From positions 1-64,000 of the forward strand of contig JAHHIE010000011.1 in the NCBI GenBank assembly GCA_019358945.1: a DNA stretch of 64,000 nucleotides, read 5' to 3'. How positions within the stretch are numbered: the first letter of the stretch is position 1; every line of letters begins with the position of its first letter. Both the position numbers and the translations under genes were made by a program. Shown here piece after piece: positions 1 through 64,000 of this stretch. Source of the stretch: Stenomitos rutilans HA7619-LM2 (lineage in GTDB: Bacteria; Cyanobacteriota; Cyanobacteriia; Leptolyngbyales; Leptolyngbyaceae). The notes under the pieces were generated by a model. The model had not been told where the DNA came from and did no database searches. It saw only the letters and a list, made by a program, of their open reading frames with translations.

Positions 1-1
1 C

Positions 2-169
2 AATACGATGGAAGGCTTTTGGTCGCTCTTGCGTTCCTGGTTGCGTCCCCATCGTGGGATCTCTCAAGAAAAGCTACCGCTGTCTTTGGGCTTCTTTGAG
101 TTCGTTCACAACGCTAAAAAGCGAGGTAAAGCTTTACTCAGTGCTTTGTTGGAGAACCTACTGGCTTAA
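2..169 (+). CDS. IS1595-type transposase, C-terminal fragment cut by the window edge
   Basis: The first 55 codons read in frame to a TAA stop. They resemble the C-terminal end of the DDE transposases of the IS1595/ISXO2 group, with the stretches MEGFWSLLRSWLRPHRGIS and LGFFEFVHNAKKRGKALL. The N-terminal part lies outside the window, so whether the gene is intact cannot be judged. The right end of the element should lie shortly after the stop, but its inverted repeat cannot be identified without the left end. Confidence 0.75.
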   Translation, partial: NTMEGFWSLLRSWLRPHRGISQEKLPLSLGFFEFVHNAKKRGKALLSALLENLLA

Positions 170-291
170 CTCCCTGGAATCCTTATTGAGCCACACTTTT
201 TAGCCTTCATCCTTGATCATTCTTCCAACTCAAAACTCCTCCGCTGACTGCTGATAGCTGATAGCTCTTTAACTCAAAACTTGCATCCCTC

Positions 292-393
292 ATACCAATT
301 TGAATTGAAAATGCGACACATCCTTTAGGGGCAAGGCATTGCCTTGCCCCTACCCACCGATTGATCTGTAGCCGTCATTCTTCAAATCGGTAT
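292..393 (+). repeat. 102-bp palindromic repeat, family A, copy 1
   Basis: Copy 1 of four near-identical 102-bp repeats (others at 9027, 12102 and 22720). The ends form imperfect inverted repeats, ATACCAATTT and AAATCGGTAT, and the centre is a strong palindrome, GGGGCAAGGCATTGCCTTGC followed by CCC. No coding capacity for a transposase is present, so it is MITE-like. It occupies much of the 326-base gap between the transposase tail and argJ; the rest of the gap is low-complexity sequence of the CTGATAGCTG and AACTCAAAAC kind that recurs between genes here. Confidence 0.85.
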
Positions 394-495
394 CACCCCT
401 CATCCTTTCCTTCTACCATTGCTAACCACTAACAACTAAACGCCCGCCCCCCTGATATAATCGCCAGTCATGCAGTGGAGTAAGCGGAGGCAAGC

Positions 496-1761
496 ATGGC
501 AGAGTGGCAGGAAATTTCTGGAGGCATCACAGCGCCCAAAGGCTATCGCGCGGTAGGTATGACAGCAGGATTGAAACCATCCGGTTTGCCTGATCTGGCA
601 CTCATTCTTTCGGATGTAGAGGCGATCGCGGCTGGAGTCTTTACGACCAGTCAAGTGCGGGCTGCCTGCGTCGATTACTGTCGGGAACGCCTTGAGACGA
701 AAGCCAGTGCCCGTGCAATCCTCTGCAATGCGGGTCAGGCAAACGCTGCCACGGGTGCGCTTGGGCTACAGGATGCTCTGGAAAGCGCTAGCGCTTTGAG
801 TGAAGCGCTCGGTGTGCCAGCCGAATTAATTTTGCTTGCGTCCACAGGCGTGATTGGTCAGCGTATTAAGCTAGATGCCTTAAAAGCCGCTTTGCCTCAA
901 CTTGTGGCTAGCGTTTCAGAAGAGGGTGGGGCAAGTGCAGCGAAGGCCATTATGACCACCGATCTGGTGCCGAAGACGATCGCCCTTGAAACCACACTGG
1001 ACGTTCGCGGCGCATCTCAAACTGAGGCTCGTCCCGTTCGCATTGGTGGCATTGCCAAAGGATCGGGAATGATTCATCCCAACATGGCGACGATGCTTGC
1101 CTTTGTGACCTGTGACGCGGCGGTATCGCCTCACCTCTGGCAGCAAATGCTCAGTCGCGCTGCTGATCGCAGCTTTAACCAGATCACAGTTGATGGTGAT
1201 ACCAGCACAAATGATTCGCTGATCGCGTTGGCGAATGGACAGTCTCGCACCCCTGCCGTTACCGAAGCAGGCCCCGAAGCCGACAAGCTAGAGGCGATGC
1301 TGATAGAGGTGTGTATTCACCTGGCGAAAGCGATCGCGCGGGATGGGGAAGGCGCAACCTGTTTGATCGAAGTGCAGGTCTCCGGCACCAACGATGATGC
1401 AGAAGCGCGTCTCATCGCCCGAACGATCGCGGGATCATCACTCGTCAAATCTGCTATCTTTGGGCGTGACCCTAACTGGGGCAGAATTGCTGGTGCGGCT
1501 GGGCGTGCAGGTGTCATATTCAACCAGGACGATCTGCAAATCAAGCTGGGCGACTTTCTAATGATGCAAAATGGACAACCGCAACCCTTCGATCGCGCGG
1601 CTGCCAGCAACTACCTGCGACAAGCAGCCCTCGGTGAATACTTAAAAGACGATACGGTTGCGATCGCCGTTCGTGTAGGCAACGGTTCTGGCTCTGGCTC
1701 TGCTTGGGGCTGCGACCTGAGCTACGATTACGTCAAAATCAACGCCGAATACACCACATAG
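496..1761 (+). CDS. argJ: Bifunctional ornithine acetyltransferase / N-acetylglutamate synthase
   Basis: ArgJ moves the acetyl group from N-acetylornithine to glutamate in the cyclic arginine pathway; bifunctional forms also use acetyl-CoA to make N-acetylglutamate. The 421-residue length fits the family. The motif [16 protein letters not shown] contains the autoproteolysis site; the nucleophilic threonine that starts the beta chain is about residue 199. The C-terminal part carries [18 protein letters not shown], also typical. The start is supported by GGAGG six bases upstream of the ATG. The GST-family gene begins 18 bases downstream, suggesting co-transcription. Cytosolic. Confidence 0.95.
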
Positions 1762-1779
1762 GGACACAACCAGGTAACG

Positions 1780-2451
1780 ATGCGACTCCTTCAATTCAGC
1801 ACGTCTCATTACTGCCGTAAAGCACGGTTAGCCCTAGGCTACAAACAAATCCCCTATACGGTCGAAAACCTGACACCCGGAGCGCACGTACTGAAGCTAA
1901 AGCCATTGACTGGCTTAAAAACCGTGCCTGTCCTGCTGCCAGATATGGATGGTGAACCCACCGCGATCGCCGACTCCACTCAAATCCTGCGCTTTCTAGA
2001 ACGTCACCAGCCCAATCCCACCTTTTTTCTCGCTGATCCCCATCAGCAGACCGAGGCGGCACTGCTAGAAGATTGGCTGGATGAAAGCATTGGCACCGCC
2101 ACACGCTTTGTCTACTACGATTTTCGTCGGGGCGAAGGAAAACAGATTGATCCATCGCTCTCTAGCCAACTCGTGATTCAGGTTGTACGCTGGCAATACG
2201 ACATGAATCCCGCCGCTGTGGAGCTTGCTCGTCAGCGACTAGCGATCGCTTTTGATGCCCTGGTCGATCGTTGGAAAGACAGTCCTCACCTGGTTGGAAA
2301 CCAATTGAGCGTAGCCGATATCGCAGCAGCGGCTCTACTCAGTCCTCTAGCGCTGATCCCACACTATCGTCAGCAGCAGGCATGGCTATTTGAACGCATT
2401 CGTGACATTCATCAGCTTTGTAATGAGACACTACCACCGGGATTGATGTGA
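1780..2451 (+). CDS. Glutathione S-transferase family protein
   Basis: The N-terminal 80 residues look like the thioredoxin-fold domain of GSTs, with TSHYCRKARLAL at the active-site helix (Cys about residue 12) and a cis-Pro-like TVPVL segment followed by DSTQILRFLE. The remainder is the all-helical C-terminal domain, including the common VGNQLSVADIAAAALL motif. At 223 residues it has the usual length. The substrate cannot be told from sequence. It starts 18 bases after argJ, but no metabolic link to arginine synthesis is evident. Confidence 0.85.
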   Translation: MRLLQFSTSHYCRKARLALGYKQIPYTVENLTPGAHVLKLKPLTGLKTVPVLLPDMDGEPTAIADSTQILRFLERHQPNPTFFLADPHQQTEAALLEDWLDESIGTATRFVYYDFRRGEGKQIDPSLSSQLVIQVVRWQYDMNPAAVELARQRLAIAFDALVDRWKDSPHLVGNQLSVADIAAAALLSPLALIPHYRQQQAWLFERIRDIHQLCNETLPPGLM

Positions 2452-2475
2452 AGGATGAGGGATGAAGGCTAAAGA

Positions 2476-2895
2476 ATGAGGGATGAAAGGATGAGAACGC
2501 AGGTAGATCAAACGACAGACAGGCCGTTGGCAGAAAACACTTTATCCTTTAGCCTTTATCCTTTAGCCTTTCCCCTTCCCCTGGTTCAAAACAACAGTCT
2601 CAAAGCCTTCTTGCTTCTGGTGGGACTGCTTCTGATTGCGATCGAACCCGCACTGGCGCTGCCGAGACCAGACGACACACCTGAAGAAGTGCTGCGAGCA
2701 GAAATTATTACAGGTGCCCGATCGCCGATCGATGGTAAACCCGTTTCAGCCAGCGAGTACGCTCGACTCCAGGCAGAGCTTCAAGAGCCTGGGCCATCTC
2801 GCCCGGTGGTTGGACGATCGCTTGAAAAAAATCTCAACTTGCTGCGTCTCCGCAAATTTATCAAAACCTTTTTTCCTTTCTTGCCAGTACCTTAG
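2476..2895 (+). CDS. Small secreted or membrane-anchored protein, function unknown
   Basis: A hydrophobic stretch (KAFLLLVGLLLIAIEPALA) looks like a signal peptide ending in an ALA-type cleavage site. The mature part is about 75 residues with ITGARSPIDGKPVSASEYARLQ and a basic, aromatic tail (LRKFIKTFFPF). The first 35-40 codons are low complexity (LSFSLYPLAFPLPL) and come from a repeat like those found between genes here, so the true start may be internal, for instance the TTG near 2524. I recognise the mature part only as a cyanobacterial-type conserved hypothetical protein. It could help at the envelope, but nothing shows a function. Confidence 0.55.
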   Translation: MRDERMRTQVDQTTDRPLAENTLSFSLYPLAFPLPLVQNNSLKAFLLLVGLLLIAIEPALALPRPDDTPEEVLRAEIITGARSPIDGKPVSASEYARLQAELQEPGPSRPVVGRSLEKNLNLLRLRKFIKTFFPFLPVP

Positions 2896-3209
2896 GTTGG
2901 TTGGTTAGAGGGCAGAAGGCAGGGGGCAGAGGGCAAGAGAGTTGTTGGTTTTTAGTTTTTAGCAGGAGTCAAGAGCGGCTCATGTACTAACAACAACCAA
3001 CGAATAACCAACAACTGGTTCAACTCAAAGCTTCCAGGCTGATAGCTGATAGCTGACCGCCAATCCTGCTCAAAAGTCTGACGAATGAGAGAGGTATTCA
3101 AAGAGTAGTTTCAACATAACCGTAGTAGAGGCATTTCGAGGCTTCGACGCAGGTTGTTCTGCATTCATCCTCTCTCTACTACAGACCCTCTGGGCAGCAA
3201 AGAAGCGCT
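2896..3209. other. Gene-free stretch with low-complexity repeats
   Basis: The 314 bases contain purine-rich runs (GGCAGAAGGCAGGGGGCAGA), repeated AACAACCAAC-like units and GCTGATAGCTGATAGCTGAC, all of which recur in other gaps of this window. The last 100 bases may hold the promoter of the gene at 3210, but no clear -35/-10 pair was identified. Confidence 0.6.
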
Positions 3210-3608
3210 ATGTACGACGACCACGGATTTCAGCCAGGCCGAGAGGAACCCAACCCGTCTGGTCTTGCTTCATCATCGCTAGCGGTCGGTGAACCGCTTC
3301 TACTAGCCAAACCTGCCCAACCCGCCGTGCAGTTAAGCAATACCACGCTTATTTTGGTGCCGTTGAGTCTGCTGGCACTCTGGGCGATCGCGGTGCTCTG
3401 GTTCAGTCAGCACACAAAACGGCACATCACGGTACGACAAAAAGAAGATGGCCGCAAGCTGTTCAAACGCGTGCCTTGCCGTCAATGCCGCTTCTTTAAA
3501 GATAATCCATATCTGAAATGCGCAATTCGCCCAAGCGATGCGCTCACAGCCCAAGCGATCGATTGCGCAGATTATGCATCCCACGCCGATCGTCAGCGCC
3601 GACAGTAA
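3210..3608 (+). CDS. Single-pass membrane protein with a C-terminal four-cysteine motif
   Basis: One membrane segment (about residues 44-66, LSNTTLILVPLSLLALWAIAV) separates a short polar N-terminus from a basic C-terminal domain. That domain holds CRQCRFFKDNPYLKCAIRPS and a later CADY, giving a C-x2-C-x11-C plus C arrangement that could bind zinc or an iron-sulfur cluster. The pattern is familiar from uncharacterised cyanobacterial proteins; no function is known to me. An AAAGAAG stretch lies upstream of the ATG. The following 375 bases separate it from chlH, so it is probably its own transcript. Confidence 0.65.
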   Translation: MYDDHGFQPGREEPNPSGLASSSLAVGEPLLLAKPAQPAVQLSNTTLILVPLSLLALWAIAVLWFSQHTKRHITVRQKEDGRKLFKRVPCRQCRFFKDNPYLKCAIRPSDALTAQAIDCADYASHADRQRRQ

Positions 3609-3983
3609 AAGCGTTTGGCAAGGCTGAAAGCCTTGTATACAGAGACTTTGCCTTGACGTTCAAGCATAGAATCCGCTCGCTCAATTGAATTAAGTTTTGC
3701 TAAGAAAAAGCGAAGTAGAGGCTCGTCCAAAGCGGTATAAATGTAACGAAAACTTGAAATATATTTATCAAATTGTGTCGGATATATCCTAGAACGCTTA
3801 TCTGGTCTGGTTTTCTGATACAAACATGATTGTGCAACTGTCTTAACAGTTTGCGCTCAGTTGCCAGCAAACGATTTTGCTCCCGTGCCAGTTTCCCGAA
3901 AGGTGCGCGGTTGAGCGATTTAGGACGTTTGCTGCTAATTGACTGCGACCCCTCGCGCATTAACAGATAAGGAGCTTAACTGC
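3609..3983. promoter_or_regulatory. Leader and probable promoter region of chlH
   Basis: No convincing gene is present in these 375 bases; the short minus-strand ORFs here have no recognisable features. The long AT-richer leader before chlH is a likely place for its promoter and control elements, as chlH is light- and stress-regulated in cyanobacteria. I could not assign specific sites. Confidence 0.35.
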
Positions 3984-6900
3984 ATGTTCACACACGTCAA
4001 GCCCACCATCAGACACGTTGCACCCGATGATCTGCGGGGACGCGCTCTGTTGCGAGTGGTCTATGTCGTGCTGGAGCCTCAGTATCAAAGTTCGCTTTCG
4101 GCAGCGGTTCGCGCCATCAACCAGAACCACCCCGATCTGGCTGTCGAAATTAGCGGTTACTTGATTGAGGAACTCCGCGATTCGGACAATTACGAGGCGT
4201 TTAAGCGCGACGTGGCGCAGGCAAATATTTTTATCGCGTCGCTCATTTTTCTCGAAGATTTGGCAGATAAAGTCGTTGCTGCTGTAGAACCCCATCGCGA
4301 TCGCCTCAATGTCGCTGTAGTCTTTCCCTCCATGCCCCAGGTGATGCGCCTGAACAAAATGGGCAGTTTCTCAATGGCGCAGTTGGGTCAGTCCAAGAGC
4401 GCGATCGCCCAGTTCATGAAGAAGCGCAAAGAGAAATCTGGCTCCGGCTTTCAGGACGGCATGTTGAAGCTGCTGAATACGCTGCCCAAAGTGCTGAAGT
4501 ACCTACCGATGGACAAAGCGCAGGATGCTCGCAACTTCATGCTCAGCTTTCAGTACTGGTTGGGTGGTTCGCAGGAAAATCTGGAGAATTTCTTGCTGAT
4601 GCTCGCCGATCGCTACGTGTACAAAGATCTGGATACAGACAGCGGTGCCTTACAGTATCGCGATCCCGTCACCTATCCCGACATGGGCATCTGGCATCCC
4701 CTCGCGCCCACCATGTTTGAGGATGTGAAGGAGTATCTCAACTGGTTTAACTCGCGTACCGATATTGCGGACGACCTGAAAGATCCGCTGGCTCCCTGTG
4801 TGGGATTGGTGCTGCAACGAACGCATTTAGTAACCGGGGATGACGCTCACTATGTGTCGATGGTGCAAGAGCTAGAAAGCATGGGCGCACGGGTGATTGC
4901 GGTCTTCGCAGGTGGATTAGACTTCTCCAAACCTGTGGACGCATTCTTTTACGATCCGTTGTCCAAAGGGCAATCTGCCATTGTGGATGTCGTCATCTCT
5001 CTGACGGGTTTTGCCCTGGTCGGTGGTCCCGCCAAGCAAGATCATCCAAAGGCGATCGACTCCCTCAAGCGGCTCAACCGTCCCTACATGGTGGCGCTGC
5101 CCCTGGTATTCCAAACCACAGAGGAATGGGAGGACAGCGATCTGGGTCTGCATCCCATCCAAGTGGCGCTGCAAATTGCGTTACCCGAACTCGATGGCGC
5201 GATCGAACCCATCATTCTCTCTGGTCGGGATGGAACGACGGGTAAAGCGATCGCCCTGCAAGACCGGGTGGAAGCGATTGCCCAACGTGCGATGAAGTGG
5301 GCAAACCTCCGCCGCAAACCCAAACTGAATAAGAAAGTTGCCATTACCGTTTTCAGCTTCCCACCGGACAAAGGCAATGTGGGTACGGCCGCCTATCTGG
5401 ACGTGTTCGGCTCCATCTATAAAGTGATGGAAGCCTTGCAGCACAACGGTTACGATGTGCAGGAGTTGCCTGAAACGGCTGAAGCTTTGATGCTGGAAGT
5501 GCTGCACGATGCCCGCGCCCAGTACAACAGCCCGGAATTGAACGTGGCGTATCGCATGTCGGTGCCAGAATATGAGGCATTGACTCCCTATGCCGATCGC
5601 CTCCACGAATCCTGGGGCCCACCGCCCGGACACCTCAACACCGATGGGCAAAATCTGCTCATCTTCGGTAAGGAGTTTGGTAACGTTTTCATTGGTGTGC
5701 AGCCCACTTTTGGTTACGAAGGTGACCCTATGCGGCTGCTGTTCTCCCGCTCTGCCAGTCCCCACCACGGCTTTGCCGCCTACTACACGTATCTGGAGCA
5801 AATCTGGAAAGCGGATGCAGTGCTGCACTTCGGGACACATGGATCGCTGGAATTCATGCCCGGAAAGCAAATTGGGATGTCCGATGCCTGCTTCCCCGAT
5901 AGCCTGATTGGTACCATTCCCAACCTCTACTACTACGCAGCGAACAATCCATCTGAAGCCACGATCGCCAAACGTCGCTCCTACGCCGAAACCATCAGCT
6001 ACCTCACCCCACCCGCTGAAAATGCTGGCCTGTACAAGGGCTTGAAGGAACTGGGCGAACTGGTTGCGTCCTATCAAACCCTAAAAGATACCGGACGCGG
6101 TGCCCAGATTGTCGATTCCATCATGGACAAAGCGCGAATCTGTAATCTGGACAAGGATATCGAGTTCCCTGAAAGCGCGAAGGAACTGGACGCAGAAACC
6201 CGCGACACGATCGTCGGCAAGGTTTACATCAAGCTGATGGAAATCGAGTCACGCCTGCTGCCTTGTGGCTTGCACGTCATTGGCAAGCCCCCCACAGCCG
6301 AAGAAGCGATCGCTACGCTGGTCAATATCGCTAGCCTCGATCGTCCCGAAGACGATATCCTCAGCCTGCCGTCCATCATTGCCAACAGCTTTGGTCGCAC
6401 GATGGAGGAGATTTATCAGGGGAGCGATCGCGGTGTGCTGGAAGATGTGCAGTTGCTTCAGGAAATCACCCTGGCAACGCGATCGTCCGTGTCTGCTCTC
6501 GTGCAGGCACAGGTGGATGCCGATGGGCGCGTTTCCAGAGTGTCCAGGCTCAACTTCTTCAACATGGGTAAAAAAGAACCCTGGGTGGAAGCCTTGCACA
6601 CAGCGGGTTACACCAAAGTCGAGGTGGATCACATCAAGCCCCTGTTTGACTATTTGGAATTCTGCCTCAAGCAAATTGTGGCGGATAACGAACTCGGTGC
6701 GTTGCTGACCGCGCTGGAAGGCGAATACGTCATGCCTGGTCCCGGTGGCGATCCCATCCGCAATCCCGATGTGTTGCCCACTGGGAAGAATATTCACGCC
6801 CTCGATCCGCAAGCCATTCCCACCTCTGCCGCGGTGAAATCTGCCAAAGTGGTGGTCGATCGCCTCATCGCTCGTCAATGTGCTGATAATGGTGGGCAGT

Positions 6901-7970
6901 ACCCAGAGACGATCGCGGTTGTCCTCTGGGGCACCGACAACATCAAGACCTACGGCGAATCGCTGGCGCAAATCTACTGGATGTTGGGGGTTGCACCCCT
7001 GCCCGACTCGCTGGGACGCATGAACAAGCTAGAACTGATTCCGCTAGAAGAACTCGGCCATCCCCGTATCGATGTCGTGGTGAACTGTTCCGGTGTCTTC
7101 CGCGACCTGTTCATCAACCAGATGGCACTGCTCGATCGTGCCGTGAAAATGGCAGCAGAGGCAGACGAACCCCTGGAAATGAACTTCGTCCGCAAGCACG
7201 CCCTCAAGCAGTCCGAAGAGATGGGTATCAACATCCGGCAAGCTGCCACCCGCGTCTTCTCCAACGCCTCTGGTTCCTACTCGTCCAACATCAATCTGGC
7301 GGTGGAAAATAGCACCTGGGAAAGCGAAGCCGAACTGCAAGACATGTACCTGGCGCGGAAATCCTTCGCCTTCTCGTCAGACAATCCTGGCACAATGGAT
7401 CAGAATCGCCAGATTTTCGAGTCTGCCCTCAAAACCGCCGATGTCACCTTCCAAAACTTGGACTCATCGGAAATCTCACTCACAGATGTCTCCCACTACT
7501 ACGACTCCGACCCCACTAAAGTCGTGTCGCGCCTGCGGAATGACGGCAAAGCCCCCACGTCCTTCATCGCCGATACCACCACTGCCAACGCCCAGGTACG
7601 TACTCTCTCCGAAACCGTCCGTCTGGATGCCCGTACCAAATTGCTCAACCCCAAATGGTACGAAGGGATGCTCAGTCACGGCTACGAAGGCGTGCGGGAA
7701 CTCTCGAAGCGGTTGAACAACACGATGGGTTGGTCAGCCACCGCAGGCGCAGTGGATAACTGGGTCTACGAAGATGCCAACGACACCTTCTTCAAAGATG
7801 AAGACATGTCCAAACGCTTACTCGACCTCAACCCCAGCTCGTTCCGCAAGATGGTCACGACCCTGCTAGAGGCAAACGGTCGCGGCTACTGGGAAACCTC
7901 TGAGGAGAACCTCGATCGCCTCCGCCAACTCTATCAAGAAGTCGAAGACCGCATCGAAGGAATTGAGTAA
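3984..7970 (+). CDS. chlH: Magnesium chelatase subunit H (chlorophyll synthesis)
   Basis: ChlH is the large porphyrin-binding subunit of the ChlHID magnesium chelatase, which inserts Mg2+ into protoporphyrin IX at the first committed step of chlorophyll synthesis. From the start chosen here the protein has 1328 residues, the normal size of the CobN/BchH family. The track ORF begins 15 codons earlier, but [12 protein letters not shown] is the family N-terminus and AAGGAG precedes this ATG by nine bases. Typical stretches include [18 protein letters not shown] and [16 protein letters not shown]. chlI and chlD are not in the window. A rho-independent terminator follows. Confidence 0.97.
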
Positions 7971-7993
7971 CGCCAGAATTAAAGGAGTCTTGA

Positions 7994-8018
7994 GGGTGGG
8001 CAATGTCCGCCCTTTTTT
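7994..8018 (+). terminator. Rho-independent terminator after chlH
   Basis: GGGTGG and CCGCCC form a six-pair stem (one G-U) around a seven-base loop, followed directly by six T residues, 23 bases after the chlH stop codon. Confidence 0.8.
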
Positions 8019-8047
8019 CATTCAGCCTCAAGTGATATCCTGAACAG

Positions 8048-8371
8048 ATGGCTGAAATCTATGTAGCGATTTGGAACCAGAATGAAGTGGCAATGTCCTC
8101 AGTCGATGGCGAACTGATCGTTGTTCTCGTCACAAAGGATGGGCGTTTTCAAGCGCAACAATCTGTGACGGTTCGCCAAGCAACCGCTTTCTTCCGAAAT
8201 TTAGAGGCTGGGGACTACACGATTATTGCGAGGCATCCCAGCCTAATGCCAATCGAAGCTCGCTACGACGTGGGTTTAGGTGCTGAAGCTGCTTTTGGCA
8301 TTCGGTTTGTTTATAATGAAGCCCAACGCCGCTTGCTGAGAATTGATACGCAAATGAGGTTTTTCTCATGA
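8048..8371 (+). CDS. Unknown protein, probable beta-rich fold
   Basis: This 107-residue protein has no signal peptide or membrane segment. Alternating hydrophobic stretches (ELIVVLVTKDGRF, FFRNLEAGDYTIIARHP) suggest a beta-sandwich; the LEAGDYTI phrase resembles carboxypeptidase-regulatory-like or prealbumin-like domains, but that is only an impression. It starts 30 bases after the chlH terminator and overlaps the next gene by ATGA, so the two are likely translated together. I do not recognise the family. Confidence 0.65.
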   Translation: MAEIYVAIWNQNEVAMSSVDGELIVVLVTKDGRFQAQQSVTVRQATAFFRNLEAGDYTIIARHPSLMPIEARYDVGLGAEAAFGIRFVYNEAQRRLLRIDTQMRFFS

Positions 8372-8595
8372 ACACTAGCGCCAACTCAGACGATTACATT
8401 CTGCCAGCAGACTCGATCAGAGCCTATCAACTTGCCGTTTATTTTGAGAGCGAGTGGCTCTGGAAGGAAAAAGACCCCATCTGTCGAGCCAATGCATCAA
8501 GACGCTTGGCAGAACTGACGGCAAAACTGGCTGAACTGGAAGAAGCGGAAGCCAAGCAGTTTTCAGAGCAGAATTTGCCGAACGAAGCCGCTTGA
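8368..8595 (+). CDS. Unknown small acidic helical protein
   Basis: The 75-residue product is largely helical and acidic, with ASRRLAELTAKLAELEEAEAK as a probable short coiled coil. Its ATG overlaps the stop of the preceding gene (ATGA), indicating translational coupling. No known domain is recognised. Its small size and coupling to another small protein resemble a two-gene module, but nothing shows that it is a toxin-antitoxin pair. Confidence 0.6.
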   Translation: MNTSANSDDYILPADSIRAYQLAVYFESEWLWKEKDPICRANASRRLAELTAKLAELEEAEAKQFSEQNLPNEAA

Positions 8596-8756
8596 TCAGC
8601 GATCGCTTTACGATCCGCACTCCTTCATCCTTCTTGCAAGCGCGACTCCTGTGGAAAGCTTCCCTAACGCTGCCGTTTTGAACGAGACCCTTCTTGGTTT
8701 GAATCGGAGTGATCGTGGTCTGAGCCGAAACGATCGCAGTATGAAGAGGGGTAATG

Positions 8757-9014
8757 ATGGAAGCAGAGTACGATTTCAGTCAAGGAAAGCGCGGTGCAGT
8801 TGAACCGATCGCGGCTGGAAAAACTCGCATCACCATTCGGTTAGATGATGATGTGTCGGCATGGTTTCGGGAACAGGTTCATGCAGCAGGCGGCGGCAAT
8901 TATCAAAGCTTGATTAACGAAGCCCTGCATCAACACATTGAGCAAAAACATGAGCCTTTAGAAGCAACCTTGAGACGAGTGTTGCGCGAGGAACTTGAAC
9001 GGGTAGGCAAGTAG
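8757..9014 (+). CDS. BrnA-family antitoxin, apparently without a toxin
   Basis: The central segment RITIRLDDDVSAWFREQV followed by GGGNYQSLINEALHQHIEQ is typical of BrnA antitoxins, ribbon-helix-helix proteins that bind BrnT toxins and repress their own promoter. The product has 85 residues. A GAGGGG ribosome site five bases upstream favours this ATG over the one just before it. BrnT normally lies directly upstream, but the 160 bases there show no BrnT-like reading frame, so this is an orphan or solitary regulator. Confidence in the family is high and in the role low. Confidence 0.8.
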   Translation: MEAEYDFSQGKRGAVEPIAAGKTRITIRLDDDVSAWFREQVHAAGGGNYQSLINEALHQHIEQKHEPLEATLRRVLREELERVGK

Positions 9015-9026
9015 TAAACACAGGTG

Positions 9027-9128
9027 ATACCGATTTAAAGAATGACGGCTACAGATCAATCGGTGGGTAGGGGCAAGGCAATGCCTTGCCCCTACAGGAT
9101 GTGTCGCATTTTCAATTCAAATTGGTAT
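9027..9128 (-). repeat. 102-bp palindromic repeat, family A, copy 2
   Basis: Same element as at 292-393 in reverse orientation, starting 12 bases after the antitoxin stop. The ends ATACCGATTT and AAATTGGTAT and the GGGGCAAGGCA palindrome are conserved. Together with 170 bases of unremarkable sequence it fills the gap to the next gene. Confidence 0.85.
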
Positions 9129-9299
9129 GAGATTCACAAGCTAACAAAGTGCGATCGTCCATCTCGTCACTTGAATCGGTAGTAGAAAATCCAATATCAA
9201 AACTATGTCATGCGATCGAAACCAGTAGTTCTGCCTTTCTATAAGATTGCAGACTCACTTTTTCTTTACAGAGTAAGCTCGGAGTTGATGGAAGGTGCC

Positions 9300-9908
9300 C
9301 TAGCCATTCCATGAGCCATCGGGTGGTTCCCAATACTTGACGTAGCGAGCTGCGATCGGTTGAATGGCAATATCAACATTGAGTTTATTGGAACCACTTG
9401 TACCAGAGTAGGGATGAACAATTTGAGATGCTAATTGCCAATTTTTATTATTGGTTGAGACCTCTACGCGAAAGGTTAGTGAATTCTTAAAGGCACCGTC
9501 CCAGTCAATGTTGTAGCCAACCTTATTAAGTACACAAACCGCGCCTAAATCCACTACTTGAACAGTCCCGTTGCCATTGTTGGTTTCGTTTCCCCAACGC
9601 CTTGGCTGAGGATAGTTTGTTGTTGTTCTGTAGTCCACTGAATCGTTAGCATTACCCCAAGCGGGATAGGTAATCCCTCCGGCTCTAGCAATGACTCGTT
9701 TACTGGCTGCAACATTAACAACCGCCACAGTCTTTCGCTTCGCAGTTGTATTTTTGCCAATGCTGCTTTCTGGCGTTGCTTTCACTGCTGACGGTGGAGA
9801 CCCAATAGTATTTGATACTTGAGTAGGTTGAGCGTAACCAACCAGTATCAGACCACTAAGGGAGATCCAAGCAGCCAAAGAACGGGCTTGTCTAATCATT
9901 TTTCTCAT
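9300..9908 (-). CDS. Secreted discoidin (F5/8 type C)-like protein
   Basis: An N-terminal signal peptide (about residues 1-27, with AAWISLSGLILVGYAQP) is followed by a Ser/Thr/Lys-rich linker and a domain of about 120 residues. That domain has the hallmarks of galactose-binding-like F5/8 type C folds: VQVVDLGAVCVLNKVGY, FRVEVSTNNKNWQLAS and a terminal ARYVKYWEPP. Such domains bind carbohydrates or cell surfaces. The protein probably acts in the periplasm or outside the cell. The sequence is AT-richer than its neighbours and seems independently transcribed. Confidence 0.7.
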   Translation of the reverse strand: MRKMIRQARSLAAWISLSGLILVGYAQPTQVSNTIGSPPSAVKATPESSIGKNTTAKRKTVAVVNVAASKRVIARAGGITYPAWGNANDSVDYRTTTNYPQPRRWGNETNNGNGTVQVVDLGAVCVLNKVGYNIDWDGAFKNSLTFRVEVSTNNKNWQLASQIVHPYSGTSGSNKLNVDIAIQPIAARYVKYWEPPDGSWNG

Positions 9909-9978
9909 TCAATAGCAATACTCAACCTAGGTTGCACTGCAAGGAGAAAATTCTATCATCTTGACTAAGAGAAATTAG

Positions 9979-10073
9979 CTATAGCGATCCTATTTGGATT
10001 GTGAGAAAGGATTCCACTGGAATCCTTTCTCACCAAGCCTCTCAATCTCACAAATGATTTAGGACTGCTATAG
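9979..10073. repeat. 95-bp palindromic element with perfect 16-bp inverted core, family D
   Basis: The element is bounded by CTATAGC and GCTATAG. The outer arms pair imperfectly (GATCCTATTTGGATTGTGAG against CTCACAAATGATTTAGGAC), and inside is a perfect inverted repeat, GTGAGAAAGGATTCCA, a single C, then its complement (10001-10033). It lies between the divergently transcribed discoidin-like and VOC genes. It has no coding capacity, so it is MITE-like; as RNA it could form a very stable hairpin. Confidence 0.75.
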
Positions 10074-10161
10074 ATCGGTGATCGGTTTAGTTTTCCTAAG
10101 CAAGCCAGGCAGCAAAAAAGACGAGGAACGGTTAAGATTCAGTGGAGCAATTCGTTAAAGA

Positions 10162-10548
10162 ATGCCCTTTGTCGTAACACAGACCACTCCAATGAGTATT
10201 GAATCGATCGACCATTTGTATGTTGAAACCCCTGCTTTTGAAGCAGCCTGTACTTTTTGGAAAGGGCTAGGCTTTAAGCTTGTTGATCAGTGGGAAGAGG
10301 AGACCCATCGTGCTTGTCGTTTAGAAGCTGGTAATACCTACATTGTTTTGGCGGAAGCTGCAAAGCCTTCATTGACTGTTCATTTTCGCGTCACTAATCT
10401 TGAGAGCGATGCTCAACAGATCGGAAAAAATGAATCAATCGTGGTTCAAACTCCACTAGAAGCAACTCATTGGGGCAGCCATTGGATGTGCGTTCAAGAT
10501 CCAGATCAACATCTATTTGCTTTAGAAGAATCAAATAACGATTCATAG
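10162..10548 (+). CDS. VOC (glyoxalase/bleomycin-resistance) superfamily protein
   Basis: This 128-residue protein has the beta-alpha-beta-beta-beta arrangement of the vicinal oxygen chelate fold. It contains SIESIDHLYVETPAFEAACT, FWKGLGFKLVDQW and a final QDPDQHLFALEE, which carries the usual metal-binding His and Glu type residues. Family members include dioxygenases, glyoxalases and drug-binding proteins; the substrate cannot be told. An internal ATG at 10192 begins closer to the domain, but neither start has a strong ribosome site. Confidence 0.75.
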   Translation: MPFVVTQTTPMSIESIDHLYVETPAFEAACTFWKGLGFKLVDQWEEETHRACRLEAGNTYIVLAEAAKPSLTVHFRVTNLESDAQQIGKNESIVVQTPLEATHWGSHWMCVQDPDQHLFALEESNNDS

Positions 10549-10657
10549 AGTCGTTATCTCAAGCTAACAGTGCCTATCTACATGTCTAATACAGGGTTGT
10601 TTGTAATCGCTGTTGGTAGAGAGCAATTGCCCCTCCACTTTAGTGTTCTCCTTCGCT

Positions 10658-12049
10658 CTACTGTCTATCTGGATAGTAGATCATCGTGGCTAACGTGTTA
10701 AGTTGCTCATAATGTTGCTGCCGTTTAAGCTGACGCTCTTGCCACTGTAAGCCGATTAGTACAGCAATAGAAAGCATAAAACCAGGTTCTTCTAGCAGTG
10801 TAAAGATGAAGCCATTAATCAAGACATTAAAAACAATGAATTTGGAAAGGTCATCGGGGCAAAGGCGTTGCCATACAACGATCCAGATATAGATATAAGC
10901 AATTAAGCCTAAAACGCCTAAATCCCCCCAAATGGCAGCCCATCCCCAGAAGGGAGAGAACATACTGGAGTCTAGATAGCTGCCATCCCAAATTTTCCAA
11001 AACTCGTTTGTCACCACACTATTGCTAGTTGCACCAAGCGGATTGAGAATACTTGCATAGTCTCGAATCATCCAGCCACCAAGACGACCGATCGTGTGCC
11101 CAGGGCCGAGTCCTAAAAAGCTATTCAAGATTGATGCGTAATAGGTGGGAATAATGCGAAGCGGTGACAACTTTTGCAAAGTCGCATCACCATCAGGCCC
11201 ATAAATTTCTGGCCTTACCCACGTTTTGTAAGCTCGAAAAAGTTCGATGTTCTCGACACACCAAAATAACATGAGTACAACCACAGCAGCTAGCGCTACG
11301 TATTGTAAAGTCACACGGATATTTTTGGCACGGGCAAGAATCAGGCAAACCCAACTCACTAAGGCGACCAAAAGCACCTGCTTTGCATCGGCAATTAAAA
11401 TTTGCAGAAAAGCCGCAAAGACGATCGCGAGTCGAATCCAAAGTTTAACGTTTTTAGCAGATGCTAGATAGTAAAGGCTAAAAAATAAGGAAACAGATGC
11501 CGCTACGACGTGCCCACCATAGGAGAAATAGAAAACGCCTTGCACATTGTCTTCGATCGTGGCTTTAGTATGAGCGAGAATACCTAAAGCAATAGCAATT
11601 CTTTGACCAAATGCCAGGATAGCATGCCCAGCGATAAAGCCTAATAGCCAGTTTCTAAATGATTGAAACTCTTTCCAGGAGATGGGGATACAAAGAATCG
11701 TTAGAAGCAGAAGGAATCCTTCCGTCAGCAGTAAAAAATCTAATGTGACATTAATAGCAGCGGCTGTATTGAGCAACGCACTGGCGATAATGACTCCCAG
11801 AAACAGTAAAAGACTGGATGCTAAGGCTCTAATCGTGGCAATTTGTTGTCGATCTTTGACGCGGGTTTGAAAGAAAATAAGTCCGCATACGAACGGAACC
11901 ACTGCAAAGTGCACAAAATTAATGGCTGGCGGTGCACCCATTGCACTCAAAATTCTGGGAAAGAAAGCAGTGGCAAAGGCGATGAGAACGAGTGTTGAGC
12001 CTTTGAAGATGCCACCTTCGTGTTGATAGGTCACTGTGTGTCCGTTCAT
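10658..12049 (-). CDS. O-antigen ligase / Wzy-like polysaccharide polymerase
   Basis: A 463-residue integral membrane protein with roughly ten to twelve hydrophobic segments and a large loop in the second half (about residues 260-370, containing LSPLRIIPTYYASILNSFLG and LGPGHTIGRLGG). This topology and loop fit the O-antigen ligase/polymerase superfamily, which joins lipid-linked oligosaccharides at the outer face of the inner membrane. It is the last gene of the minus-strand cluster of glycosyltransferases, but an 824-base, repeat-bearing gap separates it from them. Polymerase or ligase cannot be distinguished from sequence. Confidence 0.7.
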   Translation of the reverse strand: MNGHTVTYQHEGGIFKGSTLVLIAFATAFFPRILSAMGAPPAINFVHFAVVPFVCGLIFFQTRVKDRQQIATIRALASSLLLFLGVIIASALLNTAAAINVTLDFLLLTEGFLLLLTILCIPISWKEFQSFRNWLLGFIAGHAILAFGQRIAIALGILAHTKATIEDNVQGVFYFSYGGHVVAASVSLFFSLYYLASAKNVKLWIRLAIVFAAFLQILIADAKQVLLVALVSWVCLILARAKNIRVTLQYVALAAVVVLMLFWCVENIELFRAYKTWVRPEIYGPDGDATLQKLSPLRIIPTYYASILNSFLGLGPGHTIGRLGGWMIRDYASILNPLGATSNSVVTNEFWKIWDGSYLDSSMFSPFWGWAAIWGDLGVLGLIAYIYIWIVVWQRLCPDDLSKFIVFNVLINGFIFTLLEEPGFMLSIAVLIGLQWQERQLKRQQHYEQLNTLATMIYYPDRQ

Positions 12050-12101
12050 GACGCTCTTTCAAGGTGAGTCTTGGTGAGTATTGTCTGCTGCGGGCAGTCT
12101 G

Positions 12102-12203
12102 ATACCAATTTGAATTGAAAATGCGACACATCCTGTAGGGGCAAGGCATTGCCTTGCCCCTACCCACCGATTGATCTGTAGCCGTTATTCTTTAAATCGG
12201 TAT
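12102..12203 (+). repeat. 102-bp palindromic repeat, family A, copy 3
   Basis: Same sequence as copy 1 except for a few substitutions, starting 52 bases before the polymerase-like gene on the opposite strand, where it could lie in that gene's leader. Confidence 0.85.
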
Positions 12204-12413
12204 GACTAGAGTTTATGGCGATGACAGATGATGACGATCGCAAACAATCCGTCGCTTTCACCAACGGCAGCCTGCTCCCTTGTCTCTATTAGCAGCCGTG
12301 CCGCTGCTGCATCAGGAAAATGAGCGAACTGGATGGCTTGTTGGTTAGCTGAAGTCTGTTGGCTAAAATCTTTGATGGCAGAACGCAAGTATCATCCGAT
12401 CACTTCACCTGAT

Positions 12414-12526
12414 TAGGACTTACGCAAAAGCGGTCATCTTTCGCCCCCTAGTCCCCAACTTTTGGGGGAACCGTCTCAATCAAAGCCCCCAAGATTGGGG
12501 GTTTGGGGGCAAATGCGTAAGTCCTA
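12414..12526. mobile_element. MITE-like element, family B, copy 1, with TA flanks
   Basis: The terminal inverted repeats are GGACTTACGCA and TGCGTAAGTCC (element 12416-12524), flanked on both sides by TA, the duplication expected of IS630/Tc1-type transposition. The interior has C-rich and G-rich stems (CCCCCTAGTCC and TTGGGGGTTTGGGGG) and no coding capacity. Related copies lie at 46858 and 57267. Confidence 0.85.
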
Positions 12527-12873
12527 CTGATGCCTGCGTTCTGCTGGAAGCCTTACTGTACAGCGTTGTCTGCGTTTCAGTCTCTATCTGTTTGCTGGTT
12601 GAGTCAGTCTGGAGCGTTTTGCTCTGCTAAAGGTCGGGCTGGACTCTAGGGCAGTCAATCGATTTGCGTTGAGACGGTGTGCCAGTTAGTGCTGAAGCTT
12701 TTGGTGAGAGTCAAACGAAGCAACCTTCTTTGCTGCTGCTTAACTCTGTTCTGATTGAACGGTTGTTTTACGTTTAACTGATGTTGCTTAACGAACGTTG
12801 CGCTTAACTGATCTCGTGTCTTTTCGGTTTAAGCTGCCTACTCATGCCGTGTGATGAATCGCATGGTTCGCTA

Positions 12874-14073
12874 TCAACCAACTTTAACGGGCGTTACAGA
12901 TTTAAAGACAGCATTTGGCTGCACTCGTGCGTAAATATCCATCAGCTTGTGGTAGTTCTTAGATGGTGTGTACTTTGCCTCATACTCGGCACGTGCGGCC
13001 TTCCGCATCTGCGCGAGTTTACTGGCATTGGTCATCGCCCAGTCAACTTTTGCCGCTAGGTCGTTGGAGTCAGCCGGATGGAAGTGGAGACCAGTCCGAT
13101 TGTTGTCTACTAATTCGGCGATCGCGCCAATGTTTGACGCAATGACAGGCGTTCCTTTGGCAAAGGCTTCGATAGCAACCCGACCAAAGGTTTCATACCA
13201 TTTAGACGGGAAGACAAGGAATTGTGCCTCACCCATGAGGGCATACACCTCTGACATGGGTTTGCGTCCTAGCCATTCAATGTGGGGCGATCGTTGGCTA
13301 GCTGCCATCACTAGATCGGCAAGCGGCCCGTCCCCAACGATTTTGAGCGGCATGGGATGCTTCAATTTTTCCCAGGCTTCTAGCAGCGTATCCAGCCCTT
13401 TTTCTACCGAGAGCCGTCCAACGTATAGCGCATAGCCACCCTGTCCTGATCCCTGACGTGAATCGGAATAGACAAAGTTTGGCTTCACGACAATCTTCTC
13501 AGCAGGCAAACCACCCTCAATAAATTTTTGGCGAGCAAATTCAGTCAAGGCGATGTAAACATCCACCATGTCTGTCCATGTGCTCATGGCGCGGTGCGTG
13601 GTGATCATAGCTGTAACCGCCGTGCTAGCAGGGCGACTACCGCGATAACACCCACGTGCTACCGCTGGGTATGGGACGGGTTTACCCATGCAGTCTTCGC
13701 AAACCTTGCCTTCCCGGAAAAAGAGACCGTTAGGGCACAGTAGACGGTAGTTTCGCAGCGTTTGGACAACGGGTACACCCTCAGCTTTGGCGGCATAATA
13801 AACAGAGGGTGAAATCAACGGAAAGAAATTTTGGACATGGATTGCGTTGTAATCAGCTCGCTTCAGCCGTTTGCTGACCATTTGATAGGCTTCTTGAGAC
13901 CAGATGGTTTTCATAGCCATCTGTACTGGATTCATCTGTGAAACCTGATCGTTGCTCTCCTCGTACACATCAACCAAATGCCCCCTGTCTCGTAGCAACC
14001 GCTCTTCGGCTTCGCGTGACTCATCTTCGCCACCGCGAATTTGATACTTGTTATGTACGCTTAGGATACGCAT
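12874..14073 (-). CDS. GT4-family glycosyltransferase
   Basis: A 399-residue GT-B fold enzyme. The N-terminal half starts MRILSVHNKYQIRGGEDES and has a cysteine-containing stretch (CPNGLFFREGKVCEDCMGKP) seen in a subgroup of GT4 enzymes. The C-terminal half has the donor-binding motifs LYVGRLSVEKGLDTLLEAW and ETFGRVAIEAFAKGTPVIAS. The track ORF starts 19 codons earlier inside the upstream gene; this ATG fits the family and leaves a 23-base overlap with that gene. It probably adds a sugar to the cluster's polysaccharide; donor and acceptor are unknown. Confidence 0.85.
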   Translation of the reverse strand: MRILSVHNKYQIRGGEDESREAEERLLRDRGHLVDVYEESNDQVSQMNPVQMAMKTIWSQEAYQMVSKRLKRADYNAIHVQNFFPLISPSVYYAAKAEGVPVVQTLRNYRLLCPNGLFFREGKVCEDCMGKPVPYPAVARGCYRGSRPASTAVTAMITTHRAMSTWTDMVDVYIALTEFARQKFIEGGLPAEKIVVKPNFVYSDSRQGSGQGGYALYVGRLSVEKGLDTLLEAWEKLKHPMPLKIVGDGPLADLVMAASQRSPHIEWLGRKPMSEVYALMGEAQFLVFPSKWYETFGRVAIEAFAKGTPVIASNIGAIAELVDNNRTGLHFHPADSNDLAAKVDWAMTNASKLAQMRKAARAEYEAKYTPSKNYHKLMDIYARVQPNAVFKSVTPVKVG

Positions 14074-15337
14074 GTGGGTCAATCTCCTGAGTGAGGGCTT
14101 GCGTCTCTGCTGCCGAAAGCACGTCGGCATAGAGCTGTGTGAAGCGATGCACCCTAACGTTCCAGTCGAAAACGGTCTGCACCCTCTGCTGACCGGCTTG
14201 TCCCATCTGAGTGCCTAGCTCAGCGTTGTGCGCGAGGTGCGCCATTGCCTCTGCTAGATGTTTGACGGCCTGTTCTGGGTCAGGCGCTGGTACTTTGAAC
14301 CCAGTTGCCTCTGTGACCTGAGTGGCTGGGCCACCCAAATCTAGGCAGATGACGGGACGGCTAGCTGCCATTGCTTCCAGGCAAACCCAACCGCCAGAAT
14401 CGTGCAGGCTGGGATGGATCAGGGCATGGCACGTCTCCAGCTTTTGCAGGGTTTGGTCACGAGGCAGCAAGCCCCAGAACCGCACCCGATCGCCAATCCC
14501 CAACGCTTGAGCCAGCGCTTCTAACGCAGCTTTCTCAGGCCCGTCCCCCACCACCCAGTACTCGGCATCAGGAATATTGAGTTGAGCAAACGCTCGTAGC
14601 CCCAGGTGGAAGCCTTTCCAATGCAACAGCCGACCGATCGAGATGACACGAAAGGTTGATTGCGGCATGGGAGACAGAGCCGAAAGGGTGGCGAAATCAG
14701 TTTTGGGAATCCCTGCAACCCCGAAAATTTCGATGCGCTTGCACCCCATAGCGGCCAAACGATCGCGGGTTTCGGCGGTAGCTGCCAGGGCGATCGCGCT
14801 GCGTCGTGCTGTAAGCCGCACGAAGGGATCGCGTTCACCGAGCGATCGCGCCGTATCACGCAACAGTTCATAGACCTTGCCGCGCAGGCTCAGGTCATGC
14901 CAGAAGGGTTTGGGAGCCGATTCGCCACCCCCGATCGGCCCCCAGACAAACGGCACGGGTAGTAGCGCGAGAAAGCTGGGACCCCAATGCTTGACGTAGG
15001 TGACGTGGTGTACGAGGTCGAAACCAATGTCGCGGTGGAGCGTTTTAGCGGCAAAGTAGATGCCGACTTGCCAGAGGTAGTAATGCAACTGCCCGCCACG
15101 CAACCCCTGTTTCCACCAGCCCATCCAGTAGGGAATGTCGTAGTAGACGATGTGGAGGTTGGGGTCGGGGTGCCTGACCAACTCCGCTTCGATACCAGCA
15201 CGGTTATCCTCGCGGGTGAGTACCCAGACGTGATGCTGCCCGGTAAGTTCCTTGGCAATATGCCAACCAATGCCGGGATCTGACCCGCGTCCAGGCCCAC
15301 AGGCATAGGCTGAAAGCAACAGCTTAAGAGGCTTCAT
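14051..15337 (-). CDS. GT4-family glycosyltransferase
   Basis: This 428-residue protein begins LKLLLSAYACGPGRGSDPGI, a typical GT4 N-terminal strand and Gly-rich loop. The C-terminal domain has VISIGRLLHWKGFHLGLRAF (donor-binding Arg and Lys) and VCLEAMAASRPVICLDLGG (EX7E-type region). Its ATG overlaps the stop of the upstream glycosyltransferase by four bases, and its 3' end overlaps the next gene by 23 bases, so three glycosyltransferases form one tightly packed transcript. Sugar specificity is unknown. Confidence 0.87.
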   Translation of the reverse strand: MKPLKLLLSAYACGPGRGSDPGIGWHIAKELTGQHHVWVLTREDNRAGIEAELVRHPDPNLHIVYYDIPYWMGWWKQGLRGGQLHYYLWQVGIYFAAKTLHRDIGFDLVHHVTYVKHWGPSFLALLPVPFVWGPIGGGESAPKPFWHDLSLRGKVYELLRDTARSLGERDPFVRLTARRSAIALAATAETRDRLAAMGCKRIEIFGVAGIPKTDFATLSALSPMPQSTFRVISIGRLLHWKGFHLGLRAFAQLNIPDAEYWVVGDGPEKAALEALAQALGIGDRVRFWGLLPRDQTLQKLETCHALIHPSLHDSGGWVCLEAMAASRPVICLDLGGPATQVTEATGFKVPAPDPEQAVKHLAEAMAHLAHNAELGTQMGQAGQQRVQTVFDWNVRVHRFTQLYADVLSAAETQALTQEIDPHAYPKRT

Positions 15338-16458
15338 AGCGTGTCATCCGAGAGTTGTTCGTACACTTCAGCGATGCGCTCGGCAGTGCGTTCCCAGGTA
15401 AAGGCTTGAACCCGTGCCAACCCTTTTTCTATGAGCGATCGACGAAAGGTCGGATCATTCCGAATCCGGCAAACCGCTTGCACGATCGCGCCCACATCCA
15501 GCGGTTGCACCACCACAGCAGCATCACCCGTCACCTCTGGCAGCGAAGTCGCGTTAGAAGCGATGACGGGCGTACCACAGGCCATTGCTTCCAGTACCGT
15601 CATGCCAAAGCCCTCATACAAAGACGGCGTGAGCAGCACATCGGCAGCGTTGTAAAGCTTGATCAGCGTGTCTTTAGACGTTCTGCCTACGTGGGTGATG
15701 ACATCGCTCAGGTGATGGGTGTTGATAAACGTTTGCTGAGCCGCGTTGAACGGGGCACCAGACTTGAGCAAATGCACTGGAATACCCTTCTCCTTCAGCA
15801 CATAAAGCGCTTGTAGCACCGTTTCTATATTTTTGCGGGGGTGGTTGGAACCTACGTTGAGCAGACAAATGGTTTCGGGTGCAAAACCGTATTGCTGCCG
15901 GATGTCTGCGATCGCATAATTAGAACCTGGTTGAAAACAGGGTTCCACCGCGTTGGGAATCGTGGTCAATCGTGTCGGTGCGATCGGCAGCAGTCGCATG
16001 ACATCCTTTGCCGTGTAGTCAGAAACCGTGAGGATGCGATCGGCATGGCAAATGCCCTTCACCGCCAATCGCCAAAACGCGGCGCTAATGGGTGCAAACC
16101 GTGCCTGGTCACTAATGTTTTCAGGCTGAAGGAAATTGATGAGGTCGTGGCAGGTCACAACGAATGGGGTTTGGGACGATCGCAGCCAGTACCCAACGTG
16201 CCCATCGCTGTGATCCACTACATGCACCACATCAGCTTGCAGGCGTTTGACCCGCGACGGAAAGCGCCAATAGCGTTCGGTGTATTTCCACGCACCCGCA
16301 ATCGGCGACTTTCCCAAACCGCGAGGAGTTGAGCCAGGTGCTAGTTCAATGATGTTCCACTGCGGTCGAACGGCTTTTAAGCCGTTGACGATGCCATCTG
16401 CGTAGACATCCATGCTAAAGGACACACCACGCGCCCTACGAACCATTGCAATACGCAT
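15334..16458 (-). CDS. GT4-family glycosyltransferase
   Basis: The 374-residue enzyme starts MRIAMVRRARGVSFSMDVYA; the ORF-track ATG three codons earlier is also possible. The C-terminal half has LLNVGSNHPRKNIETVLQAL and LYEGFGMTVLEAMACGTPV, matching the donor-binding and EX7E motifs of mannosyl- and glucosyl-transferases of family GT4. It is the first gene of the three-gene overlapping run, lying 234 bases after the separate glycosyltransferase at 16693. Cytosolic or peripheral to the membrane. Confidence 0.87.
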   Translation of the reverse strand: MRIAMVRRARGVSFSMDVYADGIVNGLKAVRPQWNIIELAPGSTPRGLGKSPIAGAWKYTERYWRFPSRVKRLQADVVHVVDHSDGHVGYWLRSSQTPFVVTCHDLINFLQPENISDQARFAPISAAFWRLAVKGICHADRILTVSDYTAKDVMRLLPIAPTRLTTIPNAVEPCFQPGSNYAIADIRQQYGFAPETICLLNVGSNHPRKNIETVLQALYVLKEKGIPVHLLKSGAPFNAAQQTFINTHHLSDVITHVGRTSKDTLIKLYNAADVLLTPSLYEGFGMTVLEAMACGTPVIASNATSLPEVTGDAAVVVQPLDVGAIVQAVCRIRNDPTFRRSLIEKGLARVQAFTWERTAERIAEVYEQLSDDTL

Positions 16459-16692
16459 GAATTCCACTGCTCGCGATCAACAACTGAGAGGGTGAGCAAA
16501 CCAAACTTGCGTTCAGAGACAGAGCTTTAAGGGAGGCAGACCGATTGTGATTAGTTGGGTCTGCGCTTAGAGGTTGGTAGGCTAAAGCGCTGTTTGCTCA
16601 CGGATGCACCCGTTGTTTCCAGACCGCACTATCAAGCGGTTAATCTACTCTTGATGAGCAGTTAGTCCACTCTTCATAGGTTCGAGCCGTCA

Positions 16693-17949
16693 TCAGGGCA
16701 TTGTGCTAACAGATATGTCTTGAGATAGAGATTTTGTTTCTTTGCTATGACGTTTTAGCGGAGGCTGGAGCTGTTCAATGAGGGTCATGAAGGCGTTCAA
16801 TTCGCAGTTCAAGTCCTGCCCCGCGAAGACTTCACGGGCATGCTGGCTGTATGCAGTGCGAGTTTCGCGATCAGTCAACGCTAAGACAGCCTGCGTGAGT
16901 GCCTCGACATCTCCGCAGGCGTAAACCAGTCCGTTATGGCGGTGCTGCACCGTGTCGCGGTAGCCCCAATTGCCACAGCGATCGCTCAAAATTGCGGGAC
17001 ATCCCGCTGCCATTGCTTCAGACACCACTAAAGGGTGTGGGTCAATGCGAGAGGTCGAGACAAAGCTATCTAGCGCTGCGTAGTACAGTGGCAGCTTACT
17101 CTGGTTCACAAACCCCACGTTTAGCACCTCGCCCTGAAGTTCGGACAGGCGTTGCTCGATCGCGGGCTTGAGTTCACCGCCACCAATCATCACGCCGCGC
17201 ACCCGTGAATCCTGCTGATGGGCTTTGGCGATCGCCTCGATGAACTCAAACGGATTTTTGCGATCGATATATTTGCCGACAAAGCCGTAGAGAATGGTGT
17301 CATCATTCCAGCAAAGCTCCCGTCGGATTGCCTGGATTTCGTCGTGCCGTTGGGCGATCGTCTGCTCAAAGCGATCGCGATCGACGGGATAGCAGCCCCG
17401 CACCATTTTCTCGTCGGCCACCCCATAATGCCGCAGGTAAATCTCATTGTGATCGCCGCTCGAAATCCAGCGATCGGCTAACCCATACATCCAGGGATAA
17501 AGGATGGCTTGAATGACTTTTCGCAGGTAACTGTAGCGATCGTCGGTGATGATGGTCGCGTCATTTTGCATGATGATGGGAATGCCGCGCAGTTTGCACA
17601 GCAGCACCGTCAGACGATAGGAATGGTTGAAAAAGCTGGGCAGAAAAACGGCATCAAAATTCTGCCGGGTTAACCGCGACCATAGGCCTGGATTGAACAA
17701 TTTCTTGTCAATTTTGCTGGCAACCTTACCGCTGAGCGTGGGCAAAAACTCGTGCTCATAGCCTCCTGTCAAATCCACATCCCACGGTTCGGTGCTACCC
17801 AGATGACGATCGCCGCTCATTTGATTCTCATTACACAAATAGAATGCCGTCACTGCGACTCTGGGCTGCTCATTTAACTTGCGCCACAGGGGGGCATGGT
17901 GTTGTGTTGGATGTGTAAAGACAATGCCCAGGCGAAAGGGGTTAACCAT
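16693..17949 (-). CDS. GT4-family glycosyltransferase
   Basis: A 418-residue GT-B protein with LGIVFTHPTQHHAPLWRKL at the N-terminus, LYGFVGKYIDRKNPFEFIEA in the donor domain and VVSEAMAAGCPAILSDRCG at the EX7E position. The first half (NENQMSGDRHLGSTEPWDVD) resembles glycosyltransferases of polysaccharide clusters. It is the most upstream gene of the minus-strand cluster, and the divergent promoter region shared with the bestrophin gene lies beyond it. Confidence 0.85.
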   Translation of the reverse strand: MVNPFRLGIVFTHPTQHHAPLWRKLNEQPRVAVTAFYLCNENQMSGDRHLGSTEPWDVDLTGGYEHEFLPTLSGKVASKIDKKLFNPGLWSRLTRQNFDAVFLPSFFNHSYRLTVLLCKLRGIPIIMQNDATIITDDRYSYLRKVIQAILYPWMYGLADRWISSGDHNEIYLRHYGVADEKMVRGCYPVDRDRFEQTIAQRHDEIQAIRRELCWNDDTILYGFVGKYIDRKNPFEFIEAIAKAHQQDSRVRGVMIGGGELKPAIEQRLSELQGEVLNVGFVNQSKLPLYYAALDSFVSTSRIDPHPLVVSEAMAAGCPAILSDRCGNWGYRDTVQHRHNGLVYACGDVEALTQAVLALTDRETRTAYSQHAREVFAGQDLNCELNAFMTLIEQLQPPLKRHSKETKSLSQDISVSTMP

Positions 17950-18434
17950 AGAAGGCTCCAGGGAATAATGGGGGCAAAATTCGTTGAAAAACGGTATTTC
18001 GTCGCTCTATGTCTCTCTAAGGTCTTCCCAGCGATCGATAATTATCCGCCTGTAAAAGATGAAGAATTGATGAACCTAACCCAGAAGCCAGGAGAAAAGG
18101 TAAAAGCCACTCCTTGCCCATCATCTTGATCTTGACAAATTACTAGCCATAAAATTTACAGCGATAATTTCTAGCCGTAGACAGGTATAACAAAGTTCTG
18201 CAAAGGCTTCGACGATCGCAAGTCGAGACATGGGATAGCCAGCGTCGTGGAAACGACCCAGCTACCCTATCAGGCACTTACAACCATTTTCAGTTGCATG
18301 CACACACCCAACACCCTGACCCTCACACCCATCCTCAAAGTCGCTGGTTCATACACGACATCATCTGGCTGAAGAAGTCGATCGATCGTTTAAACTGCTT
18401 GAAAGAACGGTGGGGTAAAACTGATTTGGAGCCT
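17950..18434. promoter_or_regulatory. Divergent intergenic region between polysaccharide cluster and bestrophin gene
   Basis: The 485 bases lie between divergent genes, so promoters for both should be here. No clear operator was identified. The distal part can be read as an N-terminal extension of the bestrophin ORF from a TTG at 18294, but its His/Pro-rich composition (MHAHTQHPDPHTHPQS) does not look like that family. Confidence 0.4.
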
Positions 18435-19337
18435 ATGGTGACTGAGCGCAAACACTGGTTTCAAACGGTCTTTCAAATCAAAGGGTCAGTCATTCCCTCC
18501 ATTTTGGGACGCACAATTCTGTGTGGAGCGTTTGGTATTTTTATTTCTGTGCTGTTTTACTACGGGCTACCCGTAGCCATGCCAACTCTGGCAAGCCTCA
18601 TTCCTAACATCGTGCTGGGCTTGCTGCTCGTCTTTCGCACTAACACAGCCTATGAGCGCTTTTGGGAAGGACGCAAGAGTTGGGGCACGCTGGTAAATAC
18701 CGTGCGTAACCTGGCGCGGCAAATTTGGCTAGCGATCGCCACCCCGACAGCAGAAGCTCACACTCAAAAAATGGTCGTTTTGCGAATGCTCGTTGCTTTT
18801 TGCGTTGCCACCAAGCTGCATTTACGTCACGAGCCTATCAACGAAGAGTTACAAGCGCTTTTACCACCTGAGAAGTACGACATGCTCCATAAAATGAATC
18901 ATCCAGCTCTGGAGATTGCGTTTTGGATTGGGGACTACTTCCAGCAGGAGTACGAGCGCAATACCCTCAATCCCTATCAAGTCAGCGCGTTGCATAAACT
19001 GCTAGACGCAATGGTGGATATGCTCGGAGCCTGCGAACGCATCCTCAAAACGCCGATGCCACTAGCCTACGCCATCCATCTCAAACAACTGCTGCTGCTG
19101 TACTGCCTATCGCTACCCTTTCAAATGGTCGGTAGCATTGGCTGGTGGACAGGCCCCGTGGTGATTCTCATCAGCTTTACCCTCTTCGGCATCGAAGAAA
19201 TCGGCATCGAAATCGAAAACCCTTTCGGGCACGACCCCAACGATCTCCCCCTGGATGCCATCTGTGCCACGATGCTCCGCAATATTGAGGATTTGATGAC
19301 GCTAACTCCGGGGGGAGGGATGAAGGGTGGGGGATGA
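18435..19337 (+). CDS. Bestrophin-like anion channel (UPF0187 family)
   Basis: The protein has GSVIPSILGRTILCGAFGIF, LIPNIVLGLLLVFRTNTAYERFWEGRKSWGTL (read in pieces) and IEEIGIEIENPFGHDPNDLP, all hallmarks of prokaryotic bestrophins; related proteins in phototrophs have been linked to bicarbonate or chloride movement. I chose the ATG at 18435 (300 residues), preceded by GGAG, because the family starts near ERKHWFQTVFQIKGS; the track start is a TTG 47 codons earlier. The last residues (GGGMKGGG) come from a G-rich repeat that continues past the stop. Confidence 0.85.
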   Translation: MVTERKHWFQTVFQIKGSVIPSILGRTILCGAFGIFISVLFYYGLPVAMPTLASLIPNIVLGLLLVFRTNTAYERFWEGRKSWGTLVNTVRNLARQIWLAIATPTAEAHTQKMVVLRMLVAFCVATKLHLRHEPINEELQALLPPEKYDMLHKMNHPALEIAFWIGDYFQQEYERNTLNPYQVSALHKLLDAMVDMLGACERILKTPMPLAYAIHLKQLLLLYCLSLPFQMVGSIGWWTGPVVILISFTLFGIEEIGIEIENPFGHDPNDLPLDAICATMLRNIEDLMTLTPGGGMKGGG

Positions 19338-19473
19338 GGGATGAAGGGTGGGGGATGAGGGATGAAGGGGATGGGGAGAGTTATGAGTTTTGAATTTTGA
19401 GTTTTGAGTTCTGCTTCCCCCGCTTCCCTCGCTTCCCCTGCTCCCCCTGCCTTTTACCTTCTGCCTTCTACCC

Positions 19474-21078
19474 CTACCACCCCATCGATAGCCCTACTAC
19501 GTGCGATCGTGGTTCTTCGTCGCTCGATCGAGTTTCTTCGTCCAGGGCGCGGATCAGGCGATGGTACATTTCTTCTGCTTGCTGGGGCGAGTTGCCAATG
19601 CTGGTTAAGCCCAACTTGCCAAACTCGGATAGACAGCCCATGAGGTGAAATACGGTGCCGGTTTCGGTGCTGGTGTCAAAGTGGAGTTGATGCAGGGCGA
19701 CGATATCCATTAGGTCATTAGGCAGCAAGCCCTGATAGCGATCTTTTTGCAGATTATCGGTGGCAATGTAGTACTTGGGTCGTCCCTGCTGACTGTAGAA
19801 TAGACCGCTGGACAGGTCATAGCGTCCGTTTGTCAAAAACTTGAGCGTCATGAAGGGGTGAGTCGTACCGCCTTTACGCAGGTTAATTTCGATCGCTTGA
19901 ATATCCCACTCTGGTTTACCGGGCTGATCGGGTTGATGGACGGCAACAAAATCTACGCCAAAGCGTTCCATTGCTCCTTTTTCGGCAAGATTTTTGCCAA
20001 TCCGCAGTCCTAAATCCTGCAAGCGTAAGCGGTAGGTTTCATCAGCAGGAAAGCTACAGCCCAAGTAAATCTGTCCGCTGGGGCCACCCAAAATTTGGTC
20101 GTGAGTGGACAAAATTTCGACTTCGCCTGTTGGTGTGATCCGACCCTGCACGCTGGGAGATCGCTTTTCGTCACCTTCGAGAAACGCTTCGACGATCGCA
20201 CCCAACGTTGGAATCCGGCTGCTGAAGTTTGTCCAGGTTTCGGTCGTGGCTTCAAAAGCAAGCTGCTGAAACTGATCTTTCAAGACCTCTACTCGTTTTT
20301 GATGCGACGTTGTGCCCGGTTCGGCAAATTGAATCGGACGCAGATCCAGCATCGCGTTTCCTTCGCCCGAAAAGCCCTCGTTGAGCTTGACGACCATGCG
20401 GTTGAGGGTGGGCTGACGTTCCCAAAGCTCGGCAGCGGCGATCGCCAACTCCTCAGCGCTCCACAGGCTGTTGCTTCCGTCTGGATGAGGTACGCCAGCT
20501 TCTGCAAAAATCTGGCGGCTACCGCTTTTAGTACCCCATTCCAATAAAGCAGGATCAAGGGCATACAGGGGAATGCCGAGCTTCACCGACAGATCCCGCT
20601 CTGCTGCCGTAGCGTTGTAGCAAATCATGTAGGCCCGATCGCGCTGCACCGCCATCCGAATGCGCTCCAACAGACGTGGGCGATCGAGAATCTTTTGGCT
20701 CAGGGGCCTCAGCGACGAATCGTAGGTAGACAGCAGCAGCAGGCGATCGCGGGCATGGGAAAACGGAATACCCGGCAGCAGTTGCAGGTAATAGTCAATC
20801 ACGCTGGGATGCAGCGGTTGAGACGTAATGTACACCAATCGTGTACGGGGATTGCGTAGCCGAATCAGCGAGAACAGCAGCCGCTCCTCATAATGGTGCA
20901 CACCCTGAATTTTGACCAGCTCGTGTGGGTCAAGGCTGAGCGACGGCACCACTACAATATCCGCATCGCTGCCATCAAACCGTTCGACGGTCTGCCAGCG
21001 ATCGCGCAACTGACTTTGCAGCGTATGAAACTGAGCCGCTGTCTCAGAGGCCGCAAGATTTCTTGTTTGCATCAACAC
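19474..21078 (-). CDS. ATP-grasp protein resembling PGM1-type peptide ligases
   Basis: This 534-residue protein has an N-terminal domain with VVVPSLSLDPHELVKIQGVHHYEER and a C-terminal ATP-grasp fold: MVVKLNEGFSGEGNAMLDL is the ATP-binding loop and AIEINLRKGGTTHPFMTL supplies the metal-binding Glu/Asn. It matches my memory of proteins annotated as PGM1-related peptide ligases, named after the pheganomycin ligase. ATP-grasp enzymes form amide bonds via acyl-phosphates. The substrate is unknown, and no precursor-peptide gene is evident nearby. Confidence 0.7.
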   Translation of the reverse strand: MLMQTRNLAASETAAQFHTLQSQLRDRWQTVERFDGSDADIVVVPSLSLDPHELVKIQGVHHYEERLLFSLIRLRNPRTRLVYITSQPLHPSVIDYYLQLLPGIPFSHARDRLLLLSTYDSSLRPLSQKILDRPRLLERIRMAVQRDRAYMICYNATAAERDLSVKLGIPLYALDPALLEWGTKSGSRQIFAEAGVPHPDGSNSLWSAEELAIAAAELWERQPTLNRMVVKLNEGFSGEGNAMLDLRPIQFAEPGTTSHQKRVEVLKDQFQQLAFEATTETWTNFSSRIPTLGAIVEAFLEGDEKRSPSVQGRITPTGEVEILSTHDQILGGPSGQIYLGCSFPADETYRLRLQDLGLRIGKNLAEKGAMERFGVDFVAVHQPDQPGKPEWDIQAIEINLRKGGTTHPFMTLKFLTNGRYDLSSGLFYSQQGRPKYYIATDNLQKDRYQGLLPNDLMDIVALHQLHFDTSTETGTVFHLMGCLSEFGKLGLTSIGNSPQQAEEMYHRLIRALDEETRSSDEEPRSHVVGLSMGW

Positions 21079-21176
21079 CCGCCCCCGCGCTCCTGGTCGT
21101 CCTCATTACAGTCATCTTAGACGAGCAAGAGAAGAAATCTGTCTTCTCTGGGAAGGAGTGCGGCGGTGTGAATGGT

Positions 21177-21947
21177 CTAAAAGGGGTAGCTAAACACTTG
21201 AATGGCAGATCCTTCTTTGGGCAAATCTGCTGATCGCAGACTCAAGGTATTGCTACCTCGGCGTACCGGAGTGCCACTCATGAGTGCCAGAAAACGATCG
21301 ACCCCCACACTCTCACACTCTTTGTTCGCGGCCTTAGTGCGATAGTGCGTGGGCACAATCAATTTGGGATTGAGCACCTGAACGGCTTGCTTTGCCTCAT
21401 CAGGTGTATAGACATTTGCCCCACCACCGATTGGCAAAAACAGGACATCTGGCCGACCCATGAGGATTTTTTGCTCTAACGAAATCGGCCCTGCAATGCC
21501 ACCCAGATGCAGCAGTTTCAGACCGCCCTGCTGCCACTGCCACGCCACATTTGTGCCGAAGCGCTTCCCGCCGAAGCGATCGTGATCCGTCTGAATGCCC
21601 TGAATCCGCTTTTTGTTGAACTGATACACGCCCGGTTCATACAGCAGACGCGGGTTGCCAGGAACGATTTCTACCGCCCCTTCATCCAGTAGCTGACTGC
21701 TAATCAAGACCAGTTCTACCGACACTTTCGGTGCCTTATAGCCAGCCGTACAGCCCAGCGATCGAAACGGGTTCACCAAAATCCGCCGCCCGTCACCTGT
21801 GAATAAAAAGCAGGAATGCCCCAACCACTGCACGCCTAAACCACCGCCACTCTGAGCGTGATAGCCCTGCAACCCAGAAGCCACTCCCAACCCAACCGTA
21901 GACAGTAAGCCTGCCCCTGCATAGCGTAACAATCGCCGCCGTCTCAT
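21177..21947 (-). CDS. UlaG-like MBL-fold protein lacking the metal-binding motif
   Basis: An N-terminal twin-arginine-like sequence (MRRRRLLRYAGAGLLSTVG) suggests Tat export. The fold follows UlaG-type beta-lactamase-superfamily proteins: VQWLGHSCFLFTGDGRRILV, LLHLGGIAGPI and LIVPTHYRTK. Where active members have HxHxDH after the third strand, this protein has LVLISSQLLDEGAVE, so the usual zinc ligands are missing. It may be non-catalytic or use another chemistry. It is 256 residues and follows the ATP-grasp gene upstream on the same strand with 98 bases between. Confidence 0.75.
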   Translation of the reverse strand: MRRRRLLRYAGAGLLSTVGLGVASGLQGYHAQSGGGLGVQWLGHSCFLFTGDGRRILVNPFRSLGCTAGYKAPKVSVELVLISSQLLDEGAVEIVPGNPRLLYEPGVYQFNKKRIQGIQTDHDRFGGKRFGTNVAWQWQQGGLKLLHLGGIAGPISLEQKILMGRPDVLFLPIGGGANVYTPDEAKQAVQVLNPKLIVPTHYRTKAANKECESVGVDRFLALMSGTPVRRGSNTLSLRSADLPKEGSAIQVFSYPF

Positions 21948-22083
21948 AATCTCCCCTCACCGAACAAAAAAGTGTTGAGTTTTGAGTTAAGAGTTTTGAG
22001 TTAACAGGTCGTAGAGGTTGATTGACCTAAACATCAACACCTAAACATCAACTCAAAACTCAAAACTTAGAACTCATAACTGC

Positions 22084-22683
22084 TCATTGCTGACTGGCGA
22101 TCGACGCTAAAAAGTTCCTTAATAGCTGCTTACCGGAGTTCGTGAGAACACTTTCAGGATGAAACTGCACGCCTTGAACATGGGGATACTGCCGATGACG
22201 CACACCCATAATCGTACCGTCGTCCACCCAGGCCGTAATTTCCAGTACCTCTGGGCAAGCCTGCCGATCAATCACCAGACTATGATACCGGGTTGCGGTC
22301 AGCGGATTTTCGATTCCTTGAAAAACGCCCACACCCGTGTGATGGACAGGAGACGTTTTGCCATGCATCAGCACTGGCGCAGACACAATCTTGCCACCAA
22401 ACACCTGCCCAATGCCTTGGTGCCCCAGACAAACACCCAAAATCGGCAGCGTTGCCCCAAAGGTTTCAATAATCGCTTGCGAAACGCCTGCATCTTCAGG
22501 ACGACCCGGCCCCGGTGAGATCACGATCGCATCCGGTTGAAGCTGACGAATTTCCGCCAACGAAATCTGATCATTGCGATAAACCTGAACGTCCGCCGCA
22601 ACCAGAAACTCACTGCCCAACTCGCCCAGGTATTGCACCAGGTTGTAAGTAAAACTGTCGTAGTTGTCAATCACAAGAATCAT
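22084..22683 (-). CDS. pabA/trpG: Glutamine amidotransferase subunit of anthranilate / aminodeoxychorismate synthase
   Basis: The 199-residue class I amidotransferase supplies ammonia to TrpE or PabB. It shows MILVIDNYDSFTYNLVQYLG at the start, ISPGPGRPEDAG, the nucleophile elbow GVCLGHQGIGQVFGG and the C-terminal VQFHPESVLT. The track ORF adds 41 residues read from a family A repeat and spacer (MTATDQSVGRGKAMPCPYRM), which is not part of the protein. The single subunit may serve both tryptophan and folate synthesis. It lies downstream of ybeY and dgkA, an order I recall as common in cyanobacteria. Confidence 0.93.
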   Translation of the reverse strand: MILVIDNYDSFTYNLVQYLGELGSEFLVAADVQVYRNDQISLAEIRQLQPDAIVISPGPGRPEDAGVSQAIIETFGATLPILGVCLGHQGIGQVFGGKIVSAPVLMHGKTSPVHHTGVGVFQGIENPLTATRYHSLVIDRQACPEVLEITAWVDDGTIMGVRHRQYPHVQGVQFHPESVLTNSGKQLLRNFLASIASQQ

Positions 22684-22719
22684 TTGGAAACCACTCAGGT
22701 TTTGGACAAGGGATTGCTT

Positions 22720-22821
22720 ATACCAATTTGAATTGAAAATGCGACACATCCTGTAGGGGCAAGGCATTGCCTTGCCCCTACCCACCGATTGATCTGTAGC
22801 CGTCATTCTTTAAATCGGTAT
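22720..22821 (+). repeat. 102-bp palindromic repeat, family A, copy 4
   Basis: Same element as at 292, placed 36 bases upstream of the pabA start. On the minus strand it is open in the frame of pabA and creates a false N-terminal extension. Its central palindrome will lie in the pabA leader RNA if transcription comes from dgkA. Confidence 0.87.
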
Positions 22822-22964
22822 TACGCTAAACATCCTAGCCGTTTTATGATTTTTAGCTGTCAGCCCTCAGCCCTCAGCCCTCAGCTTCTTTTGCTGCTCG
22901 CCTTCTGCCTTTTGCCCTTTACCTTTCGCCTTTTCCCCTCTACCTTTCGCCTTTTCTTTCCACC

Positions 22965-23432
22965 CTAAAGCAGATAAGCGGCAATCAATAGCCATAGTTT
23001 CGGCAGTAGCAGCGAACTTGCGACACAAACGGCTGCCAGAGCAGAAACCAACACAGCGGCGGCTGCACAGTCTTTAGCGATCTTGGCTAACTCGTGGTAA
23101 GACTGCTTCACCGTTAAATCAACCACAGATTCTAACGCGGTATTCAAAAGCTCCATCGCCAGAACAGCCCCGATCGTGAGTCCAATAATTGCCATCTCCA
23201 CCGCATCGAGCTGTAAAAAAACACCCAACGCCATCGCAAACGTACCGACAAACACATGCACACGGAAGTTACGCTGTGTTTGAAATGCGTAGCTAACACC
23301 AGCCCATGCGTACTTAAAACTAACCAGTAGACTTGGCGCAACTTGCCACGAAAGATCTCGGTTTAGCGTTGCGATCGGCACCACTTTGCCATTTGTACGA
23401 TCGGGGGTCGGGGCTTGAAGTTCAGGAGGCAT
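22965..23432 (-). CDS. dgkA: Diacylglycerol / undecaprenol kinase family protein
   Basis: A 155-residue integral membrane kinase of the DagK family. The core has FKYAWAGVSYAFQTQRNFRVH, AMELLNTALESVVDLTV (the conserved E..NTA.E..VD active-site segment) and KIAKDCAAAAVLVSA, with three membrane helices. Members phosphorylate diacylglycerol or undecaprenol at the inner membrane, feeding lipid or cell-wall carrier recycling. The N-terminal 35 residues are variable. It lies between ybeY and pabA on the same strand. Confidence 0.88.
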   Translation of the reverse strand: MPPELQAPTPDRTNGKVVPIATLNRDLSWQVAPSLLVSFKYAWAGVSYAFQTQRNFRVHVFVGTFAMALGVFLQLDAVEMAIIGLTIGAVLAMELLNTALESVVDLTVKQSYHELAKIAKDCAAAAVLVSALAAVCVASSLLLPKLWLLIAAYLL

Positions 23433-23593
23433 ACACCACAGGGAGAGAGAACCGTGAAGCGACTGAAAGAGACGGAGCTAAGCTTGCCAAAGAGGTAAAG
23501 AACCACCGCAAGAAGCAAATGCTAGAACTGCCTTAATTATGTAGCTACTCGTTTTGTGCAGATCATAGCCTTAGCTACAAACTACGAAGCATT

Positions 23594-24133
23594 CTATCCG
23601 GTCTTGCCTCTAAGACCAATGATCTCAAGCAGAACTTGCTGTTGCTTTAACATTCGGTTCAGGCTATCTTCATCCGGATGATCCCAGCCCAGCAAGTGAA
23701 GCAGGCCGTGAGCGGCTAACCACGCCAGTTCAACGTCTAGAGAATGTTTCTGCTCCTCGGCCTGTCGTTGAGCGGTACCCACCGAAATCACAATGTCGCC
23801 CAAGTAGAGCGGCAGCGTCGATTGCAACTCTTGTGGTTGCGGGTACGCTGATTCGAGCGCCGCAAAGGCAAGCACGTCTGTGGGCTTATCTTGCTGACGG
23901 TACTGATGGTTTAACTGTTGCATCTCTCGATCGCCCGTTAAACGTAAGCTCAACTCGTAAGACTCAATGGGCGACTGATCTGGCTCCAATACCTCTAACC
24001 AGGCTTGAAACCAGCGATCCCACGTTTCTGAGGCGATCGGGCAGGGCAGCGCGGTTGGATCAGGCGACCAGGCGATCGCGTCCCCTTCAGATAGCGTGTC
24101 ATGATCCGCCTGTACGCAAACTTCAACGTTCAC
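23594..24133 (-). CDS. ybeY: rRNA maturation endoribonuclease YbeY
   Basis: The 179-residue protein has the metal-binding motif [15 protein letters not shown] (HGxLHLxGxDH) and the preceding [15 protein letters not shown], both diagnostic of YbeY, which takes part in 16S rRNA 3' processing and ribosome quality control. It lies 59 bases downstream of the DUF3285 gene and upstream of dgkA, forming a probable operon that continues to pabA. Confidence 0.93.
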
Positions 24134-24192
24134 AGTTCAAAAGCCTCTGCGAATGGCTGCCGTCTAAGTATGCCAAAGGGAGCGCTCAGCCT

Positions 24193-24456
24193 TTACCGCG
24201 TGAGATACGATAGCCCCACCAAAACGGCTAGTAGAGCGATCGTGGTTAAAGTAAAGTGTTGCAGAGAAAGACCACGCTTGCGCACCATGTTCCGCATGGC
24301 GAGCTTGACGTAGCTTGGTTTTGGCTCGGTTACCGCTGGTGTCGTCGCTGTCGTCGAAGCTGCGGTAGCCATTTCTGCCTGTGTGGTGCTAGGCGAAAGC
24401 ACAGCTTCTGCTGGCTCAGGCGAGTTCGCTTCAAAACTGGCATTCTGGGGTTCCAT
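24193..24456 (-). CDS. DUF3285 small membrane protein
   Basis: The C-terminal 45 residues, PSYVKLAMRNMVRKRGLSLQ followed by HFTLTTIALLAVLVGLSYLTR, match the cyanobacterial DUF3285 family: a basic patch followed by one membrane helix at the end. The N-terminal half is Ala/Thr/Pro-rich and probably disordered. The ATG giving MEPQNASF (87 residues) is chosen; the track start nine codons upstream is possible. Function unknown. It stands directly upstream of ybeY. Confidence 0.8.
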   Translation of the reverse strand: MEPQNASFEANSPEPAEAVLSPSTTQAEMATAASTTATTPAVTEPKPSYVKLAMRNMVRKRGLSLQHFTLTTIALLAVLVGLSYLTR

Positions 24457-24577
24457 AAACTTTACTGCAATGACCTTACCCACTTATGGTAACAATCGTT
24501 GCTCTACAGATGAATGTCTAGGCGAACGTCTTGCTGTGCAGCAGCAGTTAACCTTACTCGCTTGCTATTTACGTTGA

Positions 24578-25870
24578 TTAAACTAAATACGCTTTCAACA
24601 ACTTACTGCGCTCATGGAAAACAACCTCAGAGTTAAAGCGCTTCCCGTTCTCGCCTGCTTGCTGCACCAATTGCGCTAGCCGAGGACGATCGCTCGATAA
24701 GGTTGTGATCAAGTCGCCGAGTTGTTTCCATTGATGGATCGGTACAAAAGCACCGCCCCCCAGTTCTTTTACAAGATCATCCGCATAGTCGCTCTGGTAA
24801 CCCACGATCGCCGTACCACTGATGAGTGCCTCGATCAAACAGCGCGGTGACTCGGATGTAATGTGCGTGAACAGCATCACATGAGCCGCACGAATTTTTT
24901 GCAGCAGACAATCGCGATCGCTCTCAAAACCAGCCAGTTCGATGACGGCTTCTAAGCCGCGATCGGTGATCATGCGCTGCATCTCTTCCCGCAGACTGCC
25001 AGCACCGAGCCAAGTCGCTTTTAGGTTGATGCCTAAATGATGGGCACGTTCGATCGCTTTAATCCAATCTAAGGGCGCTTTCATCGTTTCCATGCGACCG
25101 GCATAGCAAATCTGGATGGGTTGACCATTCAAAACAGCGGCTACTTTTTCGCTGAGCGCTGCTGGTGCAATGGCATCTAATGCTTTTGTATGAATGTCGT
25201 GAACCAGAAAGCTGTTGTGGCAAAGTGGACTGTAAGCTGAATAACAGTCGGCTCCATGCCACAAACCAAGCGCCGCCCGCCGCATAATCCACCCGTTGTA
25301 TTTTTCGATGAGGACGGAGAACACTCTGGCTTTCAAGCGCTTCGGCAAGCTTTTGTCCTTGGAAACTTGCAGGATGTGCTCATGTTCAACCCAATCCATG
25401 TGGATCGCATAGGGACGCTTTTGCCGATGAGCCGCGATCGCCCCCACGGCTGCCCAATCGCCGACTAGTCCACCCAAGCAAAACTGCAAGTAGCGGCTAC
25501 GCGCAACCAATTGCGCTAACAACGACTGGGTTGCACGATAATGTTTCCCAAAAAGCGCGAACGAATACGCCCACGGCAAGGGCACAAACTCAAAGCGCTG
25601 TGGGTCTGCCAACGTTGCGGTATCACGCCAAACGATATTGGTCTGCTCTGCTGCCAGTGATTCTGGCATAAGTAGCGCGGCTACGGTGACAAAGCCAAAA
25701 TTATCAGCCCACTGTTCTAACCCATTGCAGGCTTGCGCTTCAAAGAACAAGCGACCATCTACGAAGCGGAGCGGTACTGGTAATACCAGCAGCATCCCTT
25801 TTTGTGAAGTGTTTGTTGCGGCTGTTAAGCGAATCGATTCATCAACCTGCTGTGTAGCAAGATTAGCCAT
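24578..25870 (-). CDS. GT4-family glycosyltransferase, stand-alone
   Basis: A 430-residue protein. Its C-terminal half carries ICYAGRMETMKAPLDWIKAI (donor-binding), ATWLGAGSLREEMQRMITD and ESPRCLIEALISGTAIVGY (EX7E region), as in GT4 enzymes. The N-terminal half is diverged, with MLLVLPVPLRFVDGRLFFEA. It is not part of the cluster at 12-18 kb and has no glycan genes beside it. The role could be glycolipid or polysaccharide synthesis; this is inferred from the family only. Confidence 0.8.
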   Translation of the reverse strand: MANLATQQVDESIRLTAATNTSQKGMLLVLPVPLRFVDGRLFFEAQACNGLEQWADNFGFVTVAALLMPESLAAEQTNIVWRDTATLADPQRFEFVPLPWAYSFALFGKHYRATQSLLAQLVARSRYLQFCLGGLVGDWAAVGAIAAHRQKRPYAIHMDWVEHEHILQVSKDKSLPKRLKARVFSVLIEKYNGWIMRRAALGLWHGADCYSAYSPLCHNSFLVHDIHTKALDAIAPAALSEKVAAVLNGQPIQICYAGRMETMKAPLDWIKAIERAHHLGINLKATWLGAGSLREEMQRMITDRGLEAVIELAGFESDRDCLLQKIRAAHVMLFTHITSESPRCLIEALISGTAIVGYQSDYADDLVKELGGGAFVPIHQWKQLGDLITTLSSDRPRLAQLVQQAGENGKRFNSEVVFHERSKLLKAYLV

Positions 25871-25925
25871 AGCGCACCAGCCTCAAAATTTTCAAAAGGA
25901 AAAATGCGTTGCACAAACCCTTCTC

Positions 25926-26030
25926 TGTGTAAGCTACCAAACCGATGAGATGTGCGTAAATGCATTCCACTGAGGCTTCACAGAATTTACCGTTGGCCTT
26001 TGTAAAACCTTTACGCATAGAGCTTACACA
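25926..26030. repeat. 105-bp element with nested inverted repeats, family E
   Basis: TGTGTAAGCT at the left end matches AGCTTACACA at the right end, and an inner pair TGCGTAAA / TTTACGCA is symmetric with it. The arrangement resembles a MITE. It lies in the leader of the glycosyltransferase gene at 24578-25870 (minus strand). Only one copy was seen in the window, so mobility is inferred from structure alone. Confidence 0.45.
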
Positions 26031-26222
26031 CTCGCCTTTCTTTCTGGATGGTTCAATGGGCTCTTGGCTGCCTTTTTGATTATTTGCTAAACGATGCCGT
26101 GTACCCTCTACAGTCCTGGTACACCTTGTCAGAAGTAACTGATCATCTCACAAAAGCTCAGAGGCAGAAAGAACAACGTTTTTGCCTTCTGCCCTCTACC
26201 TTCCTACGTCTGCCTTCCTGTG

Positions 26223-27336
26223 CTAGCTATCAACCAGTTGAGCTTCTTGACGTAAATATGCCTGGATAAACGGGTCTAGATCGCCATTCATTACATCGGT
26301 AATAGCTGTGGTTTCAACGCTGGTGCGAAGATCTTTCACCATCTGGTAGGGATGAAACACATAGTTGCGGATCTGATTACCCCACGCTGCCTCGACCATA
26401 TCGCCGCGAATATCAGCAATTTCCTTGGCTTTCTGCTCCTGGGCAATAATCAGGAGCTTTGCTTTAAGAATTGCTAAGGCTTTTTCCTTATTCTGAAGCT
26501 GCGATCGCTCTTGAGTACACCGCACGGCGATCCCCGTGGGAATATGCAAAATTCGCACAGCCGTTTCCACCTTGTTAACGTTCTGCCCCCCTTTGCCACC
26601 TGCACGGGAGGTGGTGATCTCCAGATCTTTATCGGGAATGTCAAGCTGCACAGAATTATCAATCAAAGGCATCACCTCTACCCCTGCAAAGCTGGTTTGG
26701 CGCTTGTCGTTGGCATTAAAAGGTGAGATGCGTACCAGGCGATGAGTCCCTTTTTCGGACTTGAGATAACCGTAGGCATAACGCCCGTCAATTTCGAGCG
26801 TGACGGATTTGATCCCGGCTTCATCGCCGTCCGATCGTTCAACTTCATGAACTTTATACCGATGGTCTTCTGCCCAGCGAAAATACATGCGTAGCAGCAT
26901 CTCAGCCCAATCTTGAGCATCTGTGCCACCTGCACCCGCATTAATGGTCAAGACAGCACCTTTCTGATCGTAGGTGCCTGACAACAATTGCTGAAGTTCC
27001 CACTGGTCGAGGGCCTCACTAAGCTGCATCACATTTGAGTGCGCTTCCTGGAGTAAGGACTCATCCTCCTCTAGCTCCAGTAGTTCTAAGACGGCTCTGG
27101 CATCTTCTAAATTTGTCTGCCACTGGTCAAACTGTTCAAGATGCGCTTTGAGGTCGTTGAGCTCTTGCAACGTGTGTTGGGCGCTGTTTTGATCATCCCA
27201 AAAGGCTGGCTGGGCGGCAACTTGTTCTAAATCTTGGATTTTGGCAGTGATTGCAGGTACGTCAAAGATAGTCCTGAGTTTTACTCAGGCGCTCAGACAA
27301 CAATTCGACTTCTCGCTTAATTTCGAGGGCTTCCAT
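26223..27336 (-). CDS. prfB: Peptide chain release factor 2, with programmed +1 frameshift
   Basis: RF2 releases nascent peptides at UGA and UAA. The main ORF shows the SPF anticodon-like tripeptide (RISPFNAND) and the GGQ motif ([14 protein letters not shown]). The N-terminus is in another frame: ATG at 27336 opens 24 codons ([20 protein letters not shown]) ending CTT TGA, after which the ribosome must slip +1 to continue with [15 protein letters not shown]. The joined product is 370 residues, normal for RF2. The ORF track shows only the part from an internal TTG. Low RF2 slows UGA reading and favours the shift, giving autoregulation. Confidence 0.95.
27261..27275 (-). promoter_or_regulatory. 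prfB +1 programmed frameshift site
   Basis: On the minus strand the sequence is AGGACTATCTTTGAC: an internal Shine-Dalgarno-like AGGA, a short spacer, the slippery CTT codon and the in-frame UGA stop followed by C. This is the classic bacterial RF2 signal. Confidence 0.93.
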
Positions 27337-27503
27337 CACGATCGCAAAAATAACAGTTCGATTAATAGTTTAGGCGATTGCTGAATGCAAAGACGCGATC
27401 ATCAGCCCTTGAAGACATCGCTTCTTGTATGAAGCTGTCTTTAATGAAGCTGCGATCGCGTCTCCGTTACGAAATATGAAGCACTTGCTTCTCGCTGGGA
27501 TGT

Positions 27504-28232
27504 TTAGCGTCGTCCGTTCAACGCAATGAGCAGCCGCAAGATGAAGACAAACAGGTTGATGTAGGTCAAATACATCGACAGCGCGGCTGGTAGATACTGA
27601 TCGTCTCGGTAGGTACGGGGCAGAATGTAGAAATCAACAACCGCCGCACCCGCAAACAGCAGCACACCAATGCCTGAGATAGCAACTTCTAAAAACGTAG
27701 GTGTGTAAATGCCGAAGAAACTTAGCCCAAATTGCAGCAACACAACTACAAATAGGGCAATAATGCCGAGGCGTACCGTTTTAGCCAGGGCTGAGCCATC
27801 GGCATCGCTCAGGTTAGAGCCAATTTGCCGCCCCGCAATGAACGCGATCCCGCAGCCAAGAGCCGCAATGCCAACGCCATTGATACCAACTCCCTGCGTG
27901 CGGAGGGCAATCGCCACCAGACCACTGAGCGTATAGCCCGAAAGCAGGCTATAGGTCGCCAGCAGGGGCAGCGCGACCCCATTGTTGCCTTTTTCTGCGA
28001 CGCTAGATGCCACAAAAAAGAGAATGAGTTCTAACACCACCGCACCAATCACGGTAGGGAAGAAGATTTCTGGATTATTTTGTAAAACCTTTAGACCGCC
28101 AAAGGTGCCCACAGCAGTGAGTACTAGCCCACCACCCAGCCAGGGCAGCGCGTTGGCAATGACATTAGGACCCACAAGTGCGTGACCTTGAGCCTCACGC
28201 ATGGCTTGCCGAAAGTTACTGGTATTACTCAC
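27504..28232 (-). CDS. Bax inhibitor-1 / YccA family membrane protein
   Basis: The 242-residue protein has about seven hydrophobic helices and a C-terminal YLTYINLFVFILRLLIAL, as in the TMBIM/Bax-inhibitor-1 family, where the ILPRTYRDDQYLPAALSMY segment carries the conserved acidic residues linked to pH-gated calcium leak. It sits in the inner membrane. The physiological role in cyanobacteria is not established. It diverges from sigF, so both promoters lie in the 230 bases between them. Confidence 0.88.
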   Translation of the reverse strand: MSNTSNFRQAMREAQGHALVGPNVIANALPWLGGGLVLTAVGTFGGLKVLQNNPEIFFPTVIGAVVLELILFFVASSVAEKGNNGVALPLLATYSLLSGYTLSGLVAIALRTQGVGINGVGIAALGCGIAFIAGRQIGSNLSDADGSALAKTVRLGIIALFVVVLLQFGLSFFGIYTPTFLEVAISGIGVLLFAGAAVVDFYILPRTYRDDQYLPAALSMYLTYINLFVFILRLLIALNGRR

Positions 28233-28461
28233 AGGACGCTCTCTCGTTTAAGAAACAGTAATGGATCGTCATAGTGTCTATTTTCGCTCGAATTTTGGGA
28301 AACCGATCCAGACGCGGCTGATAATTTACCCGCCTGGTCGCCACTAAATCATGAGGTGTTAGACAGCTAGCGATTTAGTCGCGCTTACGTGTTTATGCCG
28401 AACTGCCCTTAGACCTCCCTGTATGAGTACCGTAGATCGACGATGGTGAGACCCCCTCTGC

Positions 28462-29292
28462 GTGAAGAACAATAGGCTCAACTCTGAAGTGAAAGGTGAC
28501 CTGCAGATGATGGCTACTCAATCCTCGATTCGTTCACGCGGTATGGAATTGCTGATGTCCTACTATCAGCAGCCCTCGGTCAGGGTACGCAACCAACTGG
28601 TGCAGTTAAACGCAGGCTTGGTGAGAAAGATTGCTCATCGCGTAAGCCACCAGTGCGCTGAGCCTTATGAAGACCTTGAGCAAATTGGCTACCTGGGTTT
28701 GATCCGTGCCATCGAGCGTTTTAATCCTCATCAAGGGTGTGCGTTCAGTTCCTTTGCTGTTCCTTATATTCGTGGCGAGATGCTGCATTTTCTCCGCGAT
28801 CGCAGCGGTACCGTTAAGATTCCCCGCCGCTGGCAGCAACTCAACAAAGAAGGTCAACGAGTGCGTGAAGCGTTGATGGAAGCGACAGGTCGTCAGCCTG
28901 GCGATAATGAGATTGCAGAAGCGCTGGGTGTCACGGTTAACGAATGGCGTGAAAGCAAGTTAGCGACCAAAAATCGGTTGCCACTTAGCTTGGATGCTAC
29001 GATTTGCCAGCAAATTGACTCACCCATGACGCTCGGCGATACCTTACCCGATGCTCACTATCAAACCTTGCAAAATCTAGAGGAAGACCGCCAGCAGCTT
29101 CAGCGTGCCCTCAATCAACTAGAAGACAAAACACGTCAGGCGATCGAGTTTGTGTTCATCAAAGATTTGTCTCGTAAAGAAGTCGCAGAGCAAATTGGCG
29201 TTAGCCCCATGACTGTCACCCGCCGCATCCACCGTGGAATTCAGCAAATGGTAACGCTGCTTCAGCCTCAAGTGTTGCAGACCGATCCTTAA
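28462..29292 (+). CDS. sigF: Group 3 RNA polymerase sigma factor, SigF type
   Basis: The protein has region 2 (YEDLEQIGYLGLIRAIERF, FSSFAVPYIRGEMLHFLRD), region 3 (RQPGDNEIAEALGVTVNEW) and region 4 (DLSRKEVAEQIGVSPMTVTR), with no region 1.1. It resembles cyanobacterial SigF, which directs pilus and surface-structure genes in Synechocystis and is related to sporulation/flagellar sigmas. The start could be the track ATG at 28462 or one of the ATGs near 28507, just before MATQSSIRSRG. No anti-sigma gene is next to it. A terminator follows. Confidence 0.9.
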   Translation: MKNNRLNSEVKGDLQMMATQSSIRSRGMELLMSYYQQPSVRVRNQLVQLNAGLVRKIAHRVSHQCAEPYEDLEQIGYLGLIRAIERFNPHQGCAFSSFAVPYIRGEMLHFLRDRSGTVKIPRRWQQLNKEGQRVREALMEATGRQPGDNEIAEALGVTVNEWRESKLATKNRLPLSLDATICQQIDSPMTLGDTLPDAHYQTLQNLEEDRQQLQRALNQLEDKTRQAIEFVFIKDLSRKEVAEQIGVSPMTVTRRIHRGIQQMVTLLQPQVLQTDP

Positions 29293-29347
29293 GCGTTGCA
29301 ACCCATTATTATTCGGTTACGCTTTCACTAAGTAACTAGTATCCTGT

Positions 29348-29379
29348 GCTGGGTCGGCTGTAGCTGATCCAGCTTTTTT
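29348..29379 (+). terminator. Rho-independent terminator after sigF
   Basis: GCTGGGTC and GATCCAGC pair around a ten-base loop and are followed by TTTTTT, 56 bases after the sigF stop codon. Confidence 0.75.
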
Positions 29380-29527
29380 AATGAAGTAGAAGGGAATGGG
29401 GAGTCGGTTAAGGATGAGGGATGAAGGCTAAAGGATGAAGGATAAAAAGCTGACGGCTGACAGCTAATTTAACCGCTCTTTTCACTCAAAACTCAGAACT
29501 CAGAACTCAGAACTCAAAACTTCTTGT

Positions 29528-30433
29528 TTATCCCCTTGCACCTAAAATCATGCCAGCTAGTAGCACAAAACCGATCGCAACGTTTTGTTTAAAGAGTTGG
29601 GCGTAGGTGTGGTGTGGAATGGTTTTCTGGCAGAGGCGGTAGTATTGCCATGCCCAGAGGAGAGCGGCGATCGCTAGCGTGATCCAGAACGCTATGCCTA
29701 GAGACATCACGAGGCCCAGTTGCCATAAGCAAAGAACGGTACCTGCGTAAAAGAGACCGACTGCGTGCGCTACGTAGGCACCGAAGAAGAGGGCACCCGA
29801 TTTGATGCCAATGCGGCGATCATCATCGCGATCGGACATGGCGTAGACAATATCGAAGCCGAGCGTCCACAGTACAGTAGCTCCCCAGAGCAGCCAGGTC
29901 GCGGTGCCCAGACAGGGCGTTGGTGCAGGAGTTGCATTACAGCTAACGGCACTCCAACTAATGAGGACGGCAAAGCCCCAGGCGATCGCCAACACCAACT
30001 GCGGGATGGGAAACAGGCGCTTTGCTAGTGGATACAGCACAATCACGGGCACGGCTGCCACGCAGAGCCAAAAGGTAAGCGGGTTGAGATACAGTGATAG
30101 CCCCCACGCGCAGACAAACGCAACCAGCGCAATGACAATGCCAACCTTAACGGAAAGAGTTCGTGCTGCCAGCGGACGGCTACGGGTGCGCTGCACTTTA
30201 GGGTCAATGTCTCGATCCCAAAGGTCATTGACAACGCAGCCTGCCGCACTGGTTGCCAGCGTTCCCAGGACAATGACTCCGATCAGCAGTGGTGGTGGAG
30301 TCCCTCGTGCGGCAAGCACAACAGCCCACAGTGCAGGAATCATTAAAATCAGGCGACCTTCTGGCTTATCCCAGCGTAGAAGCCGAAAAACGGTTAGCCA
30401 GGTAGGTGCAGGGCGTTCAGGGGAAGCAGTCAT
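29528..30433 (-). CDS. ubiA: UbiA-type 4-hydroxybenzoate polyprenyltransferase
   Basis: This 301-residue, roughly nine-helix membrane enzyme has both Asp-rich motifs of the UbiA superfamily: NDLWDRDIDPKVQRTRSRPL and DIVYAMSDRDDDRRIGIKS. In cyanobacteria this enzyme attaches a solanesyl chain to 4-hydroxybenzoate in plastoquinone-9 synthesis. It is transcribed away from the lipoprotein gene's 3' end, from which it is separated by a family C palindromic element. Alternative UbiA substrates (homogentisate, chlorophyllide) are less likely given the motif spacing. Confidence 0.88.
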   Translation of the reverse strand: MTASPERPAPTWLTVFRLLRWDKPEGRLILMIPALWAVVLAARGTPPPLLIGVIVLGTLATSAAGCVVNDLWDRDIDPKVQRTRSRPLAARTLSVKVGIVIALVAFVCAWGLSLYLNPLTFWLCVAAVPVIVLYPLAKRLFPIPQLVLAIAWGFAVLISWSAVSCNATPAPTPCLGTATWLLWGATVLWTLGFDIVYAMSDRDDDRRIGIKSGALFFGAYVAHAVGLFYAGTVLCLWQLGLVMSLGIAFWITLAIAALLWAWQYYRLCQKTIPHHTYAQLFKQNVAIGFVLLAGMILGARG

Positions 30434-30469
30434 AGAGAAAACTGGAATAGAGGGTCAACAAGATATCTT

Positions 30470-30545
30470 GACCAAAACCTCGGAGGTTTAAGCAACGACA
30501 TCAATAATGCTTGATTCCTGGTTCAAACCTCCGAGGTTTGCGTCG
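30470..30545. repeat. Double-palindrome element, family C, copy 1
   Basis: Two 15-base palindromes, AAACCTCGGAGGTTT and AAACCTCCGAGGTTT, that are reverse complements of each other stand about 40 bases apart, so they can pair with themselves or with each other. A related copy, in the opposite orientation, is at 45934-46030. It lies between the lipoprotein gene and ubiA (both minus strand) and could end or stabilise transcripts. Confidence 0.7.
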
Positions 30546-30556
30546 GTCGTATTGAA

Positions 30557-31666
30557 TTAATTCTCGTTCCTCAGCATGCGCTGCTGTACCTGTTGAAGCT
30601 GCTGACTATCTTTTTGCCAGATCGTCCATGCGCTGAGGCGAAGTGACACTTTTTCGCCGCTGGCATCGGTGGTCAAACCGTATTTTTGCCGCAGCATGGT
30701 CGCGTCTGCCAGAGAAACGGGTACGAACTGATCGAAAACATCATCATAAAGCCACTGGGTGTTTGCGGCTTTGAAGGCCAGGTAGTCTTTCCACAACTTG
30801 AGAACAAGCTGATGATCGCTGATCGCGGCTGCTAGCACGGGATAGATGGGATGACGTTTTGCCTCTGGCAGCGACGCAAACTGCTGAAAGGTTTTCTGTA
30901 AGGCCTCGACAAGACGGGTGTAGTCTTCGTAGCTAATGCCAATGCGCTGAGGGGTTAAATTTGCCTGGTAGACGTTATCTGGAATGCTTTTTAACTGAGT
31001 TGCGATCTCTGAAAAATGTTTGAGGGTCAGGATGGCTTGCTTTTCGGTGATGAGGCGCTGGGTGATTGCGTTTTGGTTACTGCGGTAGACGGGCAGTTTT
31101 GCCTGACTTTGTGCTGCGATCGCAGTGGTGGGTGGAATCGACTGAAGCATGGTAATCGCGGCTTCCCATTTTTCGCTGGCGCGCTGCCAAACTTTGAGCG
31201 TGTAGGGTGGCTTTTGAACGGTAACCGCTGCCTGCCATGCTAGTGTTTGAGCGGCTTTAAAGCGATCAGCGGCGGTTGTCTCGGTGGTGAAGCGATCGTT
31301 GATAGCCGCATAGTTAACCTGATAAACGGCTATTTTTTCCTTTGCCTGAGCTGAAAGGGCAGTTCCTTCGGGAATCGTTTCTAACAGGTTGATTGCCTGC
31401 CGCCACTTGACCCGCGCGGCTTGCCAGGTTTCAACCCTGTGTGGTGGATGTTGTACCATGACGGCTGCGTCCCAAGCGAGTTTGCGAGCTGCAATAAAGG
31501 TGCCGAGCGCTGACGTTGCCTGCGGGGAAGTCGCATCCGCAGGTGATGAAGCCGTTTTTACCGTTTGGCTGACCTCATCCGCAAAGCCGCGATTGTCAGC
31601 ATGACAGGCTGTTAGCAGCATCAGGCCGGTCGATAAAACGATGGTTAAACGCAAACAGTGCATCAC
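30557..31666 (-). CDS. Lipoprotein with two internal repeats, function unknown
   Basis: The N-terminus MMHCLRLTIVLSTGLMLLTAC ends in an LTAC lipobox, so a lipid-anchored protein is expected. The mature part contains two related units of about 70 residues, one with LAWDAAVMVQHPPHRVETWQ and one with LAWQAAVTVQKPPYTLKVWQ; both continue with a TIPE/SIPP segment and a Lys-x-x-VY. These look like alpha-helical hairpins of the kind seen in coiled-coil periplasmic proteins. The C-terminal 120 residues are different. I do not recognise a function. Confidence 0.75.
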   Translation of the reverse strand: MMHCLRLTIVLSTGLMLLTACHADNRGFADEVSQTVKTASSPADATSPQATSALGTFIAARKLAWDAAVMVQHPPHRVETWQAARVKWRQAINLLETIPEGTALSAQAKEKIAVYQVNYAAINDRFTTETTAADRFKAAQTLAWQAAVTVQKPPYTLKVWQRASEKWEAAITMLQSIPPTTAIAAQSQAKLPVYRSNQNAITQRLITEKQAILTLKHFSEIATQLKSIPDNVYQANLTPQRIGISYEDYTRLVEALQKTFQQFASLPEAKRHPIYPVLAAAISDHQLVLKLWKDYLAFKAANTQWLYDDVFDQFVPVSLADATMLRQKYGLTTDASGEKVSLRLSAWTIWQKDSQQLQQVQQRMLRNEN

Positions 31667-31947
31667 TTTCGATCGTGGATGATTGGAACTTGGAGGGGCA
31701 GTCCAGGTGCATTGCTAGACTGAGCCGTTGTGGCTCCTTACAGTTCTAACCTGCCTCAAACCAATGTGAAGGATGAGAGGATAGCATCACAGCGTACAAT
31801 CATGAGAGCGACCCGACGAACGGCGAGAGCGTGATTCTGTAGATAAAGCAAATAGATAGAGTAAATCGACGATGCTATTGTGCTCAAGTGTGGCTCAAGC
31901 CCCTGCTATCATCCTGGGACCATCCTAATTCACAACCCAATCTCTCT

Positions 31948-32676
31948 ATGACTGCTCGTTCTCAGCTTTACGAAGGCAAAGCAAAAATTCTCTACACCAC
32001 TGATGATCCAGCGGTGCTGCTTACCTACTTTAAAGATGATGCCACGGCCTTCAATGCCCAAAAGCGCGGCAGTATTGAGGGCAAAGGAGCCTTTAATTGC
32101 GCGATCGCCAGTCATTTGTTTAAGCAGCTAGAAGCCAGCGGCATTCCCACTCACTTCATCGAGCAAACGAGTGCAAATGAGATGCGGGTACAGGCCGTGC
32201 AGATTGTGCCACTTGAGGTGGTGGTCAGGAACATTGCAGCGGGTAGTCTCTGTCAACAAACGGGATTGAGCCTGGGCACTGTGCTGAAACAACCGCTGGT
32301 GGAGTTTTACTACAAAAATGATGCGCTGGGTGATCCATTGCTAACGCTCGATCGCTTACTCCTACTGGAGCTTGCCACAGCAGAACAGGTCGAGCAACTC
32401 CGAGTTATGGCACTCAAGATCAACGACGTGTTGCAACCGTTCTTTATGACCTGTGGTATCACGCTGGTTGATTTCAAGCTAGAGTTTGGACTGGATCAGC
32501 ATCAGCGACTGCTGTTGGCGGATGAGATTAGTCCCGATACCTGTCGCCTCTGGAATTTGACGGAGGATGATCCCAAGCAACGGGTCATGGATAAAGATCG
32601 CTTCCGTCAAGACTTGGGTGATGTGGCATCGGCTTATCGGCAAGTTATGGAGAGAGTGCTGCAACAGGCATTGTAG
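31948..32676 (+). CDS. purC: SAICAR synthase (purine synthesis)
   Basis: PurC joins aspartate to CAIR using ATP in de novo purine synthesis. The protein has QLYEGKAKILYTTDD, VVVRNIAAGSLCQQTGL, TLVDFKLEFGLDQ and ADEISPDTCRLWN, all conserved. The start is set at MTARSQLYEGK (242 residues), not at the track ATG 20 codons earlier. It is followed after about 240 bases by bamA, an association I recall in other cyanobacteria, but separate promoters are likely. Confidence 0.95.
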   Translation: MTARSQLYEGKAKILYTTDDPAVLLTYFKDDATAFNAQKRGSIEGKGAFNCAIASHLFKQLEASGIPTHFIEQTSANEMRVQAVQIVPLEVVVRNIAAGSLCQQTGLSLGTVLKQPLVEFYYKNDALGDPLLTLDRLLLLELATAEQVEQLRVMALKINDVLQPFFMTCGITLVDFKLEFGLDQHQRLLLADEISPDTCRLWNLTEDDPKQRVMDKDRFRQDLGDVASAYRQVMERVLQQAL

Positions 32677-32913
32677 CGATCGTTCTAAGATGAGGCTGTC
32701 TTGTCCGAAACCGTTTTCCAGGTAGTTGCTCCTGGTGCCAAAGCACTCATTCTGGCAAGCTCACTATATTGGTACCAAGCAATGCGGTAAAATTTCACAG
32801 TTTGTCTGTTGTTTTAATCTCGCCCAGGTTTAATCTGCCGACGTTTTTGCTGTTTCATGGGTCCTGCTTTAGACAGGGCGTGGTGTGTGGACGTGTCAAC
32901 TAATCCGAACAAT

Positions 32914-35373
32914 ATGCGTTTTTCTCCAGTTTTGGTGGCGTTTCTGGCTGCCACGGCAACGCTAGGTATGTCTAACACAGCCAGGGGGGAAGCTCCCGAC
33001 CCAGCGCTTGTGCGAGCGGCATCGAATCAGTCTGCGACAGCTACCGATAAAGGCTCGATTAACAAACCCTCGATCGGCAAGCCTGCGATCGTGAAACCAG
33101 TCGGGAACGCTGCGATCGCCACACCAGCGACGATCGTTCCGCCAGCGACCATCGTGACTCAGGCAAAAGCGAGTCAGGCAGAGTTACTGAGTGGGCTTTC
33201 TGCACCGTCAAGCGCGAAACGGACAAAAGCCAGTCAGCGGTCAAAGTCTGCTGTATCTGCGATCGCTCAAGCTGGGCCAGGGCAAGAAACTCCCAGCCAG
33301 ATTCAGCTAACGCCAGGTGGCAGCTCTCCCGCTCCACAGCCTAGCCCTGAAGCCTCCCCAACGCCAACCCCAGAAACCACCCCTTCTCCAGGTACCACTC
33401 CTGCCCCAGAAGCGTCTCCCGCTCCCGAAGCAACTCCCGCCCCAGAAACTGCGCCGACTCCTTCTGCACCAACCACAACGCCAGAGACGACTGCGCCTAC
33501 AGAACAAGAACCTCCTGTGCTGGTGAGTGAAGTCGTTGTCCAGGGCGTTGAAGGAGACATTCAGCAGCAGGTTTATCAGGCGATTCGGACGCAGCCAGGA
33601 CGCACCACAACGCGCACTCAGCTACAGGAAGATATCAACGCTATCTTTGGGCTGGGCTACTTTTCTAACGTGCGGGCCGTGCCAACCGATACTCCCCTGG
33701 GGGTACGCGTCACCTTTGAAGTGCAGTTAAACCCTGTGCTGCAAAAGGTGCAGCTAGAGGGCACAACCCTTTTACCAGAACCAGTGCTTACGGATGCATT
33801 CAGTGATCAGTACGGCAAAGTACTGAACCTGGTGCAGCTGCAGGAAGGCATCAAGAAAGTCAACAAATGGTATCAGGATAATGGCTATGTCCTGGCTCAG
33901 GTGGTTGAAGCGCCGCAGGTTTCGCCCGATGGTATTGTCACGCTACAAGTGGCTGAAGGGGTGGTTGAAGATATCCAGGTACGCTACGTCGATAAGGATG
34001 GCAACGAATGTAAACGAAACGATCAGGGTAAGTTTGTCCTTCTGGACCCTCAAGGCAACCCGGTCTTAAATAAAGAAGGCAAGCCAACTGGATGTCGGGC
34101 ACGCACGCGCCCCTATGTCGTCAAACGCGAGTTTGAATTGAAGCCTGGACAGGTCTTTAACCGCACTAAAGTGGAACGTGACTTACAGCGCGTTTTTGGC
34201 CTTGGCATTTTTGACGATGTGAAGCTATCGCTGTCACCGGGACAAGATCCCCGTAAAGTGGTGGTTGTGGCAAATGTGGTTGAGAAGAACACGGGATCGA
34301 TCGCAGCCGGTGCCGGGATTAGTTCTGCAAGTGGTCTCTTTGGTACTGTCAGCTACCAGCAGCAAAACGTGGGTGGTAACAATCAGAAGCTGGGTGCTGA
34401 GGTGCAGTTGGGGATCCGAGAAACGCTGTTTGACCTGAACTTTACCGATCCGTGGATTGGGGGCGATCCCTACCGCACGTCGTATACAGTGAACCTGTTC
34501 CGACGACAAACTATCTCGCTCATCTTTGATGGTGGCCCAAGGGATGTGAACCTGCCAAACGGCGATACCCCCAGAGTCGTGCGGACAGGAGCAGGGGTTA
34601 GCTTCTCACGTCCGCTAAATGGTAATCCGTATACCCGACCCGAATGGGCTGCTTCACTGGGCTTCCAGTATCAGCGCGTCAGAATTAATGATGGTGACGG
34701 CAGACTAAGCCCACGAGATGAATTTGGTAACAACCTCAGCTTTAGCGGCGAGGGCAAAGACGATTTGTATACGGTGCAGTTTGGGGTCGTGCGCGATCGT
34801 CGTAATGACCTCCTGCGACCCACAGCAGGATCGTTGCTGCGACTGGGAACTGAGCAATCGATCCCTCTGGGTAAGGGTAATATTCTCTTGAACCGATTGC
34901 GGGCAAGCTACAGCTTCTACATACCCACACGCCTCCTACAATTTACACCTGCCTGCCGCGATCCCAAATCTAGAGACTGCCCGCAAACCTTTGCCTTCAA
35001 CGTTCAAGGAGGTACGGTGTTGGGTGATTTACCCCCCTACGAAGCGTTTGCCTTAGGCGGCAGTAACTCAGTCCGGGGGTATGACGAAGGCGATCTGGGC
35101 AGTGCCAAGACCTTCCTTCAGGCAACCGTCGAGTATCGCTTCCCGGTGTTTTCTGTCATTTCGGGTGCGCTTTTCTTGGATGCCGCTACCGACTTTGGCA
35201 CTGGCGATAACGTTCCAGGTAATCCAGCAGGCGTTCGTGGCAAGCCAGGAGAAGGCTTTGGCTATGGCTTGGGTTTGCGGGTGCAGTCACCTTTGGGACC
35301 GATTCGGATTGACTTTGGTATTAACGATAGCGGTGATACGCAGTTCCACTTCGGTATCGGAGAGCGCTTCTAA
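32914..35373 (+). CDS. bamA: Omp85 / BamA outer membrane assembly protein
   Basis: BamA inserts beta-barrel proteins into the outer membrane; cyanobacterial forms are relatives of chloroplast Toc75. A signal peptide ([20 protein letters not shown]) is followed by a Ser/Lys-rich segment and a long Pro/Thr linker ([20 protein letters not shown]). Three POTRA domains start near [27 protein letters not shown] and [14 protein letters not shown]; the third has a charged insert with two Cys. The barrel carries the [10 protein letters not shown] motif and ends in Phe (FHFGIGERF). The ATG 19 codons inside the track ORF fits the signal peptide. TAATG couples it to lpxC. Confidence 0.95.
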
Positions 35374-36266
35374 TGGAACCAGAAGTCAACCGTCAAACGC
35401 TAGAAACAGGCGGCTTTGGCAAGGGGCTACAACAAACGCTGCGGACTGGCTTTGTGCGATCGGGCATTGGCCTCCATACCGGAGCGTCGGTTCAGGTGCG
35501 CGTGTTACCAGCCACTGTAGGTCAAGGGCGCTATTTTGTGCGGGTTGATCAACCAGGTACACCAGTCATCAAGGCCCAAATAGCAACCGTTCGCCCAACC
35601 CAACTCTCGACTGAATTAGCCCAAGGTGAGGCCACGGTGCGGACAGTTGAGCATTTGTTAGCCGCGCTAGCCGCCTTGGGCGTGGACAACGCTCGCATCG
35701 AGATTAACGGGCCAGAAGTTCCGCTGCTGGATGGGTCGGCCAAGGATTGGGCAGAGGCGATCGTTCAAGTTGGTACAGTGCCCCAATCTGAACCGCGATC
35801 GGTCTGGGCACTGCCAGAGCCGCTATGTGTCCAAGAGGGCGATGCCTTTGTGATAGCACGTCCCTCTAGTGAACTGCGCTTTACCTATGGCATTGATTTT
35901 GATTTGTCCGCGATCGGCAATCAGTGGCACAGTTGGTCACCCGATGCAATGCGTGAAGAGTCCTTAACCTTTGCCGCTGTCATTGCGCCTGCCCGCACCT
36001 TTGGACTCGCCCACCAAATTGAAGCGCTCCGCGATCGGGGGCTGATCAAAGGCGGGAGTTTAGACAATGCGCTGGTCTGTGGCTCCGAAGGCTGGTTAAA
36101 TCCGCCGTTGCGATTTCTAAATGAACCAGTTCGTCATAAACTTTTAGATTTAGTAGGAGATTTGAGCCTGCTAGGAAACTTTCCCGTAGCGCATTTTCTG
36201 GCATACAAGGCTAGCCACCATCTGCATACTCAATTGGCACGTTCGATTGCCGCCCTTCACTGTTAG
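35373..36266 (+). CDS. lpxC: UDP-3-O-acyl-N-acetylglucosamine deacetylase
   Basis: LpxC is the zinc deacetylase that makes the committed step of lipid A synthesis. Its metal-binding segments are seen: [18 protein letters not shown] and the C-terminal [14 protein letters not shown]. The N-terminal [17 protein letters not shown] is also typical. At 297 residues it has the usual length. The ATG shares its A with the bamA stop codon (TAATG), indicating translational coupling. Confidence 0.95.
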
Positions 36267-36358
36267 CTACTCGTCGCCGCTTCCAAGTTTCCAGAAAAGA
36301 TAGTCGCTAACCAACATGTCCTCCGGCCCTACTGCACCTCTATCGAAGCCCTAAACCC

Positions 36359-36904
36359 ATGTCGATCTTCGCTGATGTCAATACTCCCGATGCTCCTTCC
36401 AGCCATGTGACAACGCCTCTTCAAGCTGAGATGGATCACATCTCCTCTGAACACTCCCATCCCGAAACTGAAGTGACCATCCCGGTTGAAGAGATTCAAA
36501 AGCTCCTACCCCATCGCTACCCGTTTTCGCTAGTCGATCGCATCATTAAGTACGTGCCAGGAAAATTTGCGGTTGGCATTAAAAACGTCACTTTTAATGA
36601 ACCTCATTTTCAAGGCCACTTTCCAGGCAGGCCGATCATGCCGGGCGTGCTAATTGTGGAAGCAATGGCACAGGTGGGGGGCGTTGTGTTGACACAAATG
36701 GCAGACGTGCAAAGCGGGCTGTTTATGTTTGCAGGTATCGATAAAGTGCGGTTTCGTCAGCCTGTCGTACCGGGCGATCAGCTTATCATGACAGTAGAGC
36801 TGCTCTCGGTGAAGCGCCGTCGTTTTGGCACCATGCAAGGACGGGCCGAAGTCGATGGACGGCTTGTGGCTGAAGGGGAACTCAAGTTTGCCCTTGTTGA
36901 TTAA
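36359..36904 (+). CDS. fabZ: 3-hydroxyacyl-ACP dehydratase
   Basis: FabZ removes water from 3-hydroxyacyl-ACP in fatty acid synthesis. The hot-dog fold core has [16 protein letters not shown] and the catalytic His and Glu in [19 protein letters not shown]. The 181-residue ORF has an N-terminal extension of about 35 residues with no obvious domain; the ATG at residue 25 (MDHISSEH) is an alternative. Its place between lpxC and lpxA follows the common order, where it balances acyl-ACP use for lipid A and phospholipids. Confidence 0.95.
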
Positions 36905-37083
36905 TCACCGTTCAAGACTCACACGAGATTGCTGTTGGGCCAATCTATGTTCTCGATCTGCCGCGTTTTCAGTCTGTCTAAAATTTGTTTAGTGTGGTTA
37001 AACGGCTGAGAGTTTGCTGCGTTATCAGTTTCTACCCCGTAACGTGTCACCACTCCTACCCCATCCTCGATCGCTAATACCCT

Positions 37084-37917
37084 ATGGCAACCTTAATTCA
37101 TCCAACGGCTGTGATTCATCCTGGTGCTGACTTGCACCCAACGGTGCAGGTGGGTGCGTATGCGGTCATTGGTGCGCGGGTTAAGGTTGGCGCAGAAACT
37201 ACGATCGGCCCTCACGTCGTGCTGGATGGTTGGACAGAGATTGGCGCGAGAACTCGCATTTTTCCCAGCGCGACCATTGGCTCAGAACCTCAAGACCTCA
37301 AGTACGACGGCTCCGAAGGCTTAGTTAGCATTGGCGATGACAATTACATCCGTGAATACGTCACGATTAATCGACCCACCTATGCAAACGAAGCTACGTT
37401 GATTGGCAATGGCAATCTGCTCATGGCCTACGTCCACGTTGGGCACAACTGCGTGATTGAAAATCAGGTGGTTATTTCTAATGCTGTAGCGCTGTCAGGC
37501 TACGTTCATATCGAATCGAGAGCACGCTTGAGTGGGGTCTTTGGGGTTCACCAGTTTGTCCACATTGGGCGCTATGCGATGGTGGGTGGGATGAGCCGCA
37601 TTGTGCGTGATGTGCCGCCCTACATGGCGGTTGAAGGTAATCCTGCACGGGTGCGATCGCTCAATCGGGTTGGTCTCAAGCGTGCTGGCTTTGCAGATGC
37701 GATGGAGGGGAAACCGTATCAGGCGCTCAAGCAAGCTTTCCGCATTCTCTACCGTTCTGGCCTCTCCCTCAATGAGGCGCTGGAGAAGCTAGAAATGCTG
37801 CCATATGATGAACATGTGCATCACCTCCAGCACTTTTTACGATCGTCTCAGCAGCCAGGGCGACGGGGGCCAACGTCTGGTAAGCGAGTGGTAACGTCAG
37901 GTGATGACGATGATTGA
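37084..37917 (+). CDS. lpxA: UDP-N-acetylglucosamine acyltransferase
   Basis: LpxA transfers the 3-hydroxyacyl chain from ACP to UDP-GlcNAc, the first lipid A step. The N-terminal two-thirds are left-handed beta-helix hexapeptide repeats (IHPGADLHPTVQVGAYAVIG), with the catalytic His in YVHVGHNCVIENQVV and GVFGVHQFVHIGRYAMVGG later. The C-terminal helical domain is normal, but the last 20 residues (RSSQQPGRRGPTSGKRVVTS) form a low-complexity tail. It overlaps lpxB by 17 bases. Confidence 0.95.
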   Translation: MATLIHPTAVIHPGADLHPTVQVGAYAVIGARVKVGAETTIGPHVVLDGWTEIGARTRIFPSATIGSEPQDLKYDGSEGLVSIGDDNYIREYVTINRPTYANEATLIGNGNLLMAYVHVGHNCVIENQVVISNAVALSGYVHIESRARLSGVFGVHQFVHIGRYAMVGGMSRIVRDVPPYMAVEGNPARVRSLNRVGLKRAGFADAMEGKPYQALKQAFRILYRSGLSLNEALEKLEMLPYDEHVHHLQHFLRSSQQPGRRGPTSGKRVVTSGDDDD

Positions 37918-39265
37918 GCCAGAACATGAGACTGGGCATGAAGGCACAGTCATTCAAACGGATAACACCATTCCTCAGGTAACTGCTTCAACTCAACACT
38001 CAACACTCAACACTCAACACTCACCTCGCCCCATACGTCTGTTCATTAGTACGGGCGAAGTGTCGGGCGATCTTCAAGGATCGCTGTTAATTAAGGCGTT
38101 GAAGCGTCAGGCTGAACAACTAGGACTCGCACTAGAAATCTTGGCGATGGGGGGCGATCGCATGGCGGCAGCAGGCGCAACGCTCCTGGCGCATACCAGC
38201 GCGATCGGCTCGATGGGCATTTTTGAATCCTTGCCGTTTGTGTTGCCGACTCTCAAAGTGCAGCGTCAGGCGAAACGCTATTTGCAGCAGCATCCACCTG
38301 ATTTAACCGTTCTCATTGACTATATGGGACCTAATCTGGCGTTTTGTGAATATCTGCCAGCTCAGTTTCCCAAGGTTCCGATCATCTACTACATTGCGCC
38401 GCAAGAATGGGTCTGGGGCGATCAATGGCCGTGGGGAGTTAAGCTTTTTCGCTCTGATCTGGTGGTCAAAGCAACGAAGCGCATACTGGCGATCTTTCCG
38501 GGTGAAGCCAGCTATTTTCAACGCAAGGGGGGGCAGGTTGCCTGGGTAGGACATCCGTTGCTCGATCGCATGCAAAGCGCCCTCGATCGAAACAGTGCTC
38601 GCTCTGCGTTAGGCATTCCAGCTGATCAAACGGCGATTGTCCTCCTACCAGCCTCACGGCAGCAAGAGTTAAAGTACCTGATGCCCGTGATGTTTGCGGC
38701 TGCCCAGCAGATTCAGTCCAAGTTGCCCAACGTACACTTCTGGATTCCGCTGGCGTTAACCAAATATCGTGCCCTCATTGAGCAAGCCATTCAGCGCTAT
38801 GGGTTACAGGCTACTCTTCTCGAAGAGCCACGAGCCGCTGCCAGCGATGTTGCAGCGTCTTCGCCCACCCTTCAAGCGATCGCGGCAGCAGACTTAGCCA
38901 TTACCAAGTCGGGCACCGTTAATCTCGAAATTGCCCTGCTTAAAGTGCCTCAAGTCGTGATGTACAAAGTTAATCCGGTCACGGCCTGGATTTTAAACCG
39001 TGTGCTCAAGATTTCGTTGCCGTTTGTCTCGCCGCCGAACCTGGTAGAGATGAAGCCGATCGTGCCGGAATTTTTGCAGGATCAGGCAACGCCAGAAAAC
39101 CTGGTTCAAGAAGCGTTGGCGCTGCTGTTAGATCAGAACCGTCGTCAGACCATGATGGCAGACTATGACAGTATGCGTCGTGCTCTGGGCGATGTTGGCG
39201 TGTGCGATCGTGCCGCTCAAGAAATCTTTAGCCTGCTGGATGAGGCGGCAGATGGCAAGCGCTAA
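37901..39265 (+). CDS. lpxB: Lipid-A-disaccharide synthase
   Basis: LpxB (GT19) condenses UDP-diacylglucosamine with lipid X. Family landmarks are LFISTGEVSGDLQGSLLIKA, PDLTVLIDYMGPNLAFC, YYIAPQEWVWGDQW and TKSGTVNLEIALLKVPQVVM. The domain starts about 48 residues in. The preceding part includes ASTQHSTLNTQHSP, read from five copies of a 7-bp repeat (CTCAACA) at about 37990-38023, so part of the N-terminus is recent repeat material, or the real start is later. The ORF start overlaps the end of lpxA. Confidence 0.93.
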   Translation: MMTMIEPEHETGHEGTVIQTDNTIPQVTASTQHSTLNTQHSPRPIRLFISTGEVSGDLQGSLLIKALKRQAEQLGLALEILAMGGDRMAAAGATLLAHTSAIGSMGIFESLPFVLPTLKVQRQAKRYLQQHPPDLTVLIDYMGPNLAFCEYLPAQFPKVPIIYYIAPQEWVWGDQWPWGVKLFRSDLVVKATKRILAIFPGEASYFQRKGGQVAWVGHPLLDRMQSALDRNSARSALGIPADQTAIVLLPASRQQELKYLMPVMFAAAQQIQSKLPNVHFWIPLALTKYRALIEQAIQRYGLQATLLEEPRAAASDVAASSPTLQAIAAADLAITKSGTVNLEIALLKVPQVVMYKVNPVTAWILNRVLKISLPFVSPPNLVEMKPIVPEFLQDQATPENLVQEALALLLDQNRRQTMMADYDSMRRALGDVGVCDRAAQEIFSLLDEAADGKR

Positions 39266-39573
39266 GAGAGTCGTTTTTTCATGCCGTTTTAAGCCGTGTT
39301 TAAGGCAGAACACTTAAGCTAAGCGTCGGAAAGCAGATGCCACATACCACACTTAACACTCATAACTCCCTCTCCCCTTACCCTTGCGTTCTCAATCTTC
39401 TCTGGCATTTACCTGATTAACGTCGATCGTCGCAGCCTAAAGCCAGTGATGCAGAAGACGAACGGATAGCTCAAGATTAGCTAGGCTTGAAAAGTACGAG
39501 TGCATTGGACTAATTAGTACGTTGGACTAGTTGGTGCGGATGACGAATACGTTGCTCCTGACGAGGTAGAAGT
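39266..39573. promoter_or_regulatory. Aldolase upstream region with a tandem 17-bp direct repeat
   Basis: Most of the 308 bases show nothing recognisable. At 39505-39538 two adjacent, imperfect 17-base copies (TTGGACTAATTAGTACG and TTGGACTAGTTGGTGCG) end 35 bases before the aldolase ATG, a good place for an operator or activator site. Which protein binds is unknown. Confidence 0.45.
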
Positions 39574-40602
39574 ATGTACGCGCAAGAATTGGTTAGAACA
39601 GCAAACGCGATGGTCGCTCCTGGAAAGGGCATTTTAGCGGCAGATGAAAGCTATAGCACGGCAAACAAGCGTTTCGAGAAGCTGGGCATTCCCACAACAG
39701 AAGAAATGCGTCGGGCATACCGCGAAATGCTCTTTACCACTCCGGGCATTGGTGACTTTTTTAGCGGCGTGATTTTGTTTGACGAAACAATTCGGCAGTC
39801 AACCAAAGACGGTACGCCCTTTACAAAGGTACTGCTGGACGCTGGCGTTATTCCAGGTATCAAGCTGGATGAAGGCGCAAAACCTCTAGCCAAATCCCCT
39901 GAAGAAACCGTGACGGAAGGGTTAGATGGCCTACGCGATCGCATTGCCGAGTACTACAAAATGGGCGCACGGTTTGCTAAGTGGCGTGCAGTCATCAAAA
40001 TTGGCAACGGTATTCCCTCCCATCGTTGCATTGATACCAACGCGCACGCCCTCGCTCGTTATGCCGCGCTGTGTCAAGAAGGGGGACTGGTGCCGATCGT
40101 CGAGCCAGAAGTATTGATGGATGGCGATCACACCCTGATGCAGAGCTATGGCGTGCATCACGAAGTTCTCAAGACGGTGTTTGATGCCCTGTACGTTCAA
40201 GGCATCGAGCCGGATCAAATGATTCTCAAGCCCAGCATGGTCATTTCTGGTGAGAATTGTCCTCAGCAGGCAAGCGTGGAAGACGTAGCACGCTGGACGG
40301 TAAAATGTCTGCGAGAGCGTGTTCCCGCAGCCGTCCCCGGTTGTGCTTTCCTTTCAGGTGGGCAAAGCGATGAACTGGCAACCGCCCATCTCAGCGCCAT
40401 GAACAGCCTGTTCAAAGACCAACTGCCCTGGAAACTGACGTTTTCCTATGGTCGGGCGCTCCAGCAAGCCGCTATGCAAACCTGGAACGGACAGGATGCG
40501 AACATAGCAGCCGCGCAAAAAGAACTGTACCATCGGGCGAAGCTAAATAGCGCCGCCGCTCTAGGACAATACCAGCCAGACATGGAAAAAGTCGCGGCCT
40601 AA
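39574..40602 (+). CDS. Class I fructose-bisphosphate aldolase
   Basis: The enzyme splits fructose-1,6-bisphosphate, and its reversal serves the Calvin cycle and gluconeogenesis. It is Schiff-base dependent: MILKPSMVISGENCPQQASV carries the reactive lysine, and GKGILAADESYSTANKRFEK and FAKWRAVIKIGNGIPSH are typical of the class I fold. At 342 residues it matches plant-type and cyanobacterial class I aldolases. Cyanobacteria usually also have a class II enzyme, not seen here. GAGGT precedes the ATG. A strong hairpin follows the gene. Confidence 0.95.
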   Translation: MYAQELVRTANAMVAPGKGILAADESYSTANKRFEKLGIPTTEEMRRAYREMLFTTPGIGDFFSGVILFDETIRQSTKDGTPFTKVLLDAGVIPGIKLDEGAKPLAKSPEETVTEGLDGLRDRIAEYYKMGARFAKWRAVIKIGNGIPSHRCIDTNAHALARYAALCQEGGLVPIVEPEVLMDGDHTLMQSYGVHHEVLKTVFDALYVQGIEPDQMILKPSMVISGENCPQQASVEDVARWTVKCLRERVPAAVPGCAFLSGGQSDELATAHLSAMNSLFKDQLPWKLTFSYGRALQQAAMQTWNGQDANIAAAQKELYHRAKLNSAAALGQYQPDMEKVAA

Positions 40603-40955
40603 GCGGGTATGGCGGCTCAAGGCAAGCATCAAAAGATCCCTTGCTTTGAGCCGATTATAGTAAGAGGCAGGGGGCAGGGGCAGAGGGCGGAAGGCAGAAG
40701 AAGTTGTTGGTTGTTGATTTTTAGAAGAAAGTGATGGCTGATGGCTGACCGCTGACCGCTCTCTCACGCAAAACTTCTACACTGACTGCTGATAGCTAAT
40801 CGCTCTTTGGTAGTCCTATTTTGAAAAGGATAAAGAATAGTGGAGCGAGGGTGAGAGCGTGTGATGATGGGCATTTCTCCCTCTCCCACGCTCTCGTCAT
40901 CCTGCCCTCTGGGGCACTACCCGCTCTTTAACTCAAAACTCACTCCCCTCCATCC
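40603..40955. other. Convergent intergenic region with hairpin and low-complexity repeats
   Basis: This lies between the 3' ends of the aldolase gene and leuS. Apart from the hairpin at 40613 it contains repeat runs (GGCAGGGGGCAGGGGCAGAG, TTGTTGGTTGTTGATTTTTA, CTGACCGCTGACCGCTC) of the same kinds as in other gaps here. No gene was seen. Confidence 0.6.
40613..40653 (+). terminator. Long hairpin after the aldolase gene
   Basis: CGGCTCAAGGCAAG pairs with CTTGCTTTGAGCCG (14 positions, one mismatch) around a 13-base loop, 11 bases after the stop. It lacks a T run, so it may protect the 3' end or end transcription inefficiently. Confidence 0.6.
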
Positions 40956-43679
<2,724 letters not shown>

Positions 43680-43912
43680 GAAAACGGCTCCTACTCAGTC
43701 CTTTTGCTATACTCTACCCTACAAAGAAACGGCGCGTCTGCTATGACGAATCTTCTAGAAGCCATACAAAATATTGTTTATAGTTCCATTTCAAATTTAG
43801 TTAGCTACTAAGCCGCTCATCATCTAAATTCTGAGTTAAACGCCTTCCAGCAACGGCCTCATTGATATTTTTGTATGAGTTAAATGTGTAATAGCTTGAC
43901 GATTAACTTTCG

Positions 43913-44263
43913 CTAATGGTTTGCTATACAACCAATAGCTTCTCTAAGCTTACGTTTTAGATCTCCAGAAGTAGGCAAATCTCCAATTTCTTTGCAGAGC
44001 TTTTGCTTAGGCTCTCCCTTCTTAAGACGCTCTATGTAAACTCCTATAAGGAAACCATCAAGCCCATACCTAACTAAAGCATCAGTAATTAGGCCGGTAA
44101 TTCCAAGAAGACCTATTCCACCAAGCATTCCAAATGGCCCCCCAAGGGTCGCTAACGCTGCTGTTATAGCAGCGGCACCAAACAGACCAGTAGCAGCCAT
44201 TGTGATAACAAGTAGTACACCAGGTAAACCAAAAGCAGCAACCTTTCTGAACACTTCATCCAT
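43913..44263 (-). CDS. Small Gly/Ala-rich double-membrane-segment protein, unknown
   Basis: The first 75 residues hold two long hydrophobic, Gly/Ala-rich segments (LPGVLLVITMAATGLFGAAA and LGGPFGMLGGIGLLGITGLI), followed by a charged helical tail (RLKKGEPKQKLCKEIGDLPT). The pattern is reminiscent of small cyanobacterial proteins of unknown role; a membrane-active or regulatory function is possible but not shown. The DNA is AT-richer than the neighbouring genes, and there is no operon partner. Confidence 0.6.
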   Translation of the reverse strand: MDEVFRKVAAFGLPGVLLVITMAATGLFGAAAITAALATLGGPFGMLGGIGLLGITGLITDALVRYGLDGFLIGVYIERLKKGEPKQKLCKEIGDLPTSGDLKRKLREAIGCIANH

Positions 44264-44821
44264 AAATTATTAACCAATGAGTTTTGACAATAGTTTAGAT
44301 GCAGAGTTCCCTAAAGCTGTCAAGACAAGAATAGCGATTTTGCAACCCTTTTTGGCTGAAGATGCTTAAAATTGCAGATCTTCACAGCTAATATAGCTGA
44401 TGAGCTTGGGCTACTGTAACCATTTACATCAGATGAAAGCTTCGACTCCGCTAACTTTTCCTAGCGTCGCTGTAATCTAGTTGGGTTTCATACCTCACTC
44501 AACCTACATATGTCCTCAATTTAATTGAACCTAACAAGAGCAAGTTTTAAGGGCTGTGAGAACATGGGGGTGACGGGTGATTGGCTTTGATAAAGGTAGA
44601 GCGATACTACATCAAGACATTGGGTTGTGCCTCCATTCAACCTACGGGGAAGATAGCAGTCAACCAGAATTCGTGCTGTCTTCGTGCCTCCACCTCGCCC
44701 ATGCGTTTTTTTGCGTTTAGATACACTGCCACAACCATTGCAGCGATTCAGGCAATTTTGGGAATGCTGAGCATAAAGCACCAGAGACGCTTTTGCTGGC
44801 TAGAAGGGCGCATTAACATCC
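44264..44821. other. Gene-free stretch upstream of the TPR gene
   Basis: A minus-strand ORF at 44521-44781 contains a few Cys residues (CLNRCNGCGSVSKRKKTHGR) but has no recognisable family; it may be a decayed insertion-sequence fragment. I see no RNA gene or clear promoter. The TPR gene starts at the right edge. Confidence 0.45.
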
Positions 44822-45979
44822 ATGACGCAGACCACCGAAACTGAACCGTTTGAAGCTGAAGCCGTTTTTCAGCGCGGCTTGACGTTGAGCGAACAGGGAG
44901 AATACGAAGCGGCGATCGCCCATTTTGATCACATCTTGCAATTTCAGCCGGAGCATGGCAACGCCTGGAACGAAAAGGGCAATGCGCTCATCACGCTCAA
45001 CCGTCATGCAGAAGCCTTGACCAGCTTTGAGCACGCGATTCAGTTCAGTGCAGCATCCCCATCAACACACTACAGTTTGGGCTGGGCAGCCTCCGTACTG
45101 GGGCAGCATGAACGCGCGATCGCCAGCTTTGAACAGGTGCTGGCACTTCAGGCAGACTTTCCCAATGCGCACTATAGTTTGGGGCTTGCGCTCTACATGA
45201 CCGGGCAGTACAAAGCCGCGATCGCGCACCTGCACACCGCTTTGGAGCAGCAGCCCACGTTTGCAGATGCCTGGTACAGTCAAGGGTTAGCCCTTTATGC
45301 CACAGGTCGCTACGAAAGCGCCATCAAGCATTTCAACCAAGTGCTAGAGCTACAGCCTGACTACCAGGTCGCGTTTAGCGGTCGTGGAGCCGCGTTGATG
45401 GGCTTGGGCGACTACGAAGCCGCGATCGTGAGCTATGACAAGGCGCTGGGGTTAAATCCAGACGATGCCGAATCCTGGTATCAGTGGGCCATGTGTCTCA
45501 AGCGTTCTGGGCGGTATAAAGATGCCATTTTGGGTTACGACAAGGCGTTTATGCTTCAGCCCAATCATGCGGCTGCTTTCGGACGAGGCTGTTGCTGGTT
45601 GAAGTTGGGGCACTACGACGATGCGATCGCCAGCTACGAGCGCGCACTGGAGTATCAACCCAATCATTACGAAAGCTGGTTCAACCGAGGGGTCGCACTC
45701 AAACAACTGGAACGGTTTGCCGAAGCGGCTGACAGCTATGACCACGCGATCGCGCTACGACCAAACGATCCCAAAGCGCGAAACAATCTAGGGAGTATTT
45801 TGCTTAGCCTGGAGCGAGTAGACGAGGCGATCGCTTGCTACGACAAGGTGTTAGCGCTCAACCCAGACGACGAACTGGCCCAGAAGAATCGCACTGTTGC
45901 TTTGCGGCGATCGCAGCCAGTAAGAGATAATAAGGCTTACGCAAACCTCGGAGCTTTGAACCAGAAATCAGATAGCTAA
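44822..45979 (+). CDS. Tetratricopeptide repeat protein
   Basis: The protein is built of about ten 34-residue TPR units; examples are FQRGLTLSEQGEYEAAIAHF and NLGSILLSLERVDEAIACYD. TPR superhelices bind partner proteins. There is no signal peptide or membrane segment, so it is probably cytosolic. The last 14 residues (AYANLGALNQKSDS) and the stop codon are encoded by a family C element, so the original C-terminus has been replaced or extended. The partner is unknown. Confidence 0.85.
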   Translation: MTQTTETEPFEAEAVFQRGLTLSEQGEYEAAIAHFDHILQFQPEHGNAWNEKGNALITLNRHAEALTSFEHAIQFSAASPSTHYSLGWAASVLGQHERAIASFEQVLALQADFPNAHYSLGLALYMTGQYKAAIAHLHTALEQQPTFADAWYSQGLALYATGRYESAIKHFNQVLELQPDYQVAFSGRGAALMGLGDYEAAIVSYDKALGLNPDDAESWYQWAMCLKRSGRYKDAILGYDKAFMLQPNHAAAFGRGCCWLKLGHYDDAIASYERALEYQPNHYESWFNRGVALKQLERFAEAADSYDHAIALRPNDPKARNNLGSILLSLERVDEAIACYDKVLALNPDDELAQKNRTVALRRSQPVRDNKAYANLGALNQKSDS

Positions 45980-46030
45980 AACAATGCTGTTGCTTCAACC
46001 TCCGAGGTTTTAGTCAAACTGCGTAAGTCC
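45934..46030. mobile_element. MITE-like element, family C core with family B-type ends
   Basis: The ends GGCTTACGCA and TGCGTAAGTCC match the terminal repeats of family B, but the interior has the family C palindromes (AAACCTCGGAGCTTT and AACCTCCGAGGTT). It overlaps the 3' end of the TPR gene. The mixture suggests that different cores use one set of transposase-recognised ends. Confidence 0.75.
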
Positions 46031-46079
46031 TGGGTAATAAAACTTCAGGCGCAAGCTAATCGTCGAATGGGGGAATGCA

Positions 46080-46502
46080 ATGGGACAATACGAGCGCTTA
46101 ATCCTCATGGCAGAGGACGAATTGACGCAATACAGCACCGATGCCCGCAAAATTGAAAAGCTGCGGCAAAAAATTGGCTTGTCTGTACCTCCAGGTGAAC
46201 AACGTCAGGTCAAAGAGACCCTTCTGGCAGAATTGCCGACCGATCCCATTAGCCAGATAGTCGAGAATCAGCGTCAGGCCGTCGCGCTACCCTTCTGGGG
46301 CATTGCAGGGTTGGGCTTGCTGCTCGGCATTTCGTTCATGCAGCCATTGGATTTCATTGCCACGTTTATCGGTAGTGCGATCGCCTTCAACGTGCAGAAA
46401 TGGGGTTGGAACCTGCAAGCTAAACGCCTAGTCTTGCAAACGCTAGAGGATATTGAATCCAAAACTCGTAAACCCGTTGCAGAGACAATCACCGAAGAGT
46501 AA
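46080..46502 (+). CDS. Small membrane protein, unknown
   Basis: A 140-residue protein with a charged, helical N-terminal half (MAEDELTQYSTDARKIEKLR), two hydrophobic segments (ALPFWGIAGLGLLLGISFM and FIATFIGSAIAFNVQKWGW) and a polar tail. No family is recognised. It begins 50 bases after the family C element that ends the TPR gene and is followed by a terminator, so it may be a single-gene transcript. Confidence 0.6.
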   Translation: MGQYERLILMAEDELTQYSTDARKIEKLRQKIGLSVPPGEQRQVKETLLAELPTDPISQIVENQRQAVALPFWGIAGLGLLLGISFMQPLDFIATFIGSAIAFNVQKWGWNLQAKRLVLQTLEDIESKTRKPVAETITEE

Positions 46503-46506
46503 AGGC

Positions 46507-46528
46507 AAAGCATCGGGCAATGCTTTTT
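46507..46528 (+). terminator. Rho-independent terminator
   Basis: AAAGCAT and ATGCTTT pair around CGGGCA and run into a short T tract, four bases after the stop of the preceding gene. Confidence 0.6.
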
Positions 46529-46575
46529 CGTGCAGTTTAAAGGAATGATGAACCGTATGCTTCGCCCCTACCTCT

Positions 46576-46794
46576 TTACCAGGCTTGATCAATCGCCGAA
46601 AGCTTTACGGCTGTCTCTCTTTGCATGGGAGCCTCCAGCGCCACACCTTTGATATCAGCGTTGAAGCGAGGGATAGGCAACACGGCTACAACCGTCCCAA
46701 TTAAGGTAAAGACGGCAAACAGTTTGAATGTCATGGCGCGATCGAAAAGGGGAGTGTTCATAGCAAATGCAGTTAATGACTCTTCGTTCTTCAT
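46576..46794 (-). CDS. Possible small one-helix membrane protein
   Basis: The 72-residue ORF has one hydrophobic segment (FKLFAVFTLIGTVVAVLPIP) and a short polar C-terminus. It could be a small membrane or exported protein; an internal ATG (MNTPLFDRAM) is an alternative start. Neither start has a good ribosome site and no family is recognised, so it may not be a gene. Confidence 0.4.
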   Translation of the reverse strand: MKNEESLTAFAMNTPLFDRAMTFKLFAVFTLIGTVVAVLPIPRFNADIKGVALEAPMQRETAVKLSAIDQAW

Positions 46795-46857
46795 GCAAAC
46801 TTCAAGTGATCCGGGGAATACCCTTCTCTTTCTTTCAGTAAGGCTCTTTCTTTTAAT

Positions 46858-46969
46858 TAGGACTTACGCATTTGCCCCCTAGCCCCCAATGCTGAGGGCT
46901 TTAATTGGCTCGGTTCCCCCAGCATTGGGGGCTAGGGGGCGAAAGATGATCGCTTTTGCGTAAGTCCTA
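46858..46969. mobile_element. MITE-like element, family B, copy 2, with TA flanks
   Basis: Terminal repeats GGACTTACGCA and TGCGTAAGTCC enclose a 108-base element (46860-46967) with TA on both sides. The core has CCCCCTAGCCCCCAATGCTG pairing with CAGCATTGGGGGCTAGGGGG. It lies in the 325-base gap before dps, where nothing else was recognised. Confidence 0.87.
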
Positions 46970-47119
46970 TTAATAAGACTGTCGTGAGGTCGTAAGCGGT
47001 TCACTTGCGAGGGCATAAAAGGCTCACCCAACAGGCTATTTCTCAAAACCATTTGCGCGTTTTAGGACTTTTCTCTCTAAACTGGGTATAGATAATGGTT
47101 CTGTCAGAGGCTCAAGCAC

Positions 47120-47701
47120 ATGGGTAGTAAGGATTACAAGCAACCACTGTATGCAACGCGCATTGATCTTCTCGCTGAAACGCGCGCACAGATTATCGGA
47201 CTGCTCAATCAGACGTTGGCCTTTACGCTAGACCTTAAAACGCAGGTCAAGCAGGCACACTGGAACGTGAAGGGGTTGGACTTTTATCAGCTCCATGAAT
47301 TGTTTGATGAACTGGCAGGCGAACTGGAAGAGTTTATTGACCTGGTGGCTGAACGGGTGACGGCATTGGGCGGTCTGGCTTTGGGCACGGCTCGCGTTGC
47401 CGCACAGGTTTCGGAATTGCCGGAGTATCCCTTTGACATTCTGGATGGCAAAGATCATGTGGTGGCGCTGGCCGATCGCTATGCCATCTACGCCAAACTT
47501 GTTCGCGAGGGCATTGCCAAAACTGATGACTTGGGCGATGCCGATACGGCTGATCTCTACACCGAGGTATCGCGGGCGATCGACAAGCGGCTATGGTTCT
47601 TGGAAGCCCACCTGCAAGCGAGCGTTGTGGATTCTCACAATGGCAGCACGTCTGCAACCGCAGACACTGAAACCACTAAAGCGGCTGGCAAAGCAAAATA
47701 A
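47120..47701 (+). CDS. dps: Dps-type ferritin-like DNA-protection protein
   Basis: Dps forms a 12-subunit cage that oxidises and stores iron, protecting DNA from peroxide. The ferroxidase segment is KQAHWNVKGLDFYQLHELFD (His about 47 and 59, Asp about 63) and continues with acidic residues. The last 20 residues are Thr/Ala/Lys-rich and disordered (TSATADTETTKAAGKAK). At 193 residues it is slightly long for Dps. The stop overlaps the ATG of the ybbN-like gene (TAATG), so the two are coupled, which fits a shared oxidative-stress role. Confidence 0.93.
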   Translation: MGSKDYKQPLYATRIDLLAETRAQIIGLLNQTLAFTLDLKTQVKQAHWNVKGLDFYQLHELFDELAGELEEFIDLVAERVTALGGLALGTARVAAQVSELPEYPFDILDGKDHVVALADRYAIYAKLVREGIAKTDDLGDADTADLYTEVSRAIDKRLWFLEAHLQASVVDSHNGSTSATADTETTKAAGKAK

Positions 47702-48522
47702 TGGGTACTTCCGTTGCGGTTAATCAGGCCAATTTTGAGGCTGAAGTGATTCAGCAATCTCACGCCAAGCCTGTACTCATCGATTTTTTTGCCCAGTGGT
47801 GTGGCCCCTGCCAAATGCTAAAGCCTGTGCTAGAAAAGCTGGCACAGGAGTACGATTTTGTTCTGGCAAAAGTCGATATCGATCAGAGTCCTGACTTAGC
47901 CCATACTTACGGCGTGGAAGGCGTTCCTGATGTCAAGGTTGCAGTCAACGGCACGGTGACGGATGGCTTTGTCGGGATGTTACCGGAGCCAAAACTCCGC
48001 GAATTTCTGGCGCAGCTACAAATCACATCGGTTTTGGATGAGGCCCTGGAAGCAATCTATGCCGATGCGGCGATCGGTCAGGTCGAGCAAGCCGAAGCAC
48101 AACTCAGGGCGTTGCTAGAACAGTACCCCGACAATCGTGGGCTGATCTTGGAAGCGGCTAACTTTTACCTCGAAGCCGATCACCTGGATGTAGCAGAATC
48201 GCTGCTGGCGAAAATTCAGGACTATGACAAAGAGTATGCAACCCATGCCAAAACGTTGAAAGCACTGGTGCAATTCAAACAATTTGCGTTGCAGCCAGAC
48301 GGGGATAGTGACCTCGATCGTGCCTTTCAACATGCCGCCAACCTGGTGCTAGAAGAGAACTACGCCGCCGCTTTGGAGCAATTTCTTAGTATTCTCACCA
48401 AAGACCGACGGTTTCGAGAGGATGGTGCCCGTAAAGCAATGGTGGCAGTGTTTGACCTGCTTGGCGACAACCATGCGTTGACCAAAGACTACCGCAAACG
48501 GTTGGTCATGGCGCTGTACTAA
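47701..48522 (+). CDS. ybbN: Thioredoxin-TPR protein of the YbbN/CnoX type
   Basis: The N-terminal thioredoxin domain has the active site WCGPCQ (Cys 34 and 37) and EGVPDVKVAVNG around the cis-Pro. The C-terminal 160 residues are TPR-like helices (AEAQLRALLEQYPDNRGLIL, YAAALEQFLSILTKDRRFRE), as in E. coli CnoX, a holdase that works with GroEL under bleach stress. Unlike E. coli CnoX, which has SxxC, both Cys are present, so it may be redox-active. It is translationally coupled to dps. Confidence 0.9.
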   Translation: MGTSVAVNQANFEAEVIQQSHAKPVLIDFFAQWCGPCQMLKPVLEKLAQEYDFVLAKVDIDQSPDLAHTYGVEGVPDVKVAVNGTVTDGFVGMLPEPKLREFLAQLQITSVLDEALEAIYADAAIGQVEQAEAQLRALLEQYPDNRGLILEAANFYLEADHLDVAESLLAKIQDYDKEYATHAKTLKALVQFKQFALQPDGDSDLDRAFQHAANLVLEENYAAALEQFLSILTKDRRFREDGARKAMVAVFDLLGDNHALTKDYRKRLVMALY

Positions 48523-48791
48523 TAGTTGGTAAGTTTTTAGTTGTTAGTTTTTAGTAGGGTGGGCAACGCCTACCTAGCCTGGGGCAGATCAAACGAGATC
48601 GCGGTTTTCGGATAAGCAATCGGTAGAAACCTGCTACGCCGAATGAGTGGACTATGAGGTTTGAATGGTTGGTTCACCCCATTGTGTGGATCGACCATTT
48701 GCGATCGTCTAAAGGATACTTGATGCATGACATGTCGTATAACAAAGGCAAGATGGGCACGATAAAAGGTTGCAACTCACCGCAGAAATTA

Positions 48792-49502
48792 ATGACGACG
48801 ACTTACAGACTGTCACCTGAATTCTTCCGTCAGATGAAGCAAAGAATGCTTCTCACAATGATTCCAACTTTTACGATCGCAATGGTCATTGGCATACTTG
48901 TTGCTGATCGGGGAAAACTGTCAAGCACTTCGCTCTTTCTTATCCCGCTCTTTAGCGTTATTTTGTTTTTTTCTGTTCGCAACACCATAAAGGAACAACA
49001 AAAGCGCTGGTCAAGTTATGGTCTTATCTTACGTGAAGATGCTCTCAGCCGCATTCAGGATGGCTTTCCAGGCGTGATCATTGATCGAAGTGAAATTGCC
49101 AAAATTACTGAGTATACGGGACGAGAATTGTTAATTCAGGGATCAAATAAAAATCTCCAAATTTTTGTACCAGCGACACTAGAGAGTTACACAACATTAA
49201 AAGAACAGCTCGAACAGTGGCATCCGATCGAGATACGACCAAACAACGATCGCCTTAACAGCTTATTAATTCTATTTGCTAGTTTTGGTTCAGTCGCTGC
49301 CTTTGCGATTACAGCGCTATCCCCAAACAAGTACATTGTCATTGGCGTTGGTACAATGTATCTAATACTTTTAGGGCTTGCCATCATCCAGACTCAGAAA
49401 AGCTCTCTGGTTGATAGAAAAACAAAATCTGCAATTTGGTGGGTAATTATACCAATGTTGGCAATTGGGTTGCGTATCGTTGCAGCAATTGCAGGTCTCT
49501 AA
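48792..49502 (+). CDS. Four-helix membrane protein with a central PH-like domain, unknown
   Basis: Two membrane segments near the start (MIPTFTIAMVIGILVA, LFLIPLFSVILFFSV) are followed by a soluble part of about 90 residues (SSYGLILREDALSRIQDGFP, IIDRSEIAKITEYTGRELLI) and two to three further segments. The soluble part resembles the PH-like domain of YcxB-type proteins; this is a tentative comparison. The start chosen gives MTTTYRLSPEFF (236 residues); the track ORF begins 46 codons earlier without clear support. The DNA is AT-richer than its neighbours, possibly acquired. Confidence 0.6.
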   Translation: MTTTYRLSPEFFRQMKQRMLLTMIPTFTIAMVIGILVADRGKLSSTSLFLIPLFSVILFFSVRNTIKEQQKRWSSYGLILREDALSRIQDGFPGVIIDRSEIAKITEYTGRELLIQGSNKNLQIFVPATLESYTTLKEQLEQWHPIEIRPNNDRLNSLLILFASFGSVAAFAITALSPNKYIVIGVGTMYLILLGLAIIQTQKSSLVDRKTKSAIWWVIIPMLAIGLRIVAAIAGL

Positions 49503-49620
49503 AAAGCTGTTTTAGGATTAGTTTGGTCAAACATCCCAATTTACGATTGCAGAGAACAGTGATCAGAGAGCAACTTGAGGTAGTATGCGAGTCATTGTTT
49601 CCTACCGCCTTTAACTGCTT

Positions 49621-50691
49621 GTGAACGATCGTGCGCGTTGGCTGTTGCCTGTTTTGTCTCCCCTTTTGGCGATCGCGGCTGCCTTACTCGTGGGTGCAGG
49701 ACTCATTGCGATCGCGGGGGTCAGTCCCCTCAAAGCCTACTCGGTGCTGTTCACAGAATCCTTGGCTAACTACTACGGCTTCAGCAACACGTTGACTAAA
49801 ACGGCTCCCCTGTTGCTAGCGAGTCTGGGTATTCTGGTTGCTCTTAAAGCGGGACAATTCAACATTGGTGGCGAAGGGCAAATTTATATGGGTGGCTTGG
49901 GCAGCACGATCGTCGGGCTGTACCTGCATGGCCTACCCCTTGTGATCCATGTACCGCTGGCGCTGCTGGGAGGCTTTCTGCTAGGAGGGTTGTGGGGCTT
50001 CATCCCTGGTTACTTGAAAGCGGTACGAGGCGTGAACGAGGTCATCACTACGCTGCTGCTCAACTACATCGCTCAAAACCTGGTGAGCTATCTGGTGAGC
50101 AGTCCCATGAAAGATCCCGAAGCGCCTACCCCTTACAGCAACCTGATTGATCCCTCTGCTCAGTTGCCGATCGTGCTGCCGCAAACGCAGACTCACGCTG
50201 GAATTTTGCTGGGCGTGCTGGCTACCATCGTTCTGTGGATCGTCTTTGCCCGATCGCCCCTTGGCTATCAAATTGAAACGGTGGGGCAAAACCCGCTTGC
50301 CGCTCGCTATGTGGGGATCTCGGTAGAACGCACGATTATGCTGGTGATGGCATTATCGGGTGGCTTAGCAGGTCTGGCAGGCTCCGGCGAAGTCATGGGC
50401 TTGAAATATCGCTTGTTTGAGAACTTTTCACCGGGGTACGGGTTTGATGCGATCGCGATCGCCTTTCTCAGTCGAGGAAACTTAGCGGGCGTGTTGCTCA
50501 CCTCGCTCTTTTTTGGTGCGTTGCGCGGCGGCGCTAACGTCATGCAGCGCAGTGCGGGGGTTCCAGTTACAGTGGTTTATGCCATTCAGGGGCTGACCGT
50601 TCTCTTTATCGCTATCGGACTCGTCCTAGAGCGCAAAGTATCGTCTCGCTCACAGCCGATCGCCTCGCTTGCCGCCGCCGCAAAACCTTAA
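49621..50691 (+). CDS. ABC transporter permease, nucleoside type (NupP/YufP-like)
   Basis: A 356-residue inner-membrane permease of the BPD_transp_2 family, with the conserved FNIGGEGQIYMGGLGSTIVG and RGVNEVITTLLLNYIAQNLV. The partner permease follows 68 bases downstream, giving the heterodimeric membrane domain of nucleoside or simple-sugar importers. The ATPase and the Bmp-type binding lipoprotein are not in the window, so they must be encoded elsewhere. GTG start. The last residues are Ala/Ser-rich. Guanosine or other purine nucleosides are likely substrates. Confidence 0.88.
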   Translation: MNDRARWLLPVLSPLLAIAAALLVGAGLIAIAGVSPLKAYSVLFTESLANYYGFSNTLTKTAPLLLASLGILVALKAGQFNIGGEGQIYMGGLGSTIVGLYLHGLPLVIHVPLALLGGFLLGGLWGFIPGYLKAVRGVNEVITTLLLNYIAQNLVSYLVSSPMKDPEAPTPYSNLIDPSAQLPIVLPQTQTHAGILLGVLATIVLWIVFARSPLGYQIETVGQNPLAARYVGISVERTIMLVMALSGGLAGLAGSGEVMGLKYRLFENFSPGYGFDAIAIAFLSRGNLAGVLLTSLFFGALRGGANVMQRSAGVPVTVVYAIQGLTVLFIAIGLVLERKVSSRSQPIASLAAAAKP

Positions 50692-50759
50692 TCCTGATTT
50701 TCAAGGGCGCGTCAGTGGAAACTTTTCATCCTTTATCCCTTATCCTTTCCTCTGCATCT

Positions 50760-51698
50760 ATGAACGATCTCGCCTTCCTTTCTGACTATCTCTCTGCCAG
50801 TTTACGGCTGTCGATGCCGTTAGCGTTTGCAGCGTTAGGTGGGCTATGGTCTGAGCGATCGGGCGTGTTGAACATTGGGCTGGAGGGCATGCTGCTGACG
50901 GGAGCGTTTGTGGGTGCAGCAGCGACGTTTTACAGCAATCAAAATGTGTGGTTGGGGATCGTGGCAGCGGTGGTGAGTGGTGGACTAGTGGGGTTGCTGC
51001 ATGCGTACCTATCGGTCACTTTGCAAGTGAATCAACTGGTTTCAGGGCTAGCCATTAATCTCTCTGCTGCGGGGCTGACGGCGTTTATGTCGCGGCTTGT
51101 TTTTAACGGTAGTACGACTCAAAAACTGCCTGGACTTCCTGCGATCGCCATTCCAGGGCTAAGCCAAATCCCAGTGTTAGGGCCATTGTTGTTTAATCAA
51201 GATCCGCTGGTGTATTTCTTGCTACTCCTACTGCCGTTGAGTACTTATATTCTCTTTCATACCAGTCTTGGCTTAACCCTGAGAGCCGTTGGAGAATATC
51301 CCCGTGCCGCCGATACAGCGGGTATTCGGGTGGGATTGGTGCGCTACGTCAGCGTCATGTTGAGTGGCTGCTTAGCCGGGTTGGGAGGGGCGTATCTGGT
51401 GCTGGTGCATGTGAAGTTCTTCACGGAAGATATTAGCGCTGGGAAGGGCTTTATTGCGCTGGCCGCATTGATTTTCGGGCGTTGGCATCCCGTAAGCACA
51501 GTGCTGGCCTGTTTGCTGTTTGGCGCAACCGAAGCATTGCAGCTTCGCATTCAAGCGTTTAATCTCAATATTCCTTATCAGTTTTTGGTGATGTTGCCCT
51601 ACGCGATCGCGCTACTGGCGATGATTGGTCTGGCAGGTAAAGCAACGCCTCCAGCAGCATTAGGCACTCCTTATAGCCAAGAAAGCGTCGGTGAATAA
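50760..51698 (+). CDS. ABC transporter permease, nucleoside type (NupQ/YufQ-like)
   Basis: This second permease has PLAFAALGGLWSERSGVLNI followed by GLEGMLLTGAF, the EAA-like region of this family, and AAGKGF-type (SAGKGFIALAALIFGRWHP) near the C-terminus. Length is 312 residues from the ATG chosen here. The track ORF starts at a GTG 15 codons earlier and reads a TTTATCC-type repeat as ETFHPLSLILSSAS, so that part is unlikely to be coding. It forms the transporter's membrane domain with the preceding gene. Confidence 0.88.
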   Translation: MNDLAFLSDYLSASLRLSMPLAFAALGGLWSERSGVLNIGLEGMLLTGAFVGAAATFYSNQNVWLGIVAAVVSGGLVGLLHAYLSVTLQVNQLVSGLAINLSAAGLTAFMSRLVFNGSTTQKLPGLPAIAIPGLSQIPVLGPLLFNQDPLVYFLLLLLPLSTYILFHTSLGLTLRAVGEYPRAADTAGIRVGLVRYVSVMLSGCLAGLGGAYLVLVHVKFFTEDISAGKGFIALAALIFGRWHPVSTVLACLLFGATEALQLRIQAFNLNIPYQFLVMLPYAIALLAMIGLAGKATPPAALGTPYSQESVGE

Positions 51699-52293
51699 AC
51701 CGCTATCAATCTCATCTTGCAACCACAAAAGGTTAATATATCTTAAAATAATCTGAACGTAAAAATTTCCGCTTTGTCAAGATGAGATGAGAATGCAAGC
51801 TATTAGTGAATCAGCGGTTTCCGGGAACGGTTCACCTTATTTTAGCTTCTCTCTCCTTATGCCTTGGGTCTCATGCATTAAGTCATGATTCGAGGCTGGA
51901 TTTTTTCGTTCATCTGATACGTTAGGCAAGCTTTTTGTCAACCGTGGCGATCAAAACAGAACCGATTTTGCAGGTAGAATCCCGTTTTCGCTTGGGGTCA
52001 AACGCTGCGGCTAAGACGACTTCTTTAGCGCTCTTTACCCTATTTTGAGGTTGATTGAAGCCAGGTATATGGCCGTCTCATCGTCAGTTTGTTGAGGCTG
52101 AAATAGTCAAGGCATTCCCTTACACCAGCAAATATTACCGTTTGCTAACTTGCAGGAGGAGGGCAATTTTTAGGTTGTGTAGTATAAGGGTCTAGATACC
52201 TTAAGCAGGGTGCAGTCTCCTTCTTAGTAAAAATTAAGTTTTTTGCTATATATTTAGAGCGAACTCGGTGTGGTGGTTAAGAGGAGCGAAGGA
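51699..52293. other. 595-base intergenic region before the squalene/phytoene synthase gene
   Basis: No gene is seen. CTCATCTTG at 51711 and CAAGATGAG at 51778 form an inverted pair 58 bases apart, which could end transcription from the permease genes. The AT-rich 3' part (TTTTTTGCTATATATTTAG near 52240) is a plausible promoter for the next gene. Confidence 0.4.
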
Positions 52294-53115
52294 ATGGAAT
52301 TACGTAAGACTGCTCTAGAAATTTTGGCAGAAACAAGCCGTACTTTTTACATCCCGATCAGTCGGCTGCCTTCGGGTTTACAAGAAGCCGTTGCTTCAGC
52401 GTATCTTTGTATGCGTGCGATCGACGAGATCGAAGACCACCCTGATCTAGATAATGCGCTGAAAGCAAAGCTGCTACAGATGATTAGCTTGGCCTTGCAG
52501 GCCGCAGATGGTGCTCTCGATGAGAGCCGCTTAGAGGCGCTTCTGATGAATCATACGACCTTGCTACCAGAGGTAACTACCCGTATTGGGGAATGGGCAA
52601 CGTTTGCACCGATTGCGATCGCGCCACGCGTGTGGGATGCGACTGCTGCGATGGCAGACCGCATGGCGTACTGGGCAGAGCACAATTGGACTATTAAAAC
52701 AGAGGCTGATCTCGATCGCTACACCTTCTGCGCAGCAGGTGCCGTTGGCTTGTTGCTCTCTGACCTGTGGGGTTGGTATGACGGCACGCAAACAAACCGT
52801 GCTCATGCCGTAGGGTTTGGACGCGGCTTGCAGGCGGTCAATATTCTGCGCAATCAGTCGGATGACTTGGTGCGGGGGGTTGGGTTCTTCCCTGAGAACT
52901 GGCACCAGGATGAAATGTACGCCTATGCACGGCGCAATCTCGCCCTGGCAGATGCTTATACGGCTGCCCTGCCTCCTGGCCCTGCGCTAGATTTCTGCCG
53001 CCTGCCGTTAGGGTTTGCCCATGCCACCCTGGATGCGCTAGCACAAGGTGAAGCCAAGTTGAGCCGTACGAAGGTACTGGCACTGGTAGAGCAGTTAACA
53101 GGTAGCAGCAAGTAA
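52294..53115 (+). CDS. Squalene/phytoene synthase family protein
   Basis: Members join two prenyl diphosphates head to head. The first Asp-rich motif is MRAIDEIEDHPDL and the second is VNILRNQSDDLVRGVGFFPE; the latter resembles squalene synthases more than typical CrtB phytoene synthases. AGGAG lies seven bases before this ATG, so I prefer MELRKTALEILAETS (273 residues) over the GTG of the track. Squalene synthase would feed hopanoid synthesis. No hopanoid or carotenoid genes are adjacent, so the product is not certain. Confidence 0.8.
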   Translation: MELRKTALEILAETSRTFYIPISRLPSGLQEAVASAYLCMRAIDEIEDHPDLDNALKAKLLQMISLALQAADGALDESRLEALLMNHTTLLPEVTTRIGEWATFAPIAIAPRVWDATAAMADRMAYWAEHNWTIKTEADLDRYTFCAAGAVGLLLSDLWGWYDGTQTNRAHAVGFGRGLQAVNILRNQSDDLVRGVGFFPENWHQDEMYAYARRNLALADAYTAALPPGPALDFCRLPLGFAHATLDALAQGEAKLSRTKVLALVEQLTGSSK

Positions 53116-53281
53116 AGCTGGAGAGATGAAGACGATCGCGGGTTGATAGCGATAGTGTTGCTGCAAAACTAGCCACTGCCAGACAGTTGCTGTCGGTCTG
53201 GAATCGCTAGGGCACGTCATCAATTAAGCTCAGAAACCTTGAAGCATCGGCCGTACCGCGCCCGTCCTCACAAACGAGGCT

Positions 53282-53297
53282 AGGGGCTGGAGCCCCT
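53282..53297. repeat. Short perfect hairpin in a convergent gap
   Basis: AGGGGCTGGAGCCCCT is a seven-pair inverted repeat with a two-base centre. It lies between the 3' ends of the squalene/phytoene synthase gene and the dehydrogenase gene, and could act as a weak bidirectional stop or be a repeat fragment. Confidence 0.45.
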
Positions 53298-53361
53298 GCT
53301 GCGAGCCATATGTATGAGTCATTGATGACAGCCGCTAGAGCCATGTCGAAGCCGCGATCGT

Positions 53362-54240
53362 TCAGCTCATCCCTGAAAGTAGCTCGTACAAAGTGGCGAT
53401 CGCAGCGTTGTCCAATTCTCCCTGATCTTGAGCCAGTAGCGCGTCCATCATGCTAGTCACCTGGGCAGAACCAAACAATGGTATGCCCAACTCTCGCCCT
53501 GACTGCAACACAATATTCATATCTTTGCGGTGGAGCTTGAGCTTGAAGCCTGGTTGGAAGTTTCCGTCCAGAATGCGTTTGCCGTGAACATCCAAAACAC
53601 GGCTCTGAGCAAAGCCACCCATGAGAGCCTCACGGACTCTGGCGACATCCACGCCTGATTTTTTTGCCAAGGTAAGTGCCTCAGCAACCGCCTGTACAGT
53701 GAGCGCGACAACAATTTGGTTACAGGCCTTGGTCACCTGCCCGGCTCCCGCTTCGCCGATGTAAACGATATTTTTGCCCATTGCCTGCAAGATGGGGAGC
53801 GATCGCTGAAACACCGCTTCATCGCCGCCCGCCATAATCGACAAGGTGCCTTGCTGTGCCCCAATATCACCACCTGAAACCGGAGCATCCAGTGCATCCA
53901 CTCCCTTCTCCTTGAGTTCGGTGTAGACTTTGCGAGCCGTAGTAGGGGCGATCGTGGACATATCGATAAACGTCATCCCTGGTTTTGCGCCCTCAATAAT
54001 GCCCTTGCTGCCCAGCGCGATCGCCTCTACATCCGGTGAGTCAGACACACAGCTAATTACAACATCTGTTTGTTGGGCGATCGCTTGCGGTGACTCAGCC
54101 AGCATCGCTCCATCCACTGCCAATTCATCCATCGCTGCCCGACTGCGGTTGTAAACAACTAGCGGATACCCAGCTTTGAGCAAGTTCCGCGCCATTGGCT
54201 TGCCCATGATGCCGAGACCGATAAAACCGATGCGTTCCAT
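53362..54240 (-). CDS. 3-hydroxyisobutyrate dehydrogenase family reductase (GarR/LtnD-like)
   Basis: An NAD(P)-dependent beta-hydroxyacid dehydrogenase of 292 residues. The Rossmann motif is IGFIGLGIMGKPMARNLLKA, the substrate motif DAPVSGGDIGAQQGTLSIM and the catalytic Lys is in GAGQVTKACNQ. It starts at MERIGFIGLG; the track adds 16 codons. Family members reduce tartronate semialdehyde or oxidise threonate, glycerate or 3-hydroxyisobutyrate. A four-carbon acid sugar kinase gene lies upstream on the same strand, which favours a sugar-acid role over valine breakdown. Confidence 0.88.
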   Translation of the reverse strand: MERIGFIGLGIMGKPMARNLLKAGYPLVVYNRSRAAMDELAVDGAMLAESPQAIAQQTDVVISCVSDSPDVEAIALGSKGIIEGAKPGMTFIDMSTIAPTTARKVYTELKEKGVDALDAPVSGGDIGAQQGTLSIMAGGDEAVFQRSLPILQAMGKNIVYIGEAGAGQVTKACNQIVVALTVQAVAEALTLAKKSGVDVARVREALMGGFAQSRVLDVHGKRILDGNFQPGFKLKLHRKDMNIVLQSGRELGIPLFGSAQVTSMMDALLAQDQGELDNAAIATLYELLSGMS

Positions 54241-54284
54241 AGTTGTGAAGGGGGAGTAGGGAGTTGCGCTTCTAGCCGTACCCA

Positions 54285-55520
54285 TCAATTTTTGCAGATA
54301 TACTCACGAATATACTGAGCTGTCGTTTCCGCGTGTTCCTGTGCTGCCGCTTTTCTGACGTGGGTAGGTTTCCAATGGTATTCGTGACTGGAGAATTGCT
54401 TCACTAAAAGCGGCTTGCCTGAAGACAACAGCAACCTTAGCTGGTAATTGACTTCGTAGTACATGTAAACATCGTCATCATCTTTTTCGATCGGATCTCC
54501 AACAGGTAGCGTTTGCACCTCGACAACATCCTTCAGCTTATAGGTATCGACCGTGTTACTACCCTGATGCGAAAGCGATCGGGTTGACCAATCAAAACTC
54601 CAGACGCTCACTGGCTCTAGCCGAGTGTGGAAAAACCGTATGTTCACATTCATTGGTTGGTTCTTAGCGGTTTGCTGTTGCACCCAGTGGTGCCAGAAGT
54701 CAATGGTAAGTTGCCAGGAACGGTGAGTGTAATGGCTCGCTTGATCAGCGAGGGGCTGTACTTGCTGCCACTTTAAACCGAGTAAGGATGTCCGCTGTCC
54801 CTGAAAAGAGGCACCAACTAGGCAAAACACTTCACCCGATCGCAACTCCATCAAAAACCGTGCTTTAGCCCACTGGTCTAAATCGACAATCAACCGTTGA
54901 ATGTGTGAGAAGGGGTATTGCTCCTGGTGCCGCCGTAGAAGGCTGCCATACCGATAGATCAGTTGATGTTGAGTTGAGTCAAACTGATACGATTCAAACG
55001 CTCTGGTCTTGATGCTAAATAAGCTCACAGACAGCGATCGCAACCCCAACAGGAAAAAAAGCGCTCCCGGTGCAAGTCCCCACCATTGCAGCCAATCCAC
55101 CTGGGCAACACTTAAATGAGTGGCGGCTGGGTCTTTGAGAAAGGTCTGGATGCGATCGACGGTTTCTCTCGTGTTGTCCCATCCAGACGTTTGGTAGGGT
55201 CTTAATGGCACCTCACCCTCGCTGGTAAGCAAAACAATCTTATAGAACATGCCCTCAGCTACAGAGGTATCTAGGCGCACGCCTTGCAAGTTGTGGATGG
55301 GTTTGTTTCGCCACATCGCCAGGCCGAGCCAGCCGGGAGTGTTAAATTGGCACGTTACCTGAGTTAGCTCTATTTTTTGGCAGTCCAGCTTCGCAGGACC
55401 ACTCCAGAGCAGCAATCCCGCCCCCAAAAGAGTGTTAAAAACCGCACTGGCAAGACTACGAAAGGAGAATGAGCGACGATGGAGAATCAGCGGTTGTGGC
55501 GTTTGTTCAGCAATCGACAT
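54285..55520 (-). CDS. Membrane protein with two helices and a large soluble domain, unknown
   Basis: A 411-residue protein with one hydrophobic segment near the N-terminus (SLASAVFNTLLGAGLLLWSG) and another at about residues 148-165 (WWGLAPGALFFLLGLRSLSV). The 100 residues between them hold two Cys (KLDCQKIELTQVTC) and are likely outside the cytosol. The C-terminal 240 residues look beta-rich (FESYQFDSTQHQLIYRYGSL). It sits between the dehydrogenase and kinase genes on the same strand, so it may be co-transcribed with them. No family was recognised. Confidence 0.65.
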   Translation of the reverse strand: MSIAEQTPQPLILHRRSFSFRSLASAVFNTLLGAGLLLWSGPAKLDCQKIELTQVTCQFNTPGWLGLAMWRNKPIHNLQGVRLDTSVAEGMFYKIVLLTSEGEVPLRPYQTSGWDNTRETVDRIQTFLKDPAATHLSVAQVDWLQWWGLAPGALFFLLGLRSLSVSLFSIKTRAFESYQFDSTQHQLIYRYGSLLRRHQEQYPFSHIQRLIVDLDQWAKARFLMELRSGEVFCLVGASFQGQRTSLLGLKWQQVQPLADQASHYTHRSWQLTIDFWHHWVQQQTAKNQPMNVNIRFFHTRLEPVSVWSFDWSTRSLSHQGSNTVDTYKLKDVVEVQTLPVGDPIEKDDDDVYMYYEVNYQLRLLLSSGKPLLVKQFSSHEYHWKPTHVRKAAAQEHAETTAQYIREYICKN

Positions 55521-55592
55521 ACTGATAAGAATGGGTTAAAGCGATGAACACTGTATTCATCCTAAGCATGCCCAGTTTGGAATTTGCCGTCC

Positions 55593-56939
55593 CTAACTCT
55601 TCTGCTGGCTCAAGCGTTGATAGACCGTTGCTAGAGCACTCGCATCGCCGACATTGCCAGGAAATAGCACAACAGGCAGATCGGGAAACTGGGGATGATT
55701 GGATGGGGTACGCACCATTGAAACGCCTGCTAGCACTTGACCCAACAACCGAGCGGTTCTGAGCGCCAAGCCATTGCTGAGGGTATCGTTGGAGGTGATG
55801 CCACCTTTGCTAATGAGAAAGCCGATGTCATCGGGCAAGTGGCGAATGATGTCCATGAGCAGGGCCGAGACGGCTTCACCAAAGTTCAGTCGGGTCTGCG
55901 TATCGTCGAAGGTAAGTTCTTGACGGCTCGTATACACAACAGGGGTTTTGCCTCCAGTGTGAGCAGCGTTGACCGCTTGAACGGCTTCGGCAAGGAGGGA
56001 CGATCGCTCATTCTCCCCTTTCTCTAGCAACCGTGCCACCGCTAGCTCAACGCCAACGATCCCCGGTTGCGCCAGCAGGTGTTCTAGCTGCTCGGTGGTT
56101 TTCTTCACGTGAGATCCCACAATGACACCACCGGGCTTCCCGTTACGGACATAGTTTGCCATCGCTTCAGGCGCGATCGGCTGGGGTGGCAACGCTGCTA
56201 GCGCGGTCAGCAAACTTGCCGCACTGCGAAAGAGAAACCGTTTGCCTTGGGACGCGGCTGCCAAAACATCTACTGCGAAACGATCGAGATCACCTTGCGT
56301 CACCGCATCCACTACACCACACTGATTGTCATGCAGTTGCAGAAGGCGATCGAGGACACCCGCCTGAATGTCTTGCACCAGAAAGCGTTCTACCCGATCG
56401 GCCAGAATCTTACCGTCTGTTTTCTCTTCAACATAGGCAGGTAAGTAACTATGGTGATAGCCAAACACCGAATCGCGTGCAAACTCGGTTTCGTGTACGG
56501 GCGTATCCACACCGTTAACCTTTAGGTAATGGATGCTATCTCGCGTTGTGCGTCCCCCTTCAAAAAAGGCAGGCGTGAGAAAGTGAGCATCAAAAGGGCC
56601 AAGCTCCTCTGCAATGACATCGGTTTCGATCGGGTAATGTCCGCGCAGGGTAGAATCCGATCGACTCACCACCAAAAAATCGTGAATCTGTTCGAGGGCG
56701 ATCGCCTCTTTCAGGTGATGGCACACCTCCCGCGTGACCGCTGCTGCTTTATCTGGGGTTAAGGCCCGTGTATTCGTCAGCACGAAAAAGATCGGCGCGT
56801 CGTCTGTCAGCCCCAGCCGCAACGTTTCCACATCCCACTGCATCAACAACAGACAACTGTGTACCGTCTGCGACCCCGTTGGATCGTCGTCCAGAACAAT
56901 AATTTTGGGTTTTGTAGTCATGGGTAGCAGATGTTGCAT
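55593..56939 (-). CDS. Four-carbon acid sugar kinase family protein (DUF1537/OtnK-like)
   Basis: The N-terminal domain has IIVLDDDPTGSQTVHSCLLL and DFLVVSRSDSTLRGHYPIET, and the C-terminal nucleotide-binding domain has FLISKGGITSNDTLSNGLAL and VVLFPGNVGDASALATVY, matching kinases of threonate, erythronate and related acids. I set the start at MQHLLPMTTKPK (448 residues); MTTKPK at 56921 is equally possible, and the longer track start is unlikely. With the LtnD/GarR-like dehydrogenase it could form a sugar-acid degradation route. The aldolase step is not seen here. Confidence 0.85.
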   Translation of the reverse strand: MQHLLPMTTKPKIIVLDDDPTGSQTVHSCLLLMQWDVETLRLGLTDDAPIFFVLTNTRALTPDKAAAVTREVCHHLKEAIALEQIHDFLVVSRSDSTLRGHYPIETDVIAEELGPFDAHFLTPAFFEGGRTTRDSIHYLKVNGVDTPVHETEFARDSVFGYHHSYLPAYVEEKTDGKILADRVERFLVQDIQAGVLDRLLQLHDNQCGVVDAVTQGDLDRFAVDVLAAASQGKRFLFRSAASLLTALAALPPQPIAPEAMANYVRNGKPGGVIVGSHVKKTTEQLEHLLAQPGIVGVELAVARLLEKGENERSSLLAEAVQAVNAAHTGGKTPVVYTSRQELTFDDTQTRLNFGEAVSALLMDIIRHLPDDIGFLISKGGITSNDTLSNGLALRTARLLGQVLAGVSMVRTPSNHPQFPDLPVVLFPGNVGDASALATVYQRLSQQKS

Positions 56940-57111
56940 TAGCTCATTATCACGCGAGATGAGGATAGAGGGATAGGGTATGGGATCAGGGCTAGGAGAT
57001 TTTGCACAGTTTGAACTGTTGCATAGAAAGATCATTAAGTAAGGGTGATAATCAAAAAAATTGGTGCATCAAGCGTTACCGCATTGGGGTGAGAATTTAC
57101 CATACAAAGAT

Positions 57112-57500
57112 ATGAAGTTTACTTGAGACGAAAACAGAGCAAACAGCAATCTGTCCAAGCACGGTATTCAGTTTGAGGAAGCGAAGACAATTTTTGATCA
57201 TCCGCTTTACGTTGACTTCTACGACCCCGACCACTCTGAGAAAGAAGAGCGTTATCTTAGAATGGATAGGACTTACGCAGTCGCCCCCTAAATCCCCCAA
57301 TTCTGGGGGACTTTGAGTGCTTGCTCCCCCAAATTTGGGGGTTGGGGGGCTAGTTTTAGAGAATTTGCGTAAGTCCTGTTGGAGAGTCTAATCGAGGACG
57401 GTTGTTGCTTGTTTCGTATACGGGGAGAGGAAAATCCATTCGTCTCATTAGTGCTAGAGAAGTCACCCGATCTGAGCGAGAAGCCTATGCAGAAGGATAA
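57112..57500 (+). pseudogene. brnT: brnT toxin gene, inactivated by a nonsense codon and a MITE
   Basis: ATG AAG TTT ACT TGA opens a reading frame that matches BrnT toxins (ribonucleases of the RelE fold). The TGA is at codon 5, where the family start MKFTWDENK has Trp (TGG). Past it the frame reads ENRANSNLSKHGIQFEEAKT and continues to EERYLRM, is broken by a family B element at 57267-57378, then resumes with GESNRGRLLLVSYTGRGKSI and EVTRSEREAYAEG to TAA. Removing the 108-base element and one dinucleotide leaves 279 bases, exactly 93 codons. So the toxin is dead twice over, while the antitoxin remains. Confidence 0.88.
57267..57378. mobile_element. MITE-like element, family B, copy 3, inside brnT
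   Basis: Element 57269-57376 with ends GGACTTACGCA and TGCGTAAGTCC, TA on the left and TG on the right (a probable decayed TA). The core holds AAATCCCCCAATTCTGGGGG and CTCCCCCAAATTTGGGGGTT. It interrupts brnT after codon 52. Confidence 0.9.
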
Positions 57501-57753
57501 TCCAGAACTGGAAGACGAACTTCGTCCAGAATACGACCTGAAAGGCTTAAGCGTCAGAAAGTTAGGCACTGGACGAAAAAGCTTTGGTAGGATGGTCATT
57601 CGCTTGGAGCCTGATGTGGCAGAAATGCTTCCAAGCGCCGCTGCCGTCAATGAAGCATTACGATTTTTGATTAGAGTGACACAAGAGCGCCAATCTTCTG
57701 CTTCTAAACCGCTCCCCAACAAGCCTGTGAAGGTGGACCAGAGACTATCTTGA
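57487..57753 (+). CDS. brnA: BrnA-type antitoxin of the broken brnT
   Basis: The gene starts at the ATG inside the end of brnT (14-base overlap), the usual arrangement of brnTA. The product has 88 residues: MQKDNPELEDELRPEYDLKG, then a ribbon-helix-helix-like part, GRMVIRLEPDVAEMLPSAAA followed by VNEALRFLIRVTQE. The ORF-track start at 57379 is a TTG whose first 36 codons read brnT in a wrong frame. With its toxin destroyed, the protein may only act as a DNA-binding regulator, or it may neutralise a BrnT elsewhere. Confidence 0.8.
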   Translation: MQKDNPELEDELRPEYDLKGLSVRKLGTGRKSFGRMVIRLEPDVAEMLPSAAAVNEALRFLIRVTQERQSSASKPLPNKPVKVDQRLS

Positions 57754-57813
57754 TGGGTGGATAGTCATTTCTATAACAGCCATTTCAGGTAAGTGTTTGC
57801 GTTAGGAAAGCAG

Positions 57814-59352
57814 ATGACGATCGTTGGAGTCTGGGTGCTAGGGGATCAACTGTGGGCAGAGCAAGCCGCGCTGCAAAGCTGTGTAGAGCAGCGATCGCGC
57901 ACGCCTGTGCTTTTCATTGAGTCACTAAAGCATGTGCAAGAACGCCCCTATCATCTGCAAAAGCTGGTGCTGGTGTGGTCAGCAATGCGGCATTTCGCTG
58001 AAGAACTTAGACAGGCAGGCTGGTCAGTCACCTACGAGCAAGCTGAGGATTTTCTCACGCCACTGAAGGCTTGGATCAAAACGCATCACATCACGGAACT
58101 GCGGGTAATGGTGCCGAACGATCGCCCCTTTGCCCACTTCATCGCCTCTCTTCAACTTCCGTGTACAGTCACCCTTGTTCCCAACAACCACTTCATTTGG
58201 AGTGAAGCTGATTTTAGAGAGTGGGCAGGCAAGCGCAAACGCTTACTGATGGAGGACTTTTATCGTGAAGGCCGTCGCCGCTGCAACATTCTCATGGTAG
58301 GTGAGCAGCCCGTCGGTGGTCGCTGGAACTTTGATCAAGAAAACCGCAAACCACCCAAAGGCAAACTAACCCTACCCGAAGCCCTCTGGTTTTCACCTGA
58401 TGCCATCACGCAGGAGGTGATCACCTGGGTCAAGCAGAGCGATCACTTCAAAACCAGCCAGCAGTATTGGCAAATTGAACCGTTTCAATGGGCCGTGACG
58501 CGTGAACAAGCGCTGCAAGTGCTGCATTTTTTCATCACGATGCGCCTGTCTGACTTTGGCCCTTACCAGGATGCTATGTTAGCGGGCGAAATCACGATGT
58601 GGCATGCCATGCTGTCGCCCTACCTCAATCTGGGCCTGCTACAGCCGATCGAAGTCATCGAAGCCGCCGAGCAAGCCTATCTTGACAATCGAGAGACCTG
58701 GCACCTCAGCAGCGTTGAAGGCTTCATTCGGCAAGTGCTGGGCTGGCGGGAGTACATGCACGGCATCTACAGCTTCATGAGTGACGACTATCCAGAGCGT
58801 AACTGGTTTCATCACACTCAACCACTACCTGACTTTTACTGGACGGGTGACACATCCATGAACTGCCTGCATCAGATCCTCACGCAGGTCAAGGAAATGG
58901 GATACGCGCATCACATTCAACGACTGATGGTGTTAAACAACTTCGCGCTAATTGCAGGTATCTCACCCCAAGCGATCGAAGACTGGTTTCACGCTGCGTT
59001 TATTGATGCCTACGATTGGGTCATGCAAACAAACGTCATTGGCATGGGGCAATTTGCCGATGGTGGCGTGCTGGCATCCAAGCCCTATGCGGCCTCTGCT
59101 AACTACATCAACAAAATGAGTGATTACTGCGGCAAGTGCGTTTACAACCCTAGAGCGCGCACGGGCGAAAAGGCATGTCCCTTCAATTTCTTTTACTGGG
59201 ATTTTCTCGATCGCCATCGTGCCAAACTCACCACTCAGGGACGCATGAGCTTTATCCTCAGAAACCTCGACAAAATGGCTCCAGAGGAACTAGAAACCAT
59301 TCGGCAAGAGGCGATCGCATGGCATGAAGAGGCCGCGGCAAAAGCAAAATAG
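57814..59352 (+). CDS. Iron-sulfur bacterial photolyase/cryptochrome (FeS-BCP, PhrB-like)
   Basis: The 512-residue protein starts MTIVGVWVLGDQLW after an AGGAAAG site; the track's GTG start seven codons earlier is less likely. It matches the FeS-BCP class, which includes Agrobacterium PhrB, a (6-4) photolyase, and Rhodobacter CryB. The four Cys that bind the 4Fe-4S cluster are present at 351 (MNCLHQIL), 439 and 442 (YCGKCVYN) and 455 (KACPFNFF), one position off the 350/438/441/454 I recall for PhrB. It should bind FAD and repair UV damage or signal light. Confidence 0.92.
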   Translation: MTIVGVWVLGDQLWAEQAALQSCVEQRSRTPVLFIESLKHVQERPYHLQKLVLVWSAMRHFAEELRQAGWSVTYEQAEDFLTPLKAWIKTHHITELRVMVPNDRPFAHFIASLQLPCTVTLVPNNHFIWSEADFREWAGKRKRLLMEDFYREGRRRCNILMVGEQPVGGRWNFDQENRKPPKGKLTLPEALWFSPDAITQEVITWVKQSDHFKTSQQYWQIEPFQWAVTREQALQVLHFFITMRLSDFGPYQDAMLAGEITMWHAMLSPYLNLGLLQPIEVIEAAEQAYLDNRETWHLSSVEGFIRQVLGWREYMHGIYSFMSDDYPERNWFHHTQPLPDFYWTGDTSMNCLHQILTQVKEMGYAHHIQRLMVLNNFALIAGISPQAIEDWFHAAFIDAYDWVMQTNVIGMGQFADGGVLASKPYAASANYINKMSDYCGKCVYNPRARTGEKACPFNFFYWDFLDRHRAKLTTQGRMSFILRNLDKMAPEELETIRQEAIAWHEEAAAKAK

Positions 59353-59533
59353 TGCAAAGCGAAAGGGTCAAAAAGCAAAGGTCAAACAGACGGCTAAGAT
59401 AACCCAAACGGGTACCACTGACTTTTCATTTTTGCATCAGAATTAGAATAATCTGAGCAAGCCATAGAAAGTTTTGGCAATCAGCGAAACCTCGCAGCTT
59501 GGAAATACTTCAACCAGACAGCGGAGGTTTTCG

Positions 59534-60940
59534 ATGACGTTTCAGCACGAAGAAACCGCTCAGCCAAACCAAACTGCTTCTGAGCGTCAAAATAATGGTC
59601 GCCCAGAGATCAAAATTACTGTTTTCCCAGCAGTACATACTCAAAAATCTGTCTTAGATAATCTTAAGCAATTAAGAGAACGAATTGCTCAAGACGTTAG
59701 AGAATTTGATCAAAAAGACTTACCTGAGAACTTACAGACCGAAATTCCCAAGCTTGCCGTTCTGTTGCAAAGAATTGAACGCCTGGTTTTAGGCACTAAT
59801 CAAGACAAAAAGTTAGGCGCACTCAACAGCTTGGTCTGTTCACTGGAAGTTGCACTGTCCTCTTTATTTCAGAAGAAACTCAGTAAAGAATTCACTCGAC
59901 AAATCCGCCTTGATATTGAAAAAGAGGTAATCAGACATGAACATCCGCGAGTAATAGGTTTGCTTGCCAACCAATTCTTTTATATCTGGCATTCAAAGTC
60001 AGTTCGACTTAGTGTTATTTATGGACTTTCCTGGTCATTTATCATTATATTCGGTGGGCTTTTTTCCCTAGCACTACTCCAGTATGCAGTATATAATTCT
60101 AATGCAGATACTAGAAAAGTCGAGGCTTTAATTAGTAAGCAAGATAAGAAAATTGACGACCTTAACGCTAAAATAGATCGGGAAAGAGCCAAAACAAAAA
60201 CGACACCTTCTCAGCTGGGAGCTGAAAACCAAAGAGAAGCCTTATTGGATGATGAATTGGCTACTAAAGCGCTAGTCATTGCCGATCTTCAACGAAAGAC
60301 TGATGAGGCACAGATGGTTAAGCAAAAGCTTGAAACTCAGCAAGAAAGAATTGCTCAGACTAAACGAAGCTCATTAATACAAAATATTTTATCTAGCGTT
60401 GACATTGGATTTTCAAAAATACTTAGTCAAATACTTTGGGTTGCAGCAGCAGGCACACTAGGCAGTATTGTCAGCATTCTGACTCGTGTAATCGGTAAAT
60501 CGTATGATCAGGAAGCATACTGCGATCGACTTACCCCCATCTTCATCGGCTTTTTCAAACCTGTAGTCGGTGCATCTTTTGGTATTCTGTTTCTAGCATT
60601 CATTAATTCTGGCGTGGTCAGTACACCGCTCATACCTGCAACAACCAATGCTTCCAGTTCAGATGCAGCGATTAAAGCGGCTGATAATCCAGAGACCAAA
60701 GCTGCTTTTTTCCTTTTCTCCGTAGCTTTTGTCGTTGGTTTTAGCGAACGGTTAGCGAAAGACACTATTACTAAGCTGGAGGGTGGTAGCCAGGAAGAGA
60801 AGGAAACCTCACAACAACCAGTCAATACTCGTGTTATAGTCATTCGCTCTAGTAAAGCTGCAAACCAGAGCAGACGAAACCAAAACGCGATCGCATCAAA
60901 TCAAACTGCCGACTCCAGTAACCAGGATGAAAGCGCCTAA
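59534..60940 (+). CDS. Four-helix membrane protein with a cytosolic or periplasmic coiled coil, unknown
   Basis: The start is the ATG after GGAGG (MTFQHEETAQPN, 468 residues); the track's TTG is 20 codons earlier. A helical N-terminal domain (VLDNLKQLRERIAQDVREFD) is followed by a membrane segment at about 165-190, a long coiled coil (KQDKKIDDLNAKIDRERAKT, ATKALVIADLQRKTDEAQMV), three more segments between about 299 and 405 and a Ser/Gln/Asn-rich tail. The layout suggests a scaffold or sensor. Codon use is AT-richer than in neighbouring genes. No family was recognised. Confidence 0.65.
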   Translation: MTFQHEETAQPNQTASERQNNGRPEIKITVFPAVHTQKSVLDNLKQLRERIAQDVREFDQKDLPENLQTEIPKLAVLLQRIERLVLGTNQDKKLGALNSLVCSLEVALSSLFQKKLSKEFTRQIRLDIEKEVIRHEHPRVIGLLANQFFYIWHSKSVRLSVIYGLSWSFIIIFGGLFSLALLQYAVYNSNADTRKVEALISKQDKKIDDLNAKIDRERAKTKTTPSQLGAENQREALLDDELATKALVIADLQRKTDEAQMVKQKLETQQERIAQTKRSSLIQNILSSVDIGFSKILSQILWVAAAGTLGSIVSILTRVIGKSYDQEAYCDRLTPIFIGFFKPVVGASFGILFLAFINSGVVSTPLIPATTNASSSDAAIKAADNPETKAAFFLFSVAFVVGFSERLAKDTITKLEGGSQEEKETSQQPVNTRVIVIRSSKAANQSRRNQNAIASNQTADSSNQDESA

Positions 60941-60952
60941 GTTTGAAAAGCA

Positions 60953-61285
60953 CTAATAGAGCGTCTTTTCTAATTTCCTGAAGTTGAAACTAGAAGTATT
61001 TGGGTTGGCTTTGCAGGTTTTAATAATATTATTTAAACTCGCTGGCACACTTCCAGTTTGGTTGATCTGGCTATTAAGAATTTGAAATTCCTCATAGGTA
61101 TATTTTAACTGAATGCCCTTAATGATGCAGGCACAAACAGCACGAGCTTGAGCACCTCGTCCGGCAGTACAGTCTTTAATGTATTGAGCAACAACGTTTC
61201 TGGGATAGGATGCTTGTGCCTGAGTTACTAAAGTTGTAGCGGCTAGTAAGAGCAACGTCATAAAAGATATAGGAAATAAGCGCAT
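60953..61285 (-). CDS. Small secreted protein with conserved cysteines, unknown
   Basis: A clear signal peptide (MRLFPISFMTLLLLAATTLV, cleavage after AQA) precedes an 85-residue mature part with four Cys (DCTAGRGAQARAVCACIIKG and IIKTCKANP) and YTYEEFQILNSQINQTG. The Cys could form disulfides in the periplasm. The gene is convergent with the coiled-coil protein, with only 12 bases between the stops. No function is known to me. Confidence 0.65.
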   Translation of the reverse strand: MRLFPISFMTLLLLAATTLVTQAQASYPRNVVAQYIKDCTAGRGAQARAVCACIIKGIQLKYTYEEFQILNSQINQTGSVPASLNNIIKTCKANPNTSSFNFRKLEKTLY

Positions 61286-61874
61286 ATTTAGAATGACCTT
61301 ATAAGGGAATCAACATCCTGTCAGGTACTCGACACCATATCAACTAAAAAAGTTCCGTCGGAGCAATTTTTACGACTAAGTTTAGAAGCGCAGCTCCTTT
61401 TAAGTAACCAAACGTAATCAAACTGAGTATGCTCGATGGGCTGACCGCTGACTATGACAGCCCTTCATGAAATGCTGGGTGGGTCGATCGCTTAATGGCT
61501 TCTATCATACTGCCCAAGTCGATATAAGCTTCTAAATTGCTCAGGATGACGTTAGACCACGTTTCCATACATAACGTCATGATCCGATTGGAGATTTTTA
61601 AACTTGGGAACGTTTGCTTTTGCGATCGACATACCCAATGTTACTCATGCAGGGTTGCCGGGAATACTGAGAGCGAACTGACATTGGGCGACTTTCATCT
61701 CGATCGAATTCACGTTGGTTTTAAGCCGCAGCAATTCTACACAGCGGTTTCTTTGGAGGTGCTTTGATCGCCATCTTTATTGAAAATATTGCTAAACGAC
61801 CGCTGAATCCGGGCAGTTTAAGATCTGACCGTAAACGGCTTAACCCTTTCATACTTCAGATTTGACTCACTGTG
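61286..61874. other. 589-base intergenic region before the histidine kinase gene
   Basis: It contains a 76-codon plus-strand ORF at 61537 without recognisable features (MLRMTLDHVSIHNVMIRLEI), which I do not treat as a gene. No repeat of the window's families and no terminator was identified. The promoters of the secreted protein (minus) and the kinase (plus) should be here. Confidence 0.45.
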
Positions 61875-64000
61875 ATGGATTCGCTAGCCTTCCCCAATCG
61901 ATCCAACAAAGTTCTGCTGATCTTTTCGATCGCGCTTGTCTACTATGTCACAGCAAAACTTGGGCAATATCTTGCCATTCCACCCGGATTTATTACCCCT
62001 GTCTACCCACCCTCCGGCATTGCACTTGCCGTCATTTTACTCGTAGGCTATCGCGCTTGGGTCGGCATTTGGTTAGGAGCTGTTGTTGCTGCAACGTGGC
62101 CTTTGTGGGCAAATACAGGCATTTTATCAATGTCGATCGCGTCGGGTTTGGGCATTGCTACAGGCTCAGTGCTACAGGCACTTGTGGGTGCGTTTCTCAT
62201 CAAACGCTTCATTGGGTCTTACCAGGCATTTACCAATGCACCGAACGTGACTAAATTTACTGGTATTGAACTTTTAAGCTGCATGGTGAGTCCGACTTTT
62301 GGGGCGACTACCATGCACTTTTGTGGATTCATTGAGGGAAAAAACTACATCATTAGCTGGCTAACGTTCTGGTTGGGAGACACCATTGGCGTTCTGGTCA
62401 TTGTTCCATTGTTGTTGTTTTGGATTGAGCATTGGTTGCGCAGGCGGAACCACACAGCCAATCAAGCAACTACCCCAGAATTGCAATCCTCATCCCCCCG
62501 ATCGCTTCAGTTCACTCTGGAAGTGGTGATCTGGGCTTGCTCACTGCTAGGCGTGGCAACCGTTGCTTTTGGCTTCGGCTACCCAGTTGAATACTTGCTG
62601 ATCCCGTTGCTTGTATGGTCAGCCTTTCGGTCTGAGCAACGGTTCATTGCTATTGCGATCGTGCTAGTTTCGGCTCTGGCGATCGCGGGTGCTCTCCGAG
62701 GGACGAGTTCATTCAATCGCAGCACCCTGAATGAATCCCTGCTGCTATTGCAAGCCTTTATTGGCACGATCACGGTTACAACACTGATTTTATCAGCCGT
62801 CATTATTGAGCGCGAACAGGTAAAAGCACGACTAGAGCGGGCCAACGAAGAGCTAGAGTTCAAAGTTGAGGAACGTACAGCAGCCTTGAAACAATCTAAA
62901 GAAACGGCTGAGGTTGCTAGTCGTGCCAAGAGTGAATTTCTAGCAAACATGAGCCATGAACTTCGCACACCCCTTAATGGCATTCTGGGTTATGCCCAAA
63001 TTCTTAGCCGCTCTCAAAGTTGGGGCGAAAAAGAACGCAAAGGCGTCAATATTGTTTATCAGTGCGGTTCTCACTTACTAACCCTGATTAATGACATTCT
63101 GGATATTTCCAAAATTGAAGCCCGTAAGCTGGAATTAGCTCCTCACACGGCCTATCTACCTGCACTGTTACAGGGCATCGCCGAGATTGTGAGTATTCGC
63201 GCCGAGCAGAAAGGCATTGACTTTGTCTATCTGCCAGATACTAGCTTACCGGAGAGCATTGAAGTTGATGAAAAACGGCTACGGCAGGTATTGATTAATT
63301 TATTGGGCAATGCCGTCAAATTTACCGATCGGGGGAAGGTCACCTTTAGGGCCGAACGACTTGATCAACTTCCCCTAACTAGTCTGGAGTCTTCTACTGA
63401 GTTTTCATCAACCAAACTTCGGTTTCAGATCACCGATACCGGAATTGGTATGAGTCCAGAAGCATTAGAAAAGATCTTCCAGCCGTTTGAACAGGTCAGC
63501 GACCAAAAACGGAATGCTGAAGGCACCGGGTTAGGTCTAGCCATCAGTCAGACGATTGTTCAACTCATGAACAGTCAGATTCAGGTGCAAAGTCAGCTTG
63601 GTGCAGGTAGCACCTTTTTCTTTGATGTGACACTGCCGATCGCCACAGAATGGCAACAGGCAACCAACACCATAGGAGAGCAACTGATGGGCTATCAAGA
63701 GGAACGGCAAACCCTTCTGATTGTTGATGACAAATGGGAAAATCGCTCTGTAATTGTCAACATGCTACAACCGTTGGGCTTCACGGTCATTGAAGCAGAA
63801 GACGGCCAGGATGGACTGACGAAAGCGATTCAAAACAAGCCGAATCTTATCATCACCGATATTCTGATGCCTGTGATGGATGGCTATCAATTACTCCAAC
63901 AGATTCGGCAGTCTAATCTACTCAAAACGTTGCCAGTGATTGTTTCCTCGGCCTCCGTCTCCAGCATGGACCAAAAACAGAGCTTAGATGCTGGCGGCGA
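61875..64000 (+). CDS. MASE1-domain hybrid histidine kinase, cut by the window edge
   Basis: The ORF runs open to the window end and is therefore missing from the track. About residues 1-300 form the eight-helix MASE1 membrane sensor ([20 protein letters not shown]). A short coiled coil ([20 protein letters not shown]) leads to HisKA with the phospho-acceptor His 361 in [14 protein letters not shown], then the ATPase domain ([41 protein letters not shown]). A receiver domain follows ([10 protein letters not shown]) with phospho-Asp 662 in [16 protein letters not shown]. The end, possibly with further domains, is outside. The ligand is unknown. Confidence 0.92.

What the first reader, a model, noticed from the sequence alone, without database searches (positions are those of the whole stretch)
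57112..57753. brnT toxin killed twice (Trp5-to-stop and MITE insertion) beside an intact antitoxin
Read directly: codon 5 of the toxin is TGA where the family has Trp, and a 108-bp element with TA-type flank sits after codon 52. Deleting the element and one dinucleotide restores a perfect 93-codon BrnT. The antitoxin overlaps the toxin end and has no stop or shift. This is a snapshot of toxin loss with antitoxin retention. The antitoxin may persist as a regulator or as protection against a related BrnT. The order of the two hits is unknown.
Basis: partly seen in the sequence, partly recalled or inferred. Interest (0 to 1): 0.8.

Follow-up and report, generated by a model that had tools for sequence, protein, structure and literature searches.

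The report
Dead BrnT toxin beside intact antitoxin
In this cyanobacterium one half of a self-poisoning gene pair, the toxin, has been wrecked by a premature stop and a jumping-DNA insertion while its antidote gene stays intact; relatives show that this is a common, one-sided way for such pairs to decay, so the case is clean but ordinary.

Summary
57112-57500 is a broken brnT: Pfam BrnT_toxin matches the two pieces separately and end to end. Codon 5 (57124-57126) is TGA, and a MITE interrupts the frame. The antitoxin (57487-57753) is intact. At the same locus, between a sugar-kinase-like gene and a photolyase-related gene, two species of the genus have intact brnT and no insert. A third, Stenomitos frigidus, has lost the 5' part of brnT independently but keeps the antitoxin; three lack the module. 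In a wider survey 37 of 115 intact antitoxins of this family with a recognisable toxin sit beside a broken BrnT. None of 114 assessable intact BrnTs sits beside a broken or missing antitoxin. This is the expected one-way decay of toxin-antitoxin modules, and orphan antitoxins are already well described. Selection on the retained antitoxin is not shown: both genes still look constrained, so the loss is recent. Real, well supported, of modest interest.

The parts
57112..57266 (+). 5' part of broken brnT (start ATG 57112, TGA at codon 5 = 57124-57126), ending in the left 5-bp target duplication 57262-57266 (ATGGA, one base short of sister DNA)
57124..57126 (+). premature TGA at a codon that is Trp in the intact sister toxins
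57267..57378 (+). 112-bp MITE with inverted ends (AGGACTTACGCA / TGCGTAAGTCCT); very stable hairpin (-61.7 kcal/mol as RNA, z -7.6)
57379..57500 (+). 3' part of broken brnT, from the right target duplication (57379-57383 TTGGA) to its TAA
57487..57753 (+). intact antitoxin ORF, 88 aa, BrnA-like ribbon-helix-helix family not covered by current Pfam/NCBIfam models
55593..57035 (-). flanking sugar-kinase-like gene (SBD_N + NBD_C); syntenic marker
57793..59352 (+). flanking photolyase-related gene (DPRP); syntenic marker

Best explanation
A chromosomal brnT-antitoxin module in a Stenomitos-like cyanobacterium that has lost its toxin and keeps the antitoxin. Shown: the toxin frame is closed by a stop at codon 5, by a 112-bp MITE and by a one-base length change at its left junction; the antitoxin ORF is intact; sister species carry the same module intact at the same place; one sister lost its toxin independently by a 5' deletion; three have no module there. 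Inferred: toxin-first loss is tolerated because the antitoxin is still present, whereas antitoxin-first loss kills or arrests the cell, so decay runs one way. No functional BrnT is made. The antitoxin persists mainly because too little time has passed, possibly helped by a residual role (autorepressor, or immunity to a related incoming BrnT).
For: Pfam hits for both toxin pieces, contiguous in the profile. Sister loci intact without insert; independent truncation in Stenomitos frigidus; module absent in three congeners. MITE family with 5-bp duplications and 99%-identical copies, so a recent insertion. One-sided survey: 37 broken toxins beside intact antitoxins against 78 intact pairs; 0 of 114 intact toxins beside a broken or missing antitoxin; Fisher p about 5e-13. 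dN/dS low in antitoxin (0.12-0.22) and toxin pieces (0.05-0.25), so the decay is young.
Against: Nothing contradicts the death of the toxin. The survey mixes isolates and MAGs; some frameshifts or stops in MAGs may be assembly errors. Whether the antitoxin is transcribed through or around the MITE hairpin is unknown; promoter scans were near chance level.
Confidence: 0.88

Rival explanations
1. The retained antitoxin is selected as a stand-alone protein: an anti-addiction shield against BrnTs arriving on mobile elements, or a trans-acting regulator of other brnTA operons.
For: Long-solitary relatives keep full-length antitoxins although their toxin has shrunk to a few codons or vanished (L093, L169 and 18 loci with no toxin trace). 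The genome has related intact brnTA modules on C18 and C93. Antitoxin dN/dS is low even between the two toxin-dead lineages G000 and G001 (0.12).
Against: Antitoxin-first sampling only sees surviving antitoxins, so persistence is partly ascertained. Toxin pieces are equally constrained, so selection after the loss is untestable here. The nearest toxins in the genome are only about 47-56% identical to the pieces. Plasmid BrnTs reach 58% at most, and close antitoxin relatives are absent from phages and viral contigs. Antitoxins also break after toxin loss (L106, L207, L220).
Confidence: 0.25
2. The codon-5 TGA is a sequencing error or is read through, and only the MITE is real.
For: Single base; reads not available.
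Against: Codon-5 stops (TAG) occur in two other brnT loci, L194 and L207, so a Trp codon one step from a stop is a plausible natural site. The MITE and the junction length change break the frame regardless.
Confidence: 0.06
3. The region is a conserved non-coding or rearranged locus, not a former toxin gene.
For: Three congeners have no toxin in this gap.
Against: Both pieces match BrnT and two congeners have full ORFs at the same site.
Confidence: 0.01

Closest known systems
BrnT toxin (Pfam PF04365, COG2929; BrnT-BrnA type II toxin-antitoxin system)
   Same: Both pieces match the family; order toxin-antitoxin with overlapping reading frames; intact orthologues in sister species.
   Different: Here the gene is interrupted and cannot give a full protein.
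BrnA antitoxin (PF14384) / COG5304-COG3514 RHH antitoxins described with COG2929 (Makarova 2009, PMC2701414)
   Same: Downstream partner of BrnT; EYDF-like motif and C-terminal RHH-like helices; profile-profile match 97.5% to a set of BrnT-partner RHH proteins that includes Pfam BrnA members.
   Different: No match of its own to Pfam BrnA, NCBIfam or PADLOC models; a divergent branch.
Orphan (solitary) antitoxins in Klebsiella and E. coli populations (PMC7192599, PMC10790755)
   Same: Antitoxins without a functional toxin are abundant; anti-addiction and regulation are proposed roles.
   Different: Here the toxin remains are still readable and the lesions can be listed; different TA family and phylum.
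Bacterial MITEs (review PMC10969869)
   Same: Short, non-autonomous, inverted ends, target duplication, many copies.
   Different: Parent insertion sequence not identified here.

Membership tests
BrnT toxin (PF04365) | Sequence match to the family profile | tested here: met
   Pieces E 1.3e-11 and 1.5e-7, profile 2-44 and 46-77; the second piece alone is just below the curated cut-off (32.0 vs 34.5 bits)
BrnT toxin (PF04365) | Continuous reading frame giving a full-length protein | tested here: not met
   TGA at codon 5, 112-bp insert, one-base junction change: a pseudogene of the family
BrnT toxin (PF04365) | Ribonuclease activity / growth arrest | not testable with these tools
   -
BrnA antitoxin (PF14384) | Direct match to the Pfam model | tested here: not met
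   No BrnA hit for the window protein or for close paralogues (proteins 5 and 6)
BrnA-like RHH antitoxin (COG5304-type partner of COG2929) | Gene position directly downstream of and overlapping brnT | tested here: met
   ATG 57487 inside the toxin's 3' end; the antitoxin also lies directly behind brnT in the 78 intact pairs, mostly overlapping it
BrnA-like RHH antitoxin (COG5304-type partner of COG2929) | Ribbon-helix-helix fold | tested here: inconclusive
   hhalign to BrnT-partner RHH set 97.5%, E 7e-12; AlphaFold2 model low confidence (pLDDT 65) with helices at 42-47 and 51-72
BrnA-like RHH antitoxin (COG5304-type partner of COG2929) | Neutralises BrnT / binds own promoter | not testable with these tools
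   -
MITE | Short non-coding element with terminal inverted repeats in many copies | tested here: met
MITE | Target-site duplication | tested here: met
   5 bp, perfect in two other window copies; 4 of 5 here with one base lost on the left
MITE | Related autonomous transposon in the genome | tested here: inconclusive
   The one facing pair of ends inspected (C8, 2.9 kb apart) encloses no transposase; not all end pairs were examined

The most novel reading that the evidence does not exclude
In this BrnT-antitoxin family toxin death is selected rather than merely tolerated, and the freed antitoxin becomes a stand-alone immunity or regulatory protein, in some lineages keeping a shortened in-frame toxin remnant as a leader that still couples translation to the antitoxin (L161, L163), or an in-frame toxin-fragment/antitoxin fusion (L198).
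Probability: 0.12. Interest if true: 0.55.

Novelty: new member of a known kind. Interest (0 to 1): 0.3.

Why it matters
It gives a readable intermediate of toxin-antitoxin decay with intact and independently broken sister alleles at one locus, and a family-wide count showing that decay runs almost only in the direction that spares the antidote. That makes the antitoxin's later fate (idle, anti-addiction, regulator) directly testable in non-pathogenic cyanobacteria.

Tried and rejected
TA-type (IS630-like) MITE: rejected, other copies have 5-bp duplications. Antitoxin as a Pfam/NCBIfam/PADLOC family member: no hit; a PDB profile search gave essentially only designed helical proteins. AlphaFold2 of the antitoxin: too weak to run a fold search. 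Parent transposon: the one facing pair of MITE ends inspected on C8 encloses no transposase. Nearest mobile-element sources: no phage or viral-contig relatives of the antitoxin, one distant plasmid hit. Selection test: dN/dS cannot separate before from after toxin loss. Apparent counter-examples of an intact toxin with a broken antitoxin (L094, L114) turned out to have an ATG just after the stop; L106, L139 and L207 have both genes broken. Terminator/promoter scan near chance level.

Full report
Observation. The toxin start is ATG 57112 and codon 5 (57124-57126) is TGA. The two coding pieces on either side of the insert, scanned separately, hit Pfam BrnT_toxin with profile positions 2-44 and 46-77, so one BrnT gene is interrupted. 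The flanks were not joined; all searches used the pieces apart. The insert is bounded by a 12-nt perfect inverted repeat.

The insert. The same element occurs in 40 or more copies in the 7.28-Mb genome, two of them 99% identical to this one, and its end repeat occurs 104 and 107 times on the two strands against 2 and 0 for a reversed control. Other copies define it as 112 bp (57267-57378 here) with a 5-bp target duplication: CTGAT and TTAAT for the two other window copies, and TAGGG, TTTAG, TTAGT, TTAAA, ACTCG elsewhere. At brnT the duplications read ATGGA and TTGGA, and alignment with sister loci shows the left copy one base short: a third lesion. As RNA the element folds to -61.7 kcal/mol (z -7.6), placing a strong hairpin between the original 5' region and the antitoxin. 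The parent transposon was not found.

The antitoxin. ORF 57487-57753 encodes 88 aa, overlaps the toxin end and is intact. It has no Pfam BrnA, NCBIfam or PADLOC hit, but its profile matches a set of BrnT-partner ribbon-helix-helix proteins (probability 97.5, E 7e-12), some of which are Pfam BrnA members. This fits the COG2929-COG5304/COG3514 pairing described by Makarova et al. 2009 (PMC2701414). Fold prediction was weak.

Sister loci. In the genus (7 genomes, including Stenomitos frigidus ULC18, Tildeniella nuda and Lyngbya sp. HA4199-MV5; names) the gap between a sugar-kinase-like gene and a photolyase-related gene holds: an intact brnT and antitoxin in G005 and G002; an antitoxin with a brnT that lost its first third in G001; and nothing in G003, G004 and G006. 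The lesions of G000 and G001 differ, so the toxin was lost twice independently at one locus. The same genome carries another brnT with an in-frame stop beside an intact antitoxin of a different type (C67), and two intact brnTA modules (C18, C93).

Survey. Antitoxin-first: 80 loci from the species-representative collection, 42 genomes of the family and genus loci, scanned with BrnT and antitoxin profiles, deduplicated and inspected by eye. Result: 78 intact pairs; 37 intact antitoxins with a recognisably broken BrnT (stops, frameshifts, 5' or internal deletions, insertions); 18 intact antitoxins with no toxin trace; a few loci with both broken; none with an intact toxin and a broken antitoxin. 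Toxin-first: 119 full-length BrnT hits in the same 42 genomes; two carry a codon-5 stop just outside the Pfam match and two an internal stop. Of the remaining 115, 38 lie beside this antitoxin family, 76 beside another intact partner ORF and one at a contig end. So 37/115 against 0/114 (Fisher p about 5e-13). Three of the 119 (L240, L245, L287) lack a common start codon near the expected start and were counted as intact. The direction is the one expected from the biology of toxin-antitoxin modules. Sampling bias and MAG errors affect the 37 more than the 0.

Fate of the antitoxin. Pairwise dN/dS is 0.12-0.22 for the antitoxin and 0.05-0.25 for the toxin pieces; lineage-specific changes show no clear excess in either. 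The toxin died recently, so neutral persistence and selection cannot be separated. Orphan antitoxins are common in other bacteria, and anti-addiction or regulatory roles have been proposed for them (PMC7192599, PMC10790755).

Verdict. A real, well-resolved toxin pseudogene beside an intact antitoxin; a new member of a known kind. The most useful product is the orthologous series (intact, truncated, MITE-interrupted, absent) and the one-sided count.

Noticed in passing
G000:C67:24229-24459 (-), L222/L297: A second brnT in the same genome has an in-frame TAA beside an intact antitoxin of a different type.
   Followed up: partly
L261 (G001:C105): Another brnT with an in-frame stop near its 3' end beside an intact BrnA-like partner ORF.
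   Followed up: partly
L194 and L207: Codon-5 stop (TAG) recurs in brnT of two other genera, the same codon as in the window; Trp codons are one step from a stop, but the recurrence is notable.
   Followed up: partly
L198, L204: The N-terminal part of BrnT runs in frame into the antitoxin (internal deletion), giving a toxin-fragment/antitoxin fusion ORF (L204 with an early stop).
   Followed up: no
L161, L163: In-frame internal deletions leave a BrnT of about 37 aa that still overlaps the antitoxin start.
   Followed up: no
L165; L196 and L220: The antitoxin sits behind an MqsA/YgiT-like zinc-finger gene (L165) or a HicB-like gene (L196, L220) instead of brnT; gene names judged by eye, not by a family search.
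   Followed up: no
window 12414-12525 and 46858-46969: Further MITE copies with perfect 5-bp target duplications; a single end also lies at 46020.
   Followed up: yes
L315 (G003, kinase-photolyase gap): A different palindromic repeat occupies the same intergenic gap in a congener that lacks brnTA.
   Followed up: no
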